Positions 1 through 64,000 of a DNA stretch of 64,000 nucleotides are shown piece after piece; within the stretch, counting starts at the first letter, position 1; each line of letters starts with the position of its first letter. The stretch lies in contig JANXBW010000015.1 of NCBI GenBank assembly GCA_025060325.1, forward strand, positions 1 to 64,000, written 5' to 3'. The stretch is from Thermoguttaceae bacterium (GTDB lineage: Bacteria; Planctomycetota; Planctomycetia; Pirellulales; Thermoguttaceae). The notes beneath the pieces were generated by a model. That model searched no databases. It saw only the letters and a list, made by a program, of their open reading frames with translations, and had not been told where the DNA came from. The position numbers and the translations under genes are program-made.

Positions 1-226
1 TTCCCGCCTTTGGCGGAGGCTGGCCCCCTTATTTGCTCCTCCGATTCACTGCCCTGACGAAAAAGGGATCGAGACTGCGCCGTCGCGGTTATGTCCACAG
101 CTAGTTCGTCCGCTCGGCTCCGATTCACTGCCCTGACGAAAAAGGGATCGAGACTATCTTCTTCTTTTCCTTTTAGGCTTGCCCGGAAACGGTTGTCCTC
201 CGATTCACTGCCCTGACGAAAAAGGG
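1..226 (+). CRISPR. CRISPR array, trailer end (3 repeats seen)
   Basis: Two identical 37-nt repeats lie at 39-75 and 118-154. A third copy starting at 198 matches for its first 29 nt and then diverges at 227, as a terminal repeat does. Spacers are 76-117 (42 nt) and 155-197 (43 nt) and share no sequence; bases 1-38 look like the end of a further spacer. The repeat starts CTCCGATTCACTGC and ends GGGATCGAGAC, close to the ...GAAAC/GAGAC end of many type I and III repeats. Because the degenerate copy is on the right, the array most likely reads left to right, with its leader before the window. A T follows both complete copies, so the unit could be 38 nt. No cas gene is present here. Confidence 0.9.
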
Positions 227-1284
227 TTTGGGGAAAAAGGCGTGGGGGCACCCCCGTGGTAATTCGGGAAGCACGCTTTTCTCATAAGACACTGCCCGAG
301 TCGCTTGCGCCGTCCGCTCAAAGCGGGGGTTAAGCCGCGGAAGGTATCACCAGCAAGTCGGTCTTGAGGGGCTCTGTGCCAACTTTGTACGGTTTGGCCT
401 CTTCTGCGATCGGGGTCCGCGGCCAGTAGCTCGTCTGTGCCCGTAAAGTCATGAAGGATGCATTTTCGCGGCGAAGATTTACCAACGGCATGCGGAAAGG
501 GTGGCCGACCGAAGTTGTTGTCTTGAAAAGCGCCCCCGTTGACACAAAGAAGATTAAGCGCGGCGTAGGCTGTCCCCGATGATGCCCGCCCCCAGTACCT
601 TGGCCGTGGTCCCCAGAGCGAAAGCCTTGCCGACATCTCGTCAACAAAAAATCGTTAACGCCATAGGGGAAAGACCGCACGGAGGAGTGCGAGGCCTTGG
701 GCGGGGGCCAAGTGGGTTTTTGGCGATTATCCCCTTAGGGACAAGCTAGCAATTTGCAAGGGCCGATGCGGCCGAAAGCGTGCGCGAGCTTTGGCTTATC
801 CACAGGGGACCTACGGGACGGGCGTCTGGTTGCCAGTGGCTTGGAAGTTGCCTAACGGCTGTCTGGATTGCCCAGGGTTCGGTAGCGGGCTAAAAGCCGT
901 TAAGGGCTTTTCCTTTCTGCGGAGTGCCGGCCACTTCTTGCCAGGGTCCTCCCATAAGGTATTTGCGGTTTGTGCTTGGCCGTGCCCAATGTCTCTGCGG
1001 CCGCCGGGAAGCCCACTTTGTCTGGGCTAAAGGGAGACCCTCGGCAGGTGCCCCTGGGCGTAAGAGCACGGCGGGTGGGAGCTTGGCGTTTGCTTGGTTG
1101 TCACTCGCTTGTGGGCCGGCGCGGAGGTACAATCCATCTCGCAGATAGGCCCTTTTTTTGCTTTAGCGTGACTTTACCTGCCCCAGAAATAGTGTGGACG
1201 AAGGCCTCCGACCCATTTGGTCTTAGTTGCCCTACCCTGCCCCAACTGCACCAACCGCTTGCTTGATCGCTAAGGAGTGACCCC
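227..1284. other. gene-free stretch
   Basis: No convincing gene. Short open frames on both strands overlap each other and show no family signal or ribosome binding site. A perfect 7-bp inverted repeat at 892-911 (AAAAGCC, 6-nt loop, GGCTTTT) has the A-rich/T-rich look of a weak bidirectional terminator. The promoter of the gene starting at 1285 should lie at the right end, but I cannot pick it out. Confidence 0.5.
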
Positions 1285-4200
1285 ATGCTTCGGAGTACTT
1301 GCGCCTGGCGGAAAAGTGCTTGCCGGCTACTGGCCGTGGGAACGTTGTGGGCATGGTTTTTTACTGACCCGGGGGTGCTCCGTGGTTGGTCGGAAAGCGA
1401 AGCGCCCCTTCCCCCTGGTGTGAAGGTGGTGTGGGATGTGGATCGGGCATGGCGGGAAAGCACGCCGACCCGGGAACGGGTGTGTTTAAATGGACTGTGG
1501 CGGTGGCAACCGGCCGAGGTTTTCGCGGACGAGTTGCCTCGGGAGAACTGGGGCTTTTTCAAAGTGCCGGGACCTTGGCCGGGCATTACCGACTACATGC
1601 AAAAGGATTTTCAGCGGGTGATTGCCCATCCGGCATGGGGGAAAATATCGCTCCGGGGAGTGACGGCGGCGTGGTATGAACGGCAGTTCACTGTGCCGGA
1701 AGGGTGGTCGGGGCGGCGAATTTTCCTGAGGATGTCGTATGTCAACTCGCGGGCAATCATCTTTGTTGACGGAAAAAGGGTGGGACAGATCCGTTTTCCG
1801 GCAGGGGAGGTGGAGCTTACCCAGCTTTGCCAGCCCGGGCGCACCTATCGACTTACCATTTTTGTGGAAGCTTTGCCGCTTAAGGAAGTGATGACAAGCT
1901 ACGCCGATACGGCTGCGCCGCGCGAGGTGCGAGGACGAGTGGCTCGGCGAGGGCTATGCGGGGATGTGTTTTTGGAAGGGCGACCGGCTGGGCCGACGTT
2001 GGGGCATCTGCGAGTGGAAACATCGGTGCGACAAGGAGAAGTGACCTTTCATCAACTGGTCGAAAATCTGCCGGCTTCCGGGCGGTTGCGACTGGAAGTA
2101 ACTGTTGCTGCCCAAGGCAGGGAAATAGCCCGATTTGGGAGCCCTTATTTTGCCGCGGGTGATCTTGAGGAGGGCACTTACCGGTGGAGGGTCTCCTGGC
2201 GGCCGGACAAGCTGTGGGATATCCATACGCCGGGTCATCAACTGGAGGCCCAGATGAAGCTTGTTGACGAAAAGGGGCAGGTTGTGGATGTGGGCTATCC
2301 GGTGCGGTTTGGCTTCCGCGAATTTTGGATAGAGGGTCGGGATTTTTACCTGAATGGTACGCGGATTTTCCTGTGCGTTTTGCCGCTGGATAACGCGCAG
2401 ATTGGCGTTTGGCCTGCTAGCTACGAAGCCGCCTGCGAGACCCTGCGGCGACTGAAACGCATTGGGATCAATTTTGTTTACACGCATCATTATGACTGTT
2501 TGCCGGGGAGCCATCTGGCGCTAGAAGAGATCCTGCGGGCAGCGGATGATGTGGGGATGCTGGTGGCGCTAACGCAACCGCACTTTAGCCATTACGACTG
2601 GCGGGATGCGGAAGCGGAAAAGACAAACGGCTATGCGGAGCATGCGCGGTTTTACGTGGAGGTGGCCGGCTCGCATCCGTCGGTGGTGGCCTATGCCACA
2701 AGCCATAACGCCACAGGCTATGCGGAGGACATGAATCCCTTCCTGATGGATGGGCGAAGTGATCCTCGGGAAACATGGGGGCGGAATAATGCCGCACGAG
2801 CCCTGCGGGCGGAAGCGATTATCCGCAAGCTGGATCCGTCCCGGGTTGTTTACCATCATGCCTCGGGGAATTTGTCGGCCTTGCATGCGAGCAACTTTTA
2901 TCCCAATTGGGTACCAATCCAGGAGATGGACGATTGGTTTGGCTTTTGGGCCAGCCAGAGCATCAAACCGATGATGCTGTGTGAGTACGGGGCGCCTTTC
3001 GCCTGGGACTGGACGATGTACCGCGGCTGGTACCAAGGGGCGCGATCGTTTGGCAGTGCGGTGGTGCCGTGGGATTACTCGATGGCCGAGTGGAATGCCC
3101 AATTTCTGGGCGTGGAAGCTTATCAACTAAGCGAGCGGCAGTTGGCCAACATTCGCTGGGAAGCGGAGCAATTCCGCCGAGGCAACCTGTGGTACCGCTG
3201 GGACTATCCCACACCGGTCGGGGACCGTCGCCTGGAAGATATGGACACGGTGCAGGGGATGTACATGAAGTCCAACTGGCGGGCGTTCCGGACGTGGGGC
3301 GTGTCGGCGATATCTCCTTGGGAGCTTTACCGCTTTTGGCGACCGGCGCCATCGGTGGACAGCTCCCCTCAGGAACTGCCCACGGATTGGGACAACCTGC
3401 AGCGACCCGGCTACAGCCCGGACTTTATCCGGGAGCAATTTGAATCGATTGAGCATGCCTTCCGTTGGGAAGATTGGGCGCCCACCCCAGCGGCCGAGGT
3501 GCTCCTTCGGGATAACCAGCCACTGCTTGCTTACCTGGCTGGCGAGCCGGGGGCGTTTACCAGTAAGGCGCACAATTACTATCCGGGGGAGGTAGTGCGT
3601 AAGCAGATCGTTTTCGTCAACAACTCGCGAGAGACGGTGAGCGTCCGGTACCGGTGGGGGGTGACCCTGCCGGGGAATCCGTCCGGGGAAGGCACGTTGA
3701 CAATTCCCACGGGTGAGGTGATCTTTGTGCCCATCGAGGCAAAAATCCCGGAAGATCTGGAACCGGGCCGACGGCTCTTTAGGCTTGAAGGGAGATGGAG
3801 CACCGGGGAAGTGTTGACCGACGAGCTTGCCTTTGATGTGCTGGCTCGGCCACCGGCGGTGACGTTTAGCCGCAGGCTTGCCGTTTACGATCCGGTGGGG
3901 GAAACGGCGGCCATGCTGCGGACATTAGGACTTTCGTTTACGCTTGTGCCGGCGGATGCCACCGAGTGGCCCGAGGCAGATGTGCTGGTCATCGGCAAAA
4001 AGGCCCTTAGTCTGGAGAATCGTCTGCCCAGCTTGGAACGGGTTCGCCAGGGGCTAGACGTGGTGGTTTTCGAACAGACAACGGCGGTGCTGGAACGGCG
4101 GCTTGGTTTTCGCGTGGCAGAATATGGATTGCGACAAGTCTTTGCCTTGGCCACCGATCATCCTGTGCTTGCCGGTCTGCAGGCGGAGCATCTGGCCGAC

Positions 4201-5736
4201 TGGCGGGGCGAAGCGACGCTCCTTCCCCCACGACTGGAATATCGGCTATCGCCCCGCTATGCGGGCAGTCCGGTTGTTGACTGGTGTGGGTTGGAAGTGC
4301 CGCGGCTTTGGCGGTGTGGATGCCGGGGCAATGTGGCCTCGGTCAGTCCGGAAAAGCCTGCCCGGGGTGACTTCCTCCCTATTGTTGACGGAGGCTTTAG
4401 TCTGCAGTATGCCCCACTTCTTGTGTATCGGGAGGGCAAAGGACGAGTGGTCTTTTGTCAACTAGATGTCACCGGGCGGACGGAGAGTGACCCGGCCGCC
4501 CAGTACATCGTCCGGGGACTTTTCCGCTGGCTTGGCCAACCGCAAGGATCATTCACCAGTCGGGAGGTTGTTTATGTTGGGGATCCGTGGGGGTGGCGAC
4601 ATTTGGAGCATGCCGGCTTTGCCTGCCGCCAGTTTACCCCGGAGGCTTTAACCGAGCAGTGTCTGCTTGTGGTTGGTCCTGGGGGAGAGGAAGTGCTTGC
4701 CCCCTACCGCAGCCAGGTCGAAGAGTTTATCCGCCGCGGGGGCGCTTGTGCCACCATTGGTTTACGGAAAGGTCAACTGGCAAAGTTCCTTCCTCTTGAG
4801 GTTACTACGGAGGACCGACAGTTTATCACGGATGTCTTTACGCCGCCGGGAGAAGGGAGTGCTTTTTGTGGCGTGAGCCCGGCTGATGTCCACAATCGGA
4901 CTGCCTCGGCCCTTCCCCTGGTGACGGCAGGGGCGGAAAGGCTTGCCGGCGGGGTTTTGGCGGAAGCAACCCTTGGGGCGGGCCGGGTAGTATTTTTCCA
5001 GCTTGTCCCGTGGGAATTGACCCGAGCTGAGGGCCGACTGGCGACCTTTTCTGTGGATGCGGAAGATGCCTTCCGGGGGAAACAAAGCGCCCTGCTTAGT
5101 GCTGGGACGACCACCCAGTTTGGCATTCAATTTGGGCAGGCGATCAAGTTTTCGCCGGAAATGGGTAAAAAGTATACATTCTCCGCGTGGATCAAGCCGG
5201 TCCGGGACCCGGTGACGGTCCGGCTGGAAGTGGAGCGGGCTGGCTCGCCGTGGGATCGTGCCGTGCGGACTGAGCCGGTGACGCTGCCGGCCGGAAAATG
5301 GTCCGAAGTCCATGCCACCTTCACCTGCGAAAAGCCATACCCGGAGGGTTGGCAAGCTTACGTGGCTTGTTCGCAAGATGGGGCGCTTTTCCGCGTGGAT
5401 GATATGCGGCTCTACTCAGGAGAATATGTCCACGAAGAGTCCACGACGCGGGAAGGCGATGGCCCGGCAGGTAATCTCATCAAAAACGGCAGCTTTGAAG
5501 ATGGGCCGAAGGGATTCTTTTTCCAGCATCGGGACCAATACAATGTCCGCAAGACTTATCGCCGGGTGAGCTACGCCCTTTCGCGCATGCTTGCCAATCT
5601 GGGTGCCCAAGGGCAAACGCCACTTCTTGAGCGCCTGGCCAATCCGCCGCAGCCGGAGGAAAAGCGGTACCTTACTGGCCTTTATGTTGACCAACCGGAG
5701 GAATGGGACGATCCGTACCGATTCTTCCGCTGGTAA
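1285..5736 (+). CDS. exported GH2-like (beta-galactosidase/mannosidase fold) multidomain protein
   Basis: A 1483-residue protein with an N-terminal hydrophobic signal (about residues 11-27). The start is fixed by AAGGAGTGA 6 nt upstream of the ATG. Order: GH2 sugar-binding jelly roll (about 60-200), Ig-like domain (about 205-345), GH2 TIM barrel (about 345-700), an Ig-like segment, two flavodoxin/GATase-like domains of the beta-galactosidase trimerisation type (about 860-1090 and 1095-1250), then a CBM4/9-like sandwich (about 1255-1390). The nucleophile motif MLCEYGA (E567) is present. The usual acid/base Asn-Glu pair reads Asn-Ala (N475-A476 in SHNATGY), so ordinary retaining hydrolysis is doubtful; E481 just after could substitute. 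It probably acts on a complex polysaccharide in the periplasm. Exact specificity cannot be read. It is monocistronic and converges on the RsmE gene. Confidence 0.85.
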   Translation: MLRSTCAWRKSACRLLAVGTLWAWFFTDPGVLRGWSESEAPLPPGVKVVWDVDRAWRESTPTRERVCLNGLWRWQPAEVFADELPRENWGFFKVPGPWPGITDYMQKDFQRVIAHPAWGKISLRGVTAAWYERQFTVPEGWSGRRIFLRMSYVNSRAIIFVDGKRVGQIRFPAGEVELTQLCQPGRTYRLTIFVEALPLKEVMTSYADTAAPREVRGRVARRGLCGDVFLEGRPAGPTLGHLRVETSVRQGEVTFHQLVENLPASGRLRLEVTVAAQGREIARFGSPYFAAGDLEEGTYRWRVSWRPDKLWDIHTPGHQLEAQMKLVDEKGQVVDVGYPVRFGFREFWIEGRDFYLNGTRIFLCVLPLDNAQIGVWPASYEAACETLRRLKRIGINFVYTHHYDCLPGSHLALEEILRAADDVGMLVALTQPHFSHYDWRDAEAEKTNGYAEHARFYVEVAGSHPSVVAYATSHNATGYAEDMNPFLMDGRSDPRETWGRNNAARALRAEAIIRKLDPSRVVYHHASGNLSALHASNFYPNWVPIQEMDDWFGFWASQSIKPMMLCEYGAPFAWDWTMYRGWYQGARSFGSAVVPWDYSMAEWNAQFLGVEAYQLSERQLANIRWEAEQFRRGNLWYRWDYPTPVGDRRLEDMDTVQGMYMKSNWRAFRTWGVSAISPWELYRFWRPAPSVDSSPQELPTDWDNLQRPGYSPDFIREQFESIEHAFRWEDWAPTPAAEVLLRDNQPLLAYLAGEPGAFTSKAHNYYPGEVVRKQIVFVNNSRETVSVRYRWGVTLPGNPSGEGTLTIPTGEVIFVPIEAKIPEDLEPGRRLFRLEGRWSTGEVLTDELAFDVLARPPAVTFSRRLAVYDPVGETAAMLRTLGLSFTLVPADATEWPEADVLVIGKKALSLENRLPSLERVRQGLDVVVFEQTTAVLERRLGFRVAEYGLRQVFALATDHPVLAGLQAEHLADWRGEATLLPPRLEYRLSPRYAGSPVVDWCGLEVPRLWRCGCRGNVASVSPEKPARGDFLPIVDGGFSLQYAPLLVYREGKGRVVFCQLDVTGRTESDPAAQYIVRGLFRWLGQPQGSFTSREVVYVGDPWGWRHLEHAGFACRQFTPEALTEQCLLVVGPGGEEVLAPYRSQVEEFIRRGGACATIGLRKGQLAKFLPLEVTTEDRQFITDVFTPPGEGSAFCGVSPADVHNRTASALPLVTAGAERLAGGVLAEATLGAGRVVFFQLVPWELTRAEGRLATFSVDAEDAFRGKQSALLSAGTTTQFGIQFGQAIKFSPEMGKKYTFSAWIKPVRDPVTVRLEVERAGSPWDRAVRTEPVTLPAGKWSEVHATFTCEKPYPEGWQAYVACSQDGALFRVDDMRLYSGEYVHEESTTREGDGPAGNLIKNGSFEDGPKGFFFQHRDQYNVRKTYRRVSYALSRMLANLGAQGQTPLLERLANPPQPEEKRYLTGLYVDQPEEWDDPYRFFRW

Positions 5737-5844
5737 ACGGTCACGCTGCTTATGGCCCCTTTGCGGGCGTACGTTTGAGGAAGGAAGCGGCTTTGCAGAT
5801 TTGTGGCAAAGGGAGGACACCGGCCGGCGTTGACCAAGGCGGTG

Positions 5845-5863
5845 GCCTTTTCATCAAAAAGGC
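5845..5863. terminator. inverted repeat between convergent genes
   Basis: GCCTTTT at 5845-5851 pairs with AAAAGGC at 5857-5863 across a 5-nt loop. It sits 11 nt past the stop of the minus-strand RsmE gene and about 110 nt past the GH2-like gene. The T and A runs are inside the stem, so it could act weakly on both strands. Only the repeat itself is seen; the function is inferred. Confidence 0.4.
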
Positions 5864-5873
5864 AGCTTGACAT

Positions 5874-6668
5874 TTAAATCAGCCCGGCCAATTTGCCGGC
5901 CACAAGCGAGGCAAGCATCACCGCGGCGGTTTCGACGCGGAGGATTCTCTCCCCGAGCGAAATCACCCGCCAACCGCGGGCAATGGCTAAGGCCACCTCG
6001 GCCGGGCTAAAGCCCCCTTCTGGTCCGACGGCGAACACCACTCCGCTTACAAGCTGGCGAGGGTCGCTGAGGGCCACCTGGCCGGGCTCGAAAGGCCCCT
6101 CGGTAGCCGAAGTGGGCGAGGCCACGTCGGCAGGGGGGACTTCCTTCCGAGCTTCTACCGGATGGGCTAGGATCCGCAGAGGCGGCAAATCGGTTCGTAC
6201 ACAAAACCGGTTCCAGCGCTCGGGTGGGGTAACTTCCATCAGCTTGTTTCGTCCGCATTGTTTACTTGCTTCCACCACGGTGCGGCGCAGGCGATCAAGC
6301 GTCTCCTCGGTAGGCCGCACGACGGACCGATCGGTGATAAGTGGCACAAAACAGGCTACGCCCAGCTCCACCAATTTCTCCACAAGCCAGCGCTGGCGAT
6401 CGCCTTTCGGGAGGGCGGCGGCAATCCACAACGGGGCGGGAAGCTCGCGGCTTACCTCCGCCCAGGAGAGGATACGCAGTTCGGCAAACTGTTTATTTAT
6501 GTGGACAAGCTCGGTGTAGAATTCGCGACCGAGGCCGTCAAACAGGATGACTCTGTCGCCCACCTTGGCCCGCATGACATGGACAAGATGATGCATCTCT
6601 GGGCCGGAAAGACGCACTAGCGAGCCGGTCTCGGCCTGGATCGCGCCACAGTAGAATCGCTCACTCAT
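5874..6668 (-). CDS. rsmE: 16S rRNA (uracil-1498-N3)-methyltransferase RsmE
   Basis: A 264-residue SPOUT methyltransferase that methylates N3 of U1498 in 16S rRNA, using SAM. The N-terminal PUA-like part includes SGPEMHHLVHVMRAKVGD (21-38). The C-terminal knotted SAM site carries GPEGGFSPAE (215-224) and LGERILRVETA (238-248), both diagnostic of the family. A proline- and acid-rich insert at about 170-205 makes it slightly longer than the usual 240-250 residues. No clear Shine-Dalgarno sequence precedes the ATG. It is the last gene of a loose minus-strand series after the carbon-nitrogen hydrolase, with a gap of about 160 nt. Confidence 0.93.
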   Translation of the reverse strand: MSERFYCGAIQAETGSLVRLSGPEMHHLVHVMRAKVGDRVILFDGLGREFYTELVHINKQFAELRILSWAEVSRELPAPLWIAAALPKGDRQRWLVEKLVELGVACFVPLITDRSVVRPTEETLDRLRRTVVEASKQCGRNKLMEVTPPERWNRFCVRTDLPPLRILAHPVEARKEVPPADVASPTSATEGPFEPGQVALSDPRQLVSGVVFAVGPEGGFSPAEVALAIARGWRVISLGERILRVETAAVMLASLVAGKLAGLI

Positions 6669-6831
6669 CGCTAGCCAGGTGGGAACCTGTTACGTGGGTA
6701 ACTTCCGCACCTTCCCGTCTGTGCTCAGTAAAGGGACCAATAGTCCAATCGCAACCGCCCGGAGCGCGTATCTTGCCAGTCGTCGAGGAACGCTGCACGA
6801 TGGAGGCGGTGGCTGCTGCAATCGCCCGGTG

Positions 6832-7695
6832 CTAAGGCCGGAGGTACCGCTGAAGCAGTCCCTGGTATGTGTCAATGCGTCTGTCGCGCAAAAACGGCCA
6901 ATGTGTACGAACCACGTCCACTTTATTAAGGTCGCAGACTACCACTAAGACCTCAGGCCGATCGACGCTTGCTCGGCAGAGAACAACGCCATTTGGGTCA
7001 CACAACAGGCTTGCACCCCAGAATTCAATATTCCCTTCAAGGCCCACGCGATTGACCGCTGCCACGTAAAAGCCGTTAGCGATGGCATGGCTGCGATGCA
7101 TGGTCTCCCAGGCCGACTGCTGAATTTGGCCGAACTCCGCCTTTTCGTGAACAAGCCAACCGATCGCCGTGGGGTAGAAGAGAATCTTTGCCCCGCCTAA
7201 GGCGAAGAGTCGGGCCACCTCCGGGAACCACTGATCCCAGCAGACACCTACGGCTATGTGCGTGCCCATCACCTGAAAAACCGGATAGCCTACATCTCCC
7301 GGCGTAAAATAAAACTTTTCATAGTAGCAGGGGTCATCGGGGATGTGCGTTTTTCGATAAAAACCAAGCAGTTTTCCGCCTTCGCACACCACAGCGGTAT
7401 TGTGGTAAAGCCCGGCATCGCGCCGCTCGAAAATCGAACCGACAGCGGCAATCCCCAGCTCGCCCGATAGTTGACACAGGAGTTGCACAGTCGGCCCGTC
7501 GAGCGGCTCAGCCAAATCAAATTGGCGATGATCCTCACTTTGGCAGGGATAAGGCGTGGCGAAAAGCTCCGGTAAACAAACGATTTGTGCGCCCCGGGCG
7601 ACGGCCTCGCGGATCATTTCCGCAGCCGCTGTTAGATTCTCTTCCTTTTTCGCCGTACACTTAAGCTGGACTAGCCCGATGGAAATTTGACTCAT
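6832..7695 (-). CDS. aguB: carbon-nitrogen hydrolase, probable N-carbamoylputrescine amidase
   Basis: A 287-residue nitrilase-superfamily amidase of full length. The catalytic triad is visible: E43 in CLPELF, K115 in FYRKTHIPD and C152 in GVCWDQWFPE. The FYRKTHIP and VCWDQWFPE contexts match the N-carbamoylputrescine amidase (AguB) branch, which makes putrescine from N-carbamoylputrescine in the agmatine route to polyamines. The usual partner, agmatine deiminase (AguA), is not in the window, so the substrate rests on motif similarity; another omega-amidase or beta-ureidopropionase-like role is possible. Cytosolic, no signal peptide. It is flanked by RsmE downstream and a glycosyltransferase upstream, with gaps that do not suggest an operon. 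Confidence 0.85.
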   Translation of the reverse strand: MSQISIGLVQLKCTAKKEENLTAAAEMIREAVARGAQIVCLPELFATPYPCQSEDHRQFDLAEPLDGPTVQLLCQLSGELGIAAVGSIFERRDAGLYHNTAVVCEGGKLLGFYRKTHIPDDPCYYEKFYFTPGDVGYPVFQVMGTHIAVGVCWDQWFPEVARLFALGGAKILFYPTAIGWLVHEKAEFGQIQQSAWETMHRSHAIANGFYVAAVNRVGLEGNIEFWGASLLCDPNGVVLCRASVDRPEVLVVVCDLNKVDVVRTHWPFLRDRRIDTYQGLLQRYLRP

Positions 7696-8003
7696 AGCAA
7701 TGCTCGGCGTGTGATCAACTCCTCCTACTTGCCGGATGATCCGGCCACAAGGGAACTATCGTCAACAAATGCCAGGATTGGTTTTGGGCTGCCGACATTG
7801 CGATTGTACCTCCTGCAGCGCCTAGAGGTAAGCACCCTGCCGTCATCCACGGCCTTGCCCGCAACCGAGTCGGAGGCCAATACGAAACCGGCTAGACAGG
7901 GCGAAACTGGCTACCTAGCCCGGTCGGTAAGTGGCCCGTGCGGTCGGCGCGAATTTGCGGCCTTTACGCTGGCTGAGATTTTCGCCGGCCAAGGACAGGA
8001 GCA
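7696..8003. other. gene-free stretch
   Basis: About 300 nt between the glycosyltransferase stop and the amidase start. I see no reading frame with family signal, no hairpin with a T tract and no clear promoter. Confidence 0.4.
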
Positions 8004-9191
8004 TTACGCTTCCTGAGTGCTTTGTGCGAGAACCTCGGCCAGGAGTTGGTCCCAGGCGGTGAGCACTCGAGGCAAGTCGAAGCGTTTGGCGGAGCGGACG
8101 GCTTCAGCCGCCAAGTTTCGCCTCAGCTCTTCGTCAACAATGAGTTGCTCGACTGCTTTTCGCAAAGCGGGGACATCACCGGGCGGTACCAAGAGGCCGT
8201 CTACACCAGCTGTGATAATCTCCCCCGGACCGGGCCGACAGGCCGAGGCCACCACCGGCAGACCACAGGCCATCGCCTCGACCACAGCAATTCCGAAACC
8301 TTCGTGCCGCGAAGGCAGGGCGAAGATATCCGCCCGCTTCAAGCGAGGATAAGGCGGATCCTCTGGCCCGGGGAGAAGCATCCGATCGGCCATCCCCAAA
8401 TTTTCTGCCAGTTGACAAAGGCGTTGCCGGCCGGTTCCTTCACCAAGGATGACCAATCCCCAGTCCTGGTAGCGCGTAAACAGGGGACCAACGGCCTGAA
8501 GCAAAAGGTCGAAGCCCTTTTCGCCCTCCAATCGGCCCATGGAAATTATTGCATGCGGCCACGGAAAGCCATCGGGGCAGGGCGCCGTGTGATCGATCTC
8601 CTCTACGGGCACGCCGTTGGGGATCACGCGACGCTTTGCGCGGGGAAGAAAACCAAAATAGCTGTCAACACCCGGACTAACTGACACCACCTTGGTGGCC
8701 AGGGGGTAAACGATTCGCCGGGCTAGCCGCCAGATCCCTACCGTGGGCAAGACTCGAGGGTTGCTATGCTCGGTGACAATAACCGGAGTCCGGCGGCCGA
8801 GATTAGCAAGGACAGAAAGCACGTTGGTCTCGGCCAAGAACGAGATAATCACATCGGGACGAAGCCGGTCGAAAACTTGACGGAGGAATTTCAGCCGACG
8901 GAAGTTGGCCCCGACCTTTTCGCCAAGCGAGCAAGTCGGACCGGCCACACCCAGACCCACCCAGTGGGCAGCCAGGGGAAGTTGGTAAAAAGACCGGCCC
9001 TTAGGTGCTAGGGTAATCACGCTAAGGCGAAACCCACAGCCAGCCCAGTGTTGGGCCAGTCTAACTAGCACCCGCTCCGCCCCACCTGGGCCTAGCTCGG
9101 GAATTACCAAAGAAAGATGCCAGGAAGGGCGAAGTCGGCCCGGGGGACCTAAGCTACTGCGGGATTTACCCCAGGCTGGCCGTGCCGTCAT
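8004..9191 (-). CDS. glycosyltransferase family 4
   Basis: A 395-residue GT4-type (GT-B fold) glycosyltransferase. GPGGAERVL (34-42) is the donor-side glycine loop of the N-terminal Rossmann domain. The C-terminal nucleotide-sugar domain has ISMGRLEGEKGFDLLLQA and then SRHEGFGIAVVEAMACGLPV, which contains the E-x7-E retaining signature. Members use nucleotide sugars to build lipopolysaccharide, capsule or glycolipids. Acceptor and donor cannot be told from sequence and no other cell-surface sugar gene is adjacent. About 22 residues precede the fold; no later start codon fits, so the upstream ATG is kept. Cytosolic or membrane-associated. Confidence 0.88.
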   Translation of the reverse strand: MTARPAWGKSRSSLGPPGRLRPSWHLSLVIPELGPGGAERVLVRLAQHWAGCGFRLSVITLAPKGRSFYQLPLAAHWVGLGVAGPTCSLGEKVGANFRRLKFLRQVFDRLRPDVIISFLAETNVLSVLANLGRRTPVIVTEHSNPRVLPTVGIWRLARRIVYPLATKVVSVSPGVDSYFGFLPRAKRRVIPNGVPVEEIDHTAPCPDGFPWPHAIISMGRLEGEKGFDLLLQAVGPLFTRYQDWGLVILGEGTGRQRLCQLAENLGMADRMLLPGPEDPPYPRLKRADIFALPSRHEGFGIAVVEAMACGLPVVASACRPGPGEIITAGVDGLLVPPGDVPALRKAVEQLIVDEELRRNLAAEAVRSAKRFDLPRVLTAWDQLLAEVLAQSTQEA

Positions 9192-9491
9192 CTACCAGTT
9201 CACCCGGGAAGTTGCTTTCCTGCGAATGGCCAAAGCCAGTTCTGTGCTGACGACCGGAAAGGATAACTCTGACACGCTTACCCGGTCGGCACCGACAGGT
9301 TCGGTTGGCAAAACCCATTGGGCCGTTAACCGCGCCCTTGAGATCGCCCGACCTTTTGACCTGAAAGCCAAACCCACTTTTGCCCTACCGCGATCGTTTG
9401 GGCCAGGGTTTTTCCGGCCGGTTCCCGGAAGGCCAAACATCCCTACGCGATGAGCGAAGGCGGGCTACCCGAGCGCCGCACCGACTTTCGT
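9192..9491. other. gene-free stretch
   Basis: About 300 nt between the alkaline phosphatase stop and the glycosyltransferase start. Short open frames overlap on both strands without any recognisable product. No terminator-like hairpin found. Confidence 0.4.
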
Positions 9492-11102
9492 TTACTGCCC
9501 CTTGTTGCCTTGCACCGGTTGGCCTGTTAGTGCTTGGGCGGCTACATAGAAGATGCTTGTCAAGTGGACAAATGGTCCGCGGACGGGATCCTCGCCTTCG
9601 ATCAACTGGCGGAATGCCTCCGCACCGGGGCCACGGGCATACAAGGGCACCAAGCTATTAGAATGCTGCGTGGCATTGTATCGCAAGCCGGGGAGTCGGC
9701 CCGGACCGCGATCTTCTAGCGGCTGGAAGGGAACCTTGTCGGACTGAGGGCCCCAAATAAGCCCGGTTTCGTGATCGGCCGTGATAATGACCAGCGTTTC
9801 CCCCCAGCTACTGTGGCTTTCCACCCAGTGGACAACGGTCTCGATGGTGCGAAGGAAATCGATCATTTCCTCAATCATTCGGTCCGCACGGTTGGCGTGA
9901 TTGGCCCAGTCGATCGCCCCCCCTTCAATCATGAGGAAAAAGCCATTGGGATTGTCATCAAGGATGTTAAGTGCCCCGGAAGCCATCACCTCTAAGGTGG
10001 GGACGTTTTCGTTAACAGGCTCGGCAAACGGGGCAAGATAAAGCTGGGTTGCCGTTTCGGCTGACTGGCCGCCCAAGCTTGGGGAGGAAGCGGACCCCGA
10101 CAAAGCAGAGGACCTGGCGACCGAAGCGATTCCGGCCTGAGTTTGGGGGGTGCCGGGCTCCCCGGGCTTGGTCACCGTTCGCGACGCCTGCAGTGTAGCC
10201 GCCACCATCGCCGTGCCCACTACCCGCGGGGGAACCGGCCCGGAGGCCAGCGAAGCAAACTCCTCTTTTGTCACCACGGGTCGAAAACCGAGGTATGTTC
10301 CCCCCGGTTGCCCGCGGGCATGTTCGAGCGCTTGCCACAGCTCCTTACCGCCCACGTATTTGTAGTCGTATTTATCCGGGGGCAAAGGCCTTCCGTTGTT
10401 GTCATATTCCGGGTGACCAGCCCCCATGATCACATCGAGGAGACCCTCGCGGATCATCTGCTGGGCGATTGTTTCGTAATCATCCCGTTTGGGGACCTTA
10501 GCCCCACCTAAGGTCGCTGGCGTAGCATGAGACCACTGCACGGAGGTGACAACACCGGTGGATTTGCCCAACTCCTTGGCTATTTCCACAAGCGTGGGCT
10601 GAATCGGCCGGTCCTCATCGCTCCAGTTGATAGCGTTGTTATACGTTTTCCGACCCGTCGACATAGCTGTCCCTGCCCCCGCGGAATCAGTGGCCGACTT
10701 AACAAGCCACTGGTATCCTTCGACCGGATCCCAAGCCTTCTTCGGGTCGTAAACGATCTCCGGGTCCTGCTTACCGCTGCCCCGGGGTCTTGTGCTGAGG
10801 GTAAGCGGATAGGTAGCGCAGCCCAATTGGAGCCACTCCTTGCCGTCCACAACAAATTCTGTGCGACCTGTCTGCCCGTCGAATCTTCCCAAAAACATAG
10901 CCGCGGCTAACCAGCAGCTATAGCCCGCCCCGTCGCCCACAAGGATGATTACGTTCTTGGCCTTGGAGAAAGACTGTGGATTTTGTCCCATTCCCTTGCT
11001 GGCGACGCACACGGCCAAGGCAAGCACGGCTAAAGCCATCGATCCCCATCGGCTTAAAAAACCAGAAATTTGCCTGTCGCGATGTTGCGCTTGTGGGCTC
11101 AT
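9492..11102 (-). CDS. exported alkaline phosphatase
   Basis: A 536-residue alkaline-phosphatase-superfamily enzyme releasing phosphate from monoesters in the periplasm. The signal peptide is about residues 19-40 (SMALAVLALAVCVASKGMGQ). The first metal ligand is D57 in ILVGDGAG. The phosphorylated serine is S140 in SATDSAGAGTAMSTG, and a late metal-binding motif ITADHETGLIWG follows the PhoA pattern. Residues about 300-355 are a Ser/Thr/Pro/Gly-rich insert, probably a disordered surface loop. The start has GGAG 8 nt upstream. It lies 66 nt downstream of the sulfatase on the same strand and may be co-transcribed, pairing phosphate- and sulfate-ester cleavage. Nothing shows Pho-type control. Confidence 0.9.
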   Translation of the reverse strand: MSPQAQHRDRQISGFLSRWGSMALAVLALAVCVASKGMGQNPQSFSKAKNVIILVGDGAGYSCWLAAAMFLGRFDGQTGRTEFVVDGKEWLQLGCATYPLTLSTRPRGSGKQDPEIVYDPKKAWDPVEGYQWLVKSATDSAGAGTAMSTGRKTYNNAINWSDEDRPIQPTLVEIAKELGKSTGVVTSVQWSHATPATLGGAKVPKRDDYETIAQQMIREGLLDVIMGAGHPEYDNNGRPLPPDKYDYKYVGGKELWQALEHARGQPGGTYLGFRPVVTKEEFASLASGPVPPRVVGTAMVAATLQASRTVTKPGEPGTPQTQAGIASVARSSALSGSASSPSLGGQSAETATQLYLAPFAEPVNENVPTLEVMASGALNILDDNPNGFFLMIEGGAIDWANHANRADRMIEEMIDFLRTIETVVHWVESHSSWGETLVIITADHETGLIWGPQSDKVPFQPLEDRGPGRLPGLRYNATQHSNSLVPLYARGPGAEAFRQLIEGEDPVRGPFVHLTSIFYVAAQALTGQPVQGNKGQ

Positions 11103-11168
11103 AAGCTGGCTCCGGTCAGCACGGTGTCAACAAGGCGAGGTTCTTTCCCTAGCACGAAACGGTCAGCT

Positions 11169-12689
11169 TCATTCCTCCGGAATAGGGTCTTGCGGGGCGA
11201 TGGGTTTTCCTTCCCAAATCGCTTCGCCGGTTTGAGGATTATATACAAGAAGGCGACTTCGACTACCGGGGGCAGGGGGTTCGTTGACTTTGGGGAGCCA
11301 GCGGCGGTGCTCGGCCACGACATCGGCGTACCGGGGATCGCCGGCCAAATTGTGCCACTCGTGAGGGTCATTTTCTAAGTCGTAAAGCTCCTCCGAACCG
11401 TCGGCATAACGGATGTACCGCCAGCGAAGCGATCGCACGGCGTGATTGCCCGGATTGTGCGTAGTAATTGCCGGGCGGTCGCGAGGGGCCTCGGGATCCC
11501 TCAGCTGGGGCACAAGGCTTATCCCTTCAAGATCCGCTCGGGCCGGCAGGCCACAAAGTTCTATTAGCGTCGGGAAGATATCCAGGAGCTCCACCGGCTG
11601 ACGGCAGCGACCACCGGGTCGTACCCCCGGCCCAGCAAAAATCAACGGCACCCGTGTGGACGGTTCCCACAGCGTGTTCTTGCCCGTGATAAGTTTTTCA
11701 CCCAGGTGGTAACCATTGTCGCCCCAGAGGACTACAACAGTGGACTGCTCCCGACCAGTGTCGCGAAGGGCCTCTAACACCCGGCCAATTTGCGAATCCA
11801 CAAAGCTCACCGATGCGAGATAGGCCCGGACAAACGGCCGCCACTGATTGTTTGCAATCATCCACCGCAGTCTTGGCTCCGGCAGATACCAGTGGAGATA
11901 CCAGCTAAACCGGGGGGTGTCGTCCCGGTCGTACCAGCAGACAGGCGGCAGAATGCTGTCGTCATCCGGATAAAGCTCAAGCCAGCGCTCGGTAACATAA
12001 CAGGGTACATGAGGGAGGAAAAACCCGATCGCCATGAAGAATGGTTTTTCCCGGGGCAAAGCTTTTAGCTGGTCGACCGCCCAGGTGGCGATTCGCCAGT
12101 CCCCCTTCTCCTCGTCACGATGCTCGAAGGTGCCCCAATCCATAAGCGGATGATTACCCATAGGGGTGGGCGGGATTAATTTCTTTGGCGGGCGAACCCC
12201 GACCTCGGCCGGCGGCCCCCACACCTCGAACTCGCCGGGCCGATCTTTCGGGGGCACCGCATGATAGACCTTGCCCGCCGTCAACGTAAAATACCCATGT
12301 TGACGAAAGTACTGGGGCAGAGTGACCCAATGCCGCCACTTGTCCACGGTACGAAGCCACGGCTCCAAGGCGTAAATGCCCGTGGTACTCGGCCGAAGCC
12401 CCGCTAGCAGGCTCGTCCGCGACGGTGTACACAAAGGCGATTGCCCGTGAGCGTTGATAAATACTGTCCCTCGTGCCGCCAGGGCATCCATATGGGGGGT
12501 TTTTACCAACGGATGACCGCCGACACATCCCACCCACGAGTTAAGATCATCCACCGCAATCATCAGGACATTAGGTCTACCGGGTAAGGGGGCATCGGCG
12601 GTCCGGGGAGCAAGCTGCATCTGTTCGGCCCCTAAACCCGATGCTACTAGCGTCCCCCAGACAAGGAGGCTAAGAATTGGTCGGCACAT
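11169..12689 (-). CDS. exported sulfatase, iduronate-2-sulfatase-like
   Basis: A 506-residue type I sulfatase with a signal peptide (about 1-21, ending ASGLGA). Metal ligands are D47-D48 in IAVDDLN. The formylglycine-forming motif is CTPSR with C87 as precursor, so an FGE-type activating enzyme is needed elsewhere. The body resembles the iduronate-2-sulfatase/choline-sulfatase branch (LPQYFRQHGYFTLTAGKVYH, and GDNGYHLGE later). Substrates are probably sulfated polysaccharides. A longer frame would begin at a GTG at 12731, but the ATG at 12689 has GGGAG about 10 nt upstream and starts right at the signal peptide, so it is preferred. It is followed 66 nt later by the alkaline phosphatase. Confidence 0.9.
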   Translation of the reverse strand: MCRPILSLLVWGTLVASGLGAEQMQLAPRTADAPLPGRPNVLMIAVDDLNSWVGCVGGHPLVKTPHMDALAARGTVFINAHGQSPLCTPSRTSLLAGLRPSTTGIYALEPWLRTVDKWRHWVTLPQYFRQHGYFTLTAGKVYHAVPPKDRPGEFEVWGPPAEVGVRPPKKLIPPTPMGNHPLMDWGTFEHRDEEKGDWRIATWAVDQLKALPREKPFFMAIGFFLPHVPCYVTERWLELYPDDDSILPPVCWYDRDDTPRFSWYLHWYLPEPRLRWMIANNQWRPFVRAYLASVSFVDSQIGRVLEALRDTGREQSTVVVLWGDNGYHLGEKLITGKNTLWEPSTRVPLIFAGPGVRPGGRCRQPVELLDIFPTLIELCGLPARADLEGISLVPQLRDPEAPRDRPAITTHNPGNHAVRSLRWRYIRYADGSEELYDLENDPHEWHNLAGDPRYADVVAEHRRWLPKVNEPPAPGSRSRLLVYNPQTGEAIWEGKPIAPQDPIPEE

Positions 12690-13252
12690 CGCTGGCCAAC
12701 TCCCATCGCACGGCAGTTTTTTCGTCCACACATTTCAAGTTGGACCGGACGGCCCCTACTTCCGACAAGGGTGCTATCTCCAACGGCCAGCAAAAACGTG
12801 TCAACATCTCTTAAGAACCGACGCTATGGATCGGCTGCCTCTTTCAGCCCTGGTGCCAGCAAGAATACCCTGGGCGAAAGCTTCGGCCAATTTTCGCGCC
12901 CTCGGGTCCCTCTGGGAGAGTTACTGCCTCAGGCTTACCCGCCGCCACATGACCGAACGGCCGCGTTGCACGCCCTTCCGGCGTCGCGCTTGATAGGTCG
13001 ACATGAGCTCGTCTGCTGGGCCTCCCAGCTACTACATTGTTTGGGATTAGCAAAAAGGACGCGAGTGCCGAAATTTTTCGTAAAAGGTTTGTCCTTCCTA
13101 GTTGCTTCAGATTATCCCTTCTGACTGCAAATCGTGAGCTATATTTTCAACGGGGACGGCCTAGATTTCGCGAACATAAAGGACCGCATGGACAGAAAAC
13201 CGCCCGATAATCCCCGTTTCTCTTGGCCGGCAAATGCAAGGAGGATGGCGCA
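12690..13252. other. divergent intergenic stretch
   Basis: Region between the divergent sulfatase and Hpt genes, which should hold both promoters. I see no convincing small gene, no strong hairpin and no clear -35/-10 pair. Confidence 0.4.
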
Positions 13253-13612
13253 ATGGCAACCGTCGTGAACTGGCAGTACTCCGGTGCCACCGGGGTGGCC
13301 GACCCGATCTACTCGCCCCTTGCGAGTGATCCCGGGCTGCGAGATCTCCTCGAGCTTTTTGCTGCAACACTGCCTCAGCGATTGCAAAACCTAGAAAGGC
13401 TCGCGGATGAAGGGGACTGGGAGGGATTGCGGCGGCAGGCGCACCAGCTCAAAGGGGCGGCCGGCAGCTACGGCTTCGCTCCGCTTTCGGTGACTGCAGC
13501 CCAGCTTGAAACGATAGCGCGGCAAAATCCGGATCCGGAAAAGATTCGGCAGCTTCTCGACCAGCTGCGAGATCTAGCCAGCCGAGTTACTACCGAATCC
13601 CCAGGAATCTAA
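13253..13612 (+). CDS. stand-alone Hpt phosphotransfer protein
   Basis: A 119-residue histidine-containing phosphotransfer domain protein. The phospho-accepting histidine is H64 in RRQAHQLKGAAGSYGF, the canonical Hpt motif, placed in a four-helix-bundle-like sequence (about 28-115). Such proteins relay phosphate between a hybrid histidine kinase and a response regulator. No kinase or receiver gene is nearby, so the partners are unknown. The start is the ATG at 13253 with AGGAGG about 8 nt upstream; a TTG 30 nt earlier is also in frame but lacks such a site. About 27 extra residues precede the bundle. Cytosolic. Confidence 0.88.
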   Translation: MATVVNWQYSGATGVADPIYSPLASDPGLRDLLELFAATLPQRLQNLERLADEGDWEGLRRQAHQLKGAAGSYGFAPLSVTAAQLETIARQNPDPEKIRQLLDQLRDLASRVTTESPGI

Positions 13613-13930
13613 CGGCGGACCGGTAGCCCCAGCTACCAGGGGCCGAGCGGTCGATCAGATTTGGGCAGGGCCCCGGCGCCAAATCAGGCATGGGAGCCGG
13701 GGTTCCTATTCGACTGGGAGGCGCAGGTTGGGCTAGCCGGCCTGTTTTAAGGACGCTTAAACCACTTCTGCCCCGCTCATCCGGCTACGCGATTCGGACG
13801 GGACAGCAACTCACGATTACCCAGCCAGAAAGACGACCGCGCGAAGATTCCTCGCTCGATTTCGACCACGGGCTTAAAAGAGTCGGCAGCTCGCGCTATC
13901 CGCCGAGGCTCTCCCGAAAGTGGTTTCGAC
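13613..13930. other. gene-free convergent stretch
   Basis: Between the convergent Hpt and phosphoglycerate kinase genes. A small hairpin (GGTAGC-CCCA-GCTACC, about 13621-13637) lies just past the Hpt stop but has no T tract. Nothing else found. Confidence 0.4.
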
Positions 13931-15328
13931 TTACCAGCCTTTGGCGGCAAGCCGAAGCGCCACTAGGTAAGGCACGGGTTCGGCGCCCAGGGCGTTGAGG
14001 ACAGTCCCACCGGCCGTAAAGTTGTGAGTCACCCAATCCGGCTGGCCGTATTTTTCTAGCGCAGTTCCGCCTTCACCCCCACCTACGAAGACCTTAATGC
14101 CGGCGTCCTTCATCCGCTTAAGCTGGCCCATGAAGTGCCGCGTGCCCTCCTCGAACCGGCTGTCCTCAAAGAGGCCAAAGACCCCGTTGTGGAACACCAC
14201 AGCCTTGTCCGGCGCCTGCCGGTTTTCGTTGATGAATCGCGAGACCACCTCTTCAAAAAGCGACCTGGTCTTCGGCCCGACATCCAACTGCTGATCCGAC
14301 GGGCCAATGGTCTCGGACACTCGGCCGTCTTGGAGGACAAAGTCCACCGGCAAGACGAACTGAATGCCTTTGGCTCGGCCTTCCCGAAGCATCCGCTTGG
14401 CCTGTTCGATCCGCTCAGGCGGAATGTACCAACCCTGGCTGGAGTTGGCGGGATCTTCCTGGACACCAATGCAGAAGTCACCGCCGTCAAGTTGAGCCGC
14501 CGCCTTCTTCAAGGCCATCGCCAACGATCCTGCGGTCAGGAGGTAGCGGATCTTCCCGCGGGCAATCATTGCCTCGAGGTCATCGAGCTTATCGATTTTT
14601 ACACCGCTGAAGATAACCATCTGAGCTTCGAGGCAATCGACGAGCGGGCCGCAGAATTCCTGCTCCTCATACTTCCCCATGGCGACCCGGTCCATGGCGG
14701 CTGGCACCACCACACTCGAGCTATCCAAGCTCCCCGCGGAAAAGGCCTCGTGAACATACACGCGGGCAATTTTCTCGGCCACCTCGTTGGCCAGCGTTGT
14801 AAGCGGCTCGACCAACTTGGGGATATCCTCCGGCTTAGCCTCCCAAAGAACCCGCTCGATGGCGTATTTACGAGTGTTTTCCAGCATGATGATCGAGCCG
14901 GGAGAAGCTTTGGCAATCTGATCGGCCGCCTCCGGCAAGACGCGGTTAGTCTGCGGATCGAGCCAATCTTTGATAAGGGCGACCGGGCAGCCAAGGATTT
15001 CCCCCACCCTAGCCGCCACTTTATCCAGAGAACCTTCCGGCTTTCGGCCGATGTGCCCGAAGATGATCTGGACCCATCCCCGCTGCCGACCGAACTCGAG
15101 CGTATCCTTCATCGAACGAAGCCGAATGTCCCCTTCGCCGACCTTAGGACCTGGCTTGGCGTCGACATCCCCACGGACAAGCACTCGAGTACCGGAGGGC
15201 ACATTGGCCAGGCTGTCAAGCTTGGGGATATCGGCCAGGTATTGCGGCAGTGAGAGCTTCGGCACGGAAGGGTCGGCTTTCAGGATAATCCGAAGCCACT
15301 TCTCCATGCGTTCGGTCGTGACCACCAT
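13931..15328 (-). CDS. pgk: phosphoglycerate kinase, divergent form
   Basis: A 465-residue protein, longer than the usual 390-415, homologous over its length to phosphoglycerate kinase, which interconverts 1,3-bisphosphoglycerate + ADP and 3-phosphoglycerate + ATP. Landmarks: RVLVRGDVDA (48-57, usual RVxVRVDFNVP), FGHIGRKPEG (90-99, usual SHLGRPKG, with H92 and R95 kept), IIMLENTRKY, a GVFGLFED loop and GGGEGGTALEKYG near the C-terminus. The substrate-loop Asn of RVDFNVP reads Asp here, and an extra N-terminal arm of about 40 residues is present. AAGGAG lies 8 nt before the ATG. It may be the sole glycolytic enzyme or a specialised paralogue; no other glycolytic gene is adjacent. Confidence 0.82.
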   Translation of the reverse strand: MVVTTERMEKWLRIILKADPSVPKLSLPQYLADIPKLDSLANVPSGTRVLVRGDVDAKPGPKVGEGDIRLRSMKDTLEFGRQRGWVQIIFGHIGRKPEGSLDKVAARVGEILGCPVALIKDWLDPQTNRVLPEAADQIAKASPGSIIMLENTRKYAIERVLWEAKPEDIPKLVEPLTTLANEVAEKIARVYVHEAFSAGSLDSSSVVVPAAMDRVAMGKYEEQEFCGPLVDCLEAQMVIFSGVKIDKLDDLEAMIARGKIRYLLTAGSLAMALKKAAAQLDGGDFCIGVQEDPANSSQGWYIPPERIEQAKRMLREGRAKGIQFVLPVDFVLQDGRVSETIGPSDQQLDVGPKTRSLFEEVVSRFINENRQAPDKAVVFHNGVFGLFEDSRFEEGTRHFMGQLKRMKDAGIKVFVGGGEGGTALEKYGQPDWVTHNFTAGGTVLNALGAEPVPYLVALRLAAKGW

Positions 15329-16017
15329 CGGCCTACTCCTTTCCCTTTGCTAAAAACAAAACACTCTTTGGCTCAGCAAGGACACCCCTGCTTTTAGGTT
15401 GTCCAATAAGATAGCACGCGACCGGCAAAACCGGTAGGACCCGGGGAAAAGGCCAGTTCGCAAAAAAGTGTGGCGATCGGTGCCCTAGAATGATCCCCCG
15501 GGGCAAAACTGGGCCAAATTTCCCACGCCACGGCGTACCACCTCCCGAGTCGCCCGAGACGCACCCCGTTGCCGGTGTCCAAGTGAAGACAGACGCGGGA
15601 ACACCTGGGCCCTAACGTAAAGGAGCAAGTGGGCGGTAATCGAACGGTTAACCAAGAATCTAGGCGGTGTCCTCGCCCCTTCCCACCCCGTGTCGCTTGC
15701 TTGCTTTGCCCAATCTGCCCAATTAATATGAGGCGAGAGACCGCCCCGAAGGGGCCTTTTTAAGCCCCAATAGATCGGCAATCGGCCAGGAACGCTGATT
15801 GCGGAGGAATAAGCTACGCTTGCGATAAGGGGTCCAGTTTCGCTTTTAAAACGTCGTGACGACTTTTTGCGGACCGGGCGCCCTTGTTGTTACGGGCATT
15901 AGACTCGTGGGCTTCGGTTAATACATGCAGATGTTCACAAAGGCAAATATTTAAGCGGGTTTTCCGCTGAGACCGAGGAACAAAGGCTTCCTTTAAAGCT
16001 TGTGGAGAGAATTGCTT
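15329..16017. other. divergent intergenic stretch
   Basis: Separates pgk (minus) from the DUF1598 gene (plus). It holds the attenuator-like hairpin at 15743-15768 listed separately. No gene seen; short frames overlap without family signal. Confidence 0.45.
15743..15768 (+). promoter_or_regulatory. mutually exclusive hairpins with T tract (attenuator-like)
   Basis: GCCCC (15743-15747), loop GAA, GGGGC (15751-15755), then C and TTTTT (15757-15761) looks like a short intrinsic terminator on the plus strand. The same GGGGC can instead pair with GCCCC at 15764-15768 across an 8-nt loop that contains the T tract. No gene precedes it on this strand, and the DUF1598 gene starts about 250 nt downstream, so it could attenuate that transcript. 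This is inferred from pairing only. Confidence 0.35.
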
Positions 16018-17412
16018 ATGTCGACGCTTTTGAGCCATCTCGGTCGGCCGGCATTGTGGGTGTCTTTTGCGGCGTGTTTTCTTTTCCTGACAATCTCGGA
16101 TGCAGAGGCGCAGCAACAAGGTGAAGGACAGATCGCAGGGGTAAGTATTGATGCCGAGGGGGTCCTCCGTCATCAGGTGTACCCTGACCCGACGGGGATG
16201 TTGACTCGGGAGCGGATGGCGGCCGCCCGCGCCACTTTGCCGCCCGAGGTCGCCCGGGCAAGCAAGCTCCGGAAGATTTCGCTCACTCGGTTGGAGAAGG
16301 CAATTATCGCCAACGGTGGCGTGCCCACTGACGAAATGAAGTATTTGGCCGGCCTGCTTCGGGTGCGATACGTGTTCTTCTACCCGGAGACAAAGGATAT
16401 CGTTATCGCCGGCCCGGCCGAAGGGTGGCGATTCGACTTGGCTGGGCGAGCAGTGGGACTAACCAGTGGGCGGCCAGTCATTTTGCTTGAGCATCTGGTG
16501 GTGGCACTGCGGGCATTCCCACCGGGCGGCGAGCCCACGGAGCTCATCACCTGTTCGATTGATCCGACCCCCGAAGGACTGGCCAACGCCCAGCAATTCC
16601 TTAAGACTTTGGGGCGGTTTATCCCCGCGGGAACTGAAGCCGCCGTGGCCCAGTACATGGCGGAGAATCTCCGAACAGCTGTTGGCCTGCAAAAGGTCAC
16701 CATTCGGGGGGTGCCGGCGGATACCCATTTTGCCCACATTTTGGTGGAGGCGGACTATCGCATGAAGATGATCGGCATTGGCCTTGAGCCGCCGCCGGTA
16801 CGGATGGTGACCTTTATCGACAAAGCTAGTCCGTCTACAGTCTCCCGCGAGCTTCTAGTCCGTTGGTGGTTCGTGCCGGACTATCAGTGCGTACGGCGAA
16901 GCGAAGATGGACTGGCAATCGAGCTGGTTGGTAGCGGTGTCAAACTCGTCGGTGAGGATGAATTGGTAAGCATGGAGGGTGATCGGCAGGCAACCGGCCG
17001 AGCCAATCCCGCCAGCCAAGCGTTTACGACGAGCTTTACGAAGATGTACCCGGCCATTGCCGAGCGATCGCCGGTCTTCGCTCAGCTTCGCAACCTCATC
17101 GACTTGTGCGTGGCTGCCGCGTACATTCAGAAGGAGGACTTTTACGGCAAAGCCGAGTGGAAGATGGAATTTTTCGGCGACGAAAGTAAGTTTGCCGTCA
17201 GGACCTATCCTGCACCGAAGGCAGCTCCTACCGCCGTCAACGCTTTGGTCAAGCGATCGCAAGTGATGACACCGTTTGGCGGCGGTGTGGAAATCGAAGC
17301 TCAGAAGGCCCTCCTACCGGAAAACCTGCTGGCCGATCCTAAGGGAGAAGTCAACAAGGTTCGCGAGGAAATCCGTGCTCAACTCTCCACCGACCATTGG
17401 TGGTGGGACTAA
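16018..17412 (+). CDS. exported DUF1598 protein
   Basis: A 464-residue protein with an N-terminal signal peptide (about 1-32, ending DAEAQ). The mature part matches DUF1598: an acidic/Val-rich lead (IAGVSIDAEGVLRH), KISLTRLEKAIIANGG, then YLAGLLRVRYVFFYPETKDI, VIAGPAEGW, TSGRPVILLEHLVVALR and SIDPTPEGL. The family is, as far as I know, planctomycete-restricted and of unknown function; export suggests a periplasmic or envelope role. The ATG at 16018 has GGAGAGA about 8 nt upstream; a TTG six codons earlier is less likely. It is followed by a good terminator at 17434, so it is monocistronic. Confidence 0.85.
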   Translation: MSTLLSHLGRPALWVSFAACFLFLTISDAEAQQQGEGQIAGVSIDAEGVLRHQVYPDPTGMLTRERMAAARATLPPEVARASKLRKISLTRLEKAIIANGGVPTDEMKYLAGLLRVRYVFFYPETKDIVIAGPAEGWRFDLAGRAVGLTSGRPVILLEHLVVALRAFPPGGEPTELITCSIDPTPEGLANAQQFLKTLGRFIPAGTEAAVAQYMAENLRTAVGLQKVTIRGVPADTHFAHILVEADYRMKMIGIGLEPPPVRMVTFIDKASPSTVSRELLVRWWFVPDYQCVRRSEDGLAIELVGSGVKLVGEDELVSMEGDRQATGRANPASQAFTTSFTKMYPAIAERSPVFAQLRNLIDLCVAAAYIQKEDFYGKAEWKMEFFGDESKFAVRTYPAPKAAPTAVNALVKRSQVMTPFGGGVEIEAQKALLPENLLADPKGEVNKVREEIRAQLSTDHWWWD

Positions 17413-17433
17413 CTGCCCGTTTTGCACGGCATC

Positions 17434-17465
17434 GCCGAGGGAGGCTGGGCCTCGGCTATCTTTTC
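17434..17465 (+). terminator. intrinsic terminator after the DUF1598 gene
   Basis: A perfect 7-bp stem (GCCGAGG 17434-17440, CCTCGGC 17450-17456) with a 9-nt loop is followed by TATCTTTTCT. It begins 22 nt after the stop codon. Confidence 0.7.
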
Positions 17466-17621
17466 TAGTCCTTCTTTCAGGTGGGTGGTGATCCGCGGAA
17501 GCGACTCATCGGCAGTCGCGAGGTCGGGGAGCAATCTTAAATTTTTTCACTGTCCCCGGGATGGCTCCCCGGAGCCTTTAGGCCGGGAAGTTCCTGGGTG
17601 TAATCGCGGAGCTACCACGTG

Positions 17622-19802
17622 CTACGAGGAGGAGGTAACCAGCGCCCCGTTTTCGCATCGCTCGGAAGCTTGGGCGGTCTGCACGGCCAGCTCTAAGGTG
17701 ACGAGCCAGCGGCCGGCACTATCCGGAAGGACCCGCCAGTGGGGCACCACCGCCACTGATTGATAAACAAGCTCAAAACCGGCCTCCGAGCCGTTGACCG
17801 TTCCCACCGGATATGTCCATAAACCAGCCGGACGGCTTGTCCGCAAGGTCAGATCCAGGCCGAGCCATTGGTCCACCACCGATATCTCGGTCTGGTGCGG
17901 CAAGCTAAGCACCGTTGATAAATCCCCAAGGATCTGCCCGTCGCCATTTCGGTAGAAGCGGTCCGGCACCCCCGGCGGTAACCCGGCAAAGTTCAGTTCC
18001 ACCGCAAATTCCCAGGGGCATTCTGGGGGCAGATTCTCAAGGAGGTAGGCCACCTCCACAACGGGACTGCCGGCCGAGAGAGTAATCGCTTTTGTCAACC
18101 GGATCACCTGGCCGGACACACTCCCCTCCCGGGTCATCGTCAGCCGGACGCGGTCGGCACGTCGCTGGATTTTCGCCTGATATTCCCCCGTGGCAAAATC
18201 GCCAAGTTGTTCAAATTGCTGATTCGCGAGGGTTTCCGCCCTCAAACCGGCCGGCAAGAACAGGTCCACAAGTGCCTTACGGGGATATTGGTCGTAAACA
18301 ATTGCCTTATCGAGGCCCTCCTGTTTGAAGACAACAATGTCGTGGATGCTAGCGACCTGCCCAGCCTGTTGCTCGGCACGCTTTAGAACCTTATGGTGAT
18401 AACCCTCGGGCCGCCGAGTCATTGTGCCTAAAAGGTTATGATGGACGGAGCGGACATCCATCTCGTAAATATGCCCGCCCACCACTGGCGCCACATAAAG
18501 CACCAACTTGTCGTTGGCCAGGCGAACCTCCGGTCGAGCGTCGAAATTGAAATCCTCAACCCCATCCTCCACCCAGGCCTCCGGCTTTCCCTCGGCCTGA
18601 TCTAAGCACTGCTCGGCCAAAATAAGTTGACGATACACGGCATGACGGAGATGCGGCAGATAAATCCCGCCGAATGCCCCGTGCCAGTACGCGCAGTTAC
18701 ACTGGCCCCGGTAAAGTTCCCGCCGAGCACGGTGGAGCCATTCCTTCCGCTCCGGCGGCATCGCCTTGGTCGACAGCTCCATAAGCCGTCGACTGATGCC
18801 TAGCATGCGGGAGTACATTTCGTTGGATTCCGGGTATTTGACGCGGAAATTGCGCCAAAAACCACCGCGAATGAACGGCCGAAGCCGCGCCCACTGAGAA
18901 GCTGCCCCAAGTTCGTGCCCCAGATGCTCAAGTTCCAGTTGGCGCTTCGGCGGAAGCGCCCACTCCGTCATTTCGCGATAAGAACAGTCGGGCAAAAAAA
19001 TTCGCCCCATAGGCGGAACGGCCTGGAATGCTTCTCCTAGTGTGCAAACCTCAAGCCAGTCCGCATTCTCCAAAAGTGCCGTAAAGAATCTCTCAAGCCA
19101 TTTGTCCTGATAGACGTGTTTATACGTCATCGGCCAAGTGCCGAATTTCTCGCCGTCATCGCCGAAGACCACGACGGCCTTGGGATGACGCTCGCCCGCA
19201 TGGCGAAGATAGGCCAAGGTCTCGGCCGGCTCGCGGAAGGGAATGCTGTAGCGTAACCGTTCGCTGCCGGGAAAGATCGACAAGATCCGCCCTTCATCCT
19301 CGGTGACAAAATGGCCGAAAAGCTCGTCTTCTTCCAAGCCGGCTGTCTTGAAATGGAAATCATCCAAAACGGTGTAGCGAATTCCCGCGTCAACAATATC
19401 CCGGGTAAAACTCTGTTCCCAAACGCGCTCGGCTACCCACATCCCGCGAACAGTGGTCTGGAAGCGTTCTTCTAAGAACTCGCGATAAGCGGCAATTTGG
19501 CCGATGCGGTCGTGCGTGGGGATCATCGCAAGGATTGGTTCATAAAAAGCTCCGCCGATGATCTCGATTCGGCCGGCACGAACTAGCGCCGCTAGGCGGT
19601 CGATGTAGTCGGGATGGTGCTGCTCCAGCCATTCGAAAAGGGGCCCACTTATGTGCAGGCTAATTCGCAAAGGCGGGAAACGCTCAAACACTTCCAAAAA
19701 AGGAAGGTAACTACGTTGATAAGCATCCTCGAATACGTGGTCGAAATTTCCCACCGGTTGGTGGTTGTGGATCAAAAGAACTAAGCGAACAGGTCGAAAC
19801 AT
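17622..19802 (-). CDS. GH57 4-alpha-glucanotransferase (DUF1925/DUF1926 type)
   Basis: A 726-residue enzyme of the Thermococcus litoralis-type GH57 4-alpha-glucanotransferases, which cut alpha-1,4-glucan and transfer the piece to another glucan or glucose. Motif 1 is LLIHNHQPVGNF near the N-terminus. The nucleophile is E125 in GMWVAERVWE, and the acid/base lies in VVFGDDGEKFGTWP (D215/D216); both are close to E123 and D214 of the T. litoralis enzyme. Later parts match the central DUF1925 domain and the C-terminal DUF1926 beta-sandwich. The longer frame starts 45 codons upstream, but the family begins at MFRPVRLVLLIHNHQP, so 19802 is chosen. It is last in the co-oriented glgA-amylase-galT block. 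Confidence 0.9.
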   Translation of the reverse strand: MFRPVRLVLLIHNHQPVGNFDHVFEDAYQRSYLPFLEVFERFPPLRISLHISGPLFEWLEQHHPDYIDRLAALVRAGRIEIIGGAFYEPILAMIPTHDRIGQIAAYREFLEERFQTTVRGMWVAERVWEQSFTRDIVDAGIRYTVLDDFHFKTAGLEEDELFGHFVTEDEGRILSIFPGSERLRYSIPFREPAETLAYLRHAGERHPKAVVVFGDDGEKFGTWPMTYKHVYQDKWLERFFTALLENADWLEVCTLGEAFQAVPPMGRIFLPDCSYREMTEWALPPKRQLELEHLGHELGAASQWARLRPFIRGGFWRNFRVKYPESNEMYSRMLGISRRLMELSTKAMPPERKEWLHRARRELYRGQCNCAYWHGAFGGIYLPHLRHAVYRQLILAEQCLDQAEGKPEAWVEDGVEDFNFDARPEVRLANDKLVLYVAPVVGGHIYEMDVRSVHHNLLGTMTRRPEGYHHKVLKRAEQQAGQVASIHDIVVFKQEGLDKAIVYDQYPRKALVDLFLPAGLRAETLANQQFEQLGDFATGEYQAKIQRRADRVRLTMTREGSVSGQVIRLTKAITLSAGSPVVEVAYLLENLPPECPWEFAVELNFAGLPPGVPDRFYRNGDGQILGDLSTVLSLPHQTEISVVDQWLGLDLTLRTSRPAGLWTYPVGTVNGSEAGFELVYQSVAVVPHWRVLPDSAGRWLVTLELAVQTAQASERCENGALVTSSS

Positions 19803-20188
19803 GACTTTCTGACTTCTTGCCTGTGGGCAAATCTGTGTGCTCAGGATCAACCTGGGCGGAAGTCCCTCACCCAACCCAGGCAATTTCGGCCGGCACCTTC
19901 CGTGAAGAAGCCTTTTCCCTATTTCCGCGAATGACAATTATGGCGCGTTTTCCGATTGTTGCGCACGCAGGAACTTCAACTAAAGCCGCGTCGGACCGGC
20001 ATCCTTCTTAAGTCCGTCTAACGAAAGCTTGCCGTCGGAAAGCCAGAGGTAGTTTTGCCAGGAGAGTTGCCCGTCAGCCGCCTGACGCCGGCGGCTCACT
20101 TTCTGCCCGGCTCTAGGAACCGGCCCGTGCGACTTTGCGCTGCCTGTTTATTTTCTCTAATCGAACTACTTCCCGGCGGCGGTTCAGT
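19803..20188. other. gene-free stretch
   Basis: Between galT and the downstream 4-alpha-glucanotransferase gene. A 7-bp inverted repeat (AGCCGCC/GGCGGCT, about 20074-20094) and a 6-bp one around the galT stop (20179-20200) are present; neither has a T tract. No gene seen. Confidence 0.4.
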
Positions 20189-21220
20189 TTATCTAACCGC
20201 AACTCTTTCAGGTTCCCAGGTCTCAGTCTCCACTTCCCGCAGGAACCGGGCAGCTTCTTCCGGTGGGACGGGATTTATGTAGAAGCCGGTTCCCCATTCG
20301 AAGCCCGCTGGCCGCGTCAAGCTCGGCATGATCTCGATATGCCAGTGATAATGCGGCAGCTCCTGCGTATCGAAGGGGGCCGTATGCAAGATGTAATTGT
20401 ATGCCGGCCGATCTAGCGCCGCCTCCAGCTTGAGGATCACCGTCCGCAAGATGCTGGCTAAATCCTCGACACCGGCCGGCTGAATATTTTCAAAGTGACT
20501 GCCGTGGACTTTCGGGAGGATCCATGTCTCGAAGGGGAACCGACTGGCAAACGGGCAGAAGGCCACGAAGGTCGGAGAATCGTGCACCAAGCGCTTTTCC
20601 GTAGCCAGCTCCTGCTGAATCATGTCGCAATAGACGCACCGGCCGCGATAGTTATAAAACTCAAGCGAGCCGGTCATCTCCTCCCAAACATTGATGGGCA
20701 CAATCGGTGTCACAATAAGCTGGCTATGGGTATGCTCCAGCGAGGCACCTGCCGCCGCCCCCACATTCTTGAAAACCATCCCGTAGACTAGGCGGCGATC
20801 GCGCTTAAGATCAGTCAGCCGGTCCCGATAAGCCCACAACACTTCTTGAAGCTCAGGCTCGCTTAGCTCGGCCGTGCTGATCAGGTGTCGGGGTGATTCG
20901 ATAATGACTTCATGGGCACCCACGCCGCGCATCATGTCATAGATGCCCTCACCCCGTTTGTTCAGATCGCCTTCGATCTCAAGGGCGGGAAATTTATTGG
21001 GCACCACCCGCACTCGCCACCCCGGTCCATTAGGAGGAGTCCCCGGCCGACGGTAAGCGATGATCTCCGGCGGCGTTTTGTCCTCCTGGCCCTCACAAAA
21101 AGGGCAAAAGCCGCCAGGACGGCGGGCTGGCGATGTGTCAAAGTCATGGGGTCTACGGGCCCGACTTTTCGCCACGATCACCCAGCGCCCAACAATTGGA
21201 TCCTTTCGCAAATCAGGCAT
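20189..21220 (-). CDS. galT: GalT-family nucleotidyltransferase (galactose-1-phosphate uridylyltransferase)
   Basis: A 343-residue HIT-superfamily transferase that swaps UMP (or, in one branch, AMP/phosphate) on hexose-1-phosphates. Zinc ligands C39 and C42 (FCPFCEG), H112 and H163 are placed as in E. coli GalT, and the nucleophile is H165 in LEHTHSQLI (HxHxQ). A second HxH motif near the C-terminus ([10 protein letters not shown]) is typical. It lies inside an alpha-glucan gene block rather than with galK or galE, so it may serve glycogen metabolism, for example as a UDP-glucose or ADP-glucose pyrophosphorylase/phosphorylase-like enzyme; this is inference. Cytosolic. Gaps to both neighbours exceed 300 nt. 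Confidence 0.88.
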
Positions 21221-21535
21221 GGCACTCCTTCCCGCTAGCTGCGATCTTCTGCGAGTCTCTTTGGTTTCGGGAAATGCTCCACCGAGTTTCCGAGGCAGAG
21301 GCTACCTTCAAGGCGTGGCCTAAAGAATTTGCGACAGCTTTTCGCAATCCCACGAGCTACCCTGGCCCAATGGGAGAGACCGAGCCCCGGCACGCGGCTA
21401 TTGGGGGGTGCTTACGCCCGGCAATTCCGGCTTGACCACCCATAGCAACTTTAAAGCCCCTCCGTAGAGGGGATTCGCTAGGAAGTAAAGGCCCTCAAGT
21501 TTGGCAGAAAAAGAAAAATCACCCGACAAGGGGGA
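21221..21535. other. gene-free stretch
   Basis: Between the GH57 amylase and galT. It contains only the hairpin at 21450-21472, listed separately. Confidence 0.4.
21450..21472 (-). terminator. terminator-like hairpin after the GH57 amylase
   Basis: A perfect 6-bp stem (CCCCTC 21457-21462, GAGGGG 21467-21472) with a tetraloop is followed on the minus strand by CTTTAAAGTT. The T run is short, so termination may be partial, allowing some read-through towards galT. Confidence 0.5.
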
Positions 21536-23731
21536 TTAGGCCTGCCACATGATAAGTTCGAATTCCGGTGGAGGCACCGCGGTTTCGATAGATCCCTCGG
21601 TGGGGACCCGCTCGACGGCCCGCTGCCGGTGCTTTAGTTCCAGGTAAAAATGCACCGGATCACCCGTTCCGGCTCCCAAGGCCCGAAGGGGCACGGCAAC
21701 CTCAAGTATCTGGTCGGCCGCCGCTTCCACCTGGGATTCGCTCTGCGTGGATTTGCCGCGGACCAACGTGGCCGTGGGACGCCGCTGATCGAGATCGCTC
21801 AGGATTATCTCCACATCCTTTGGCTGGACGAAGATGATGCGGATCAGATCAACCTGAGCAAAGCGCTCTCGAACCGGCCCGCCCCGACTGTCAACGCGTA
21901 AACAGAATCGGTCAGTTCCAAAGCCAAAGTAAACCGAGTCGACTAGCCCTTCCGAAGCCATCGACATCGCCCCTCGGCCACCCCGGGCGATGTACCGGCC
22001 AGCGTTGATCCATTCGAAATATGTCTGTCGACCATCCACTTTGACATTGAGAAGGCTCGTCGGCTGAGTGTGCGCCTCGACCTTTCGACCAAGCTTAATC
22101 GGTTGGGCAAGTTCCGGCGGCGGTGTTTCCCCCAGGGCGATGTAAACGTTCTGCAGATGTTTACGAAATAGCCTGTCGAAAAGCCCATCCTGGGCGCAGC
22201 TGTGGGAGTCGCCGAACCACCAGAACCAGTCACTCCCCTCGGCGATGTAAAGTTCCTCCCAAGCTTGCCGCAGCCGGTCGGCAGGAATCTTGCTCGATCG
22301 GGACCGCTCCACCAAGAAGCGCCGCGTCTCGTAAAGAAGGTCCCAAGCGCGATTGCATTCCGGATGCCCGATCCAAATCCCAAAGTTGTGCTGAATCCAA
22401 CTGCCAGGGAAAAGATGATTGAGCTTATCTGTGGCCGGGTAGCGCGTCAGGTAATCTTCGATCCTGACGGGCGTGATCTTGGGATGGGCAACCACTCTGC
22501 GATAAAGAAGCCGGAGGAAATCCACACCCTGATTGGGGTAATATTCCCAGCAATTCTCTCCGTCAAGAATGATCGGAAGGAGCGTGGGACGGTGCCCGGC
22601 ATTGCCACCCGTGGCTCGCCCAATGGCTTCCACTTTGCCGATAAAGTCCCCTACCGCTTCTTCGGCCGAGCACCGCTGATAGTGGAAGCCGATTAGGTCG
22701 CTCATGGCGTGGTCGCGGAAGACCACCTGAAGCTGTTTCCCGGCCTCTTCCACCCGCCAGGGCCGATACAGCATCTCCGGATTGCGGTGATAGCCGTTAA
22801 AATCGCGGGAAATCCACCCGTCTGTCGAGCAAGAAAGGATCTCCTCGTCGGTGGCGATCCACCAAATGCCAGCCTCGGCAACCAACGGTATCATCGCCTG
22901 GCAGACGGAACCTTCGGACGGCCACATCCCCCGAGGCCGACGCCCAAAGACTTTTTCGTGGAATTCTACAGCCCGGCGGATATGCTCGGCCGCATCCTCG
23001 GGATAACCGTCTAGATATTGGGGCAGGAACACCTCCGGCATCGCCCGGCGCGCAAGCCGCTTGTCAAGGAGCAACGGCACAATCGGATGGTAAAAGGGGG
23101 TGGTGGTGAGCTCGATTTGTCCACGGTCTTCAAGCTCTTTATGGAGAGGAATAACCTCCCGGAGGATGGCCAGTTGCTTATCCAAAAGCCACTGCTTTTC
23201 CGCCTCCGTGTACAGTCGACCCTTGGCGCGGAATTCCGCCAGTTCCGGGTCGCGCTCGAAAGCAATCGGATGGAACCACACCAAGTTGGACCATACCTGT
23301 AGGTCGATGATATCCCGCTTGCCAAACCGCTTCCGAGCCCGCTCGGGAGGATCGACAAAAAAACCGCGTTTTTTGTAAAGCTCAAAATACCGCGGATAAG
23401 GCCGGATCATGTGGTCCGGGTGGACCATGAAAAAGTTATCCAGCATCCAGTGGAAATCTTCCTCAGAAAGAGAGTCGGGAGGAGTGCGCGAGATCCGCAA
23501 ATGCGTGTCCTGATGTCCCCGCTCTGTGTACGCCTGGATCTGCACGATAAGGCTGGGCACCAAGTTGATAGTTGCCCGCATTTCCGGAATTTCTTTAAGG
23601 AGCATCGCCATGCCCCAGTAGTCTTTGACCCCGTGGAGGCGAACCCAGGGCATGGGATTTTCCTGGCCGATGTCATCCGGATAGTAGGGCTGGTGCTGAT
23701 GCCAGAAGATGGCCAGAGCGACTTCGTGCAT
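21536..23731 (-). CDS. GH57 alpha-amylase/amylopullulanase-like glycoside hydrolase
   Basis: A 731-residue GH57 enzyme, expected to hydrolyse alpha-1,4 (possibly alpha-1,6) glucan. Motif 1 is FWHQHQPYY (9-17). The nucleophile is E273 in PRGMWPSEGSV, and the acid/base is D390 in IILDGENCWEYY; both contexts match the amylopullulanase-like GH57 branch. The last about 200 residues form a beta-rich C-terminal domain (FEWINAGRYIARGG, then a segment like a glucodextranase-type accessory domain). No signal peptide, so it is probably cytosolic and acts on stored glycogen. It is co-oriented with glgA upstream (about 190 nt) and galT downstream. Linkage specificity is not decidable from motifs. Confidence 0.88.
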   Translation of the reverse strand: MHEVALAIFWHQHQPYYPDDIGQENPMPWVRLHGVKDYWGMAMLLKEIPEMRATINLVPSLIVQIQAYTERGHQDTHLRISRTPPDSLSEEDFHWMLDNFFMVHPDHMIRPYPRYFELYKKRGFFVDPPERARKRFGKRDIIDLQVWSNLVWFHPIAFERDPELAEFRAKGRLYTEAEKQWLLDKQLAILREVIPLHKELEDRGQIELTTTPFYHPIVPLLLDKRLARRAMPEVFLPQYLDGYPEDAAEHIRRAVEFHEKVFGRRPRGMWPSEGSVCQAMIPLVAEAGIWWIATDEEILSCSTDGWISRDFNGYHRNPEMLYRPWRVEEAGKQLQVVFRDHAMSDLIGFHYQRCSAEEAVGDFIGKVEAIGRATGGNAGHRPTLLPIILDGENCWEYYPNQGVDFLRLLYRRVVAHPKITPVRIEDYLTRYPATDKLNHLFPGSWIQHNFGIWIGHPECNRAWDLLYETRRFLVERSRSSKIPADRLRQAWEELYIAEGSDWFWWFGDSHSCAQDGLFDRLFRKHLQNVYIALGETPPPELAQPIKLGRKVEAHTQPTSLLNVKVDGRQTYFEWINAGRYIARGGRGAMSMASEGLVDSVYFGFGTDRFCLRVDSRGGPVRERFAQVDLIRIIFVQPKDVEIILSDLDQRRPTATLVRGKSTQSESQVEAAADQILEVAVPLRALGAGTGDPVHFYLELKHRQRAVERVPTEGSIETAVPPPEFELIMWQA

Positions 23732-23923
23732 CCCTGCAGATCCTTTTCGTCCGTGCTCTTATAACGTGGATGGTGTGGCCTAGGCTGACGAAAAGTACCC
23801 CGCCTTACCTTGCCCCATCAAGCAAATCGCTGTGAACCACCAAACGCGGCAGGAATTTGCCGGAGTTTTTCTTTGGCCAAGGCGCTCGTTCCACCCGAAC
23901 TGGAGAAGCGACTCCTCCCAAGC

Positions 23924-25432
23924 TCACCCAGCTCTTGCAAGCTCGCGCAGCATCGACCGATGTCGGTCGATTACCCACTGGTAGACCTCGACGTACTTTT
24001 GGGCACTTCGTTTCCAAGAAAAATCCTGCTGCATGCCGGTCCGGGCCAATTGCCACCACAAATCTTTGTTGCCGAAAGCGGCAATCGCCCGCTCTAAGCC
24101 CCCGGCTAGACCGTCCACAGAGGCCTCTTCGAAAACAAAGCCGGTGGCCCGACCTGCCGCCACATTTTCCGGCGTGGCATCCACCACTGTATCTTTTAGC
24201 CCGCCTGTGCCCCGCACCACCGGGATCGTTCCATAAAGTTGGGCATACATTTGGTTGAGACCACAAGGCTCAAACCGGCTGGGCATAGGGAAAATATCGG
24301 CACCGGCAATGATCCGGTGAGCAAGCGGCTCGGAAAACTCGATCCGCACGACAACCTTGTCAGGAAAATCCCTGGCCAAGGAGCGGCACGATTCCTCAAT
24401 CTCCGAATCCCCTTCTCCCAAGATGACCCACTGGATCGGCCGCCACGGAGCCCACTGGCGAATTAGTTTGGCCAGGATGTCGGATCCTTTTTGATCCACC
24501 AATCGTCCGACACTGGCCATCACAATGGCCCCCGGGTCAACGGGAAGGCCTAACTCTTTTTGCAACTCGGCCTTACAGACGGCCTTCCCTTCGGCCACTG
24601 TGGTGACGTCGTATTGCCGCGGTAAGAAGCGGTCGGTGGCCGGGTTCCACTGCGTCGTGTCCACACCATTGAGGATGCCGAAAAGCGAGTCGCTCCGGTG
24701 CTGGAGTAGCCCCTCCATCCGACAGCCGAATTCCGGCGTCTGGATGTCTTGCGCGTACTGAGGACTGACGGTGCTGATCGCCGTGGAGTAAACAATCCCG
24801 GCCTTAAGGAAACTTAGATGACCAAAAAACTCCAGTTCCCGCCAATTGAAATGCTTCCAGTCCAGCCCAGTGAGAATCATGTCCCAATGCCAGAAAACAC
24901 CCTGGTAAGCCATGTTATGAATGGTGAAGAGGGTACCGATTTGCCGGTATCGAGGCAACGTCTGATATTCCAGCCGCAGATAAGCCGGTACCAGTCCCGA
25001 TTGCCAATCGTGGCAGTGAAGCACGTCGGGGCGAAGATCAAGGAGACGAATGACCTCTAAAACGCTGCGGCAAAAAAAGACGAATCTTTCGCAGTTGTCC
25101 AGGTAGTCGTTGCCCCCTTCGTGGTAAAGATCATCACGATCATAGTACTGATCTTGCTCAACAAAGATGACCCGAACCGGGCTATTGGGAATATGGCTTG
25201 CCGCCAGGCGGCCTGTCACCGTTTTTGTGCCGATTGGCACCACGTAGGTGATTCCCAAGGGCTCTAGCGGAAATCCCCCATACCGGACACACCGGTAGAG
25301 GGGCATAATCACCGTCACTTCGTGCCCCATTTTGGCAAGGACTGGGGAAAGCGTGCCGCAAACGTCGCCAAGGCCTCCGGTCTTGGCAAACGGGACGGCT
25401 TCGCTGGTGGCAAAAACGATTCTCAAATTCAT
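23924..25432 (-). CDS. glgA: glycogen synthase (ADP-glucose type, GT5)
   Basis: A 502-residue GT5 synthase that elongates alpha-1,4-glucan from ADP-glucose. The N-terminus MNLRIVFATSEAVPFAKTGG carries the KTGGLGDV nucleotide-sugar loop (17-24). Further landmarks are DVLHCHDWQSGLVP, a central VGRLVDQKGSDIL and the retaining-enzyme motif FPMPSRFEPCGLNQMYAQLY with its GTGGLKDTV continuation. A longer frame adds 36 residues without homology; the family start and the adjacent GAGGAGA favour 25432. It is first in a loose four-gene alpha-glucan series on this strand. No GlgC or GlgB is in the window. Confidence 0.94.
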   Translation of the reverse strand: MNLRIVFATSEAVPFAKTGGLGDVCGTLSPVLAKMGHEVTVIMPLYRCVRYGGFPLEPLGITYVVPIGTKTVTGRLAASHIPNSPVRVIFVEQDQYYDRDDLYHEGGNDYLDNCERFVFFCRSVLEVIRLLDLRPDVLHCHDWQSGLVPAYLRLEYQTLPRYRQIGTLFTIHNMAYQGVFWHWDMILTGLDWKHFNWRELEFFGHLSFLKAGIVYSTAISTVSPQYAQDIQTPEFGCRMEGLLQHRSDSLFGILNGVDTTQWNPATDRFLPRQYDVTTVAEGKAVCKAELQKELGLPVDPGAIVMASVGRLVDQKGSDILAKLIRQWAPWRPIQWVILGEGDSEIEESCRSLARDFPDKVVVRIEFSEPLAHRIIAGADIFPMPSRFEPCGLNQMYAQLYGTIPVVRGTGGLKDTVVDATPENVAAGRATGFVFEEASVDGLAGGLERAIAAFGNKDLWWQLARTGMQQDFSWKRSAQKYVEVYQWVIDRHRSMLRELARAG

Positions 25433-25991
25433 TCTCCTCACAAACAGGCCAATTGTGGCCGCAAGCCTCGGTCGGCCCAAATGCGTCTGACCATGTCCCC
25501 AAACAGCTGGGGAAGTATGCTCCGGCGAAGTTTGGCTCACCTTTGGGCCAGGTTTGGCCAGGCCCTTTACCGTGGGACGGAGAAATCCCCAAAAAGTTTA
25601 GCATACGGAGGGGGTGAGTTCTTCGGGTGAACCAATCTGGGCAAGGCGGGCAAATCTTGTGTTTAAGGGTCGCCGGTCTAAAAGCCTGTAAAGCCCTCGG
25701 GCATCGATTCCTCTTCTCAGCCGGTTCGCAGATTCCGGCCACTCCGCCGGAAAGAGTGACTTGTCGCGCGGCGAGGGCCGCGACCCCCACCGTTGAGGCT
25801 GAGGTTGCTCCGCTACCTGTGCACGGAAAGTGAGGTCCAGCCGGGCTTTTCAAAGTCTTGGCGGTGTGACCTCGGTTGGCGATGCAATCCAGAGGCGGGA
25901 TCGTTCCCCGCAGACCTTGTAGCCAGGTGGAGAAATGGCGAGGAGATCATGGAGGCATAGCTTTCCCGGTCCCTTCGCAGCGGAACCGAGC
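25433..25991. other. gene-free stretch
   Basis: Upstream of glgA and downstream of the orphan nuclease-like gene; it should contain the glgA promoter. No gene, strong hairpin or clear promoter motif seen. Confidence 0.4.
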
Positions 25992-26681
25992 CTAGGCAAC
26001 TGCCGATCCCGGGTTTTCGGTAGTCGTCAAGACGTACTGTCGAAAGCGGTTCCGGCAGCCAACTCGCTGAACCAGCCCGCACTCTCGAAGGCAGTAAAGG
26101 ATCTTTCTTGCTTCCCAGGGTTCAATCTTCCAAAGCTCAGCCAAGCTCACAGTATCGAAAACCACGGGTAAATCGCTTGGCAGAAGTTTAAGCAGATCGG
26201 CGGCATTAACCAGGTCCACCTGTTTGTCAACTTGTTTGAGGAACACATCAACCATCCGCCCCCGGCCAGGCGAACGGTTATTCCGGATGTACTTCGGCGA
26301 GAGCCGATGTTCCTCTACCGAAACCAACACGAAGCGTAAGGAAAGGTTCGGATTGGGAAAAACCCGCGTCAAGTACACCAGGTCATCAAAGAAAGCAAGT
26401 TTCCAGTCGGGGACGGGGAGCTGACGGTGGCAAACTAGTTGGCCGGCCGAGTCGAACCACCGGACATACCGGTGCTTGACAATAGGTTTCACCACAAGCA
26501 CGGGATGGAACAGGAGAAGCTGCCGGAGTTTCTCGCGAACCCCCAGAAGCGGGCCTGTTTCGATCTCAATGATTTTACCGTCGGCCAACGCATCCACCCG
26601 GAACCGACCGACCCGCACTTCGGCCTTACCGTTATCCCCTGCAAAGAGCTTTTTCAAACTCGCGTGAAGGGAAAATTCCAT
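25992..26681 (-). CDS. nuclease-like protein of unknown function with C-terminal winged-helix-like part
   Basis: A 229-residue protein. The N-terminal part has a restriction-endonuclease-like pattern: strand VRVGRFRVDALADGKIIEIE with D30 and E39/E41, followed by helix REKLRQLLLFHP whose K51 could replace the missing Lys of the PD-(D/E)XK motif. The next part (VLVVKPIVKHRYVRWFDSAG) resembles a conserved bacterial family of uncharacterised proteins (I recall a DUF8091-like family, not verified). The last 55 residues (LAELWKIEPWEARKILYCL) look like a winged helix. No signal peptide and no partner gene; gaps of about 560 and 1170 nt isolate it. Nuclease activity is inference. Confidence 0.6.
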   Translation of the reverse strand: MEFSLHASLKKLFAGDNGKAEVRVGRFRVDALADGKIIEIETGPLLGVREKLRQLLLFHPVLVVKPIVKHRYVRWFDSAGQLVCHRQLPVPDWKLAFFDDLVYLTRVFPNPNLSLRFVLVSVEEHRLSPKYIRNNRSPGRGRMVDVFLKQVDKQVDLVNAADLLKLLPSDLPVVFDTVSLAELWKIEPWEARKILYCLRECGLVQRVGCRNRFRQYVLTTTENPGSAVA

Positions 26682-27848
26682 CTCGGAGGAACGGAAAATC
26701 AGAAATTCAGAGCTTGCCGACGGCTCAGGTAGCCTGCGGTTCCCGGCCGCCGATTCAATAATCGGTTTGTGGCCTCAACTAGCGCTTGTAAGGTCGGCGA
26801 GTCATGGCCCACCCGCCCGGCAAACGTGGGAGCTAATGCCGTGGCGCGGTGGTACTTGCGGAGTCCATTACTGCCTCGGGTCTCGTTGACGAGCTATCAG
26901 GGCAAGGTTTCCGGCGCCCTCGCGGTAACCTCCCACTTGCGGCAGTGGGGGAGTCCCCCGCAAAACCCTAGCGGACCGCTACCGTGCCTGGGCCACCTAA
27001 CTGGCAGAAAGCATACGGTTATCCCCACGGACCTTGACCAGGCAGTTTTGACGTTGCCTTGATGACTTAGCCCAAAAGGCTTGTCGCGCTTGCCTGTGAT
27101 CGAGCGCGGCAGCCAGGCGGACGGGCTCCGTTGGCCAGCCCCTCCACCGCCGAAGGCCCACGCGACTCGGTTTCAGAGGCGGGATAGGACTCCCTCGCGA
27201 CTCAGCCGGCCCCAGGATTGCTCGGTTAGCCTCATCCTCATCGAGCGGATGCCCAACGGGTGCGATCGAGGGAAGACCCGCCGACTTGTGCGGCCGATTA
27301 CCTGGGTTTTTTACCGAGAATCCTCCTGGCCGGTGCCCAGCCACCGGGCCTCTTCCGGTCCAAGTCCCGCTCCCCAAAGCTCATTAGAGCGAAGGAAATT
27401 CCCGGAGTGGCACTCCCACGCTATTCCGTCGAGCTCACCCAAACCCCCGGGAAGCAGGCCCCGCCCCAAAACGATTACCGAGCCTCAACCAAACCTGACA
27501 AGCTCACTCGGGACCTTCCTGGCGGAAGCGGGGCTCGATAAGCTTCTGGGAAAGGGGTGACCCGGCTAACGCGGGCCAACCGCTGGGGCAAACGCCCGCA
27601 CCACGGTCAGGCGCGGCATGGCAAAAACTCGGGGGCCTAAATTTTCCGTCCTCGTTTTTGTTCCTGCGGGAGGAAGAGACCCCTGGTGCCGACGTATTGA
27701 GCTTTGGGGGCAAAGGCGTCTGTGCAATCCATCGTTAAGCCAAGGTCACCCCCAGCGGACAAAATCATGTTGCTGAGAAACAAACAGCATCATCTTCGGG
27801 CATAAACTTTGACTACTTTTCGGACAAGCGCGGTGCCACACTGAACTT
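26682..27848. other. long gene-free stretch
   Basis: About 1.17 kb between divergent genes. Many short open frames occur on both strands, as expected of GC-rich DNA, but none has family signal, a ribosome binding site or a consistent third-position bias that I can see. No tRNA-like or T-tract hairpin found. Confidence 0.45.
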
Positions 27849-28841
27849 ATGAGTAGAACCTCGGAAGGTGAGAGAGGCTACGGCCAGGAAGATGATCAGC
27901 TTAGTGATCATCTATCGGGCAAATGGGTGGTAATTGCTTACAATCCCATAGCGGGCCGTCGGCCCACCCGACAACTGGCCGAGAAACTGGCCAACTTTTT
28001 GCAGCAAGAAGGGCTTAAAGTTTCCGTTTTCGATAATGTTTGGCAAGCTTCCGAGATTGCCGCCTCCATCTTCCACTCGGGGCAGTTGCGGGCCTTTGTC
28101 GGCGTCGGGGGAGATGGGACTATTGCTACCCAGGTCAATCACACGCCGCCTGGATTGCCCCTTGCGCTACTCCCGGCCGGCACCGGCAACGTGTTTGCCA
28201 AGTCGGTTGGGCTGCCTACACGGCCGGAATCGATCGCAAGGGCTCTGATCTCGGGAAAAAAGCTAACTCTGGATGCCGGGCGAGCAAACGGGGCCCTGTT
28301 CCTCAACATGGTAAGCTGCGGTTTCGATGCGGCCGTGGCCTCCGCCGTTCATGAAATCCGGCTCGCCAATCGCCGCGGAGGGCATATCGGTTACCGTAGC
28401 TATATCGGGCCTATTCTTGGGACGTTGCGAAGTTATTGCTTTCCACCGCTTGAGGTCACGGTAATCGAACCAGCGAACAGGACAGCTCCTGCGGGCAGCC
28501 CCTCCGATCCGCTTACTTTCCGTGTTCGATGGGTCTTCGTGTGTAACTTACCGCGGTACGGCTGGGGCATCCGTATCGCACCGGGGGCCTCTGCACAGGA
28601 CGGGGTGCTCGACTGCTGGATGTTCGACCGTGGGGGCTTTTGGCGGGGACTGTGGTATGCTTTGTGGGTTCAGCTTGGTGGTCGGCACCGGCGGCTGCGG
28701 GACTGTCGGCACGTCAAAGGACGCCGATTCTTGATTCGTTCGGATGCCCCCGTGCCCTGTCAGCGAGACGGTGACCCGGCCGGACACCTTCCCGTGGAGA
28801 TTGAGGTGTTGCCCCGGCGGGCCACTATCATCGTCCCTTGA
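27849..28841 (+). CDS. diacylglycerol/lipid kinase family protein
   Basis: A 330-residue member of the DagK/YegS/sphingosine kinase superfamily. The catalytic domain has YNPIAGRRP (31-39) and the nucleotide loop GVGGDGTIATQVNH with GGDGT at 87-91, then LALLPAGTGNVFAKSVGLP. The second beta-rich domain shows NMVSCGFDAAVAS and GVLDCWMFD. Members phosphorylate diacylglycerol, ceramide-like or other lipid alcohols at the membrane; the lipid cannot be told here. The N-terminal about 23 residues are extra. No Shine-Dalgarno precedes the chosen ATG. It lies 49 nt before kdsA in the same orientation, which suggests a lipid/envelope operon. Confidence 0.88.
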   Translation: MSRTSEGERGYGQEDDQLSDHLSGKWVVIAYNPIAGRRPTRQLAEKLANFLQQEGLKVSVFDNVWQASEIAASIFHSGQLRAFVGVGGDGTIATQVNHTPPGLPLALLPAGTGNVFAKSVGLPTRPESIARALISGKKLTLDAGRANGALFLNMVSCGFDAAVASAVHEIRLANRRGGHIGYRSYIGPILGTLRSYCFPPLEVTVIEPANRTAPAGSPSDPLTFRVRWVFVCNLPRYGWGIRIAPGASAQDGVLDCWMFDRGGFWRGLWYALWVQLGGRHRRLRDCRHVKGRRFLIRSDAPVPCQRDGDPAGHLPVEIEVLPRRATIIVP

Positions 28842-28890
28842 GTAAGGGGGTGCGCGATACAGGCGTCCCTCTCTCGCGGCTTACGCGGAC

Positions 28891-29763
28891 ATGGATACTC
28901 ACAACGAGCAAATGATCAATCCCTCGGAAAACAAGCCGCTCAACCCTGTCCAAATTGGCCCCTTCCGGTGCGGCAAAGGAGCGCCGCTCCTGGTCATTGC
29001 CGGTCCGTGCGTGATTGAATCAGAGGCTTTATGCCTGGCCGTTGCGGATCAACTTCGCGGCTTGGCAGAGACTCTTAGCATTGGGATGGTGTTCAAAGCG
29101 TCGTTCGACAAGGCTAATCGGACGTCGGTGCGGTCCTTTCGTGGCCCAGGTCTTGGGGAGGGGCTAAGAATTCTGGAAAAGGTCCGCCGAGCTAGTGGTC
29201 TGCCGGTGACCACGGACATCCACTTGCCGGAACAGGCACAACCAGTAGCGGAGGTGTGCGATCTGATTCAAATCCCGGCTTTTTTGTGTCGGCAAACGGA
29301 TTTGCTTCTTGCCGCAGCCAAAACCGGTCGGCCAGTGCACGTCAAAAAAGGGCAATTCATGAACCCGGCCGACATGCGATTTGTGGTGGAGAAGCTGTTG
29401 GCCGGGGGCTGTAATCAAGTGCTTTTGGGCGAGCGGGGCACGTTTTTTGGCTATGGACAGCTTGTAAACGATTTCCGCAGTATTCCCATCATGCAGGGCT
29501 TTGGAGTGCCCGTGGTCTTCGACGCCACTCATAGCGTCCAACAGCCGGGCGGTTTGGGTGGCGCTAGCGGAGGGCAACGGGCCATGGTGGAACCTTTGGC
29601 CCGAGCAGCGGTGGCAGTGGGTGTCGATGCATTGTTTTTCGAGACGCATCCCGATCCGGACTCAGCTTTGAGCGACGGCCCCAATATGGTCCCTCTCGCC
29701 CAAATGGGAATGCTCCTGGGCCGGCTTTGTCAACTGCGGCAATGTGTGGAAGCCTTGCCTTGA
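28891..29763 (+). CDS. kdsA: 3-deoxy-8-phosphooctulonate (Kdo-8-P) synthase
   Basis: A 290-residue aldolase condensing PEP and arabinose-5-phosphate to Kdo-8-phosphate for lipopolysaccharide. Diagnostic segments: [12 protein letters not shown] (35-46), [56 protein letters not shown] and [12 protein letters not shown]. The Cys at position 40, where the metal-free E. coli enzyme has Asn, assigns it to the metal-dependent class. Its presence argues for Kdo-containing LPS and a true outer membrane. About 20 poorly conserved residues precede the fold; M8 is an alternative start. It is probably co-transcribed with the lipid kinase 49 nt upstream. Confidence 0.94.
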
Positions 29764-30364
29764 AACAACTTCAGGTCGCCGCAAGCCCCTAGGAGTCGTA
29801 AGTTATCGGGCGGTTATCTAGTGAACTGCCATCCAAGGTGAGAAAAGAGGTTTTCCTGCTGCAAACGGTTCCTGGCACGTAGATCTTAAAGCCCAAGCCA
29901 GCTGGCGGGCGAAAAGTGCCGCGCTTTGGTCCCGAATCAATCCAAGAGCCACGCCCACTAACGCTACTGGCACTGGAAGGGTTTTAAATTGCAAATTCGA
30001 GTGGACTAGCCAAGAGTTGCTTGGCTGTGAACTTGCCTGAAATCGGGAAAAATGAAGCGCCCTGTCCCCAGGCAGGCATTATCTCCCAAAGATCGCCCGG
30101 GTGTCGGCCTTAGCTTTAGCGGACGGATACCTGCCCGATTTGGCCAACGGATGGACGACCTCTAAAAAGCCGAGCTTTTGCGGCAATAGGGTGGTTTTAC
30201 CCTTGTGGATTGAGTTAATGCCCGTTTCCCGAGGTGGGCTCCGTAGGAAACAGTTTTTCCAAGCCGAGCGCGCAGGTACGCCGCGGCGGAAGCCAGCCCC
30301 CTCCATAATGCAGATTGTGGTTTGATTAACAGGTTTTTGTCGACGCTATATCGAGGCATCAGAT
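29764..30364. other. gene-free stretch
   Basis: Between kdsA and the next lipoprotein gene. No gene with family signal and no T-tract hairpin seen; the promoter of the downstream gene is presumably in its right part. Confidence 0.4.
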
Positions 30365-32230
30365 ATGTCCTTTTTCCCTTTGGAATTCCTTCCGCAAATG
30401 CTACATGCCGCCGATGGAAGCAGAGCGCGACGACCGGCCGGAGGGCGGGAGACAGTCATCTCTTCCGTAAACAAATGGCCACAATGCTTCATTTGGCTTT
30501 TCTGTGGAATGGTGATTAGCTCATGGACCGGGTGTTCTCGTTCGCAAGCACCGGAGGACATCCGGGTCCGCGCCGATGTGGCCATGGAGCGGGCACGGCA
30601 TGACGAGGCCCTTGAGTATGCTCTGCAAACGCTCCGGGATATCGAAGAGTACGATTTGCCGGAAACATTTCGGCAAATGATCGACCGGTTAGACCAATGG
30701 ATCGAAACCCAAAAGCCGCTTGAGAGTTGGCGAGTGGATCCTCTGGTGGAGACGCTCCCGGAAAACCTCCGCAAACTTGTTCCCCAGCTTGGGCTGGATC
30801 GGCTGCGATTTGACCAAGAAGATGGGGTTTTTCTCCGCGAGGTGGTCTGGCTTCGCAACATCGCCAACTGGGCGCCGAAAGGGGCTGTGGATCCGCTGTC
30901 GCAAGCCACGGCGCTTTTTGACTGGGTAGTGCGGAATATCCAGCTTGAAGCCCCCCCAGCCTTGGCCCCGGGAAGCGAAATAGTTCGTGTATTTCCGTTT
31001 CCTTGGGAGGTGATCCTTTTCGGAAGGGGTACTGCCAACGATCGGGCGTGGGTGCTCGTGCTGTTGCTGCGGCAACTGGGCATCGACGCGGGGGTGGTAG
31101 GGGTTATTCGCACTGAGTCGCTTGGCGGTCAACGGATCGACCCATGGGCAGTCGGTGTCCTTGTTGATAAAAAGATCTACCTCTATGAACCTACTTTGGG
31201 TGTCCCTATTCCAGGGCCGGATTCCCCCAAACTGGACCCCGAGGGCCAGTTGCAAGTTCGGCCAGCTACTCTAGAGGAAGTCGTGGCGGATCCGTCCCTT
31301 TTGCGGAAGTTAGACCTGCCCCACCGGCGTTATCCTCTCCAGGCGGAAGATCTGCGAGAAGTGGTCTTCTTCGTGGATGGCTCCCCGGGCTACCTGGCCC
31401 AGCGGATGTTCCTGCTCCAAGCTCGCGTAGCTGGCAAGCTAGCGATTGTGCTTACTGCTTCTCCGAGCGAGATTGCCGAACGTTTTCGCGGGCTACCCCA
31501 CATCAAAGAGGTCAGGCTTTTCCCCCTGCCTTACCAGGCGCTGGAGAATGCCCGACAACTGGGGCAGCAACGTAGCCTCTGGCTACTGCAGAACTTACAG
31601 CCATTTATCCTCGGCCGGGAGTATGGCTCGCCACTGTGGAAGGCCCGGCAGTATCACTTTCGCGGGATCTTCGAAGGTGACTTGACCGCCAGCATGCTTT
31701 ACCAAGATGCTCGAGCACCGGAACGGCAAATTCGTGAACAAAAGTTGGAGCCAGCTTTGGCCAATTTGCTCCGAGAAGTGAAGCTTTACGCCAGTTATTG
31801 GTTAGGAATCGTAGCCGCCGAGCAAGGGAATTATGTTTCCGCTGAGGATTACCTTTTGCAACGGGTGTTGAAAGCCTTTGGCGGCGGCCCGGTGCTACCT
31901 GGTGCTGTGTACAATCTAGCGCGTGTTTACGAAGCGCAGGGAAAGATTCGCGAAGCCATTGACTGGCTTCGCGCTGACCGCCAATCAGCCGCCGCCTGGG
32001 GAAATAGTGTCCGGGCGTTCTGGCTAGAACAGCTGCATCCTACTGCCGCGGCTCAAGCTGGCCAAACTGCCCAGCCTGCCGCCGCGGAAAGTGAACCGGT
32101 CTCGGCCGAGGCAAATCCCCCGCCCACAACCCCCTCTTCCCCAGCCACTAGTCCTTCAGACGAGGACAAACCTCAGGAGGAATCGCCCGCGTTACAAGCG
32201 CCTGCCAAGCCGGCCGAGAAGTCTAGCTGA
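30365..32230 (+). CDS. lipoprotein with degenerate transglutaminase-like domain and TPRs
   Basis: A 621-residue envelope protein of unknown role. A hydrophobic segment (about 38-56) ends in the lipobox SWTGC, with C57 as the likely lipidated residue. Residues about 175-285 follow the transglutaminase-like pattern (ATALFDWVVRNI, then NDRAWVLVLLLRQLGIDAG, then PWAVGVLVDKKIYLYEP), but the catalytic Cys, His and Asp positions read as other residues, so it looks enzymatically dead. Two or three TPR-like helical pairs follow at about 490-580. The C-terminus is a Pro/Ala/Glu-rich tail. Weak GAGG lies before the ATG. Its 3' end overlaps the convergent mtaB by 58 nt. Confidence 0.75.
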   Translation: MSFFPLEFLPQMLHAADGSRARRPAGGRETVISSVNKWPQCFIWLFCGMVISSWTGCSRSQAPEDIRVRADVAMERARHDEALEYALQTLRDIEEYDLPETFRQMIDRLDQWIETQKPLESWRVDPLVETLPENLRKLVPQLGLDRLRFDQEDGVFLREVVWLRNIANWAPKGAVDPLSQATALFDWVVRNIQLEAPPALAPGSEIVRVFPFPWEVILFGRGTANDRAWVLVLLLRQLGIDAGVVGVIRTESLGGQRIDPWAVGVLVDKKIYLYEPTLGVPIPGPDSPKLDPEGQLQVRPATLEEVVADPSLLRKLDLPHRRYPLQAEDLREVVFFVDGSPGYLAQRMFLLQARVAGKLAIVLTASPSEIAERFRGLPHIKEVRLFPLPYQALENARQLGQQRSLWLLQNLQPFILGREYGSPLWKARQYHFRGIFEGDLTASMLYQDARAPERQIREQKLEPALANLLREVKLYASYWLGIVAAEQGNYVSAEDYLLQRVLKAFGGGPVLPGAVYNLARVYEAQGKIREAIDWLRADRQSAAAWGNSVRAFWLEQLHPTAAAQAGQTAQPAAAESEPVSAEANPPPTTPSSPATSPSDEDKPQEESPALQAPAKPAEKSS

Positions 32231-33525
32231 AATTGCTCGGCGGCCAATTGGCCCTGGGGGCTTAGTGCTACTTGCGCCCAAGCAAGCTCGCCAATGGCCT
32301 TAGAGCCTCCCCGCACCAGGACCGGGACATAACGGTCGGCCATCGCCCAGGCATCTGCGGGTGTTTCTTCCGAGGGATTTTCAACAAGAAGCTGCAATCG
32401 CCACCCGGCAAGCGAAGCGATATACTCCTGGCGGAGCTTTTCTCCCAAAGCGATGAGAGTCTCGGCCCGCTTTCGCTTGACCTGGCCGGGTACTTGGTCG
32501 CTCATCTTAGCCGCCGGTGTTCCCTCTCGTGGACTAAATCGAAACACGTGGAGCTTGGCGAAGCGGATCTTTTCCACCGCCTCGCACGTGGCCTCAAAGT
32601 CCTCCTCCGTTTCCCCGGGGAAACCGACCATCACGTCCGTGGTAAGGGCAGGCCGAGGGAGCATTTCCTGGACAGCCAGGCATCGCTCCACAAATTGACT
32701 GGCAGCCCAGCGACGGCCCATTCGCTCCAAAACCCGGTTGGAACCGCTTTGCATCGGCAGATGGAGATGTGGACAAATCCGCTCCGGGAATGCCTTCATT
32801 AACTCAAGCAAAAGGGGAGTAAGCTCGACTGCCTCCAAACTGGATAGCCGGATGCGAAAGCCGTTTCGGCTTCGGATAAGTTGTTCGGCCAGGTATGCTA
32901 ACGAGTTGCCCTGCGGCCCTTGGGAGGCAGCGGCAAGTTCCTCCCGAATCTCCGGCGGAAAATCCACGCCGTAATGCCCCAAATGAATCCCGGTGAGCAC
33001 GATCTCCCGATAGCCTGCGTCCACGAGTCGTCCAACTTCGTCAAGAATTTCCCCAGGCAATCGACTGCTCAGTCGTGGACGAACATACGGGATAATGCAA
33101 TAAGTGCAATGGGAACGGCAGCCATCCTGAATTTTGACGTAAGCCCGATGCCGCCGGGCAAAGCCGCTTACCCCCCTTGGCGGCTCCGACAGGCCTAAAG
33201 AACGGAGGAAATTTGGCAGTTCCGCCTTGTCGCGGATCACGCAACAAACGCCGGGTAAAGCGGCGATTTCTTCCGCGGCTCGAGTTGCATAGCAACCCAT
33301 CACCACAATTTCCGCCGTGGGATTCAGACGAGCCAGGTGACGGATCGCTTTGCGGCTTTTTTCGTCAGCATCACTAGTGACGGTGCATGTGTTCACTATG
33401 AGAAGATCGGCCAAGTCATCTGCGCTTGCCTCCTCGTAACCCAAAAGAAGGAGCCCCTCTCGCAGATACTGGCTTTCATACTGGTTGACTTTGCAGCCAA
33501 GCGTAACAATTCGAAACCGCCGCAT
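32173..33525 (-). CDS. mtaB: tRNA t6A37 methylthiotransferase MtaB
   Basis: A 450-residue radical-SAM methylthiotransferase that converts t6A to ms2t6A at tRNA position 37. The N-terminal UPF0004 domain binds a [4Fe-4S] cluster through C11 (LGCKVNQYES), C47 (NTCTVT) and C78 (VVMGCYA). The radical-SAM cluster is C136, C140 and C143 (DGCRSHCTYC). The TLGCKVNQ opening favours MtaB over MiaB or RimO. A C-terminal TRAM-like part follows. The other gene of this modification route in the window is tsaD (51970), which makes its t6A substrate. The last 58 nt overlap the 3' end of the convergent lipoprotein gene. Confidence 0.93.
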   Translation of the reverse strand: MRRFRIVTLGCKVNQYESQYLREGLLLLGYEEASADDLADLLIVNTCTVTSDADEKSRKAIRHLARLNPTAEIVVMGCYATRAAEEIAALPGVCCVIRDKAELPNFLRSLGLSEPPRGVSGFARRHRAYVKIQDGCRSHCTYCIIPYVRPRLSSRLPGEILDEVGRLVDAGYREIVLTGIHLGHYGVDFPPEIREELAAASQGPQGNSLAYLAEQLIRSRNGFRIRLSSLEAVELTPLLLELMKAFPERICPHLHLPMQSGSNRVLERMGRRWAASQFVERCLAVQEMLPRPALTTDVMVGFPGETEEDFEATCEAVEKIRFAKLHVFRFSPREGTPAAKMSDQVPGQVKRKRAETLIALGEKLRQEYIASLAGWRLQLLVENPSEETPADAWAMADRYVPVLVRGGSKAIGELAWAQVALSPQGQLAAEQFQLDFSAGLAGACNAGDSS

Positions 33526-34358
33526 GAAGTTCTTAGCTCAAATTACTTTTCTGCTGAGTAACCGCCTTATTATTGCGAACGGGATCCTGTCTGGAAGTTG
33601 GTAGGGTGAAAAGACCGGGGTATAAACCGCCAGCTTGGTGCTCGCCAAACAATTCCGACTGGTCCTGGTGACTCTAGCCTGATCCGAGAGTGCTGGGATG
33701 TCCCCTCGGCTAACGGGGAGTCATTCTTGACACCTCGGCGCTACTTCCTGGGACCTAAAATCCCTCTTGCGTGGGTGGAATTTGGCACGGGAAAATCCCG
33801 GCCCACAACGGTCGGTTCACTGGAGCCAATGTGAAAAAAGTGCTTCTTCGACCGAGTCCAACTTTTCCACTTTGGTAACAAGCTCTTATCGCAACTCTCC
33901 CTTGTCACAATTCTAGGTATTTCGATGTCGAATCAATCGGTTCGGAGGGCGCAGGGCGAGGGCCAAGACCGCGGTATGGCGAGGGCAGCAAGGCCGCCCG
34001 GTTGGCGGTCGAAATCCCTTGCTCCATTGCCCCAGATCAGCGCGGCGCTCGGGAGCGCATCCGGGACAACTGGGCTTGACGGGGCGGTTTTTCGGCCGGT
34101 AATTATCGACCTCGCTCATCCTAGCGTTTGTCGCGGATACCTTTGGGGAAGCTAATCTGACGCAGCTTGTCTTAGGAGAGGAAGTGTTCCTCTTGCCGGC
34201 AATCCGGAGGGAATGCGCACATCGTGTTCCCGCTCGGCATGGCTTTTCTGGATCAAAGTCTGATCGGTTGGCTCATGTACTCCAAGCAGGAGGGAAGACG
34301 GAAAGTGGGTCGGTTCCGTAGGGTTGTGCGTCATTGGAAAGGGAGAGCAGAGTTGACA
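33526..34358. other. divergent intergenic stretch
   Basis: Between mtaB and the secretin gene. No small gene, hairpin or clear promoter picked out; in-frame codons extend 45 triplets upstream of the chosen secretin start but do not look coding. Confidence 0.4.
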
Positions 34359-37300
34359 ATGTCACGCAAGAGCTGGATCCTCCTTGTGCTGACTGCCCTT
34401 CTATGGGGCAGCTGGGACGTGGGAAAGGCCTGGGCCGAAAATGCGGGCCGGCCGTCGACTGCCACTCCAGATCAACTACGGGCGCAGTGCGACGATCTGC
34501 TCCGGCGTGCTCGGCAGGCCATGGCAGAAAACGACCTCCAGGCGGCCCGAGCCCTGCTGTCGCAGGCGGAGGCTTTGGGGGTGCAGTATCCTCCGCTTTA
34601 TCCCGGCGACACCCCCCAGAAATTGCGGCGCGATTTGGATCGCAAGACCCAGGCCCTCCAGGCTACTCGCGGCACTGGGCTTCTGGGGGCACTAGTAGGT
34701 AAGGATGAGCCCCCGGTCCCCACCGATCCGTTTGCCGCGGGCGGCGATCAAAAGGCATTGGCCCGCCAATACCTCCTAGAAGGACGGAAGGCTCTGGCCG
34801 CCGGAAATCTGGAGGAAGCAGCCGCGTGGTATCGAAAGGCGGTCGAACTGCAGGTGCCTTTCGATGCCAACGAAGACTCACCTGCTCGGTTGGCGGCCGA
34901 TATCTTGCGGCAAGGTGGTCAGCTTGCTCCACCGGCGTCCCCCGGTTCGCTCCAGAATGTCACGCCGCTTCCCCCCACTAGCTCGACAGCAGGTTCGGCC
35001 GGCCAAGCAAATCCACCGGTCGATCCAGCTCGGCGAGCGGAAAGCGACCGACTCCTGCTTGAGGCCCGTCGAGCACTGGCCAGCGGGGACGTCCGACGGG
35101 CCTCCGAGCTAGTGGAAAAGGCCAAGACGCTGAACGTCCCCTATGGACCCCAGGACGATTCCCCGCAGCGGGTTGAGACCGACATCCGCAATTACGCGGA
35201 ATTGGTGGCGACCCGTACCGGCCGCGGACAAAGCGAGCTTTACCGGGCTCAGTACGCACGCCTCCTCATCCAGCAGGCGGAGGGATTGCTCCGACACGGG
35301 GACGCAGATCAGGCGGAATACCTAGCAAGCCTGGCGGCCCGGCAGGGGGTGACCTTCGGCCCGTTCGAAACCACGCCGCAGAACATAATGGAACGTGTGG
35401 CGTCGTTGCGGGCGCAGCGAACGGCAACCCTGGCGGCGGCTACCACCAACCCGGCCAAGGAGCAGGCCATAGCCTTGGTGCGGCAAGCTCGGGCGGCACT
35501 TGCAGCTGGCGATCTTGCTCGGGCGCAGCAGCTTGCCCTCCAGGCGGATGCCCTTCGTGTGCCCGAAAGTGCCTTCGCCCCGGGCGAAGATCGGCCCAGC
35601 CTGGTGCTCCTAGAGGTGCAGCGCCTGATGGCTCAGCCGGCTCCGGTAACCTCGGCCGCCTGGACCGGCTATCCGTCCACGGCTGGCCCAAATCCGCTCT
35701 TCCCGGCAGCTACAACGGCCGTTTTCAACCCTGCCACCGACCCGACCTATAACCGCTACGCCAGTGCTCAGGGAGTACCGCTGACTCCGCCCACCTTGCC
35801 CGGCGCGATGCCAGCTGCTCCCGCCTCCGGTGTTGGCCGAGCACTTTTCGAGCAAGGCGAGGCTGCTCTCCGCAATCAAGACTATGTGACGGCTGCCCAG
35901 TACTTCCAGCAGGCGGCCCGGTACATCCACGAGCTTGATCCGCTGACTGCGCAGCGGTTGCAGGATCGGCTTCAGCTGACCGCCCTGCAAGTTCCCGGAC
36001 CAGCGGCGGGAGGGACCCCCTCGGCTGACCCTGTCGCCGTGGCCCAGCAGCAGCGGTTCCAAAAAGTGGCGATGGAAGTAGCCCATCAAGAAGGCCGGGC
36101 CAAGGCTATGCTGGCCTCCGACCCCAAAGGCGCCATCGCCGTCTTGGAAGAAGCTCGTCAACAGGTGGAAACGGCGGGACTTGATCCACGGCAGCGGGAC
36201 GCCCTGCTTGCCCGAGTGGATCGGGCTTTGGCCGAGGCCCGCGATTACCTGGAAAAGAACCGGGCCGAGATTGAACTTCGCGAGCGCAATCAAGCCATCG
36301 AACGCGAGCGCCAGCAAGAGCAACTCAGCTTGGCAGAGCGGCAGGAACGCTTGGCACGCATGGTTGACGAATTCAACCGTGCCATGGAAGAGCAGCGCTT
36401 CGCCGAAGCCGAGGTGATCGCCAAGCGGGCTGCGGAGCTTGACCCGGAGAATCCCCTCACCCAGCAATTGATGCTCAACGCCAAGCTGGTCCGCCGGTTC
36501 TTCGACAACCTGGCGCTCCAAAACGCCCGCGAACAGGGCTTCATCGACCAGATGCGCTCGGTGGAACTGGCAGCCATCCCCTTCAACGATATGATCCCCT
36601 ATGCCCATGGGGATGCCCGGGAATGGCAGGCGCTCACAAAGCGGCGGAGCAAATATCGGGATGAGGGCCGCATCACCCGCAGCGAGCAGGAGCTGGAAAT
36701 TGAGCGGCGCCTCCGTACCCCGGTCCTGCTGCAATTCCAGAATGCTCCGCTCAGCCAGGTGATGGACTACCTGGCCCGGATGGCCGGCATCAACATGCAC
36801 CTTGACCCGCAGGGTTTGACGGAGATGGGTGTGTCCACTGATGAGCCGGTCACCATCAACCTCAGCCAAGAAATCTCCGTCAAAAGCGCACTGAACCTGA
36901 TCCTGGAGCCGCTCGGCCTCGGCTACGTGATTAAGGACGAGGTCCTCAAGATCACCAGCGAGCAGCGGCGCCAGGGTCAACTGTATCGCAAGGTGTACTA
37001 CGTGGCTGACCTTGTGACACCGATCCCCAACTTTGTCCCCACCAGCCACATGGGGTTGTCCGGAGCTTACCAGGACGCCTTGGCCGCTGTGGGATTTGGC
37101 GGTGGTAACCCGTGGGGTGGATTCGGTCCAGTGGCGGTAGTCGCCACCCGCGACGGGCGGAGCACCATCCCGGCGCGGATCAACCCAGCCGTCCTCGCTC
37201 AGGTAGCAGGCGGAACGGCTCCACAGGCTACGCCGACCAATGTGCCGCTCATGGGTCCCGGCGGCATGGGTGGGGCTGGCATGGCGGACTTCGACACCCT

Positions 37301-38495
37301 GATCGATCTTATTACCACCGTGGTGGCCCCGCAGACCTGGGAAGAACTTGGCGGACCGGGTTCGATTGCACCGTTTGAACCTAACCTCAGCCTGGTGGTC
37401 AGCCAGACACAGGAGGTCCACGAGCAGATTGCCGACCTGCTTGAGCAACTGCGGCGAATCCAGGACCTCCAGGTGACCATCGAAGTCCGCTTCATCACGC
37501 TTAACGACAACTTCTTCGAACGGATTGGCGTGGACTTCGACTTCGACATCGACGACGACATCGACCGGCCGTTCATGATCTTCGGTCAGCCTCTCGACCA
37601 GGGTGACCCGGAGGAAAACCGCGAGCCGCTGCGCAACACGCTCGACGTGGACCACGACCGCAGTTTGGTGGTCGGTATGCAGCAGCCGGGTATCTTCTCT
37701 GCCGACTTGGACATCCCCTTCCGGCAAGGCCACTTCGAGCTGGCGGTTCCGCAGTTCGGCGGATTTGACGCCACCGCTGGTGCCACCTTGGGATTTGCCA
37801 TCCTGAGCGACATTGAGGCGTTCTTCTTCATCAACGCCGCTCAGGGTGATCGTCGGAGCAACGTGTTGCAGGCACCCAAGGTCACCTTGTTCAACGGTCA
37901 ACAGGCCAGTGTTTGGGACGCAGCCCAGACGCCCTTCGTGATGGCCTTGATCCCGGTGGTGGGCGATTTTGCCGCCGCCCAACAGCCCGTGATCGTCGTG
38001 GTCTCCGAGGGAACCTTCCTGACTGTCCAAGCGGTGGTGTCGCAAGACCGGCGCTTCGTCCGGTTGACGGTTGTGCCCTACTTCAGCCGGATCGAAAAGG
38101 TCGACACCTTCACCTTCGAGGGCACGGAGACGACGATCGAAAACACCTCGCAACAGGGTAATCAAGACACGCCGAACGACAACACCCGCCGCAGCCGCGA
38201 AAGCACTCGGATCCGTCAGGGGACCTCGGTGCAGTTGCCCACCGTGGCGTCAATCAGCGTGGCCACCACGGTGAGCGTGCCCGACGGCGGTACGGTGCTC
38301 CTGGGCGGGATCAAACGGCTCAGCGAGGGCCGCAACGAGTTCGGCGTGCCAATCCTCAACAAGCTCCCCTACGTAAGCCGGCTGTTTAAGAACGTCGGCA
38401 TCGGCCGGGAAACCCAAAGCCTGATGATGATGGTTACCCCGCGGATTATCATCCAGGAGGAGGAAGAGGAGCGGTTGGGGATCGCCCTGGAATAG
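34359..38495 (+). CDS. secretin-family outer-membrane protein with N-terminal Ala-rich repeats
   Basis: A 1378-residue protein with a signal peptide (about 1-26, ending GKAWAEN). Residues about 35-560 hold five to six TPR-like units of about 55-95 residues, with a core like LLxxARxALAxGDxxxA followed by LxVP and a short acidic linker. A charged coiled-coil region (about 600-780) comes next. An STN/N0-like domain sits at about 787-865 (LLQFQNAPLSQVMDYLARMA), an N3-like domain at about 1010-1045, and the secretin barrel at the C-terminus (VPDGGTVLLGGIKR, LPYVSRLFKNVG, MMMVTPRIII). It should form a gated outer-membrane pore for type II-like secretion or pili. No other secretion gene is adjacent. 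GGGAGAG precedes the ATG. Confidence 0.9.
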   Translation: MSRKSWILLVLTALLWGSWDVGKAWAENAGRPSTATPDQLRAQCDDLLRRARQAMAENDLQAARALLSQAEALGVQYPPLYPGDTPQKLRRDLDRKTQALQATRGTGLLGALVGKDEPPVPTDPFAAGGDQKALARQYLLEGRKALAAGNLEEAAAWYRKAVELQVPFDANEDSPARLAADILRQGGQLAPPASPGSLQNVTPLPPTSSTAGSAGQANPPVDPARRAESDRLLLEARRALASGDVRRASELVEKAKTLNVPYGPQDDSPQRVETDIRNYAELVATRTGRGQSELYRAQYARLLIQQAEGLLRHGDADQAEYLASLAARQGVTFGPFETTPQNIMERVASLRAQRTATLAAATTNPAKEQAIALVRQARAALAAGDLARAQQLALQADALRVPESAFAPGEDRPSLVLLEVQRLMAQPAPVTSAAWTGYPSTAGPNPLFPAATTAVFNPATDPTYNRYASAQGVPLTPPTLPGAMPAAPASGVGRALFEQGEAALRNQDYVTAAQYFQQAARYIHELDPLTAQRLQDRLQLTALQVPGPAAGGTPSADPVAVAQQQRFQKVAMEVAHQEGRAKAMLASDPKGAIAVLEEARQQVETAGLDPRQRDALLARVDRALAEARDYLEKNRAEIELRERNQAIERERQQEQLSLAERQERLARMVDEFNRAMEEQRFAEAEVIAKRAAELDPENPLTQQLMLNAKLVRRFFDNLALQNAREQGFIDQMRSVELAAIPFNDMIPYAHGDAREWQALTKRRSKYRDEGRITRSEQELEIERRLRTPVLLQFQNAPLSQVMDYLARMAGINMHLDPQGLTEMGVSTDEPVTINLSQEISVKSALNLILEPLGLGYVIKDEVLKITSEQRRQGQLYRKVYYVADLVTPIPNFVPTSHMGLSGAYQDALAAVGFGGGNPWGGFGPVAVVATRDGRSTIPARINPAVLAQVAGGTAPQATPTNVPLMGPGGMGGAGMADFDTLIDLITTVVAPQTWEELGGPGSIAPFEPNLSLVVSQTQEVHEQIADLLEQLRRIQDLQVTIEVRFITLNDNFFERIGVDFDFDIDDDIDRPFMIFGQPLDQGDPEENREPLRNTLDVDHDRSLVVGMQQPGIFSADLDIPFRQGHFELAVPQFGGFDATAGATLGFAILSDIEAFFFINAAQGDRRSNVLQAPKVTLFNGQQASVWDAAQTPFVMALIPVVGDFAAAQQPVIVVVSEGTFLTVQAVVSQDRRFVRLTVVPYFSRIEKVDTFTFEGTETTIENTSQQGNQDTPNDNTRRSRESTRIRQGTSVQLPTVASISVATTVSVPDGGTVLLGGIKRLSEGRNEFGVPILNKLPYVSRLFKNVGIGRETQSLMMMVTPRIIIQEEEEERLGIALE

Positions 38496-38906
38496 GGGTA
38501 GGCAAATCACGGGTTTAGCGTAGCGGAGAATTCCTCGCCGCACCTGCCGGTCGTGACCTCCGCCTCCCCCCTCGTGGGCCGGTGGCCTTCGGGCTGCCGG
38601 CCCCTCGTCTTTGTGCAACTCCTCAACCTACTCGGCCGTTGACTTGCCCACCGGCGCAATCGACAATAAGGAGTCGTTGGTCACGACGCCTTTCGGTCCT
38701 CGCAAGTGAGAAGGAGGTAGCGCCTTCATCTTTCGTCAACAGGAAGGCACCCCCTGGCAGCGGTTCGAGAATAACTCGCGTCCAATACTCAGGCGCAAAT
38801 TTTTGGTCCCGGGGGGCTTGGGCAGTATCGCATGTCCCTGAGTGGCTTGACAGGGCTATCCTTTAGGCGTGCCAAGCATATTCCAAGACAAGGGAGGCTT
38901 CCTCCG
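38496..38906. other. gene-free stretch
   Basis: Between the secretin and ABM-domain genes. It holds an isolated TTGACA at 38848 without a matching -10. No terminator hairpin with a T tract seen. Confidence 0.4.
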
Positions 38907-39227
38907 ATGCACATCACGTTTGTTTATGTGAAGGTGAAGCCGGAGTTTCGTCAACAGTTTATCGAAGCTACCCTGGAGAATGCCCGCAATTCGATTCAGG
39001 AACCAGGGGCCGTCCGGTTTGACCTTCTTCAACAGGTGGATGATCCCAATAGTTTCATTCTGTTAGAGATTTACCGTGACGAGTCCGGCGCTGCGGCACA
39101 TAAGGAAACCCCGCACTATGCCCGCTGGCGGGACACCGTCGCCCCTTGGATGGCCGAGCCACGACGCGGAGTACGATATCAAGCGATTTATCCCGCCGAG
39201 CCGCAAAAGTGGGCCACGCCTAAGTAG
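38907..39227 (+). CDS. antibiotic biosynthesis monooxygenase (ABM) domain protein
   Basis: A 106-residue single-domain protein of the dimeric alpha+beta barrel ABM family (YgiN/LsrG-like). Opening strand MHITFVYVKVKPEFRQQFIE, central GAVRFDLLQQVDDPNSFILL and EIYRDESGAAAHKETPHYARW match the family. Members oxidise quinols or process small signals such as phospho-AI-2; the substrate here is unknown. The ATG at 38907 has AGGGAGG about 10 nt upstream; a longer frame adds 25 unconserved residues. It stands alone. Confidence 0.85.
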   Translation: MHITFVYVKVKPEFRQQFIEATLENARNSIQEPGAVRFDLLQQVDDPNSFILLEIYRDESGAAAHKETPHYARWRDTVAPWMAEPRRGVRYQAIYPAEPQKWATPK

Positions 39228-39981
39228 CCGCGGATTAATTTACGCTTAGTAAAACCGCCGGCGTCACGAGGGGGCACACCGAGCGGAGAAGCCGTCCTCC
39301 CATTCCCGATAGGAAACAGCCCCTTGAGGTAAGCCTCGCGGGGATGCCCAATCCTTAACAATCTCATGCGAAGCCATTAGGCGTACCTGCATCCCTCACC
39401 GACGCGGGAACTTCCAACTAGCGGATCCTCCCGGTTCCGTGCGGTTTGTCTCTCCACCCTTTCTTTTGATAACAAGCTCCCGCAAACTGGGCTCGATTGG
39501 TGGCAAGCCAGCCTAGCCCAAGGGCTAGTCGCGACGGAAATTTAGGCCGGGAGGGGTTGTTTGCCGCCGACCGGGCGCACTTTGGGCTAAATGTCAGGGA
39601 GAGGGTCCCCCATGGCTAAAGCTGGCTCGTAAGCCGGCGAGAAGTTCGAGTTGCCATCCCTAGGGAGCTTCACCGGCGAATTTCGGCCAGTAGAGCAACA
39701 AGAGGTGAAATGGCCCGCATAACCGCCGGCCGCCCCCGAGTTATTTGGTTAGGCCGAGATGGCCGGATCCGCGATATAAAGACACACCCTCGGCAGCCGA
39801 CTCAGCCGAGCCATTCGCTAAGAAGCTCAAAGAGACGCCACCTTAAAAAACAAGAAGGTCGGAAACCCCTCCCGGGATCTTCCGACCTGTAAGTAAGCCG
39901 TTCCCGACGGGAGCCGGTGGGGGCCGTTTGCCGGGGACTGGAACAGCTCTTCAGGTCCTCAGGAGAAAACCTAACGGACCG
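39228..39981. other. gene-free convergent stretch
   Basis: Between the convergent ABM gene and the collagen-like lipoprotein gene. It contains the minus-strand terminator at 39845-39888. Otherwise nothing supported. Confidence 0.45.
39845..39888 (-). terminator. intrinsic terminator of the collagen-like lipoprotein gene
   Basis: A perfect 9-bp stem (AGGTCGGAA 39856-39864, TTCCGACCT 39880-39888) is followed on the minus strand by TCTTGTTTTTT. It lies 94 nt past the stop of the minus-strand gene. Confidence 0.75.
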
Positions 39982-42666
39982 TTACTGCCCACCGCCACCG
40001 GCTGCGAACTCTTTAAACTCCATCACCAAGATGTCGATCTGGGAAGGCGCGGTGCCACTTCGACCAGGTTCCGCACCAAGCGAGAACCCGCCCGGCTCTC
40101 CGGAAACCCCGGTGTCGATCAAAATGTCGATGGTCCGGCGCATGCCCTGATCGGCCACGGTCTCGCTCAATTCCAGCCACATAATGCCGGGCTGTTCATA
40201 GAGTTCTCCCTCACCAAGCTTCCGCCGGAAAAATCCGAGGATAGTCTTCGGAGCGGTGGTATCCTCCAGCCGCCAGAATTTGATTCGGAGCTCGTCCGCT
40301 CGGACCCCCGGGACCTTTTCGGCCAGGTTCTTGCCGAGGTCGACTTCGTAATGACCCATTACCCGCGAGTTGGGCGGCAACTCGAAGGCACCGGTCTGCC
40401 CCGCCGGTTTTTGCTCCTCGGTAGGCGACAGGGAGAAGCCGCCGCTTCCCGATACCTGAGAGGCCTCGTACAACCGGTCAGAAAGTGCCCGGAGGACATC
40501 GAGGGAGTGGAGCATCCACGCCATGGCGGCCCGATCTTTCGGATCAGCAGACTCAGCCCCCGGAATAACCCGCGTCGGCCGAGTTTGCCCGTAACCGCGC
40601 ATCTCCGGACCACCCGGCATCGCTTCCTCCGGCCCGCTTGGGCCTTCCATGCCCGGCTGAGGCATTCGCCCTTCCGGCATCCGGCTCCCGGGAGCGCCGG
40701 GGCGACCACCCACATCGCCCGGACGCCGGCGTCCGAGCCGGCTCAACGATGGCCGATAAGGACCAGGCGCACCGGGTCGAACCTCCGGTCCGGCCTTCGG
40801 CATCTTCCGCGGCAATTGCTTCACGCTAAGGAGATAGCCGGGATCGAAGATCACAGAGTCCAAAATACCCGCTTGCTCCAAAGCGTCCGGACCTTCCTCC
40901 CAATTTGTCCGCAGCACCCGGTAAAGGCTAGCCCGAACTCGTCCCACGGGGAATGTCGAAGCCAATAACACCACGCCCGGATTATCTTTGAGCGCTCGCG
41001 TACCAGCCAACTCTTTCTCGACGAAGCTACATGCCTGCTCGGACCAAAGCTTGCTTGCTAGCGTTAGGAGCACCTGCGAGTCGAGACTAGCCATATCGCT
41101 CAAACGCTGAACCAAGGGTTGAGCGGGCCGACCCGGCTCTGCTCCGGGTGCCATACCCACCTCCGGCCCACCACCAAACCGGGACGGACGGGTAGGCCCG
41201 GTTCGCGTCGGCCTACCGGGTGCCCCAGGGGGTGCCATCCCGGGAGGCCCTGGCGGCATCTGCGATTCCATTCCGTACTCTGGCCCGTACTCCGGATACC
41301 CAGGACCGCCGGGCCCTCGCCGCGGGCTAGCAGTCCGTGCTCGCGCCTGAAGCTGCATCTCATCCACTAGCTCCCGGGGGATGCCCAAAACCTCGGCCAG
41401 GGCGCGAGAAGAAAGCTCCAGCGCGACCGACTCCACCGTCTTTCGAATGTTTGGATCCTGGGCAAGATGGGCGAAAAGCTCGAGTTGAGCACTCAGGTTC
41501 CGGGCGTCGTCCTCCAAAAGGTACGGGACAAACAGCTCGAAGTCCTCTTGGGGCGTCTTCGGATCGATCACATGCCGGGCCAGCCTTACCCGGAATTCCT
41601 CCGAAGCAACCGGCCGGATCAGGGCGAACGCCGCCTCCTGGAGCTCCTGAGCCGACATGGGCTTTTCGCTCGCCGGCCCCCCCGGGGCTCCAGGATATCC
41701 TGGGGCGCCGGGATAACCCGGACCATATTCGCCCGGGTAACTCGGGCCATATTCCGAAGTTTCCGGTCCCGACGGCCCTGGAGCGGGTCCGTACCCCGGC
41801 CGAGCACGGCGAACTGCCTGGGGATCAATCGGGCGGAACTTCTCCGGGCTTGTGAGCACTGCAAAGAGTAGATCTTCCCGGCTGGAATTGAGATGTCGGA
41901 CTAGGGCTTCCAGTGTGGCCTGCTGGGCCACCCGATCATTGTCAGTCTCCAGCTTACCCTCCAACACCTCTCGGAAAGTTTGATCCGCTCGAGGCGTGCC
42001 GTTAGCGCCGAGCGCATCGCAAATAGCCCGAATGAGCTCGATGTTGGCCTTCGCCTGCGCGGCCTGGGCGGGTCCGCCGGGCGCTCCCGGATACGGGTAG
42101 CCCGACGCACCGGGATAGGTCTCGGCATACATCTCAGGAGAAGCCCCCGGATAGCCCTCCGCGCCGGGATAGCCGGCCGGTTGTGGAGGCTTTGGCTTGG
42201 GCGTTTCTTCCGGCGGCAATTTCTTAAGCAAAGCCGTTAAAACCTCCGCCGCCTTCTCCTTATCCGGTGCTTCTTTCCCCAGCCAAGCCACCGCCTTCAA
42301 AATGAGCTCTCCCCCTTCCTTCCTTGCCTGCTTGAAATGATCCTCCTGCCAATCGGCGAAATTCTCGGGAAGCTCGAGCTTAGGCTTTTCCTCGGCCGGC
42401 TTGGCCTGCGGTTGGGGCCGCGGCCCAGGAGGTGCTCCAGGCTCGGCATAAGTCTCTGGCATCGACGGAGGCGGTGGCGACGGAGCCTGTGCCGTTTGAC
42501 CACCCCCTCCCCCGCAGCCGGAAACAAGCATAACTGTTAACATGCACGCGCCGACGACGATGAGTCCCTCACCACAGAGATTCGGCAGTCGAACAAGGGC
42601 GCTAAGAAGACGCTCGATCGTCAAATCCCCCCGACGATAGGACCGTGGAACTGTTCGGGCGTTCAC
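39982..42666 (-). CDS. collagen-like Gly/Pro-rich lipoprotein of unknown function
   Basis: An 894-residue protein I cannot assign. The hydrophobic segment (about 35-50) ends in the lipobox LVSGC with C51, followed by a poly-Gly and proline-rich linker. The body mixes helical blocks (ENFADWQEDHFKQA; CDALGANGTPRADQTFREVL) with collagen-like tracts of repeated PGYPGA/PGAPG, mainly at about 155-200, 280-330 and 440-500, and another Pro/Gly/Arg-rich stretch at about 640-720. The start is a GTG at 42666 with AGGAGGTGG about 7 nt upstream; the longer frame from 42831 lacks this and would bury the signal. A clear terminator follows. An exported, possibly surface-exposed or scaffolding role is inference. 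Confidence 0.7.
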   Translation of the reverse strand: MNARTVPRSYRRGDLTIERLLSALVRLPNLCGEGLIVVGACMLTVMLVSGCGGGGGQTAQAPSPPPPSMPETYAEPGAPPGPRPQPQAKPAEEKPKLELPENFADWQEDHFKQARKEGGELILKAVAWLGKEAPDKEKAAEVLTALLKKLPPEETPKPKPPQPAGYPGAEGYPGASPEMYAETYPGASGYPYPGAPGGPAQAAQAKANIELIRAICDALGANGTPRADQTFREVLEGKLETDNDRVAQQATLEALVRHLNSSREDLLFAVLTSPEKFRPIDPQAVRRARPGYGPAPGPSGPETSEYGPSYPGEYGPGYPGAPGYPGAPGGPASEKPMSAQELQEAAFALIRPVASEEFRVRLARHVIDPKTPQEDFELFVPYLLEDDARNLSAQLELFAHLAQDPNIRKTVESVALELSSRALAEVLGIPRELVDEMQLQARARTASPRRGPGGPGYPEYGPEYGMESQMPPGPPGMAPPGAPGRPTRTGPTRPSRFGGGPEVGMAPGAEPGRPAQPLVQRLSDMASLDSQVLLTLASKLWSEQACSFVEKELAGTRALKDNPGVVLLASTFPVGRVRASLYRVLRTNWEEGPDALEQAGILDSVIFDPGYLLSVKQLPRKMPKAGPEVRPGAPGPYRPSLSRLGRRRPGDVGGRPGAPGSRMPEGRMPQPGMEGPSGPEEAMPGGPEMRGYGQTRPTRVIPGAESADPKDRAAMAWMLHSLDVLRALSDRLYEASQVSGSGGFSLSPTEEQKPAGQTGAFELPPNSRVMGHYEVDLGKNLAEKVPGVRADELRIKFWRLEDTTAPKTILGFFRRKLGEGELYEQPGIMWLELSETVADQGMRRTIDILIDTGVSGEPGGFSLGAEPGRSGTAPSQIDILVMEFKEFAAGGGGQ

Positions 42667-43859
42667 GGGACCACCTCCTCTTGCACTTGGACAAAAGAGA
42701 TCCGACGGAAAGGATTGCCGTAAAGCTCCTAACGGGGTGGCTGAGCCGCTAAGAAAGGCCAATTCTTTAACCCCGATACTTTGCCGCCAATGTGCCGCTG
42801 GGAGCAATTCCCACACTTTGGCCTCCACCATCTAATATGCCGGCTCGACGCACCGTTGCCTAGTCCCGCGGCGGAAAAAGTCAAGAGCTACTCCGCAAAG
42901 CATCCGAGCAAGGATCCACCGAAAAACTCGGCTTCTCCGTAGGGCCCCTTTCGATTCCTGCCGGAGGGTCCGCAGTAGGTACCCTGGCACATTGGGGTCG
43001 CAAAATCCGGTGAAAAAACACCGCGACAATCCGCCGACTTACCCCGGTGATTAGCGAGAAATCGCCCCGGGCGAAAGACCGCCGGGCAGTGGATTACGCC
43101 TGCTTGAGAGTCACTCTCTTGGTCGAAGAGCTGCGGGAGAACGGCCTGGTGGCACGCCGGGGCGGAAATGCCGGATAGTCGCGGTTGCCGCTAGCCACTG
43201 GGAAAAGTGGCTCCGCGGCTGCTCCAACCAAAGAAAACTTTGGCGGCATTTGCAGGCAAAACCCCGGCGACCATCGCAACCCCGGTGGGCTCGTCTGAAG
43301 ATCGGACCTCCCTCTTTGCCCCTGAAAATGCAGTTTGCAAGCGCCTTTAGCCATTTAAATGTCCAAGGCTGGGGCGCAAGTTAACCTCTGGTAGGAGATT
43401 AATCTTTCCTTTTTCGGGCTTTCTTATTGCCTTTCGGCTTTGGGCGGTAAAAATAGGAGTGCACAAATAACCCAGGACAAGCATCTCGGAAAGTCGAAAG
43501 TTTCCTACCCCAAGTCGTCGCTGTTACCCGTCTCGATTTGTTGATGATTGATGGCCAGTTATATGGGCCAGTTTCCACTGGCCAAGGGAGCAGCGGCTGT
43601 CGTCGTTGCTCCCGGTGACACCCGCGCACAACGGTGTGGACGGATTGGCGAAGGAAAGCGGTCGGATTTTGGCGGGCCGGAGTTTAATTGATTGGAGGTC
43701 CAGCTTACTGCGGCGGGATACAACGTTCTGGCGTTCGGGGAGTAGGCGCTAAAGTAACAGAGATCTCAGAATCAAAATCCGGAGGAAATGCACCGGCTCG
43801 GGTCCCGCAGGTTGGTTCGTTAAACGAAAGTGGACGGACTCTGCAAAGGAGGTGAAGCG
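42667..43859. other. long divergent intergenic stretch
   Basis: About 1.2 kb between divergent exported-protein genes. It contains the GGCCAGTT repeat set at 43553-43583, listed separately. No gene with family signal. Confidence 0.45.
43553..43583. promoter_or_regulatory. tandem and inverted GGCCAGT(T) repeats, possible operator
   Basis: GGCCAGTT occurs at 43553-43560 and again at 43566-43573, a 13-nt period, and ACTGGCC at 43577-43583 is the inverted copy, giving a perfect 7-bp hairpin with the second repeat. A weak -10-like TATATG (43560-43565) lies between the direct repeats. It is about 280 nt upstream of the redoxin gene. Regulatory function is inferred. Confidence 0.35.
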
Positions 43860-44465
43860 ATGTTCACGCGGCTTGCTGTGGTGGCTGGGTGTTTGATGGT
43901 CGCGGGTCTGGTAATTGCGGCCTGCACGCAAGCACAAGAAATTCGCGGCGTCAAAATCGGCGATCCTGCCCCGGATTGGAAGGACATCGAAGGCGTTGAC
44001 GGCAAGAAGCATAGCCTCTCCGACTACAAGGACGCTAAGGTCATCGTCCTTGTGTGCACATGCAACCACTGCCCGGTTGCGGTGGCCTACGAGGACCGTC
44101 TTATCCAGTTCCAAAAGGACTACAAGGATAAGGGTGTACAGCTCATTGCCTTCAACGTCAACAACATTCCGGAAGACCGGTTGGACAAGATGATCGAGCG
44201 GGCCAAGCAGAAAGGCTTCAACTTCCCGTACATCTACGACCCCACCCAAAAGATGGCCCGAGATTACGGGGCACGGGTGACGCCGCACTTCTTCGTTTTG
44301 GACCAGGAGCGTAAGGTGCGGTACATCGGGTCGATGGACGACAATCAGAACCCCGCCAAAGTGACTCGCAACTATCTCCGCGATGCAGTGGATGCAATCT
44401 TGGCCGGCAAGCCCGTCCCCGTGCCGGAGACAAAAGCTTTCGGCTGCACCGTCAAGTACGAGTAA
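43860..44465 (+). CDS. exported thioredoxin-fold (AhpC/TSA, redoxin) protein
   Basis: A 201-residue envelope protein. The N-terminal signal (about 1-25) could be cleaved at ACTQAQ-E or be a lipobox (VIAAC, C22). The redoxin domain starts at KIGDPAPDWKDIEG and has a C68-N-H-C71 redox pair in VCTCNHCPVA, then IYDPTQKMARDYGARVTPHFF with the cis-Pro motif TPHFF. Such proteins act as peroxidases or thiol-disulfide reductants in the periplasm. AAGGAGGTGA, a near-perfect Shine-Dalgarno, fixes the ATG at 43860. The same-strand thioredoxin lipoprotein about 390 nt downstream is separated by a strong terminator, so the two are probably independent transcripts. Confidence 0.87.
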   Translation: MFTRLAVVAGCLMVAGLVIAACTQAQEIRGVKIGDPAPDWKDIEGVDGKKHSLSDYKDAKVIVLVCTCNHCPVAVAYEDRLIQFQKDYKDKGVQLIAFNVNNIPEDRLDKMIERAKQKGFNFPYIYDPTQKMARDYGARVTPHFFVLDQERKVRYIGSMDDNQNPAKVTRNYLRDAVDAILAGKPVPVPETKAFGCTVKYE

Positions 44466-44853
44466 GCCAGCGCAAATGCCACAATTAGTGTCCACTGGGC
44501 TTGATCGGGTAATGGTAAATCCGTAAGCTCTTAGCCGGTCCCTCATCATACCGTAGTGTGACAAACGAGCCGGACTGATTGCCGGCGAACCTTGACCAGC
44601 GCTCGAGGTCGTTTGGGTGGCCTGCGGTGACCTAGCCGGTGTGGCCGCAATAGCCAATAGTTGGCGACTCCGCTTCGCTTCGAGGCGGAGTTCTTTTTTT
44701 TGGGGTGGTAAAATTGTGGCGATAGCTCGACCATCACGCACTCAGGGGCCGCCAGGTGGGCAAGTCGATAGTCGTTTGCGCACTTTCTCCCGGCTAGTGA
44801 CGGTTTAGTCCAGAAGCCCCAGGAACTTTGTACAGGAGACAAGGGTCTAATCG
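44466..44853. other. intergenic stretch with terminator
   Basis: Between the two thioredoxin-fold genes. It contains the strong terminator at 44666-44701, about 200 nt after the stop codon, so it holds either a long 3' UTR or a small RNA. No coding frame supported. Confidence 0.45.
44666..44701 (+). terminator. strong intrinsic terminator
   Basis: A 12-bp stem (GACTCCGCTTCG 44666-44677, CGAGGCGGAGTT 44681-44692, with two G-T pairs) closes a 3-nt loop and runs into TTCTTTTTTTT. It is the best-formed terminator in the window. Confidence 0.85.
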
Positions 44854-45486
44854 ATGCGTCGGGTGAGTTTCCCCATTTTGCTGATGTACATGTCGGTTGT
44901 CCTGTTTGGAGCGCTAGGTTGTGGTTCGCAACAAGCGGAGCCACCGGCGGTGCAGCAGCCTGCCCCCTTGGGACAAGCAACTTCCGCGGAGCAGCCAGGG
45001 CCTCAGCCTGCACCCGCCATCTCAACTTCACCCGCAAAAGTCGCGCCGGATGTCACAGATGTCACAGTCGTTGATGAAAAAGGTTTGGCCGAAGCGATCG
45101 CAGCCAAAAAGGGCTCCGTCGTGCTCGTGGACTATTGGGCCACCTGGTGTCCGCCCTGCAAGGAGCTTTTCCCCCATACGGTCGAACTGGCCAAGAAATA
45201 CCGTGATCGCGGCTTGGTCGTGTTTACACTGAGCTTCGACGACCCAGAAGAGAAGGACACAGTCGTTGCTTACCTCCGCAGATTTGAAGCGGTAACCGAG
45301 AACTATCTGGCCAAGTACGGAGCCTCCTCTAAATCGGTGGAGGCATTCGCTGTTACTAACGGGGCTTTGCCGCATTACAAACTTTACGATCGGCAGGGCA
45401 ACCTCCGACAAGAAATCGCATCCGGGGGTAAGCCTATTACTCCGGAAATGATCGAGGCCGCCGTCGAAGAGCTCTTAAAAGAGTAA
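44854..45486 (+). CDS. TlpA/ResA-like thioredoxin lipoprotein
   Basis: A 210-residue lipoprotein: signal with lipobox ALGC (C23), a 45-residue Pro/Gln/Ala-rich linker, then a thioredoxin domain from about residue 68. The active site is WCPPC (C99, C102) in VDYWATWCPPCKELFP, and the cis-Pro region is NGALPHYKLYD. Members keep periplasmic cysteines reduced, for instance in cytochrome c maturation or against disulfide stress; the partner is unknown. AGGAGA and AAGGG lie upstream of the ATG. The neighbour upstream is another exported redox protein, behind a terminator. Confidence 0.9.
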   Translation: MRRVSFPILLMYMSVVLFGALGCGSQQAEPPAVQQPAPLGQATSAEQPGPQPAPAISTSPAKVAPDVTDVTVVDEKGLAEAIAAKKGSVVLVDYWATWCPPCKELFPHTVELAKKYRDRGLVVFTLSFDDPEEKDTVVAYLRRFEAVTENYLAKYGASSKSVEAFAVTNGALPHYKLYDRQGNLRQEIASGGKPITPEMIEAAVEELLKE

Positions 45487-45854
45487 ACTGAGATCGGATC
45501 CTCATGAGTGGGAATCATCTTTGCCGGTCGGAAAAAGCCCGACCATTTCGGAGGCCTTGCCCGCGGCAAAAACCATTGCCATGAAGCCTGATTGGTCGAT
45601 GCGCTTCTTGTGAACCGGAAACAGTAGCGATCGAAGGTTGCAGGCGGCCCCCAGTGGAGAGCTTCGGACCTATTTCGTCTACAAAAAGAGTGACTCGCAG
45701 GATTTTTTTCTTAAGCTTTGAACACAAATCTTGGGCGGAGGCTAATCTCGGGAGATCAACCGGTCGTTTCGGGCCTTGAGCGGCAGTTGCAAGCGATGAC
45801 TTTGGCTGCCGAAGTCTTTATAGCACCGGCAAATGGGCAGTGAGGGTTGTCTCC
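45487..45854. other. gene-free stretch
   Basis: Between the thioredoxin lipoprotein and HEAT/TPR protein genes. No small gene, T-tract hairpin or clear promoter seen. Confidence 0.4.
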
Positions 45855-47600
45855 ATGAATCGGGTGGCTAGGCGCTTATGCCGTCGGTTCTGTCTTGTCC
45901 GACCGTGGATGCGCAAATTTCTTGGAATAATTCATCCCTTTAGTAGCCTTGCGATTGCAGCCGTGTGCCTTCTAGGTCCGGCGGTTGCCGCGGGGCAGAT
46001 GGCTACCACACAAGACCCTTCGGCCCAGCCGGGTGCCAACACCTCTCCGCAGCCCTCGCCTTCCTCCGCTCCCGAGGCCTCGCCGGCGGAGGAGGCCCCA
46101 TCCGAAGAAGCCGCGGGCCAACTTCGCGAAAAAATCCACAAACTTATCGAGCAATTGGGGGCCGAGGACTACCATCTCCGCGAGGCCGCCGAAAAGGAGC
46201 TCATCCGGCTTGGTCCGGCCGCTTACGAGCCGCTTCTAGAAGCTCTTAATCATCCCGACCCAGAGGTAGTGGCAAGGGCGAGGTACGTCCTTCGGGTGAT
46301 TCCCTCGCAGCTTGGGTGGGGAGAGGAATCGGGGGACATTCGGGAGCTTTTGAGTTTTTATGAAACCGGGGCACCGGAAGTGCGCCGGACCGTGCTTCGG
46401 CTGCTTGCAAATCTTGGGCGGGGCCGAGGCTGGCCGGCCCTGGCTCGGCTCATTCGCTTCGAGCGGGAACCGTTGTGGGCCAAGCGGGCCGCCATCGAGT
46501 TGTTGGCAGCCCAGCCCCTTCTCCCCGAAACTCGTGAACGGTACGCGGCGGTGCTCCGCCGGCATCTAGGGGATTCTTCTCGGCCGCCTCTTTCGTGGAT
46601 CACCGTGTATGTGCAAATCCCTACTCGGCCGGACGATGCACTCCCCCAGTGGCGCAAATTGGTCGCTGAGGAACAAGCGCTCCTTGCTGCCCAACCTGAG
46701 CGCACCAGTGCCGCCATTGTAGCCGCCCTGTGGACGCTTCAGGCGCTGGCGGAAAGTGAGCTAGGTCAAACGGAGGCTGCCAAGGCAAGCTTCGCCCGAG
46801 TTCAGGAGCTTCTTGTCCCGGAAGTGCCGGAACAACTGGAGGCCATGGTCGATTTAGCTCTCTTGCTTCAGCGCCGGGGGAAAGTGGAATGGGCCGAGGC
46901 CGAGCTTCGTCGAGCCGTGGCCGGGGCCGATCCTCGGCGCAGTCTCCGTGCCCGCCAAGCCTTGGCCGAGCTACTCTACGATCAGGGTCACCCGCTGGCT
47001 GCCGCTCAAGCGCTTGAGCCATTCTTGAAGCTAGTCCAAGAGCGGGCAGTCCCGATGCTTGACCTGGGCAGCGTCTCCGTGGGCGAAGTCCGATCGCGGA
47101 TGCACTATTTCTTCGCCTGTCACTTTTTGGCACAGGGCAACCTGGCGGAACACCGCCGTTACCTCCAGCTTGCCATTCGCGATGACCCTCGCAATATTGA
47201 CGCTCTCATCGCCGCCTGGCAACTGGCAGATGCACCGGCCGATTTTCGCGAAGAAATACGACATCTCATCCTCCGAGCCCGAAGCCAACTGGAACGGCTC
47301 TTGGCTGAGAGTACCGATCCGGAGGAACAGGCAAGCTTTCTCAACCAGCTGGCCTGGCTTGTTGGCAACACCAAGGGCAATTTAGATCAAGCCCTAAATT
47401 GGGCGAAGCGGGCAGTAGAGCTCCATCCGGAAAATGGTGCCTACTGGGACACCCTTGCCCATGTTTACTATCATCGGGGAGAATGGGAAAAGGCAATCGA
47501 AGCGCAGACCCGTGCCGTGGCGCTTGAACCCGGGTCGGCTTTCCTGGCAAGGCAGCTTGAGCTATTTCAGCAGACATTGAAAGAAAAAAAGCCCCGCTAG
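45855..47600 (+). CDS. exported HEAT- and TPR-repeat protein
   Basis: A 581-residue protein with an Arg-rich N-terminus and a signal segment (about 25-48, IIHPFSSLAIAAVCLLGP, cleavage near VAAGQ). A Pro/Ser/Ala linker follows (about 50-85). HEAT-like repeats (DYHLREAAEKELIRLGPAAY, then HPDPEVVARARYVLRVI, then APEVRRTVLRLLANLG) cover about 90-230. TPR-like helices fill the rest, the last two being canonical (LDQALNWAKRAVELHPENGA; WEKAIEAQTRAVALEPGS). Such alpha-solenoids are protein-binding scaffolds; the partner is unknown. ATG 45855 with GAGGG upstream is preferred to a GTG five codons earlier. It is followed 95 nt later by a hydrolase gene. Confidence 0.8.
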   Translation: MNRVARRLCRRFCLVRPWMRKFLGIIHPFSSLAIAAVCLLGPAVAAGQMATTQDPSAQPGANTSPQPSPSSAPEASPAEEAPSEEAAGQLREKIHKLIEQLGAEDYHLREAAEKELIRLGPAAYEPLLEALNHPDPEVVARARYVLRVIPSQLGWGEESGDIRELLSFYETGAPEVRRTVLRLLANLGRGRGWPALARLIRFEREPLWAKRAAIELLAAQPLLPETRERYAAVLRRHLGDSSRPPLSWITVYVQIPTRPDDALPQWRKLVAEEQALLAAQPERTSAAIVAALWTLQALAESELGQTEAAKASFARVQELLVPEVPEQLEAMVDLALLLQRRGKVEWAEAELRRAVAGADPRRSLRARQALAELLYDQGHPLAAAQALEPFLKLVQERAVPMLDLGSVSVGEVRSRMHYFFACHFLAQGNLAEHRRYLQLAIRDDPRNIDALIAAWQLADAPADFREEIRHLILRARSQLERLLAESTDPEEQASFLNQLAWLVGNTKGNLDQALNWAKRAVELHPENGAYWDTLAHVYYHRGEWEKAIEAQTRAVALEPGSAFLARQLELFQQTLKEKKPR

Positions 47601-47695
47601 CAGGCTCAATGGAAAAGCTGCCGGGCCACGGGCAGATAACACTTTCCATAAAGGCCGGCCATCTTCGGAGAAACTCTTACGGGAGACCAGTCACA

Positions 47696-48523
47696 ATGAC
47701 TTGCTGGCAGCTAAAGCGCACGCAGGTTGGCCAATACCAAATAGCCTATGTTGATGAAGGAACAGGCCTGCCGGTGCTTTTCGTCCACGGCTTTCCCCTT
47801 GATCATTCGATGTGGCAAAACCAGATTCGGGCCTTGGCCGACAAATGCCGGGTACTGGCGCCGGATCTTCCCGGATTTGGAGCAAGTTCGCCCATTACAG
47901 CAGAAGTCATGCGGATGGAAGATTTTGCCGATACCTTGGCCGGATTTCTCGACGCCGTCGGCGTTAACGAACCGATTGTTTACTGTGGCTTGTCCATGGG
48001 TGGGTATATCGCCTGGCAATTCTGGCGCCGGTACCCATCGCGTTTGCGGGCACTTATCCTTTGTGACACCCGGGCCGGCGCCGATCCCCCCGAAGTGGCC
48101 GATCAGCGGCGTGTCAACGCCAATCGAGTGCTAAATGAAGGCCCAGACTTTTTTGTGGACATGATGATTCCGCGACTCTTTGCGCCGGCGCAAGTCGCGC
48201 AAAACTCGCCCCTGGTTCAAGAGATGCGCGAGGTGATGCGGAAAACTCCGCGGCAAAGTATTGCCGCCGCCCTTCGCGGAATGGCCGAAAGACCCGATGC
48301 CCGTCCCTGGCTTGGGGAAATTGCCCTTCCCACCCTTGTCCTTGTTGGTCAAGAAGACGCTTTGTCGACACCGGCGGAGATGGAGACAATTGCCGCAGCC
48401 ATCCGGGGCAGTCAATTTACTCTTATCCCAGGCGCCGGGCACCTTGCCCCACTTGAAAATCCCCAGGCAGTCAACGCTGCCTTAGGGCAATTCTTGGAAA
48501 CTCTGGCCGGAGCCGGCTGCTAA
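47696..48523 (+). CDS. alpha/beta-fold hydrolase
   Basis: A 275-residue serine hydrolase of the alpha/beta family. The oxyanion-hole motif is VHGFPLDHSMW (30-40), the nucleophile S100 is in CGLSMGGYIA, the acid D221 is in VGQEDALS and the base H249 is in PGAGHLAPLENP. This arrangement fits 3-oxoadipate enol-lactonase-, esterase- or haloperoxidase-like enzymes; no substrate can be chosen. No signal peptide. The ATG at 47696 has GGGAG upstream; a longer frame from 47609 lacks homology. It follows the HEAT/TPR gene by 95 nt, and its stop is at once followed by a hairpin. Confidence 0.87.
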   Translation: MTCWQLKRTQVGQYQIAYVDEGTGLPVLFVHGFPLDHSMWQNQIRALADKCRVLAPDLPGFGASSPITAEVMRMEDFADTLAGFLDAVGVNEPIVYCGLSMGGYIAWQFWRRYPSRLRALILCDTRAGADPPEVADQRRVNANRVLNEGPDFFVDMMIPRLFAPAQVAQNSPLVQEMREVMRKTPRQSIAAALRGMAERPDARPWLGEIALPTLVLVGQEDALSTPAEMETIAAAIRGSQFTLIPGAGHLAPLENPQAVNAALGQFLETLAGAGC

Positions 48524-48525
48524 TC

Positions 48526-48553
48526 GCGTGGCCAAATCTTCACCGGGCCACGC
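48526..48553. terminator. hairpin in a convergent gap
   Basis: A perfect 8-bp stem (GCGTGGCC 48526-48533, GGCCACGC 48546-48553) begins 3 nt after the hydrolase stop. It has no T tract on either strand, so it may stabilise RNA ends rather than terminate. Confidence 0.4.
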
Positions 48554-48649
48554 AGCCAGAGGATACCTTGCCTTCCGGAAAACCGCCGCCGGAGCGGGTG
48601 CTTGCGGTATTACCCATTTGCCGAGCCGATTGGGGACCGGCTAAGTTCG

Positions 48650-50059
48650 CTATATTTCCACCCATTTGCCGGGTTCCGGCACGGGGTATTGGCCGGTCTC
48701 ACTAGGCAACACCGGTGGTGGTGTATCTTCGTTCATTTGATCAATGCTGGCACACCACTGGAAGTTTGACTGGAGGGCCTCCTGCCAAGTGATGATTCGC
48801 CCCATATGGACGGCAGCCCGACCCATGATGGTGGCCAAGTTGGCATAGGCGGCCCGCTCCATCTCGTTGTACGGCAGATCCTTTTCAATGGCCTCAAGCA
48901 AATCGGCCCACTCCGCCTGCCAAGGCGTAAGCTTCTCTTCCGGTGCCTCCCATAGAATGTTGTCTTTATCGATCCGCTGGTCTTTGTAGATGCGAACCGT
49001 GCCGGCGTGAATTCGTCCGGAAAATTGGGCGGCCCGCTTTGTCCCGTGGACAAATGTAGCGAACTCTGTGTGGCAATTGGGCAAATAGCGCACCACGTCA
49101 AAGCCCTTGCCCCCGGAGGGGAAAGTCCACTCGACGCAGTAAGAATCGAGATTTTGGCTGGGGTCCGTATTGCCGACCGATCGTCCACCTACGCCGTGGG
49201 CATCAATCGGCCACTGGTCAAAGAGCCAGCAAATTTCGTCGATTTGGTGGATGTCCATTTCCGCAAAGAGTCCTCCGGAAACCCAGTAAAAGCGGAAGAA
49301 GTTCCGGATCTGCCAGAAAAGCTCTTTCTCCTGCGGCGGTTTGGGCCCCATCGCGCCGACGTATTCCATCCGATAAGCGCGAACCATGAGGATATCGCCA
49401 AGCTCCCCCTCGCGAATCCGCCGAATAAGCTCGTGCCGATTGACCGAGTGTCGACACTGGAGGCCAGCCGCCACTTTTAAGTTTTTTTCCGAGGCGATCT
49501 TGGCCGCCGCCAGCAGACGGCGAATGCCCGGGGGATCGGTGGCAAAAGACTTTTCCAGAAAAGCGTTTACACCCTTGGCTACCGCGTACTCAAGCTGCAT
49601 CGGCCGAAAGGCCGCATAGCCGGTCAGCATGGCGATATCCCCCGGCCGAAGGCAATCAATCGCATGTTTATACGAGTCAAATCCCACAAACTGTCGCTCC
49701 GGCGGGCAGTTAACTTGCTTAGGGAAAAGTTTACTCAAATTGGCATGGGAAGCTTGGAGGCGATCGGAAAAGATGTCGGCCATGGCATAAAGCTCGATAG
49801 GCCGGGTGGCCACACTAAAGGCATCGCGAACTGCGCCACTCCCCCGGCCGCCGCAACCAATGAGTGCTAGCCTAATGGTGTTTTCTTCACCGGCATGAAC
49901 CGCCGGCAAGACCCCCGCTGCCAAGCTGACCCCTAGGGTCATCTTGCCCCCGGTGGCCAGGAAATCTCGCCGGTCAGTGGCTGGCTGATTCGCATCCCGT
50001 GCCCGCCTATGTTGGCCCTCCTGCCACGAGCGGTTTGAGAATCGCTGTCCGCGGCTCAT
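48650..50059 (-). CDS. Tat-exported Gfo/Idh/MocA family oxidoreductase
   Basis: A 469-residue protein with a twin-arginine signal (R30-R31 in DRRDFLATGG, then a hydrophobic stretch ending AVHAGEEN). The Rossmann domain begins IRLALIGCGGRGSGAV. Further on, FLEKSFATDPPGIRRLLAAA and GLQCRHSVNRHELIRR match the dehydrogenase family; the lysine of the EKP-type motif is seen as EKS. These exported enzymes carry bound NAD(P) and act on sugars or inositols; the substrate is unknown. A longer frame starts at 50245, but the ATG at 50059 has GGAGA 8 nt upstream. Such RRDFL-led proteins are abundant in planctomycetes. Confidence 0.9.
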   Translation of the reverse strand: MSRGQRFSNRSWQEGQHRRARDANQPATDRRDFLATGGKMTLGVSLAAGVLPAVHAGEENTIRLALIGCGGRGSGAVRDAFSVATRPIELYAMADIFSDRLQASHANLSKLFPKQVNCPPERQFVGFDSYKHAIDCLRPGDIAMLTGYAAFRPMQLEYAVAKGVNAFLEKSFATDPPGIRRLLAAAKIASEKNLKVAAGLQCRHSVNRHELIRRIREGELGDILMVRAYRMEYVGAMGPKPPQEKELFWQIRNFFRFYWVSGGLFAEMDIHQIDEICWLFDQWPIDAHGVGGRSVGNTDPSQNLDSYCVEWTFPSGGKGFDVVRYLPNCHTEFATFVHGTKRAAQFSGRIHAGTVRIYKDQRIDKDNILWEAPEEKLTPWQAEWADLLEAIEKDLPYNEMERAAYANLATIMGRAAVHMGRIITWQEALQSNFQWCASIDQMNEDTPPPVLPSETGQYPVPEPGKWVEI

Positions 50060-50343
50060 AAGGCAGTCTCCGATAGATAAACGATGGTTCACGGATCCGT
50101 TGACAAAATACGTTGATGCCAACCACTCTTTCAAGACCACTGCATTAGGAGGCATTCTACTTTGGCGCAAAAGCCGCTTCCACCACCTCAAGCGCCACCC
50201 CGCCATCTGGGGCCAAAGGGTTTCCGGGAACTGCCGCACGGGCATTTTCCCCCAAGAGCGATCCCCAAAACTTAATCGCTAAACTTCCAAGGGTATAAGC
50301 CGCGAGAGTGCAAAACGACAGGGGCGCTTCCGCTTGTGGCCGC

Positions 50344-51762
50344 CTAAACGTTCGTCAACTCGTCACTTGTGCCGCCGCGGATCATGCTGTCCAGCACTCG
50401 GGCAAGAAGCTCCTTATACTCCAGGTTCTGCGTGTACACCCGACAAATGCGATAGCTGAGGGGAATGTGCCGGAAAAGATCCCGATCTTCCAGCGGGCGA
50501 ACTTCCCCCGTGGCCGCGTCAAAAAGGAAATTCTGCCCGGCCGTCGGAGCAAAAGAACCAGGCCGATATACGTGCCGCGCCGGATCAAACCGCAGTGGCA
50601 AATCGCGCAAGTCTCGGGGCAACCGTCGGCGAAAGGCCTCCTCGAAAAGCTTTTCGTCACTAAACACGCTTGCCTCCTCGGAGTGACCGGCCCCGAAAAC
50701 GATTGTCCGTTCACAGGCCAGTTTCCACGGTACTTCCCGCCGGAGGAAGCCCTGCCATTTCTCCCCCAACTGCCGCAACCGGCTATCGCTTGGATGCCTG
50801 GCCCAGCGGGAAACGTCCGTAAACAAAGCCCAATCTGTAAACTGCCGATATTCTTCCAAATGATCAAGCGGATTACCCGGGAAAAGGTACGGCTTGCTTT
50901 CCAAGAACAAATCTCTTAGCGTCAAATCGATTGCTCGCACGGTGCGATGGTAATACACGGAATGAAAAAGCTCCGCTCGCACCGCCACAAATCGCACTAA
51001 CGCGGAAAGTCCCCGCTCGTGGATCGTCAGGCCTTTTTCGGAAAAGACGGTGTACTGAAGCAACCGCTCTAGGTCGAAAGCCCGGATGTTGTACCCGGTC
51101 ATATATGCGTCGCGGAGCACAAAGTCCATGTTGTCCAGGGTGTAAATGCCACAAAAGAGGCTTCGTAAGAAGATAAGCCAGCGGGGTTGCTCCGGCTGTT
51201 CCGCCGCCTTGGGACGCACAATGAGGAAGGCGACCTGCTCCGGATCCAGAATTTCATCCGGCTCGAGGGCACTAAAGGGATTCCGGCGAATGCGGCGGAT
51301 AAGGGGGGCGAATTCGCGGCGAATAATTTCCGCCCCCAAAGTCTCATGTGTCAGCCCATAATCCCGAAGAAGATATTGATCCAAAAAGTGGCCAAAGGGA
51401 CCATGTCCCACATCGTGAAGCAAGGCGGCAATCCGCAACAGCGATTCCACGTAACCGCGACTCGGGCAGTCCGGACAGACGGCCTTCAGGCTGGGATATA
51501 ACTGGGCAGCCGCCCGGCTGGCCAGATGCATCGCCCCAAGCACGTGCTGGAAACGCGTATGCTGCGCCGCCGGGAAGACCCACCAGGCACACTGCAGCTG
51601 GTGAATCTGCCGCAGCCTTTGAACCCAGGGATGGTCGATCAGCTGTCGCTCAGCCACCTCCTTTGCCGGATCTTCCGCTGCAGCGGTAAAGGCAATGTAC
51701 CCGTGGATGGGATCATGGCTAAGTGTTTTGTCGCCAAACAGGCCTCGCAGATCCATGCTCAT
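50344..51762 (-). CDS. HD-domain phosphohydrolase (dNTPase/SAMHD1-like)
   Basis: A 472-residue HD-superfamily protein. The opening DPIHGYIAFT and LRQIHQLQCAWWVFPAAQHT match the YdhJ/SAMHD1-like branch. Metal ligands are H73 (TRFQHVLGAMH), H116-D117 (ALLHDVGHGPFGH) and a late Asp in YTLDNMDFVLRD. Members hydrolyse dNTPs or related nucleotides; the exact substrate is not known. A C-terminal helical extension has a Pro/Gly-rich part. Cytosolic. It is divergent from tsaD, about 200 nt away, with no other nucleotide gene nearby. Confidence 0.88.
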   Translation of the reverse strand: MSMDLRGLFGDKTLSHDPIHGYIAFTAAAEDPAKEVAERQLIDHPWVQRLRQIHQLQCAWWVFPAAQHTRFQHVLGAMHLASRAAAQLYPSLKAVCPDCPSRGYVESLLRIAALLHDVGHGPFGHFLDQYLLRDYGLTHETLGAEIIRREFAPLIRRIRRNPFSALEPDEILDPEQVAFLIVRPKAAEQPEQPRWLIFLRSLFCGIYTLDNMDFVLRDAYMTGYNIRAFDLERLLQYTVFSEKGLTIHERGLSALVRFVAVRAELFHSVYYHRTVRAIDLTLRDLFLESKPYLFPGNPLDHLEEYRQFTDWALFTDVSRWARHPSDSRLRQLGEKWQGFLRREVPWKLACERTIVFGAGHSEEASVFSDEKLFEEAFRRRLPRDLRDLPLRFDPARHVYRPGSFAPTAGQNFLFDAATGEVRPLEDRDLFRHIPLSYRICRVYTQNLEYKELLARVLDSMIRGGTSDELTNV

Positions 51763-51969
51763 GAAGGATCATCCGCATGACAATTTCCTGAACGGGTAGC
51801 CGCAAGCCCGGCCCTGGCGTCAGCGCCGCACTTGTGGGCAGTTGCTTATCTTGCCAGTCCATCTATCATTAGATCGATAACACCGGGCAGAGAAAAGCAC
51901 GCAGTGTGGCAAATCGTGAGCTGATTATGGTCCGTCTGACTTGGTGTAAACAGCATAGGTAACCAAGGC

Positions 51970-53067
51970 ATGCAGACAGCGAGGGAAGAGGTCCAGGCCG
52001 ACAAGTCGCGGCGGTATTTGTTATGTCTAGAAACGACCTGCGACGAAACAGCTGCCGCAGTGATCTCCGACCGCTTGGAGGTCCTCGGGGCTGTCGTCGC
52101 CAGCCAAGATCGCCTTCATGAGCGCTTCGGCGGCATTGTGCCGGAGATCGCTTCGCGGGCACATCTGGAGCGGATCCTGCCGGCGATCGACACAGCACTC
52201 AAACAAGCAGGGATCGCAGCGACGGATCTTGCCGCAGTGGCGGTCGCTTATACGCCGGGGCTAGCCGGCTCGCTTATGGTGGGACTGATGGCGGCTAAGA
52301 CCATCGCGTTGGTCCTCGACGTCCCGCTTATTGGTGTGGATCATTTACATGCCCATGTTTACGCATGCCGCCTGGCCAGCGGGCAGGAAGTCTTTCCCTG
52401 TGTAGGACTGGTCGTAAGCGGCGGGCACACGAGCCTATACTGGTGTCCGAATCCGCTTGAATTTCAACTGATTGGTAGCACGATCGACGACGCAGCCGGG
52501 GAGGCATTCGACAAAGTGGCCTCCATGCTGGGGCTTGGTTACCCGGGTGGGCCGGCAGTTGAACGGGCCGCAGCTAGCGGGAATCCCAAGGCCTACAACT
52601 TTCCGCGGGCGTTCCTCGATGATCCCGATCGTCTTGACTTTAGCTTTAGCGGCATAAAGACGGCCGTCCGGTACACCATCTGCGGACCTGGGAAAGTTGA
52701 CTTCAGCAAGCTTAATCTTCCGCCACAGATGGTCGCGGATATTGCGGCAAGCTTTCAAGAAGCTGTTGTCGATTGCCTCGTCGGCAAAGCGTTTTTGGCC
52801 CTAGAGAAGCTTGGCGCCTCGACTTTGTGTGTGGGCGGTGGAGTGGCGGCAAACAAGCGATTCCGTCAACGCCTTGAGGAAGAAGCCTCCCGGAGAAATG
52901 TACGGCTTTATATTGCCCCGCTTAAGCTTTGTACAGACAATGCTGTAATGGGCGCCATTGCTTGGGAGCGTTACCACGCCGGGCTTTTCGAACCGCTTGA
53001 TCTGGACATCCAAGCCGGCCCCTTACGCCCGAAATCACTTACCGGTAGCGGCGCCTCCCGCTCTTAG
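51970..53067 (+). CDS. tsaD: tRNA N6-adenosine threonylcarbamoyltransferase TsaD
   Basis: A 365-residue ASKHA-fold protein that, with TsaB and TsaE, transfers threonylcarbamoyl to A37 of ANN-reading tRNAs. Signatures: ETTCDETAAAVI (21-32), metal ligands H125 and H129 in VDHLHAHVYA, VGLVVSGGHTSLY, IDDAAGEAFDKVA and LCVGGGVAANKRF. The first about 14 residues are extra. AAGG lies almost against the ATG, so initiation context is poor. TsaB, TsaC and TsaE are not in the window. MtaB, encoded about 18 kb away, would act on its product. Confidence 0.95.
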   Translation: MQTAREEVQADKSRRYLLCLETTCDETAAAVISDRLEVLGAVVASQDRLHERFGGIVPEIASRAHLERILPAIDTALKQAGIAATDLAAVAVAYTPGLAGSLMVGLMAAKTIALVLDVPLIGVDHLHAHVYACRLASGQEVFPCVGLVVSGGHTSLYWCPNPLEFQLIGSTIDDAAGEAFDKVASMLGLGYPGGPAVERAAASGNPKAYNFPRAFLDDPDRLDFSFSGIKTAVRYTICGPGKVDFSKLNLPPQMVADIAASFQEAVVDCLVGKAFLALEKLGASTLCVGGGVAANKRFRQRLEEEASRRNVRLYIAPLKLCTDNAVMGAIAWERYHAGLFEPLDLDIQAGPLRPKSLTGSGASRS

Positions 53068-54140
53068 ACGGTGTCCTTGCGCCGCTGGCCATTCGTGGTG
53101 GAAGCGACGGGATAATTTCCTTGCCACCGGCGCAATGATTTCCCCCGAACGAGACCTCTTGGCGTTCACACAAAAACACTAGCCTGATAAGAGAAGCCGC
53201 CCCCAAACAGATTGGATGACACTTCTCATTAGGTCTATTCCGTCCCGGCTCCGGAAAAGTTCGCGCATCCAGATCTTGGGAAGCCGTTCCGCTCCGATTC
53301 TCTAGACGGCTGGAGAGTGCCGCAGCCAAGCCCGCACGTCTTGCTCGCAGATACGCACAGGGAGTTCAATTTCAACAAAAACTAGCCGCCATCACTTGTC
53401 CCGTAACGGTGGCAACCTAAAGCCCCACTTCCCAGACAAGCGCGCCCGCAGCTGGGCACCGATTAACCCTTTCGGCGAAGGATTTCGTACGAAACCGAGG
53501 GCTCGGCCCGACGCGCCACGAGAGGCAAGCACTGAGCCGGCAGGTTCCGCGAATTGGTTGGAATCGGCCCGCGCTCAGTTCTGCCCCCAACTGGAGAAGC
53601 TATCGCCCTCGAAACAGGCCGAGCATCTTCCGGCACATTGGCTCCATAAATCCCTGTGATTATGCATGGTCAAGTTGCTTATAGTGCCGACCAGACCCGC
53701 CCTCGACTTGGCCACAGTTTTTAGTAAGCCATGGTGAACGTATCTTCCGGTCCGCGGGTTTCCTCTTGCGGTTGTCAGCACTGCCGCCTCAGGTTAAACT
53801 CCACCCAGGCGAATTGTTGGTCTACTATTCGGCGATCTTATATTCGAGTTACTCATGGGCTTTTGGTAGCTTGCGGAGGTAATGGAGGCAGGCTTGCGGC
53901 TTGCAGTTGCCAACAGGTCGCTGACCACTTGTCGTGCGGTTTGCGCGAAAGAGCTACGACTTTACCCGGGGGCGGGAATCAACTTGTCAGCAACTTGGCC
54001 GGCAAGGTGGTGGGGATAGAATAAAGCCGAGGGCCCAATTTTCGGTCCTTGGGCGAACTCCCAGCGAATGTTCCCAGGCACCTTTTCGAAGTGATGGCCC
54101 ACATGTTGACAACGTGAACTTGCGGAGACTTGTGCGACCT
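53068..54140. other. long gene-free stretch
   Basis: About 1.07 kb between tsaD and the MoxR gene. A -10-like TATATT at 53839 has only poor -35 matches. A 6-bp hairpin (GCCCAA...TTGGGC) near 54030 lacks a T tract. No gene with family signal. Confidence 0.45.
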
Positions 54141-55571
54141 ATGACTACCGGTGCGGCCACCGAATCACGTCCCACCACCTTGCGGGAACTCCGCGAAAGC
54201 GGTTGGGTATCCAAATCGGTTAAGCGGGAGATCTACGACAACTTCATGCTCGCTCTTTCCCGAGGCGAGGACCTTTTCCCCGGTATCATCGGTTACGACG
54301 ATACGGTCATCCCGGAGATCGCCATCGCCATCATCGCTGGCCACGATATGCTCTTCTTAGGGGAAAAGGGCCAAGCCAAAAGTCGACTGATGCGGCTGAT
54401 CGCCCGATTTCTCGACGAGGAGGTCCCATATCTCGATATTCCCGGCTGTCCTGTACACGAAGATCCTTACAAGCCCATCACCCGGATGGGGAAGGAATTT
54501 CTCGCCGGGCGACCTGAGGACGAAATCCCCATTCGCTGGTGGCATCGCTCCGAGCGCTATGCCGAGCGTCTGGCTCCCGGGACGAAGTTTGCCGATCTGA
54601 TTGGGGAAATTGACCCTGCCAAATTAGCTGCCGGTGTCAGCATGTCGGCCGAGGAGGCCCTTCACTTTGGACTCATCCCGCGAATGCACCGGGGCATTTT
54701 CGCCATCAATGAACTACCGGAATTGGACGAAGCAGTTCAGGTCGGCTTGTTTAATATCCTGGAAGAGCGGGACGTACAAATTCGCGGTTATCCCGTTCGC
54801 TTTGATATCGATGTGCTGATGCTTTTCTCGGCCAACCCGGCCACCTATAACCGAAGCGGCAAGGTCATCCCGCAGCTTAAGGACCGAATCGGTTCGGTCA
54901 TCCACACTCACTATCCCCGCGATCGTCAACTCGGGATCGAGATCATGCATCAAGAGGCGGGACTTGACCTCGGGGGTGACTACCCCGTGGTGGTTCCCTA
55001 CTTCATGAGCGAAATCATCGAGCAAATCAGCATCGTTGCCCGACGGTCCAAATATATCGATCAGGCCTCAGGCGTAAGCGCCCGATTAAGTATTGCCAAC
55101 TATCGGGTGATGGTAGCCAGCGCTCGACGGCGGGCAGCCATCCTCGGAGAAAAACCTGCCGTCCCGCGGATAAGCGACCTCGGGCATTTGTACTCCTCGG
55201 CACTGGGCAAGCTCGAGCTTGACTTGATGAGCAGCCACCAGATGTCCGAACGGCAGGTGCTGGAGGCCATCGTCGCGGAGGCGATCCGGGACGTGTTCCG
55301 GGAATACGTCAACAAGCACGGACTGGAAGAGATAGCGGAGATCTTCGGCCGGGGGGTCAAGATCGAAGTAGGCGACATGTTGCCTTCCGAGTATTACGCG
55401 GAACGGCTCAAGCGGGTGCCCCCGGTGTGGGAAAAGGCCTTTGAGGTCAACGCCTCATCACATCCGGCCATCCGTGCCTCTTGTGTGGAATTTGTCCTAG
55501 CGGGCCTTTATGCCGAAGAACGAATCTCCCGGACGCAGCGCCATGGGAGAATCATTTATGAAATTCCCTGA
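54141..55571 (+). CDS. MoxR/ChlI-like AAA+ ATPase
   Basis: A 476-residue AAA+ ATPase of the MoxR/magnesium-chelatase group. Walker A is GEKGQAKS (74-81). The Walker B position reads [13 protein letters not shown], where the usual Asp before Glu is Asn190; E191 is kept. Sensor 1 is in [13 protein letters not shown] (N232), and a pore-like loop [11 protein letters not shown] follows. A helical C-terminal domain covers about 330-476. MoxR ATPases work with VWA proteins to insert metals or remodel complexes. The next gene is a VWA protein overlapping by 14 nt, so the two are translationally coupled. ATG at 54141 is chosen because the upstream frame lacks homology; GGAGA lies about 12 nt upstream. 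Confidence 0.87.
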
Positions 55572-57279
55572 TCGGCCGCACAGTAAGCTCCGCAATGCCG
55601 GCGGTATCATCCACACTTACCAAGCCTATGATCCCAAAAATATTCCTAGCCCGTACCAGCCGCCACCGGATCTAGTGTCCGGCGCGATGGAACACCTTTT
55701 GGCTTACGGTGATCTTCGCGAGCTGACTGAGGAGGAACTGGCTCGGGCAGTACGGATCGACCCCAGTCAAATCGCAGGGTTAGGTCCCAGCCTCCATTCG
55801 CTCATCGAAATGCTCCTTCAGCGCAAAAAGAAGATTTTGGAAACCTACGAGACAGAAACCGTTCTGGAAGAGGCCACCCGGCTCTTTCGCGATTTGGCCG
55901 CTGAAATGAAGCCGCCGCGGGCCTTGGCCTCCTGGTTTCAAAAGGCGGTAGCCGAGGAACAACTCTACGACTTAGAGCGAATCTGGTACCATGTGGAAAA
56001 TGATCGGCCTGATTTTGCTCGTCAACTAATTCGTCTCACTGCCCGCTTAGGGGAAAAGTACCAGATCGAAGAATTGGCGTCGAAGTACCATTTCACAGGC
56101 CGGACGCCGATGACGATTCCCCAGGCCCTGGAGATTAAAGAGGAGCTTGAGACGATCGACCGCCTCCTCAAACAGCTCCAAGAGGCGATGAAAACGGCCC
56201 GGATCGGCATCATCGATTTGAACGAACTGGCTGAATATGCTTCCGAGGAGCAGCTGGACAATCTTCGTCAACTGGCCGAGCGGGTGCGTGAGTATCTTCG
56301 TCAACTGGCCGAACTTCAAGGGCTAGAGCGTGGTCCGGAGGGCTATCGTCTCACCCCTAAAGCCATGCGGATCTTTCAAGGGTATCTCCTCGAACGGATC
56401 TTTAGCGAACTTAAAGCCGCCCGGACAGGTCGCCACCAAGGTCCCATTTTGGGCGAAGGTGCGGTGGAACTCCAAAGCACCAAGCCCTACGAATTTGGCG
56501 ACTCGTTGGCCAATATGGATATCTCCAGCTCTTTCATCAACGCGCTTGTGCGGCAAGGACCATGCCTGCCCGTCCACTTAAAGCCAGAAGATATTGTCAT
56601 CCACAAAACAAAAAACACACCCAAGTGTGCCACTGTGGTCCTTCTGGACATGAGTGGGTCCATGCGTTATTCGGACCTTTATGTCCACGCCAAGCGGATG
56701 GGCATTGCCCTTCACGGATTAATTACGCGGGAGTTTCCCGGCGATTACCTCCAGTTTGTGGAAGTAGCCACGTTCGCCAAACTGCGCCACATTAGCGAGA
56801 TACCGAGCCTTTTGCCAAAAAACCCCACACTTTATGATCCGGTGATCCGCCTCCGAGCAGACATGAGCGACCCACGGATTACCGAACTTGACATCCCCCC
56901 TCATTTCACAAACATCCAACATGGGCTTCAGCTTGCTCGGCGATTGCTGGCCACTCAAGACACCCCCAACCGGCAAATCATCCTCATCACAGACGGCATG
57001 CCCACTGCCCACTTTGAAGGCTCGGTGCTTTATTTACTCTATCCACCCCATCGGGAAACCGAAGCGGCCACACTCCGAGAAGGACGGCTTTGCCACCGCG
57101 AAGGTATTGTTATCAACATCTTCCTGTTACCTACCTGGGGCCAAAGCCGCGAGGATGTGCAGTTTGCCTATCGGCTTGCCCGAGAAACTCAGGGGCGGGT
57201 CTTTTTTGCCGCCGGCAAGGACCTCGATCGGTTTGTGATCTGGGATTACCTCTCCCGCCGCCGGGAAATCATCGGCTAA
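55558..57279 (+). CDS. VWA-domain protein, MoxR partner
   Basis: A 573-residue protein. The long N-terminal half is helical and charged, with a coiled-coil-like stretch at about 190-255 ([18 protein letters not shown]). The C-terminal von Willebrand A domain carries the MIDAS motif DMSGS (364-368) and later ILITDGMPT. No signal peptide or membrane segment, so it is cytosolic. The ATG at 55558 lies inside the end of the MoxR gene (14-nt overlap) with GGGAG about 8 nt upstream; an earlier in-frame start at 55510 is possible. The pairing follows RavA-ViaA and CoxD-CoxE, in which the VWA protein is the substrate adaptor. The client here is unknown. Confidence 0.87.
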
Positions 57280-57394
57280 AATAAACATTGGCCGTCCGTT
57301 TCCCCGTCAGCCGACCGGACGCCCCGCTGGTATCCTTTGGTCACTGAGGTGAGTCAAAAATCCTGCGACCTAGGTGCCCGAAGGTCGATTGCGT

Positions 57395-57880
57395 ATGTCC
57401 GTATTGACCGAGCCATACGCTCCCTGCGATCACGAAAGCCGCTGCGGTTGGGAAGGGCACAATAGTCGGCTAACAATGCTTTTCTGCATCTTGTGGACAT
57501 TGCCGAACACCATCTTCGGCCTGGCTTTGGGGGTTATCGGCCTTGTCACCGGGGGAAGCGCCAAACGCTTCGGGAGAGTGCTTGAATTTTGGGGTGGCAT
57601 TTGGCAAACGCTCCTGTCCCGCTTTCCTCTCCCGGGCGGGATCGAGGCAATTACCTTCGGTCACGTCGTGCTCTATCGCTCCGCTCAGTCCCGGCAGAAA
57701 CTGCGAGCTCACGAATTAGTTCACGTCGCTCAGTATGAGCGATGGGGACCACTTTTTATCCCGGCCTACCTTCTGGCCTCAAGTGTTGCCCTTCTGCGCG
57801 GAAAAAATCCTTATGCGGACAACGCTTTTGAGGCGGAAGCTTTCCGGCAGGCTCCTTCCCCCTGGCAAACACAAGGGTAG
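57395..57880 (+). CDS. small membrane protein with HExxH motif
   Basis: A 161-residue protein of unknown function. A hydrophobic segment lies at about 29-52 (MLFCILWTLPNTIFGLALGV) and a second at about 118-134 (GPLFIPAYLLASSVALL). Between them is AHELVHVAQYERWG with H106-E107-x-x-H110, the zinc-binding pattern of small metallopeptidase-like proteins; D142 or E146/E148 in YADNAFEAEA could be the third ligand. The whole HELVHVxQYERWGPLFIPAYLL segment resembles a widespread uncharacterised family. GTG at 57374 and ATG at 57476 are alternative starts. It ends 4 nt before the alginate lyase gene, so the two are likely co-transcribed. Protease activity is inference. Confidence 0.65.
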   Translation: MSVLTEPYAPCDHESRCGWEGHNSRLTMLFCILWTLPNTIFGLALGVIGLVTGGSAKRFGRVLEFWGGIWQTLLSRFPLPGGIEAITFGHVVLYRSAQSRQKLRAHELVHVAQYERWGPLFIPAYLLASSVALLRGKNPYADNAFEAEAFRQAPSPWQTQG

Positions 57881-57884
57881 TGGC

Positions 57885-58613
57885 ATGACGGAGCTCTTAA
57901 CGCTTGTTGCCCTTCTGGCTTGGCCGAGTCTTTCATTGGAGAACGACCACGGCATTTTGCCCGCCGAGCTATTCGATTTTTCGCGCTGGAAACTCACTCT
58001 GCCTGTTGACACAGATCGCCCTGGCTCGCCGGATGAGGTTACTCCCTCCCAGCTCCGGACGTTTGTCGACGGCCAATTCTTCTTCGTGGATGAGGACCGT
58101 AAGGGAGTCGTTTTCCGTGCACCTTGTGGTGGTAAGCCGACAAGAGGTTCCCGCTATCCACGATGTGAATTGCGGGAAATGGCAGACGCCCAGAAACTGG
58201 CCGCCTGGAGCACCACAGCCGGACGACATGCCCTTTCGGCCACCTTGGCAATACGCAAAACACCGCCGGTCAAACGGCATGTCGTTTGCGCTCAAATCCA
58301 CGACGACCGGGACGACGTGTTGATGATTCGCTTGGAAGACAGGAAGTTACTCATCGAACGCGAAGACGAACCTGATGTGGTCCTTGAGCCTAACTACAGG
58401 CTGGGCACACCTTTCGAGCTTCGCATGGAGGCAGGCCAAGGCCGAATCCGCGTGTGGTACGAAGGCAAGCTCAAGCTCGATTGGTCCGCACGCCGAAAGG
58501 GCTGTTACTTCAAAGTGGGCTGCTATCCCCAATCAAACCCCACCGAGGGCGACCCACCTGATTCCGTCGCCGAGGTCGTCCTTTACAAGCTTGAGCTTGT
58601 CCACGAACCCTAA
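57885..58613 (+). CDS. polysaccharide lyase family 7 (alginate lyase)
   Basis: A 242-residue PL7 enzyme with a short N-terminal signal-like segment (about 3-18). The three family motifs are present: RCELR (R93, E95, R97), QIH (Q137, H139) and YFKVGCY (Y208, K210, Y214), which supply the beta-elimination residues. In PL7 the QIH variant is associated with preference for guluronate-containing blocks; specificity is not proven here. A longer frame from 57735 overlaps the previous gene, but the ATG at 57885 with AAGGG upstream starts at the signal. Only 4 nt separate it from the HExxH membrane-protein gene. It probably works in the periplasm or outside the cell. Confidence 0.85.
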   Translation: MTELLTLVALLAWPSLSLENDHGILPAELFDFSRWKLTLPVDTDRPGSPDEVTPSQLRTFVDGQFFFVDEDRKGVVFRAPCGGKPTRGSRYPRCELREMADAQKLAAWSTTAGRHALSATLAIRKTPPVKRHVVCAQIHDDRDDVLMIRLEDRKLLIEREDEPDVVLEPNYRLGTPFELRMEAGQGRIRVWYEGKLKLDWSARRKGCYFKVGCYPQSNPTEGDPPDSVAEVVLYKLELVHEP

Positions 58614-59279
58614 AAGACCGTCTTCACCCCTGTCTGCGGGAAGCGATTCTCGGCGGCAAGTTTCAAAAACCTCTTACCCTCGCCTCAAGCTACGGGAAAT
58701 AGACACGCCCGGCATGTTGTGGGCTAAACCGGGGCTAGCCACCCGCGTTGATCCGTGGCCGCCGGCAAGATCCCCCCTTGAACACCCTCACAAAGACTGC
58801 GTTCAAAAACCCTGACAGCTTAGACGCACACTCCCGCAGAGGCCCCGGGGACAGCTTGACCGCCAGGCAACCGAGGGGAGACCACAAGCCAGCTAAGGGC
58901 CGAAGCACCGCGGAATAGCCTCAAGAAACCCTCGTCGAAACCTTGCAGCTAGTGGTATCGGTCTTGATTCTAAACACGGTGTCTCAACCCTCCGAAATAC
59001 AGCCGGACAAGTCGAATCTCGGGAAAGCCCTGCAGGTGCTACCTTCCGGCCTGCGCCTTGCCCCGCAGGGCGCCCTCCCATCGGCGGTGCGAAGGAGCCA
59101 CAGGCGAATCTAGGTTTAAATGTCAACTTATGAGCGAGTGTGGACTCCCGCTCGGAGCATTGGACAGACGCTCTCCGAGCTTGCTTTCGGCCTTCGAGCG
59201 GGTCCTCGGGAGCGGCCGGCACGAATCTTTCCGATTCCCACCCTCCGCTTGAATACGCTTGAGCATTACCAATCTGGCT
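58614..59279. other. gene-free convergent stretch
   Basis: Between the convergent alginate lyase and clpB genes. A GC-rich 5-bp hairpin near 59051 has no T tract. No gene or clear terminator seen. Confidence 0.4.
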
Positions 59280-61940
59280 TTACTTTGCCGCTGTTTTCAG
59301 GGCGGGCCCAGGAACCTCCTCAAAGACGAATTCCTCGTCACGATAGTCCACACGGATGGAGACGCCTTCGTCCCATTGGTGCTTAAGCATTTCTACAGCC
59401 AGCGGGTTTTGGATCCGCCGCTGGATCACCCGCCGCACCGGCCGGGCACCAAAGACCGGATCGTAGCCTTCCTCGGCAATAGCGTCCACAACCGCGTTGG
59501 TAAACTCCAGGTGGATCTGCTTCTGAGCCAATTGGGCAGCAAATCGCTTGAGCTGGAGCTCGACCACCTTGCGAATATGCTCTCGGCTAAGCGGTCGGAA
59601 GATGATAATTTCGTCAATTCGGTTGAGAAATTCCGGCAAGAAGTGCTTCCGCAAGATGCCAAAGACCGCCTCCCGCATTTCCTCCACATCGCCACCTTCG
59701 CGGGCAATTTCCTGGATCATCTGACTGCCCAGGTTACTCGTCATAACGATAATTGTGTTGGTAAAGTCAACGGTATGGCCCAGGTTATCCGTGAGGCGAC
59801 CGTCATCAAGAACTTGCAGGAGAATATTGAACACGTCATGATGGGCCTTTTCGATTTCGTCAAGGAGCACAACAGAATACGGCCGGCGGCGAATAGCCTC
59901 GGTTAGTCGCCCGCCTTCCTCGTAGCCTACATAGCCCGGCGGAGCGCCAATGAGCCGGCTGACTGTGTGCCGCTCCATGAACTCCGACATATCGAGGCGA
60001 ACCATCGCCCGTTCGTCATCAAAAAGGACCTCCGCCAAAGCCTTACAGAGCTCGGTCTTGCCCACTCCCGTTGGCCCGAGGAAGATAAACGAACCAATCG
60101 GCCGATTAGGATCCTGGAGTCCCGCTCGGCTCCGCCGCACGGCGTTTGCCACCGCCTCCACAGCCTCCTCTTGGTCCACCACGCGTTGATGAATACGATC
60201 CTCCAGCACAAGGAGCTTTTGCCGCTCGGTTTCGAGCATCCGCGCCACCGGGATACCGGTCCAGGCACTAACCACCTCGGCAATTTCCTCGGGACCGACT
60301 TCCGTCCGCAGGAGCCGACGGGCGCTGCCGTCACCGGCCACCGCCTCGAGTGCCTTCAATCGCTCTTCGAGCTCTTTCTGACGATTGGTGAGGCGAAGCA
60401 ATTCCTGGAACTCTTCCTCCGGCGGCAAAATCCCGGCCGACTGCTTACTGTGGATGCTTGCCCGAAGCTGATTGGCCTGGTGCTGGACTTCGTTTAATTC
60501 CTCGCGGAGCCGATGGAGATCAGTAAGTGCTGCTTTTTCCCGTTCCCATTGTGCACGAAGGGCGGAGAGTTTTTCTCGCAATTCCGCCATTTCCTTTTGC
60601 ACTTCGGCCAAGCGCTGCTTGGCAGCCTCATCGGTTTCGTCGGCCAGTTGACGAGCAGCCAGTTCCAGCTGCACAAGCCGACGCTGCACCTCGTCGATTT
60701 CCGCCGGGACGCTTTCCAGTTCCATGACGACCCGGCTCATTGCCTCGTCCATCAAGTCGATGGCCTTGTCCGGGAGGTAACGGTCGTGGATATAGCGGTG
60801 GGAAAGGGTTGCCGCCGCCACCAGGGCGGAATCCTTGATCTTCACCCCGCGGTGGTGCGCTTCGTACCGAGGTTTTAATCCACGGAGAATCGCGATGGTA
60901 TCCTCGACCGAAGGCTCGCCGATATAAATTGGCTGGAAGCGGCGCTCCAGGGCAGCGTCTTTTTCGACGTACTTACGATACTCATCTAGTGTTGTTGCCC
61001 CGATGCAGCGAAGCTCGCCGCGGGCAAGGGCGGGCTTAAGCAAATTGGCGGCATCCGCGGTGGCACCTTCCGCCCGCCCAGCACCAACCACCGTGTGAAG
61101 CTCGTCGATAAAGAGCATCACCCGGCCTTCGGATTCTTGCACCTCTCGCAGGACGGCCTTCAATCGTTCTTCGAATTCGCCTCGGTATTTTGCCCCGGCA
61201 AGGAGTGCCCCCATATCTAGGGCGATGATCGTCCGATCCTTTAGGCTTTGGGGTACATCACCCTCGGCAATCCGTAAGGCCAAACCCTCCACAATCGCCG
61301 TTTTGCCAACACCGGGGTCACCAATGAGAACCGGATTGTTCTTTGTTCGTCGACAAAGAACTTGGATGACACGGCGAATCTCCTGATCTCGGCCGATGAC
61401 CGGATCTAATTTGCCGCGACGGGCACGCTCGACCAAATCGATGCCGTAGCGCTCCAGTGCCCGGAACTTGGCCTCCGGTTCTTGATCTGTCACGCGGGCT
61501 GTCCCCCGGATGGCCCGAAGAGCCTTAAGCACATCATCCGGCCGGACAGCGTTCAGCTCTAAAAGGCGCTTGGCCTTGGAGTCAACTTTCGTTAGTGCAA
61601 GCAGCAGATGCTCCGTGGAGACGTAATCGTCCTTCATGCTATCGGCCTCGCGGAAGGCCGCCTCCAGCACCCGCTGCAAGGCCGTACCCACACCCGGCGG
61701 ACTCCCCCCGGAGACTTTCGGGAAGTGCCGCATCTCGGCCTCGATCATCCGGTTAAGCTGATTCCAGTTGACTCCGATTCGCTCAAGAATTGGGCGACAA
61801 AGCCCCTCCGGCTGTTCGATAAGTGCCACAAGAAGATGAAGCGGGTCGATCTCCGGATGGCCCTGCCGACCGGCGATCGATTGGGCCTCTTGCAGGGCTT
61901 CTTGGCTTTTGATCGTCAACTTGTCAAATCGGAATGCCAT
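59280..61940 (-). CDS. clpB: disaggregase chaperone ClpB
   Basis: An 886-residue Hsp100 disaggregase of normal length. N-domain Clp repeats at about 1-145 ([29 protein letters not shown]). Walker A1 is GDPGVGKT (207-214) with [12 protein letters not shown] downstream. The M-domain coiled coil is at about 410-530 ([20 protein letters not shown]). Walker A2 is GPTGVGKTE in the C-terminal ring, followed by [20 protein letters not shown]. It works with DnaK to resolve aggregates after heat stress. AAAAGGTG precedes the ATG. dnaK lies upstream on the same strand, 441 nt away, with an inverted repeat and a terminator-like hairpin between them. Confidence 0.96.
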
Positions 61941-62153
61941 AGGTCAACACCTTTTCTTTTCTCTAACTGCTCCAGGCTCGAGCAAATCTCGACCGCCCTG
62001 TCCGGTCAGTCGCTCAACCCGCGGTTGCCCCAGACCGAATTCTAAGGCCGGCAATATCCTCCAGAAAACCCTCGTCCGATTAGCGGCAACCTCGGCCCAG
62101 CTTGGGAACCAACCACAAGTTCAGTCGCAATCAACCGGGCAATCAGCCGGCAT

Positions 62154-62206
62154 AAAAACGGGATCGAAGCATGCACCGGAGCAGCCCAGTGCACTCTCCG
62201 ATCCCG
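62154..62206 (-). terminator. terminator-like cruciform after dnaK
   Basis: On the minus strand CGGGATCG pairs with CGATCCCG (8 bp; 62159-62166 with 62199-62206), and inside it TGCAC pairs with GTGCA. TTTTT follows directly (A run at 62154-62158 on the plus strand). It lies about 175 nt past the dnaK stop. Confidence 0.6.
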
Positions 62207-62230
62207 GAAGCTTCCGTGACTTGCCGCGGC

Positions 62231-62265
62231 TTTAAACCCGAGAACTAAGTTCTTGAGTGTTTAAA
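62231..62265. promoter_or_regulatory. compound inverted repeat between dnaK and clpB
   Basis: TTTAAAC (62231-62237) and GTTTAAA (62259-62265) form an outer inverted pair; AGAACT (62241-62246) and AGTTCT (62248-62253) form an inner pair around a single A. The 35-bp unit is near-symmetric and lies about 290 nt upstream of clpB. It could be an operator for a heat-shock repressor or an RNA hairpin in the dnaK 3' end. Function is inferred. Confidence 0.45.
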
Positions 62266-62381
62266 ACCTGTTCGCTCGACTTGACACCGGTCCGAAGCTT
62301 CGCCGAGCGGGACACTTCCTTGCGCGCCCGGCGGCAAGCGGAACAAGCCACAAGGCTACATCGTTGACTTTCCAACGACGG

Positions 62382-64000
62382 TTAGCCTTTCACCTCGTAG
62401 TCGGCATCAATCGTATCATCCTGCGCGGTCTGGGTGCGGCTACCGCCCGTGCCGGCAGTCTGCGTGGCCCGAGCGCCCACCGACTCGTACAGTGCCTTGC
62501 TAAAGGCATGCAGGGTTTGTTCTAGCTCCCGAAGCGCCGCTTTGATTTGCTCGGCATTGTCTTTTTTGGCGACCTCTTTTGCACGATTCATCGCGTTTTC
62601 CATGGCTTGGCGGTCGGCAGGCCGGATCTTGTCCGGATGCTCCCGCATGAACTTCTCGATCTGCCAGCACATGTTGTCCACTTGGTTGCGGAGCTCGGCC
62701 AGTTCGCGTTTCTTGCGGTCTTCCTCAGCGTACATTTCGGCCTCGCGCCGCATCCGTTCGATTTCCTCCTTGGACAAGCCGGCTGATTGCTCAATCCGCA
62801 CCCGCTGCTCCTTGCCGGTGCCAAGGTCCTTAGCCGTCACATGCAAGATGCCGTTTGCGTCGATATCGAAGGTGACCTCAATCTGCGGCACACCCCGCGG
62901 TGCAGGCGGAATACCCTCCAGGTTGAACATCCCCAGCAGCCGGTTGTCGGCCGCCATCGGACGTTCGCCCTGATAGACCTTAATCGTGACGGCTGTCTGG
63001 TTGTCCTCGGCGGTGCTAAAGATCTGCTTCCGCTCGCAAGGGATAGTGGTGTTGCGTTCGACAATCTTCGTAAACACACCACCTAGGGTTTCAATCCCAA
63101 GCGAAAGCGGAGTCACGTCCAGCAGGAGCACATCCTGCAATTCGCCCGCTAGCACCGCACCCTGAATGGCAGCGCCAACGGCCACCACCTCGTCGGGGTT
63201 GACACCCTTGTGCGGCTCTTTACCGAAGATTTCTCGGACCAAGGCCTGTACCTTGGGAATCCGTGTCGAACCGCCGACGAGCACCACTTCGTCGATATCC
63301 TGAGGCCGGAGCTTGGCGTCCTTCAGGGCCTGCATCACCGGGCCCCGGCACCGCTCGATGAGATGGTCAACAAGCTGCTCGAACTTGGCCCGGGTAATGG
63401 TCATTTGCAAGTGCTTCGGGCCACTGGCATCTGCGGTAATAAAGGGCAGGTTAATGGTGGTCGTTTGCGTCGAGCTTAACTCCTTCTTAGCCTTTTCGCA
63501 GGCCTCTTGGAGCCGCTGCAAGGCCATCGGGTCCTTCCGCAGGTCGATACCATGTTCCTTCTGAAATTCGTCGGCCACGTATTTGATCAGTTCTTCGTCG
63601 AAGTCGTCGCCACCCAAGTGGGTGTCACCATTGGTGCTAATGACGCGGAAGACACCCTCGGCCACCTCCAGGATGGAAATGTCAAACGTGCCCCCACCCA
63701 GGTCGAAGACGGCGATCTTCTTGGCTTCGCCCTTCTTGTCCAGACCGTAGGCGAGTGAAGCGGCGGTAGGCTCGTTGATGATTCGCACAACCTCCAGGCC
63801 GGCAATTTCCCCAGCGTCTTTGGTGGCTTGCCGCTGGGCGTCGTTGAAGTAGGCCGGCACTGTAATCACTGCCTTGTTGACGCGGTGACCAAGGTAAGCT
63901 TCGGCAGCATCCTTCAGTTTACGAAGCACCCACGCCGAGATCTCCGGCGGCGTGTACAGTTTGTCCCCCACGCGCACCTTAACATACTCGTCCGGGGCAC
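62382..64000 (-). CDS. dnaK: chaperone DnaK (Hsp70), N-terminus beyond the window
   Basis: The last 538 residues of an Hsp70; the reading frame is open to the window edge ([20 protein letters not shown]), so about 100 N-terminal residues are missing. Nucleotide-binding-domain signatures: [51 protein letters not shown] and [14 protein letters not shown]. The substrate-binding domain has [14 protein letters not shown] and NTTIP. The C-terminal tail [12 protein letters not shown] matches the usual EEVD-like bacterial ending. It folds and, with ClpB, disaggregates proteins using ATP. DnaJ and GrpE are not in the window. A terminator-like hairpin lies about 175 nt past its stop. Confidence 0.97.

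Follow-up and report, generated by a model that had tools for sequence, protein, structure and literature searches.

What is a GalT-family gene doing among the genes of glycogen metabolism? Within the window (the whole 64,000-nucleotide stretch of Thermoguttaceae DNA that was analysed), glgA, a GH57 amylase-type gene, a GalT-like gene and a GH57 4-α-glucanotransferase gene occupy four minus-strand open frames, in the order and range given by the preliminary description, which had also pointed to the lack of galK or galE beside galT (Table 1). A Pfam scan of these genes and eight neighbours, one of which carries no family, found neither galK nor galE. The four genes, separated by gaps of 192, 315 and 386 bases, may be co-transcribed. 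Promoter-like sites are at chance level (4 versus 2.9 in shuffles), and terminator-like sites number 22 against 11.5 in shuffles, the majority inside genes; these sites were set aside.

Table 1. Features of the glgA–GH57–GalT-like–GH57 locus, in window positions
Feature	Position	Strand	Evidence
glgA, ADP-glucose-type glycogen synthase, 502 aa, ATG start	23924..25432	-	TIGR02095 552.8 bits (cut-off 328), E 6e-166; PF08323
GH57 amylase-type enzyme (predicted), 731 aa	21536..23731	-	PF03065 E 1e-53; nearest solved GH57 chains 9iht/9kyq E 2e-77
GalT-like protein, 343 aa, proposed ADP-glucose phosphorylase	20189..21220	-	PF01087/PF02744; 1z84 match, tree, marker residues, gene context
H-T-H-S-Q, residues 163-167 of GalT-like protein	20720..20734	-	Alignments; H163, H165, Q167
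Residues 307-316 of GalT-like protein (Arabidopsis: FEIGTGCYIN)	20273..20302	-	Alignment
GH57 4-α-glucanotransferase, 726 aa, ATG at 19802	17622..19802	-	PF03065+PF09094+PF09095 (PF09095 E 8e-85); solved 4-α-glucanotransferase 1k1w E 1.9e-132

Relatives of the GalT-like protein

The nearest solved relative of the GalT-like protein is the ADP-glucose phosphorylase of Arabidopsis (1z84, E 9.4e-79; 2h39, E 2e-77), with GalTs of known structure further off (archaeal, 5e-41; E. coli, 3e-24; human GALT, 4-5e-17). Profile scores are less clear-cut: the protein passes the NCBIfam TIGR00209 GalT cut-off weakly (113.9 versus 102.1 bits) and falls below that of NF008724 (PRK11720; 132.1 versus 448 bits), as does the canonical GalT found on contig C66 of the same genome (328.4 bits). 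An AlphaFold model (mean pLDDT 73.9, pTM 0.76) adopts the two-domain GalT/HIT fold, and its best Foldseek matches are 2h39 and 1zwj (E 8.5e-25 and 9.0e-25). Structure was dropped as a discriminator between GalT and ADP-glucose phosphorylase, the VIA Z score of 29.1 for the archaeal GalT 6k5z being tied with that for Arabidopsis 2h39.

In the family tree, 117 homologues group with the Arabidopsis protein (a 118-sequence bipartition, UFBoot 100), leaving eight GalT-type sequences outside. The Arabidopsis sequence itself sits on a long branch, its exact place among the bacterial subclades having a support of only 69. Six residues follow the same division: R71, H103, E/D104, R134, N275 and W293 occur in the Arabidopsis protein, in 90/90 sequences of clade I (the close homologues) and in 26 or 27 of the 27 of clade II (the distant ones), and in none of the eight GalT-type sequences. 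F307 is likewise found in 0/8 of the latter. N316 (90/90 clade I, 26/27 clade II) was ruled out as a clean marker by its presence in one of the eight, GT_G079.

The active-site motif is HTHSQ rather than the HPHxQ of GalT, with HPH in 8/8 GalT-type sequences. This proline is weak as a lone marker because it also occurs in 4/90 clade I and 16/27 clade II sequences. The second histidine of HxHxQ, H165, which we take to be the catalytic nucleophile, aligns with the histidine replaced by glycine in the Arabidopsis chain 2h39. Both proteins also share C39, C42, H112 and H163 together with C195, C198, H239 and H292, presumably the ligands of two zinc sites. The phylogeny that had been called for, together with the marker residues, places the protein with ADP-glucose phosphorylase.

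These data bear on one alternative, that the gene encodes a second classical Leloir GalT, exchanging UDP-glucose and galactose-1-phosphate and adjoining glycogen genes by happenstance. Membership of the GalT families PF01087/PF02744, the common fold and the TIGR00209 score would all fit such an enzyme, but the protein is nearer to the plant phosphorylase than to any solved GalT, HTHSQ replaces HPHxQ (weak as a single residue), and no Leloir genes were seen among those scanned at the locus. Furthermore, the genome already has a canonical GalT of the HPHCQ type on the separate contig C66 (TIGR00209, 298.1 bits; best solved match E. coli GalT, 5.5e-72), with galK on contig C11. Across 199 genomes of the phylum, galK does not co-occur with the GalT-like family, being present in 24 of the 63 genomes with the family and 66 of the 136 without it (p 0.22). 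We consider a second Leloir GalT very unlikely.

Linkage to ADP-glucose genes

The gene order proved to be conserved rather than unique to this genome; the block recurs in relatives and therefore reflects more than chance. Of the 45 clade I genes, 27 lie within 5 kb of a same-strand glgA, five within 5 kb of a glgC (either strand), and 29 near one or the other; by the same criteria, the counts in clade II are 7/27, 5/27 and 10/27. The linkage count merges two G171 pieces and leaves out ten weaker or fragmentary rows (G000:C66, G019:C5, G079, G003:C163, G125, G192:C109, G004, G158 and two pieces of G188:C108). From a separate 46-row listing four were left out: G182:C88, G195:C78 and G088:C1:1187815 (36-40% identity) and a 63-residue G122 piece (70%). 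Sixteen of the 45 clade I genes lack both glgA and glgC within 5 kb, some of them near contig ends; five of the 16 come from the same class as the window (genomes G024, G087, G105, G137 and G194), G024 and G105 being single-contig. Only one genome in the set, G167, comes from the family to which the window belongs, and its sole homologue (47%) is roughly 41 kb from glgA.

Co-occurrence follows the same genes. In the 199-genome sample, glgA is present in 56/63 genomes with the GalT-like family versus 70/136 without (p 1e-7), and glgC in 58/63 versus 67/136 (p 8e-10).

A further alternative keeps the phosphorylase mechanism but has UDP-glucose as the nucleotide sugar, alone or alongside ADP-glucose, with glucose-1-phosphate again supplied. 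The enzyme's GalT ancestry is uridylyl, and at four loci (L071, L076, L078 and L080) the gene is followed by a histidine kinase, a response regulator and a galU-like gene instead of glgC. The galU-like protein of L076 scores 362.8 bits with TIGR01099, and those of the other three loci are 86-87% identical to it. However, the genomes concerned (G208, G213, G215 and G217) all have glgC as well, and three have glgA; linkage and co-occurrence are mostly with glgA and glgC, and the protein retains the plant enzyme's marker residues. Activity on UDP-glucose is, in our judgement, unlikely.

Proposed reaction and its direction

We propose that the product of the GalT-like gene is quite probably a bacterial ADP-glucose phosphorylase, with a reaction of type EC 2.7.7.36, that serves as an outlet for ADP-glucose beside GlgA. 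This reading of the sequence rests on the nearest solved relative, the tree, the marker residues, the linkage to glgA and glgC, the lack of galK co-occurrence and the separate canonical GalT. The reaction, on our best reading, would be ADP-glucose + Pi <-> glucose-1-phosphate + ADP, next to glycogen synthase; its substrate, flux direction and physiological role are predictions. The preliminary description had suggested a link between glucose-1-phosphate and ADP- or UDP-glucose in glycogen turnover: sequence and context support the ADP-glucose half, and the UDP-glucose half is not favoured.

By homology, ADP-glucose would bind the enzyme, H165 of H-T-H-S-Q would attack the α-phosphate to give an adenylylated enzyme with release of glucose-1-phosphate, and the AMP would then pass to inorganic phosphate, releasing ADP. 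Whenever glucan synthesis has to halt or run backwards, the ADP-glucose that GlgC has made could in this way be returned to glucose-1-phosphate, ADP conserving the anhydride bond; the two GH57 enzymes may meanwhile trim and re-join α-glucan chains.

Might the enzyme instead run in reverse, supplying ADP-glucose from glucose-1-phosphate and ADP (with release of Pi) and making glgC dispensable? Four of 21 genomes from other lineages (L066, L073, L079 and L081) have the gene beside glgA and no glgC match at E 1e-40, but incomplete genomes could explain the absence. On textbook energies, ADP-glucose + Pi <-> ADP + glucose-1-phosphate is expected to favour ADP and glucose-1-phosphate. The search for glgC elsewhere in the window's genome returned two, on other contigs, so the GalT-like enzyme is not a stand-in for glgC here and that role was ruled out; glgC is, moreover, found in nearly all phylum genomes with the family (the 58/63 above). 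A supplier of ADP-glucose is therefore highly improbable.

The observations that speak against an ADP-glucose phosphorylase are the TIGR00209 score, the tied Z scores, the unlinked clade I genes, the G167 homologue, the galU-like loci and the long Arabidopsis branch.

Relation to glycogen phosphorylase

If GlgA were reversed (glucan + ADP -> ADP-glucose) and coupled to the GalT-like enzyme (ADP-glucose + Pi -> glucose-1-phosphate + ADP), the pair would do the work of glycogen phosphorylase in two steps, with ADP as catalyst. We regard it as rather doubtful that glycogen is phosphorolysed mainly by this route in lineages where GlgA and the enzyme occur with no recognised α-glucan phosphorylase, and that in many relatives of the window the enzyme is under a dedicated two-component pair, a PAS/GAF histidine kinase and a single-domain response regulator, placed before glgC. 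In the window's own genome, the GalT-like enzyme as sole phosphorolytic route was ruled out by a short-form phosphorylase on contig C36 (TIGR02094, 838.9 bits), a gene that PF00343 at E 1e-20 missed.

Scoring phosphorylase as present at PF00343 >=170 bits or TIGR02094 over its cut-off, we found none in 11/40 clade I genomes with glgA versus 4/86 other genomes with glgA (p 5e-4, genome level). Weak TIGR02094 matches were scored as absent, one on each side of the comparison (G029, E 1.7e-17; G102, E 1.6e-18). At the family level the figures are 9/22 versus 3/31 (p 0.017), and with clade II added the difference is not significant (9/29 versus 3/24 families, p 0.19); for these reasons the pattern is only a lead, a faint hint that GlgA and the GalT-like enzyme might replace glycogen phosphorylase in some lineages. 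The proposed enzyme raises the question of whether glycogen can be broken down via ADP-glucose.

Comparison with known systems

The closest parallel is Arabidopsis thaliana At5g18200 (PDB 1z84, 1zwj and 2h39), the best match in sequence and by Foldseek, with which the window protein shares the GalT/HIT fold, HxHSQ, the residues R71, H103, acidic 104, R134, N275, W293 and N316, and FExGTGxYIN, although identity is only about 36% (Foldseek alignment). PMC4136846 describes the plant enzyme as cytosolic and as catalysing ADP-glucose phosphorolysis with a Km of 7 uM; the predicted bacterial enzyme, by contrast, is found in glycogen gene clusters. The structure of the plant ADP-glucose phosphorylase is solved, but a 2024 review (PMC11066809) calls its function unknown. 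The bacterial gene context hints at a role and opens it to testing.

Databases would label the GalT-like gene as a galactose enzyme, whereas sequence, tree and neighbours make a plant-type ADP-glucose phosphorylase most likely. If so, a widespread bacterial family that its HMM score would put down as GalT would move to ADP-glucose metabolism, and bacterial glycogen turnover would gain a step. In the literature searched, partial in its texts and thin on subscription journals, no bacterial ADP-glucose phosphorylase belonging to the GalT-like family came to light; the name itself is used for GlgC in PMC8158581, PMC6226537 and PMC8084333.

GalTs (E. coli 1hxp/1hxq/1gup, human 5in3, Pyrobaculum 6k5z) have in common with the window protein the fold, the catalytic HxH..Q, CxxC in most and an E308 equivalent, but the eight GalT-type sequences lack the six markers and stand apart in the tree. 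The glg cluster of E. coli, listed in PMC8158581 as glgB-glgX-glgC-glgA-glgP, resembles the present locus in setting glgA with glucan-modifying enzymes. It differs in that the window has the ADP-glucose phosphorylase-like gene and two GH57 genes beside glgA, glgC and phosphorylase being on other contigs of the genome. The wider HIT-type phosphorylase/transferase fold extends to a DUF4931 protein and Ap4A phosphorylases (4qvu, 3ano and 4i5v), with much weaker structural matches (Z 17.2, 10.1 and 9.8).

Identity of the GalT-like protein

Domain assignments bear out the preliminary description's identities for the four genes of the block, which are separated by 192, 315 and 386 bases. Three further genes lie nearby: a stand-alone histidine phosphotransfer (HPt) protein a few genes away, a phosphoglycerate kinase family protein that is longer (465 residues) than its 379-position profile, and a DUF1598 protein adjoining the 4-α-glucanotransferase.

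Genes of the α-glucan block and its surroundings
Feature	Coordinates	Strand	Profile match
HPt domain protein	13223–13612	+	PF01627, E 7e-19
Phosphoglycerate kinase family	13931–15328	−	PF00162, 163.6 bits
DUF1598 protein	16000–17412	+	PF07643
GH57 4-α-glucanotransferase	19802–17622	−	
GalT-like gene	21220–20189	−	
GH57 (amylase-type)	23731–21536	−	
glgA	25432–23924	−	

Searching PDB sequences with phmmer places the GalT-like protein closest to the ADP-glucose phosphorylase of Arabidopsis (E 9.4e-79 for 1z84 and 2.3e-77 for the mutant 2h39), followed by Pyrobaculum GalT 6k5z (E 4.7e-41), E. coli GalT (E 2.9e-24) and human GALT (E 3.7e-17). Its closest named relatives are Thermoguttaceae/Pirellulales MAGs (top identity 92%), which points to a planctomycete as the source. 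The TIGR00209 GalT cut-off is narrowly exceeded, so annotation pipelines may label such proteins GalT. A maximum-likelihood tree built on 126 sequences (those of the 80 best-matching loci, 40 from genomes of the phylum, four of them GalTs, the window protein, the GalT encoded on contig C66 of its genome and four PDB sequences) unites the Arabidopsis enzyme with all 117 bacterial homologues, leaving the eight GalT-type sequences outside (UFBoot 100).

Residues R71, H103, E/D104, R134, N275 and W293 are found in the Arabidopsis enzyme, in 90/90 closer homologues (clade I) and in 26 or 27 of the 27 more distant ones (clade II), and in none of the eight GalT-type sequences. N316 is similarly kept (90/90 and 26/27), yet also occurs in one GalT-type sequence. 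HTHSQ alone is a weak marker, with proline at its second position in 4/90 clade I and 16/27 clade II proteins. Using an AlphaFold model (alignment of 37 sequences, mean pLDDT 73.9), Foldseek ranks the Arabidopsis enzyme first (E 8.5e-25; archaeal GalT, 2.9e-21); VIA-align Z scores are equal for 6k5z and 2h39 (29.1 each).

The genome (4.78 Mb, 89 contigs, 95.6% complete) carries a second GalT family gene on contig C66; its product has the motif HPHCQ and, among solved proteins, is most similar to E. coli GalT (E 5.5e-72; TIGR00209, 298.1 bits). There are also galK (C11), a short-form α-glucan phosphorylase (C36) and two copies of glgC (C18 and C33), the gene that the preliminary description had proposed seeking outside the block. 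Given the separate GalT, galK and glgC, galactose use and ADP-glucose synthesis have no obvious need for the GalT-like gene.

Genomic linkage to ADP-glucose metabolism

Among the best 80 of 547 confirmed relatives in named genomes, 66 loci carry at least one of glgA, amylase-type GH57 and 4-α-glucanotransferase on the same strand no more than 5 kb away; glgA is present at 46 loci, and at 25 it is joined by both GH57 types. Restricting the count to the 38 loci whose flanks both exceed 5 kb gives 29 (any), 22 (glgA) and 13 (all three). The glgA–GH57–GalT-like–GH57 order, whose conservation the preliminary description had left to be checked, is shared by many planctomycete loci. In other lineages, the GalT-like gene comes immediately before glgA at nine loci (L066, L069, L070, L072, L073, L075, L077, L079 and L081). 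Four of these (L066, L073, L079 and L081) come from genomes without a glgC match at E 1e-40 (4/21 genomes); another ADP-glucose source, or incomplete genomes, are possible explanations.

An even sample of 199 genomes across the phylum yields 45 clade I genes (at least 54% identity). Of these, 27 have a same-strand glgA no further than 5 kb away, five have glgC at that range on either strand and 29 have one or the other; on the same criteria the 27 clade II genes (36–51% identity) give 7, 5 and 10. A rough estimate is that a gene placed at random would be so near in well under 1% of genomes. Because glgA lies upstream in some genomes and downstream in others, the linkage has probably re-formed. 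Counting against the linkage argument are the 16/45 unlinked clade I genes (some near contig ends, though five belong to genomes of the window's class, of which two are single-contig) and G167, the sole representative of the window's family among the 199, where the GalT-like homologue reaches just 47% identity and lies ~41 kb from glgA. A second type of tie to ADP-glucose is seen in clade II homologues (49%) of two genomes of one family, G119 (L091/L161) and G165 (L093/L162), which share a strand with glgC at distances of 89 and 166 bases.

Genomes with the GalT-like family more often have glgA (56/63 versus 70/136, p 1e-7) and glgC (58/63 versus 67/136, p 8e-10). Over the same 199 genomes galK is not associated (24/63 versus 66/136, p 0.22). 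All three p values are too small, because related genomes are non-independent.

Proposed role

ADP-glucose phosphorylase activity is already known in plants. Published work describes the plant enzyme as phosphorolytic, with a Km of 7 µM for ADP-glucose (PMC4136846), as the closest GALT homologue of Arabidopsis, acting instead as ADP-Glc phosphorylase (PMC6329318), and as having no known function (PMC11066809). No report of a bacterial counterpart was found in the literature searched, which covers few subscription journals. Judged by sequence, tree and gene context, the window protein is most likely a bacterial, gene-cluster-borne member of this kind. Its homology to the plant enzyme and to GalT suggests that it would interconvert ADP-glucose plus phosphate and glucose-1-phosphate plus ADP, by a ping-pong course via adenylylated H165. 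On textbook energies, ADP-glucose phosphorolysis is expected to run downhill, and we therefore read the enzyme as a putative ADP-glucose outlet beside GlgA, opposing GlgC.

Among glgA-bearing genomes, α-glucan phosphorylase over cut-offs is lacking in 11/40 with clade I (10 of these 11 at least 89% complete) versus 4/86 without (p 5e-4). Collapsed to families, the counts are 9/22 versus 3/31 (p 0.017); adding clade II gives 9/29 versus 3/24, which is not significant (p 0.19). A bolder lead is that, were an ADP-glucose phosphorylase of low Km able to pull GlgA into reverse, the two enzymes together would be equivalent to glycogen phosphorylase. The window's genome would not depend on such a pair, since it has a phosphorylase.

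Two-component genes in related clusters

Nine of the loci with room on both sides have none of the three glucan genes; in seven (L057, L059, L060, L061, L064, L076 and L078) a histidine kinase and a response regulator adjoin the GalT-like gene, a pattern absent from L048 and L068. In clusters of relatives, a PAS/GAF histidine kinase and a single-domain response regulator follow the GalT-like gene, at some loci with glgA and at some without, and often with glgC next (L147, L149 and L155; in Scalindua/Brocadiaceae, L059, L060, L061 and L064); L127, L165 and L166 have no adjoining glgC.

Of 42 response regulators with at least 46% identity to that of L061, 22 have glgC on their own strand no more than 0.5 kb away (in 21 cases the regulator comes first, in one, from G106, glgC does) and 17 lie within 8 kb of a GalT-like gene; 27 are near one or the other, in 26/30 genomes. 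The closest solved relative of the L061 regulator is that of 3a0r/3a0u (E 3e-30), Thermotoga TrrA. The window's genome yielded no response regulator of this type (E 1e-22) and, for the kinase, generic matches only (27–34% identity). This arrangement suggests two-component control of ADP-glucose synthesis in such relatives, of which no report was found in the portion of the literature searched. At L071, L076, L078 and L080 a galU-like gene (TIGR01099, 362.8 bits for L076) replaces glgC after the response regulator; record titles assign L078 and L080 to Deltaproteobacteria, and L071 and L076 to an unclassified bacterium or proteobacterium.
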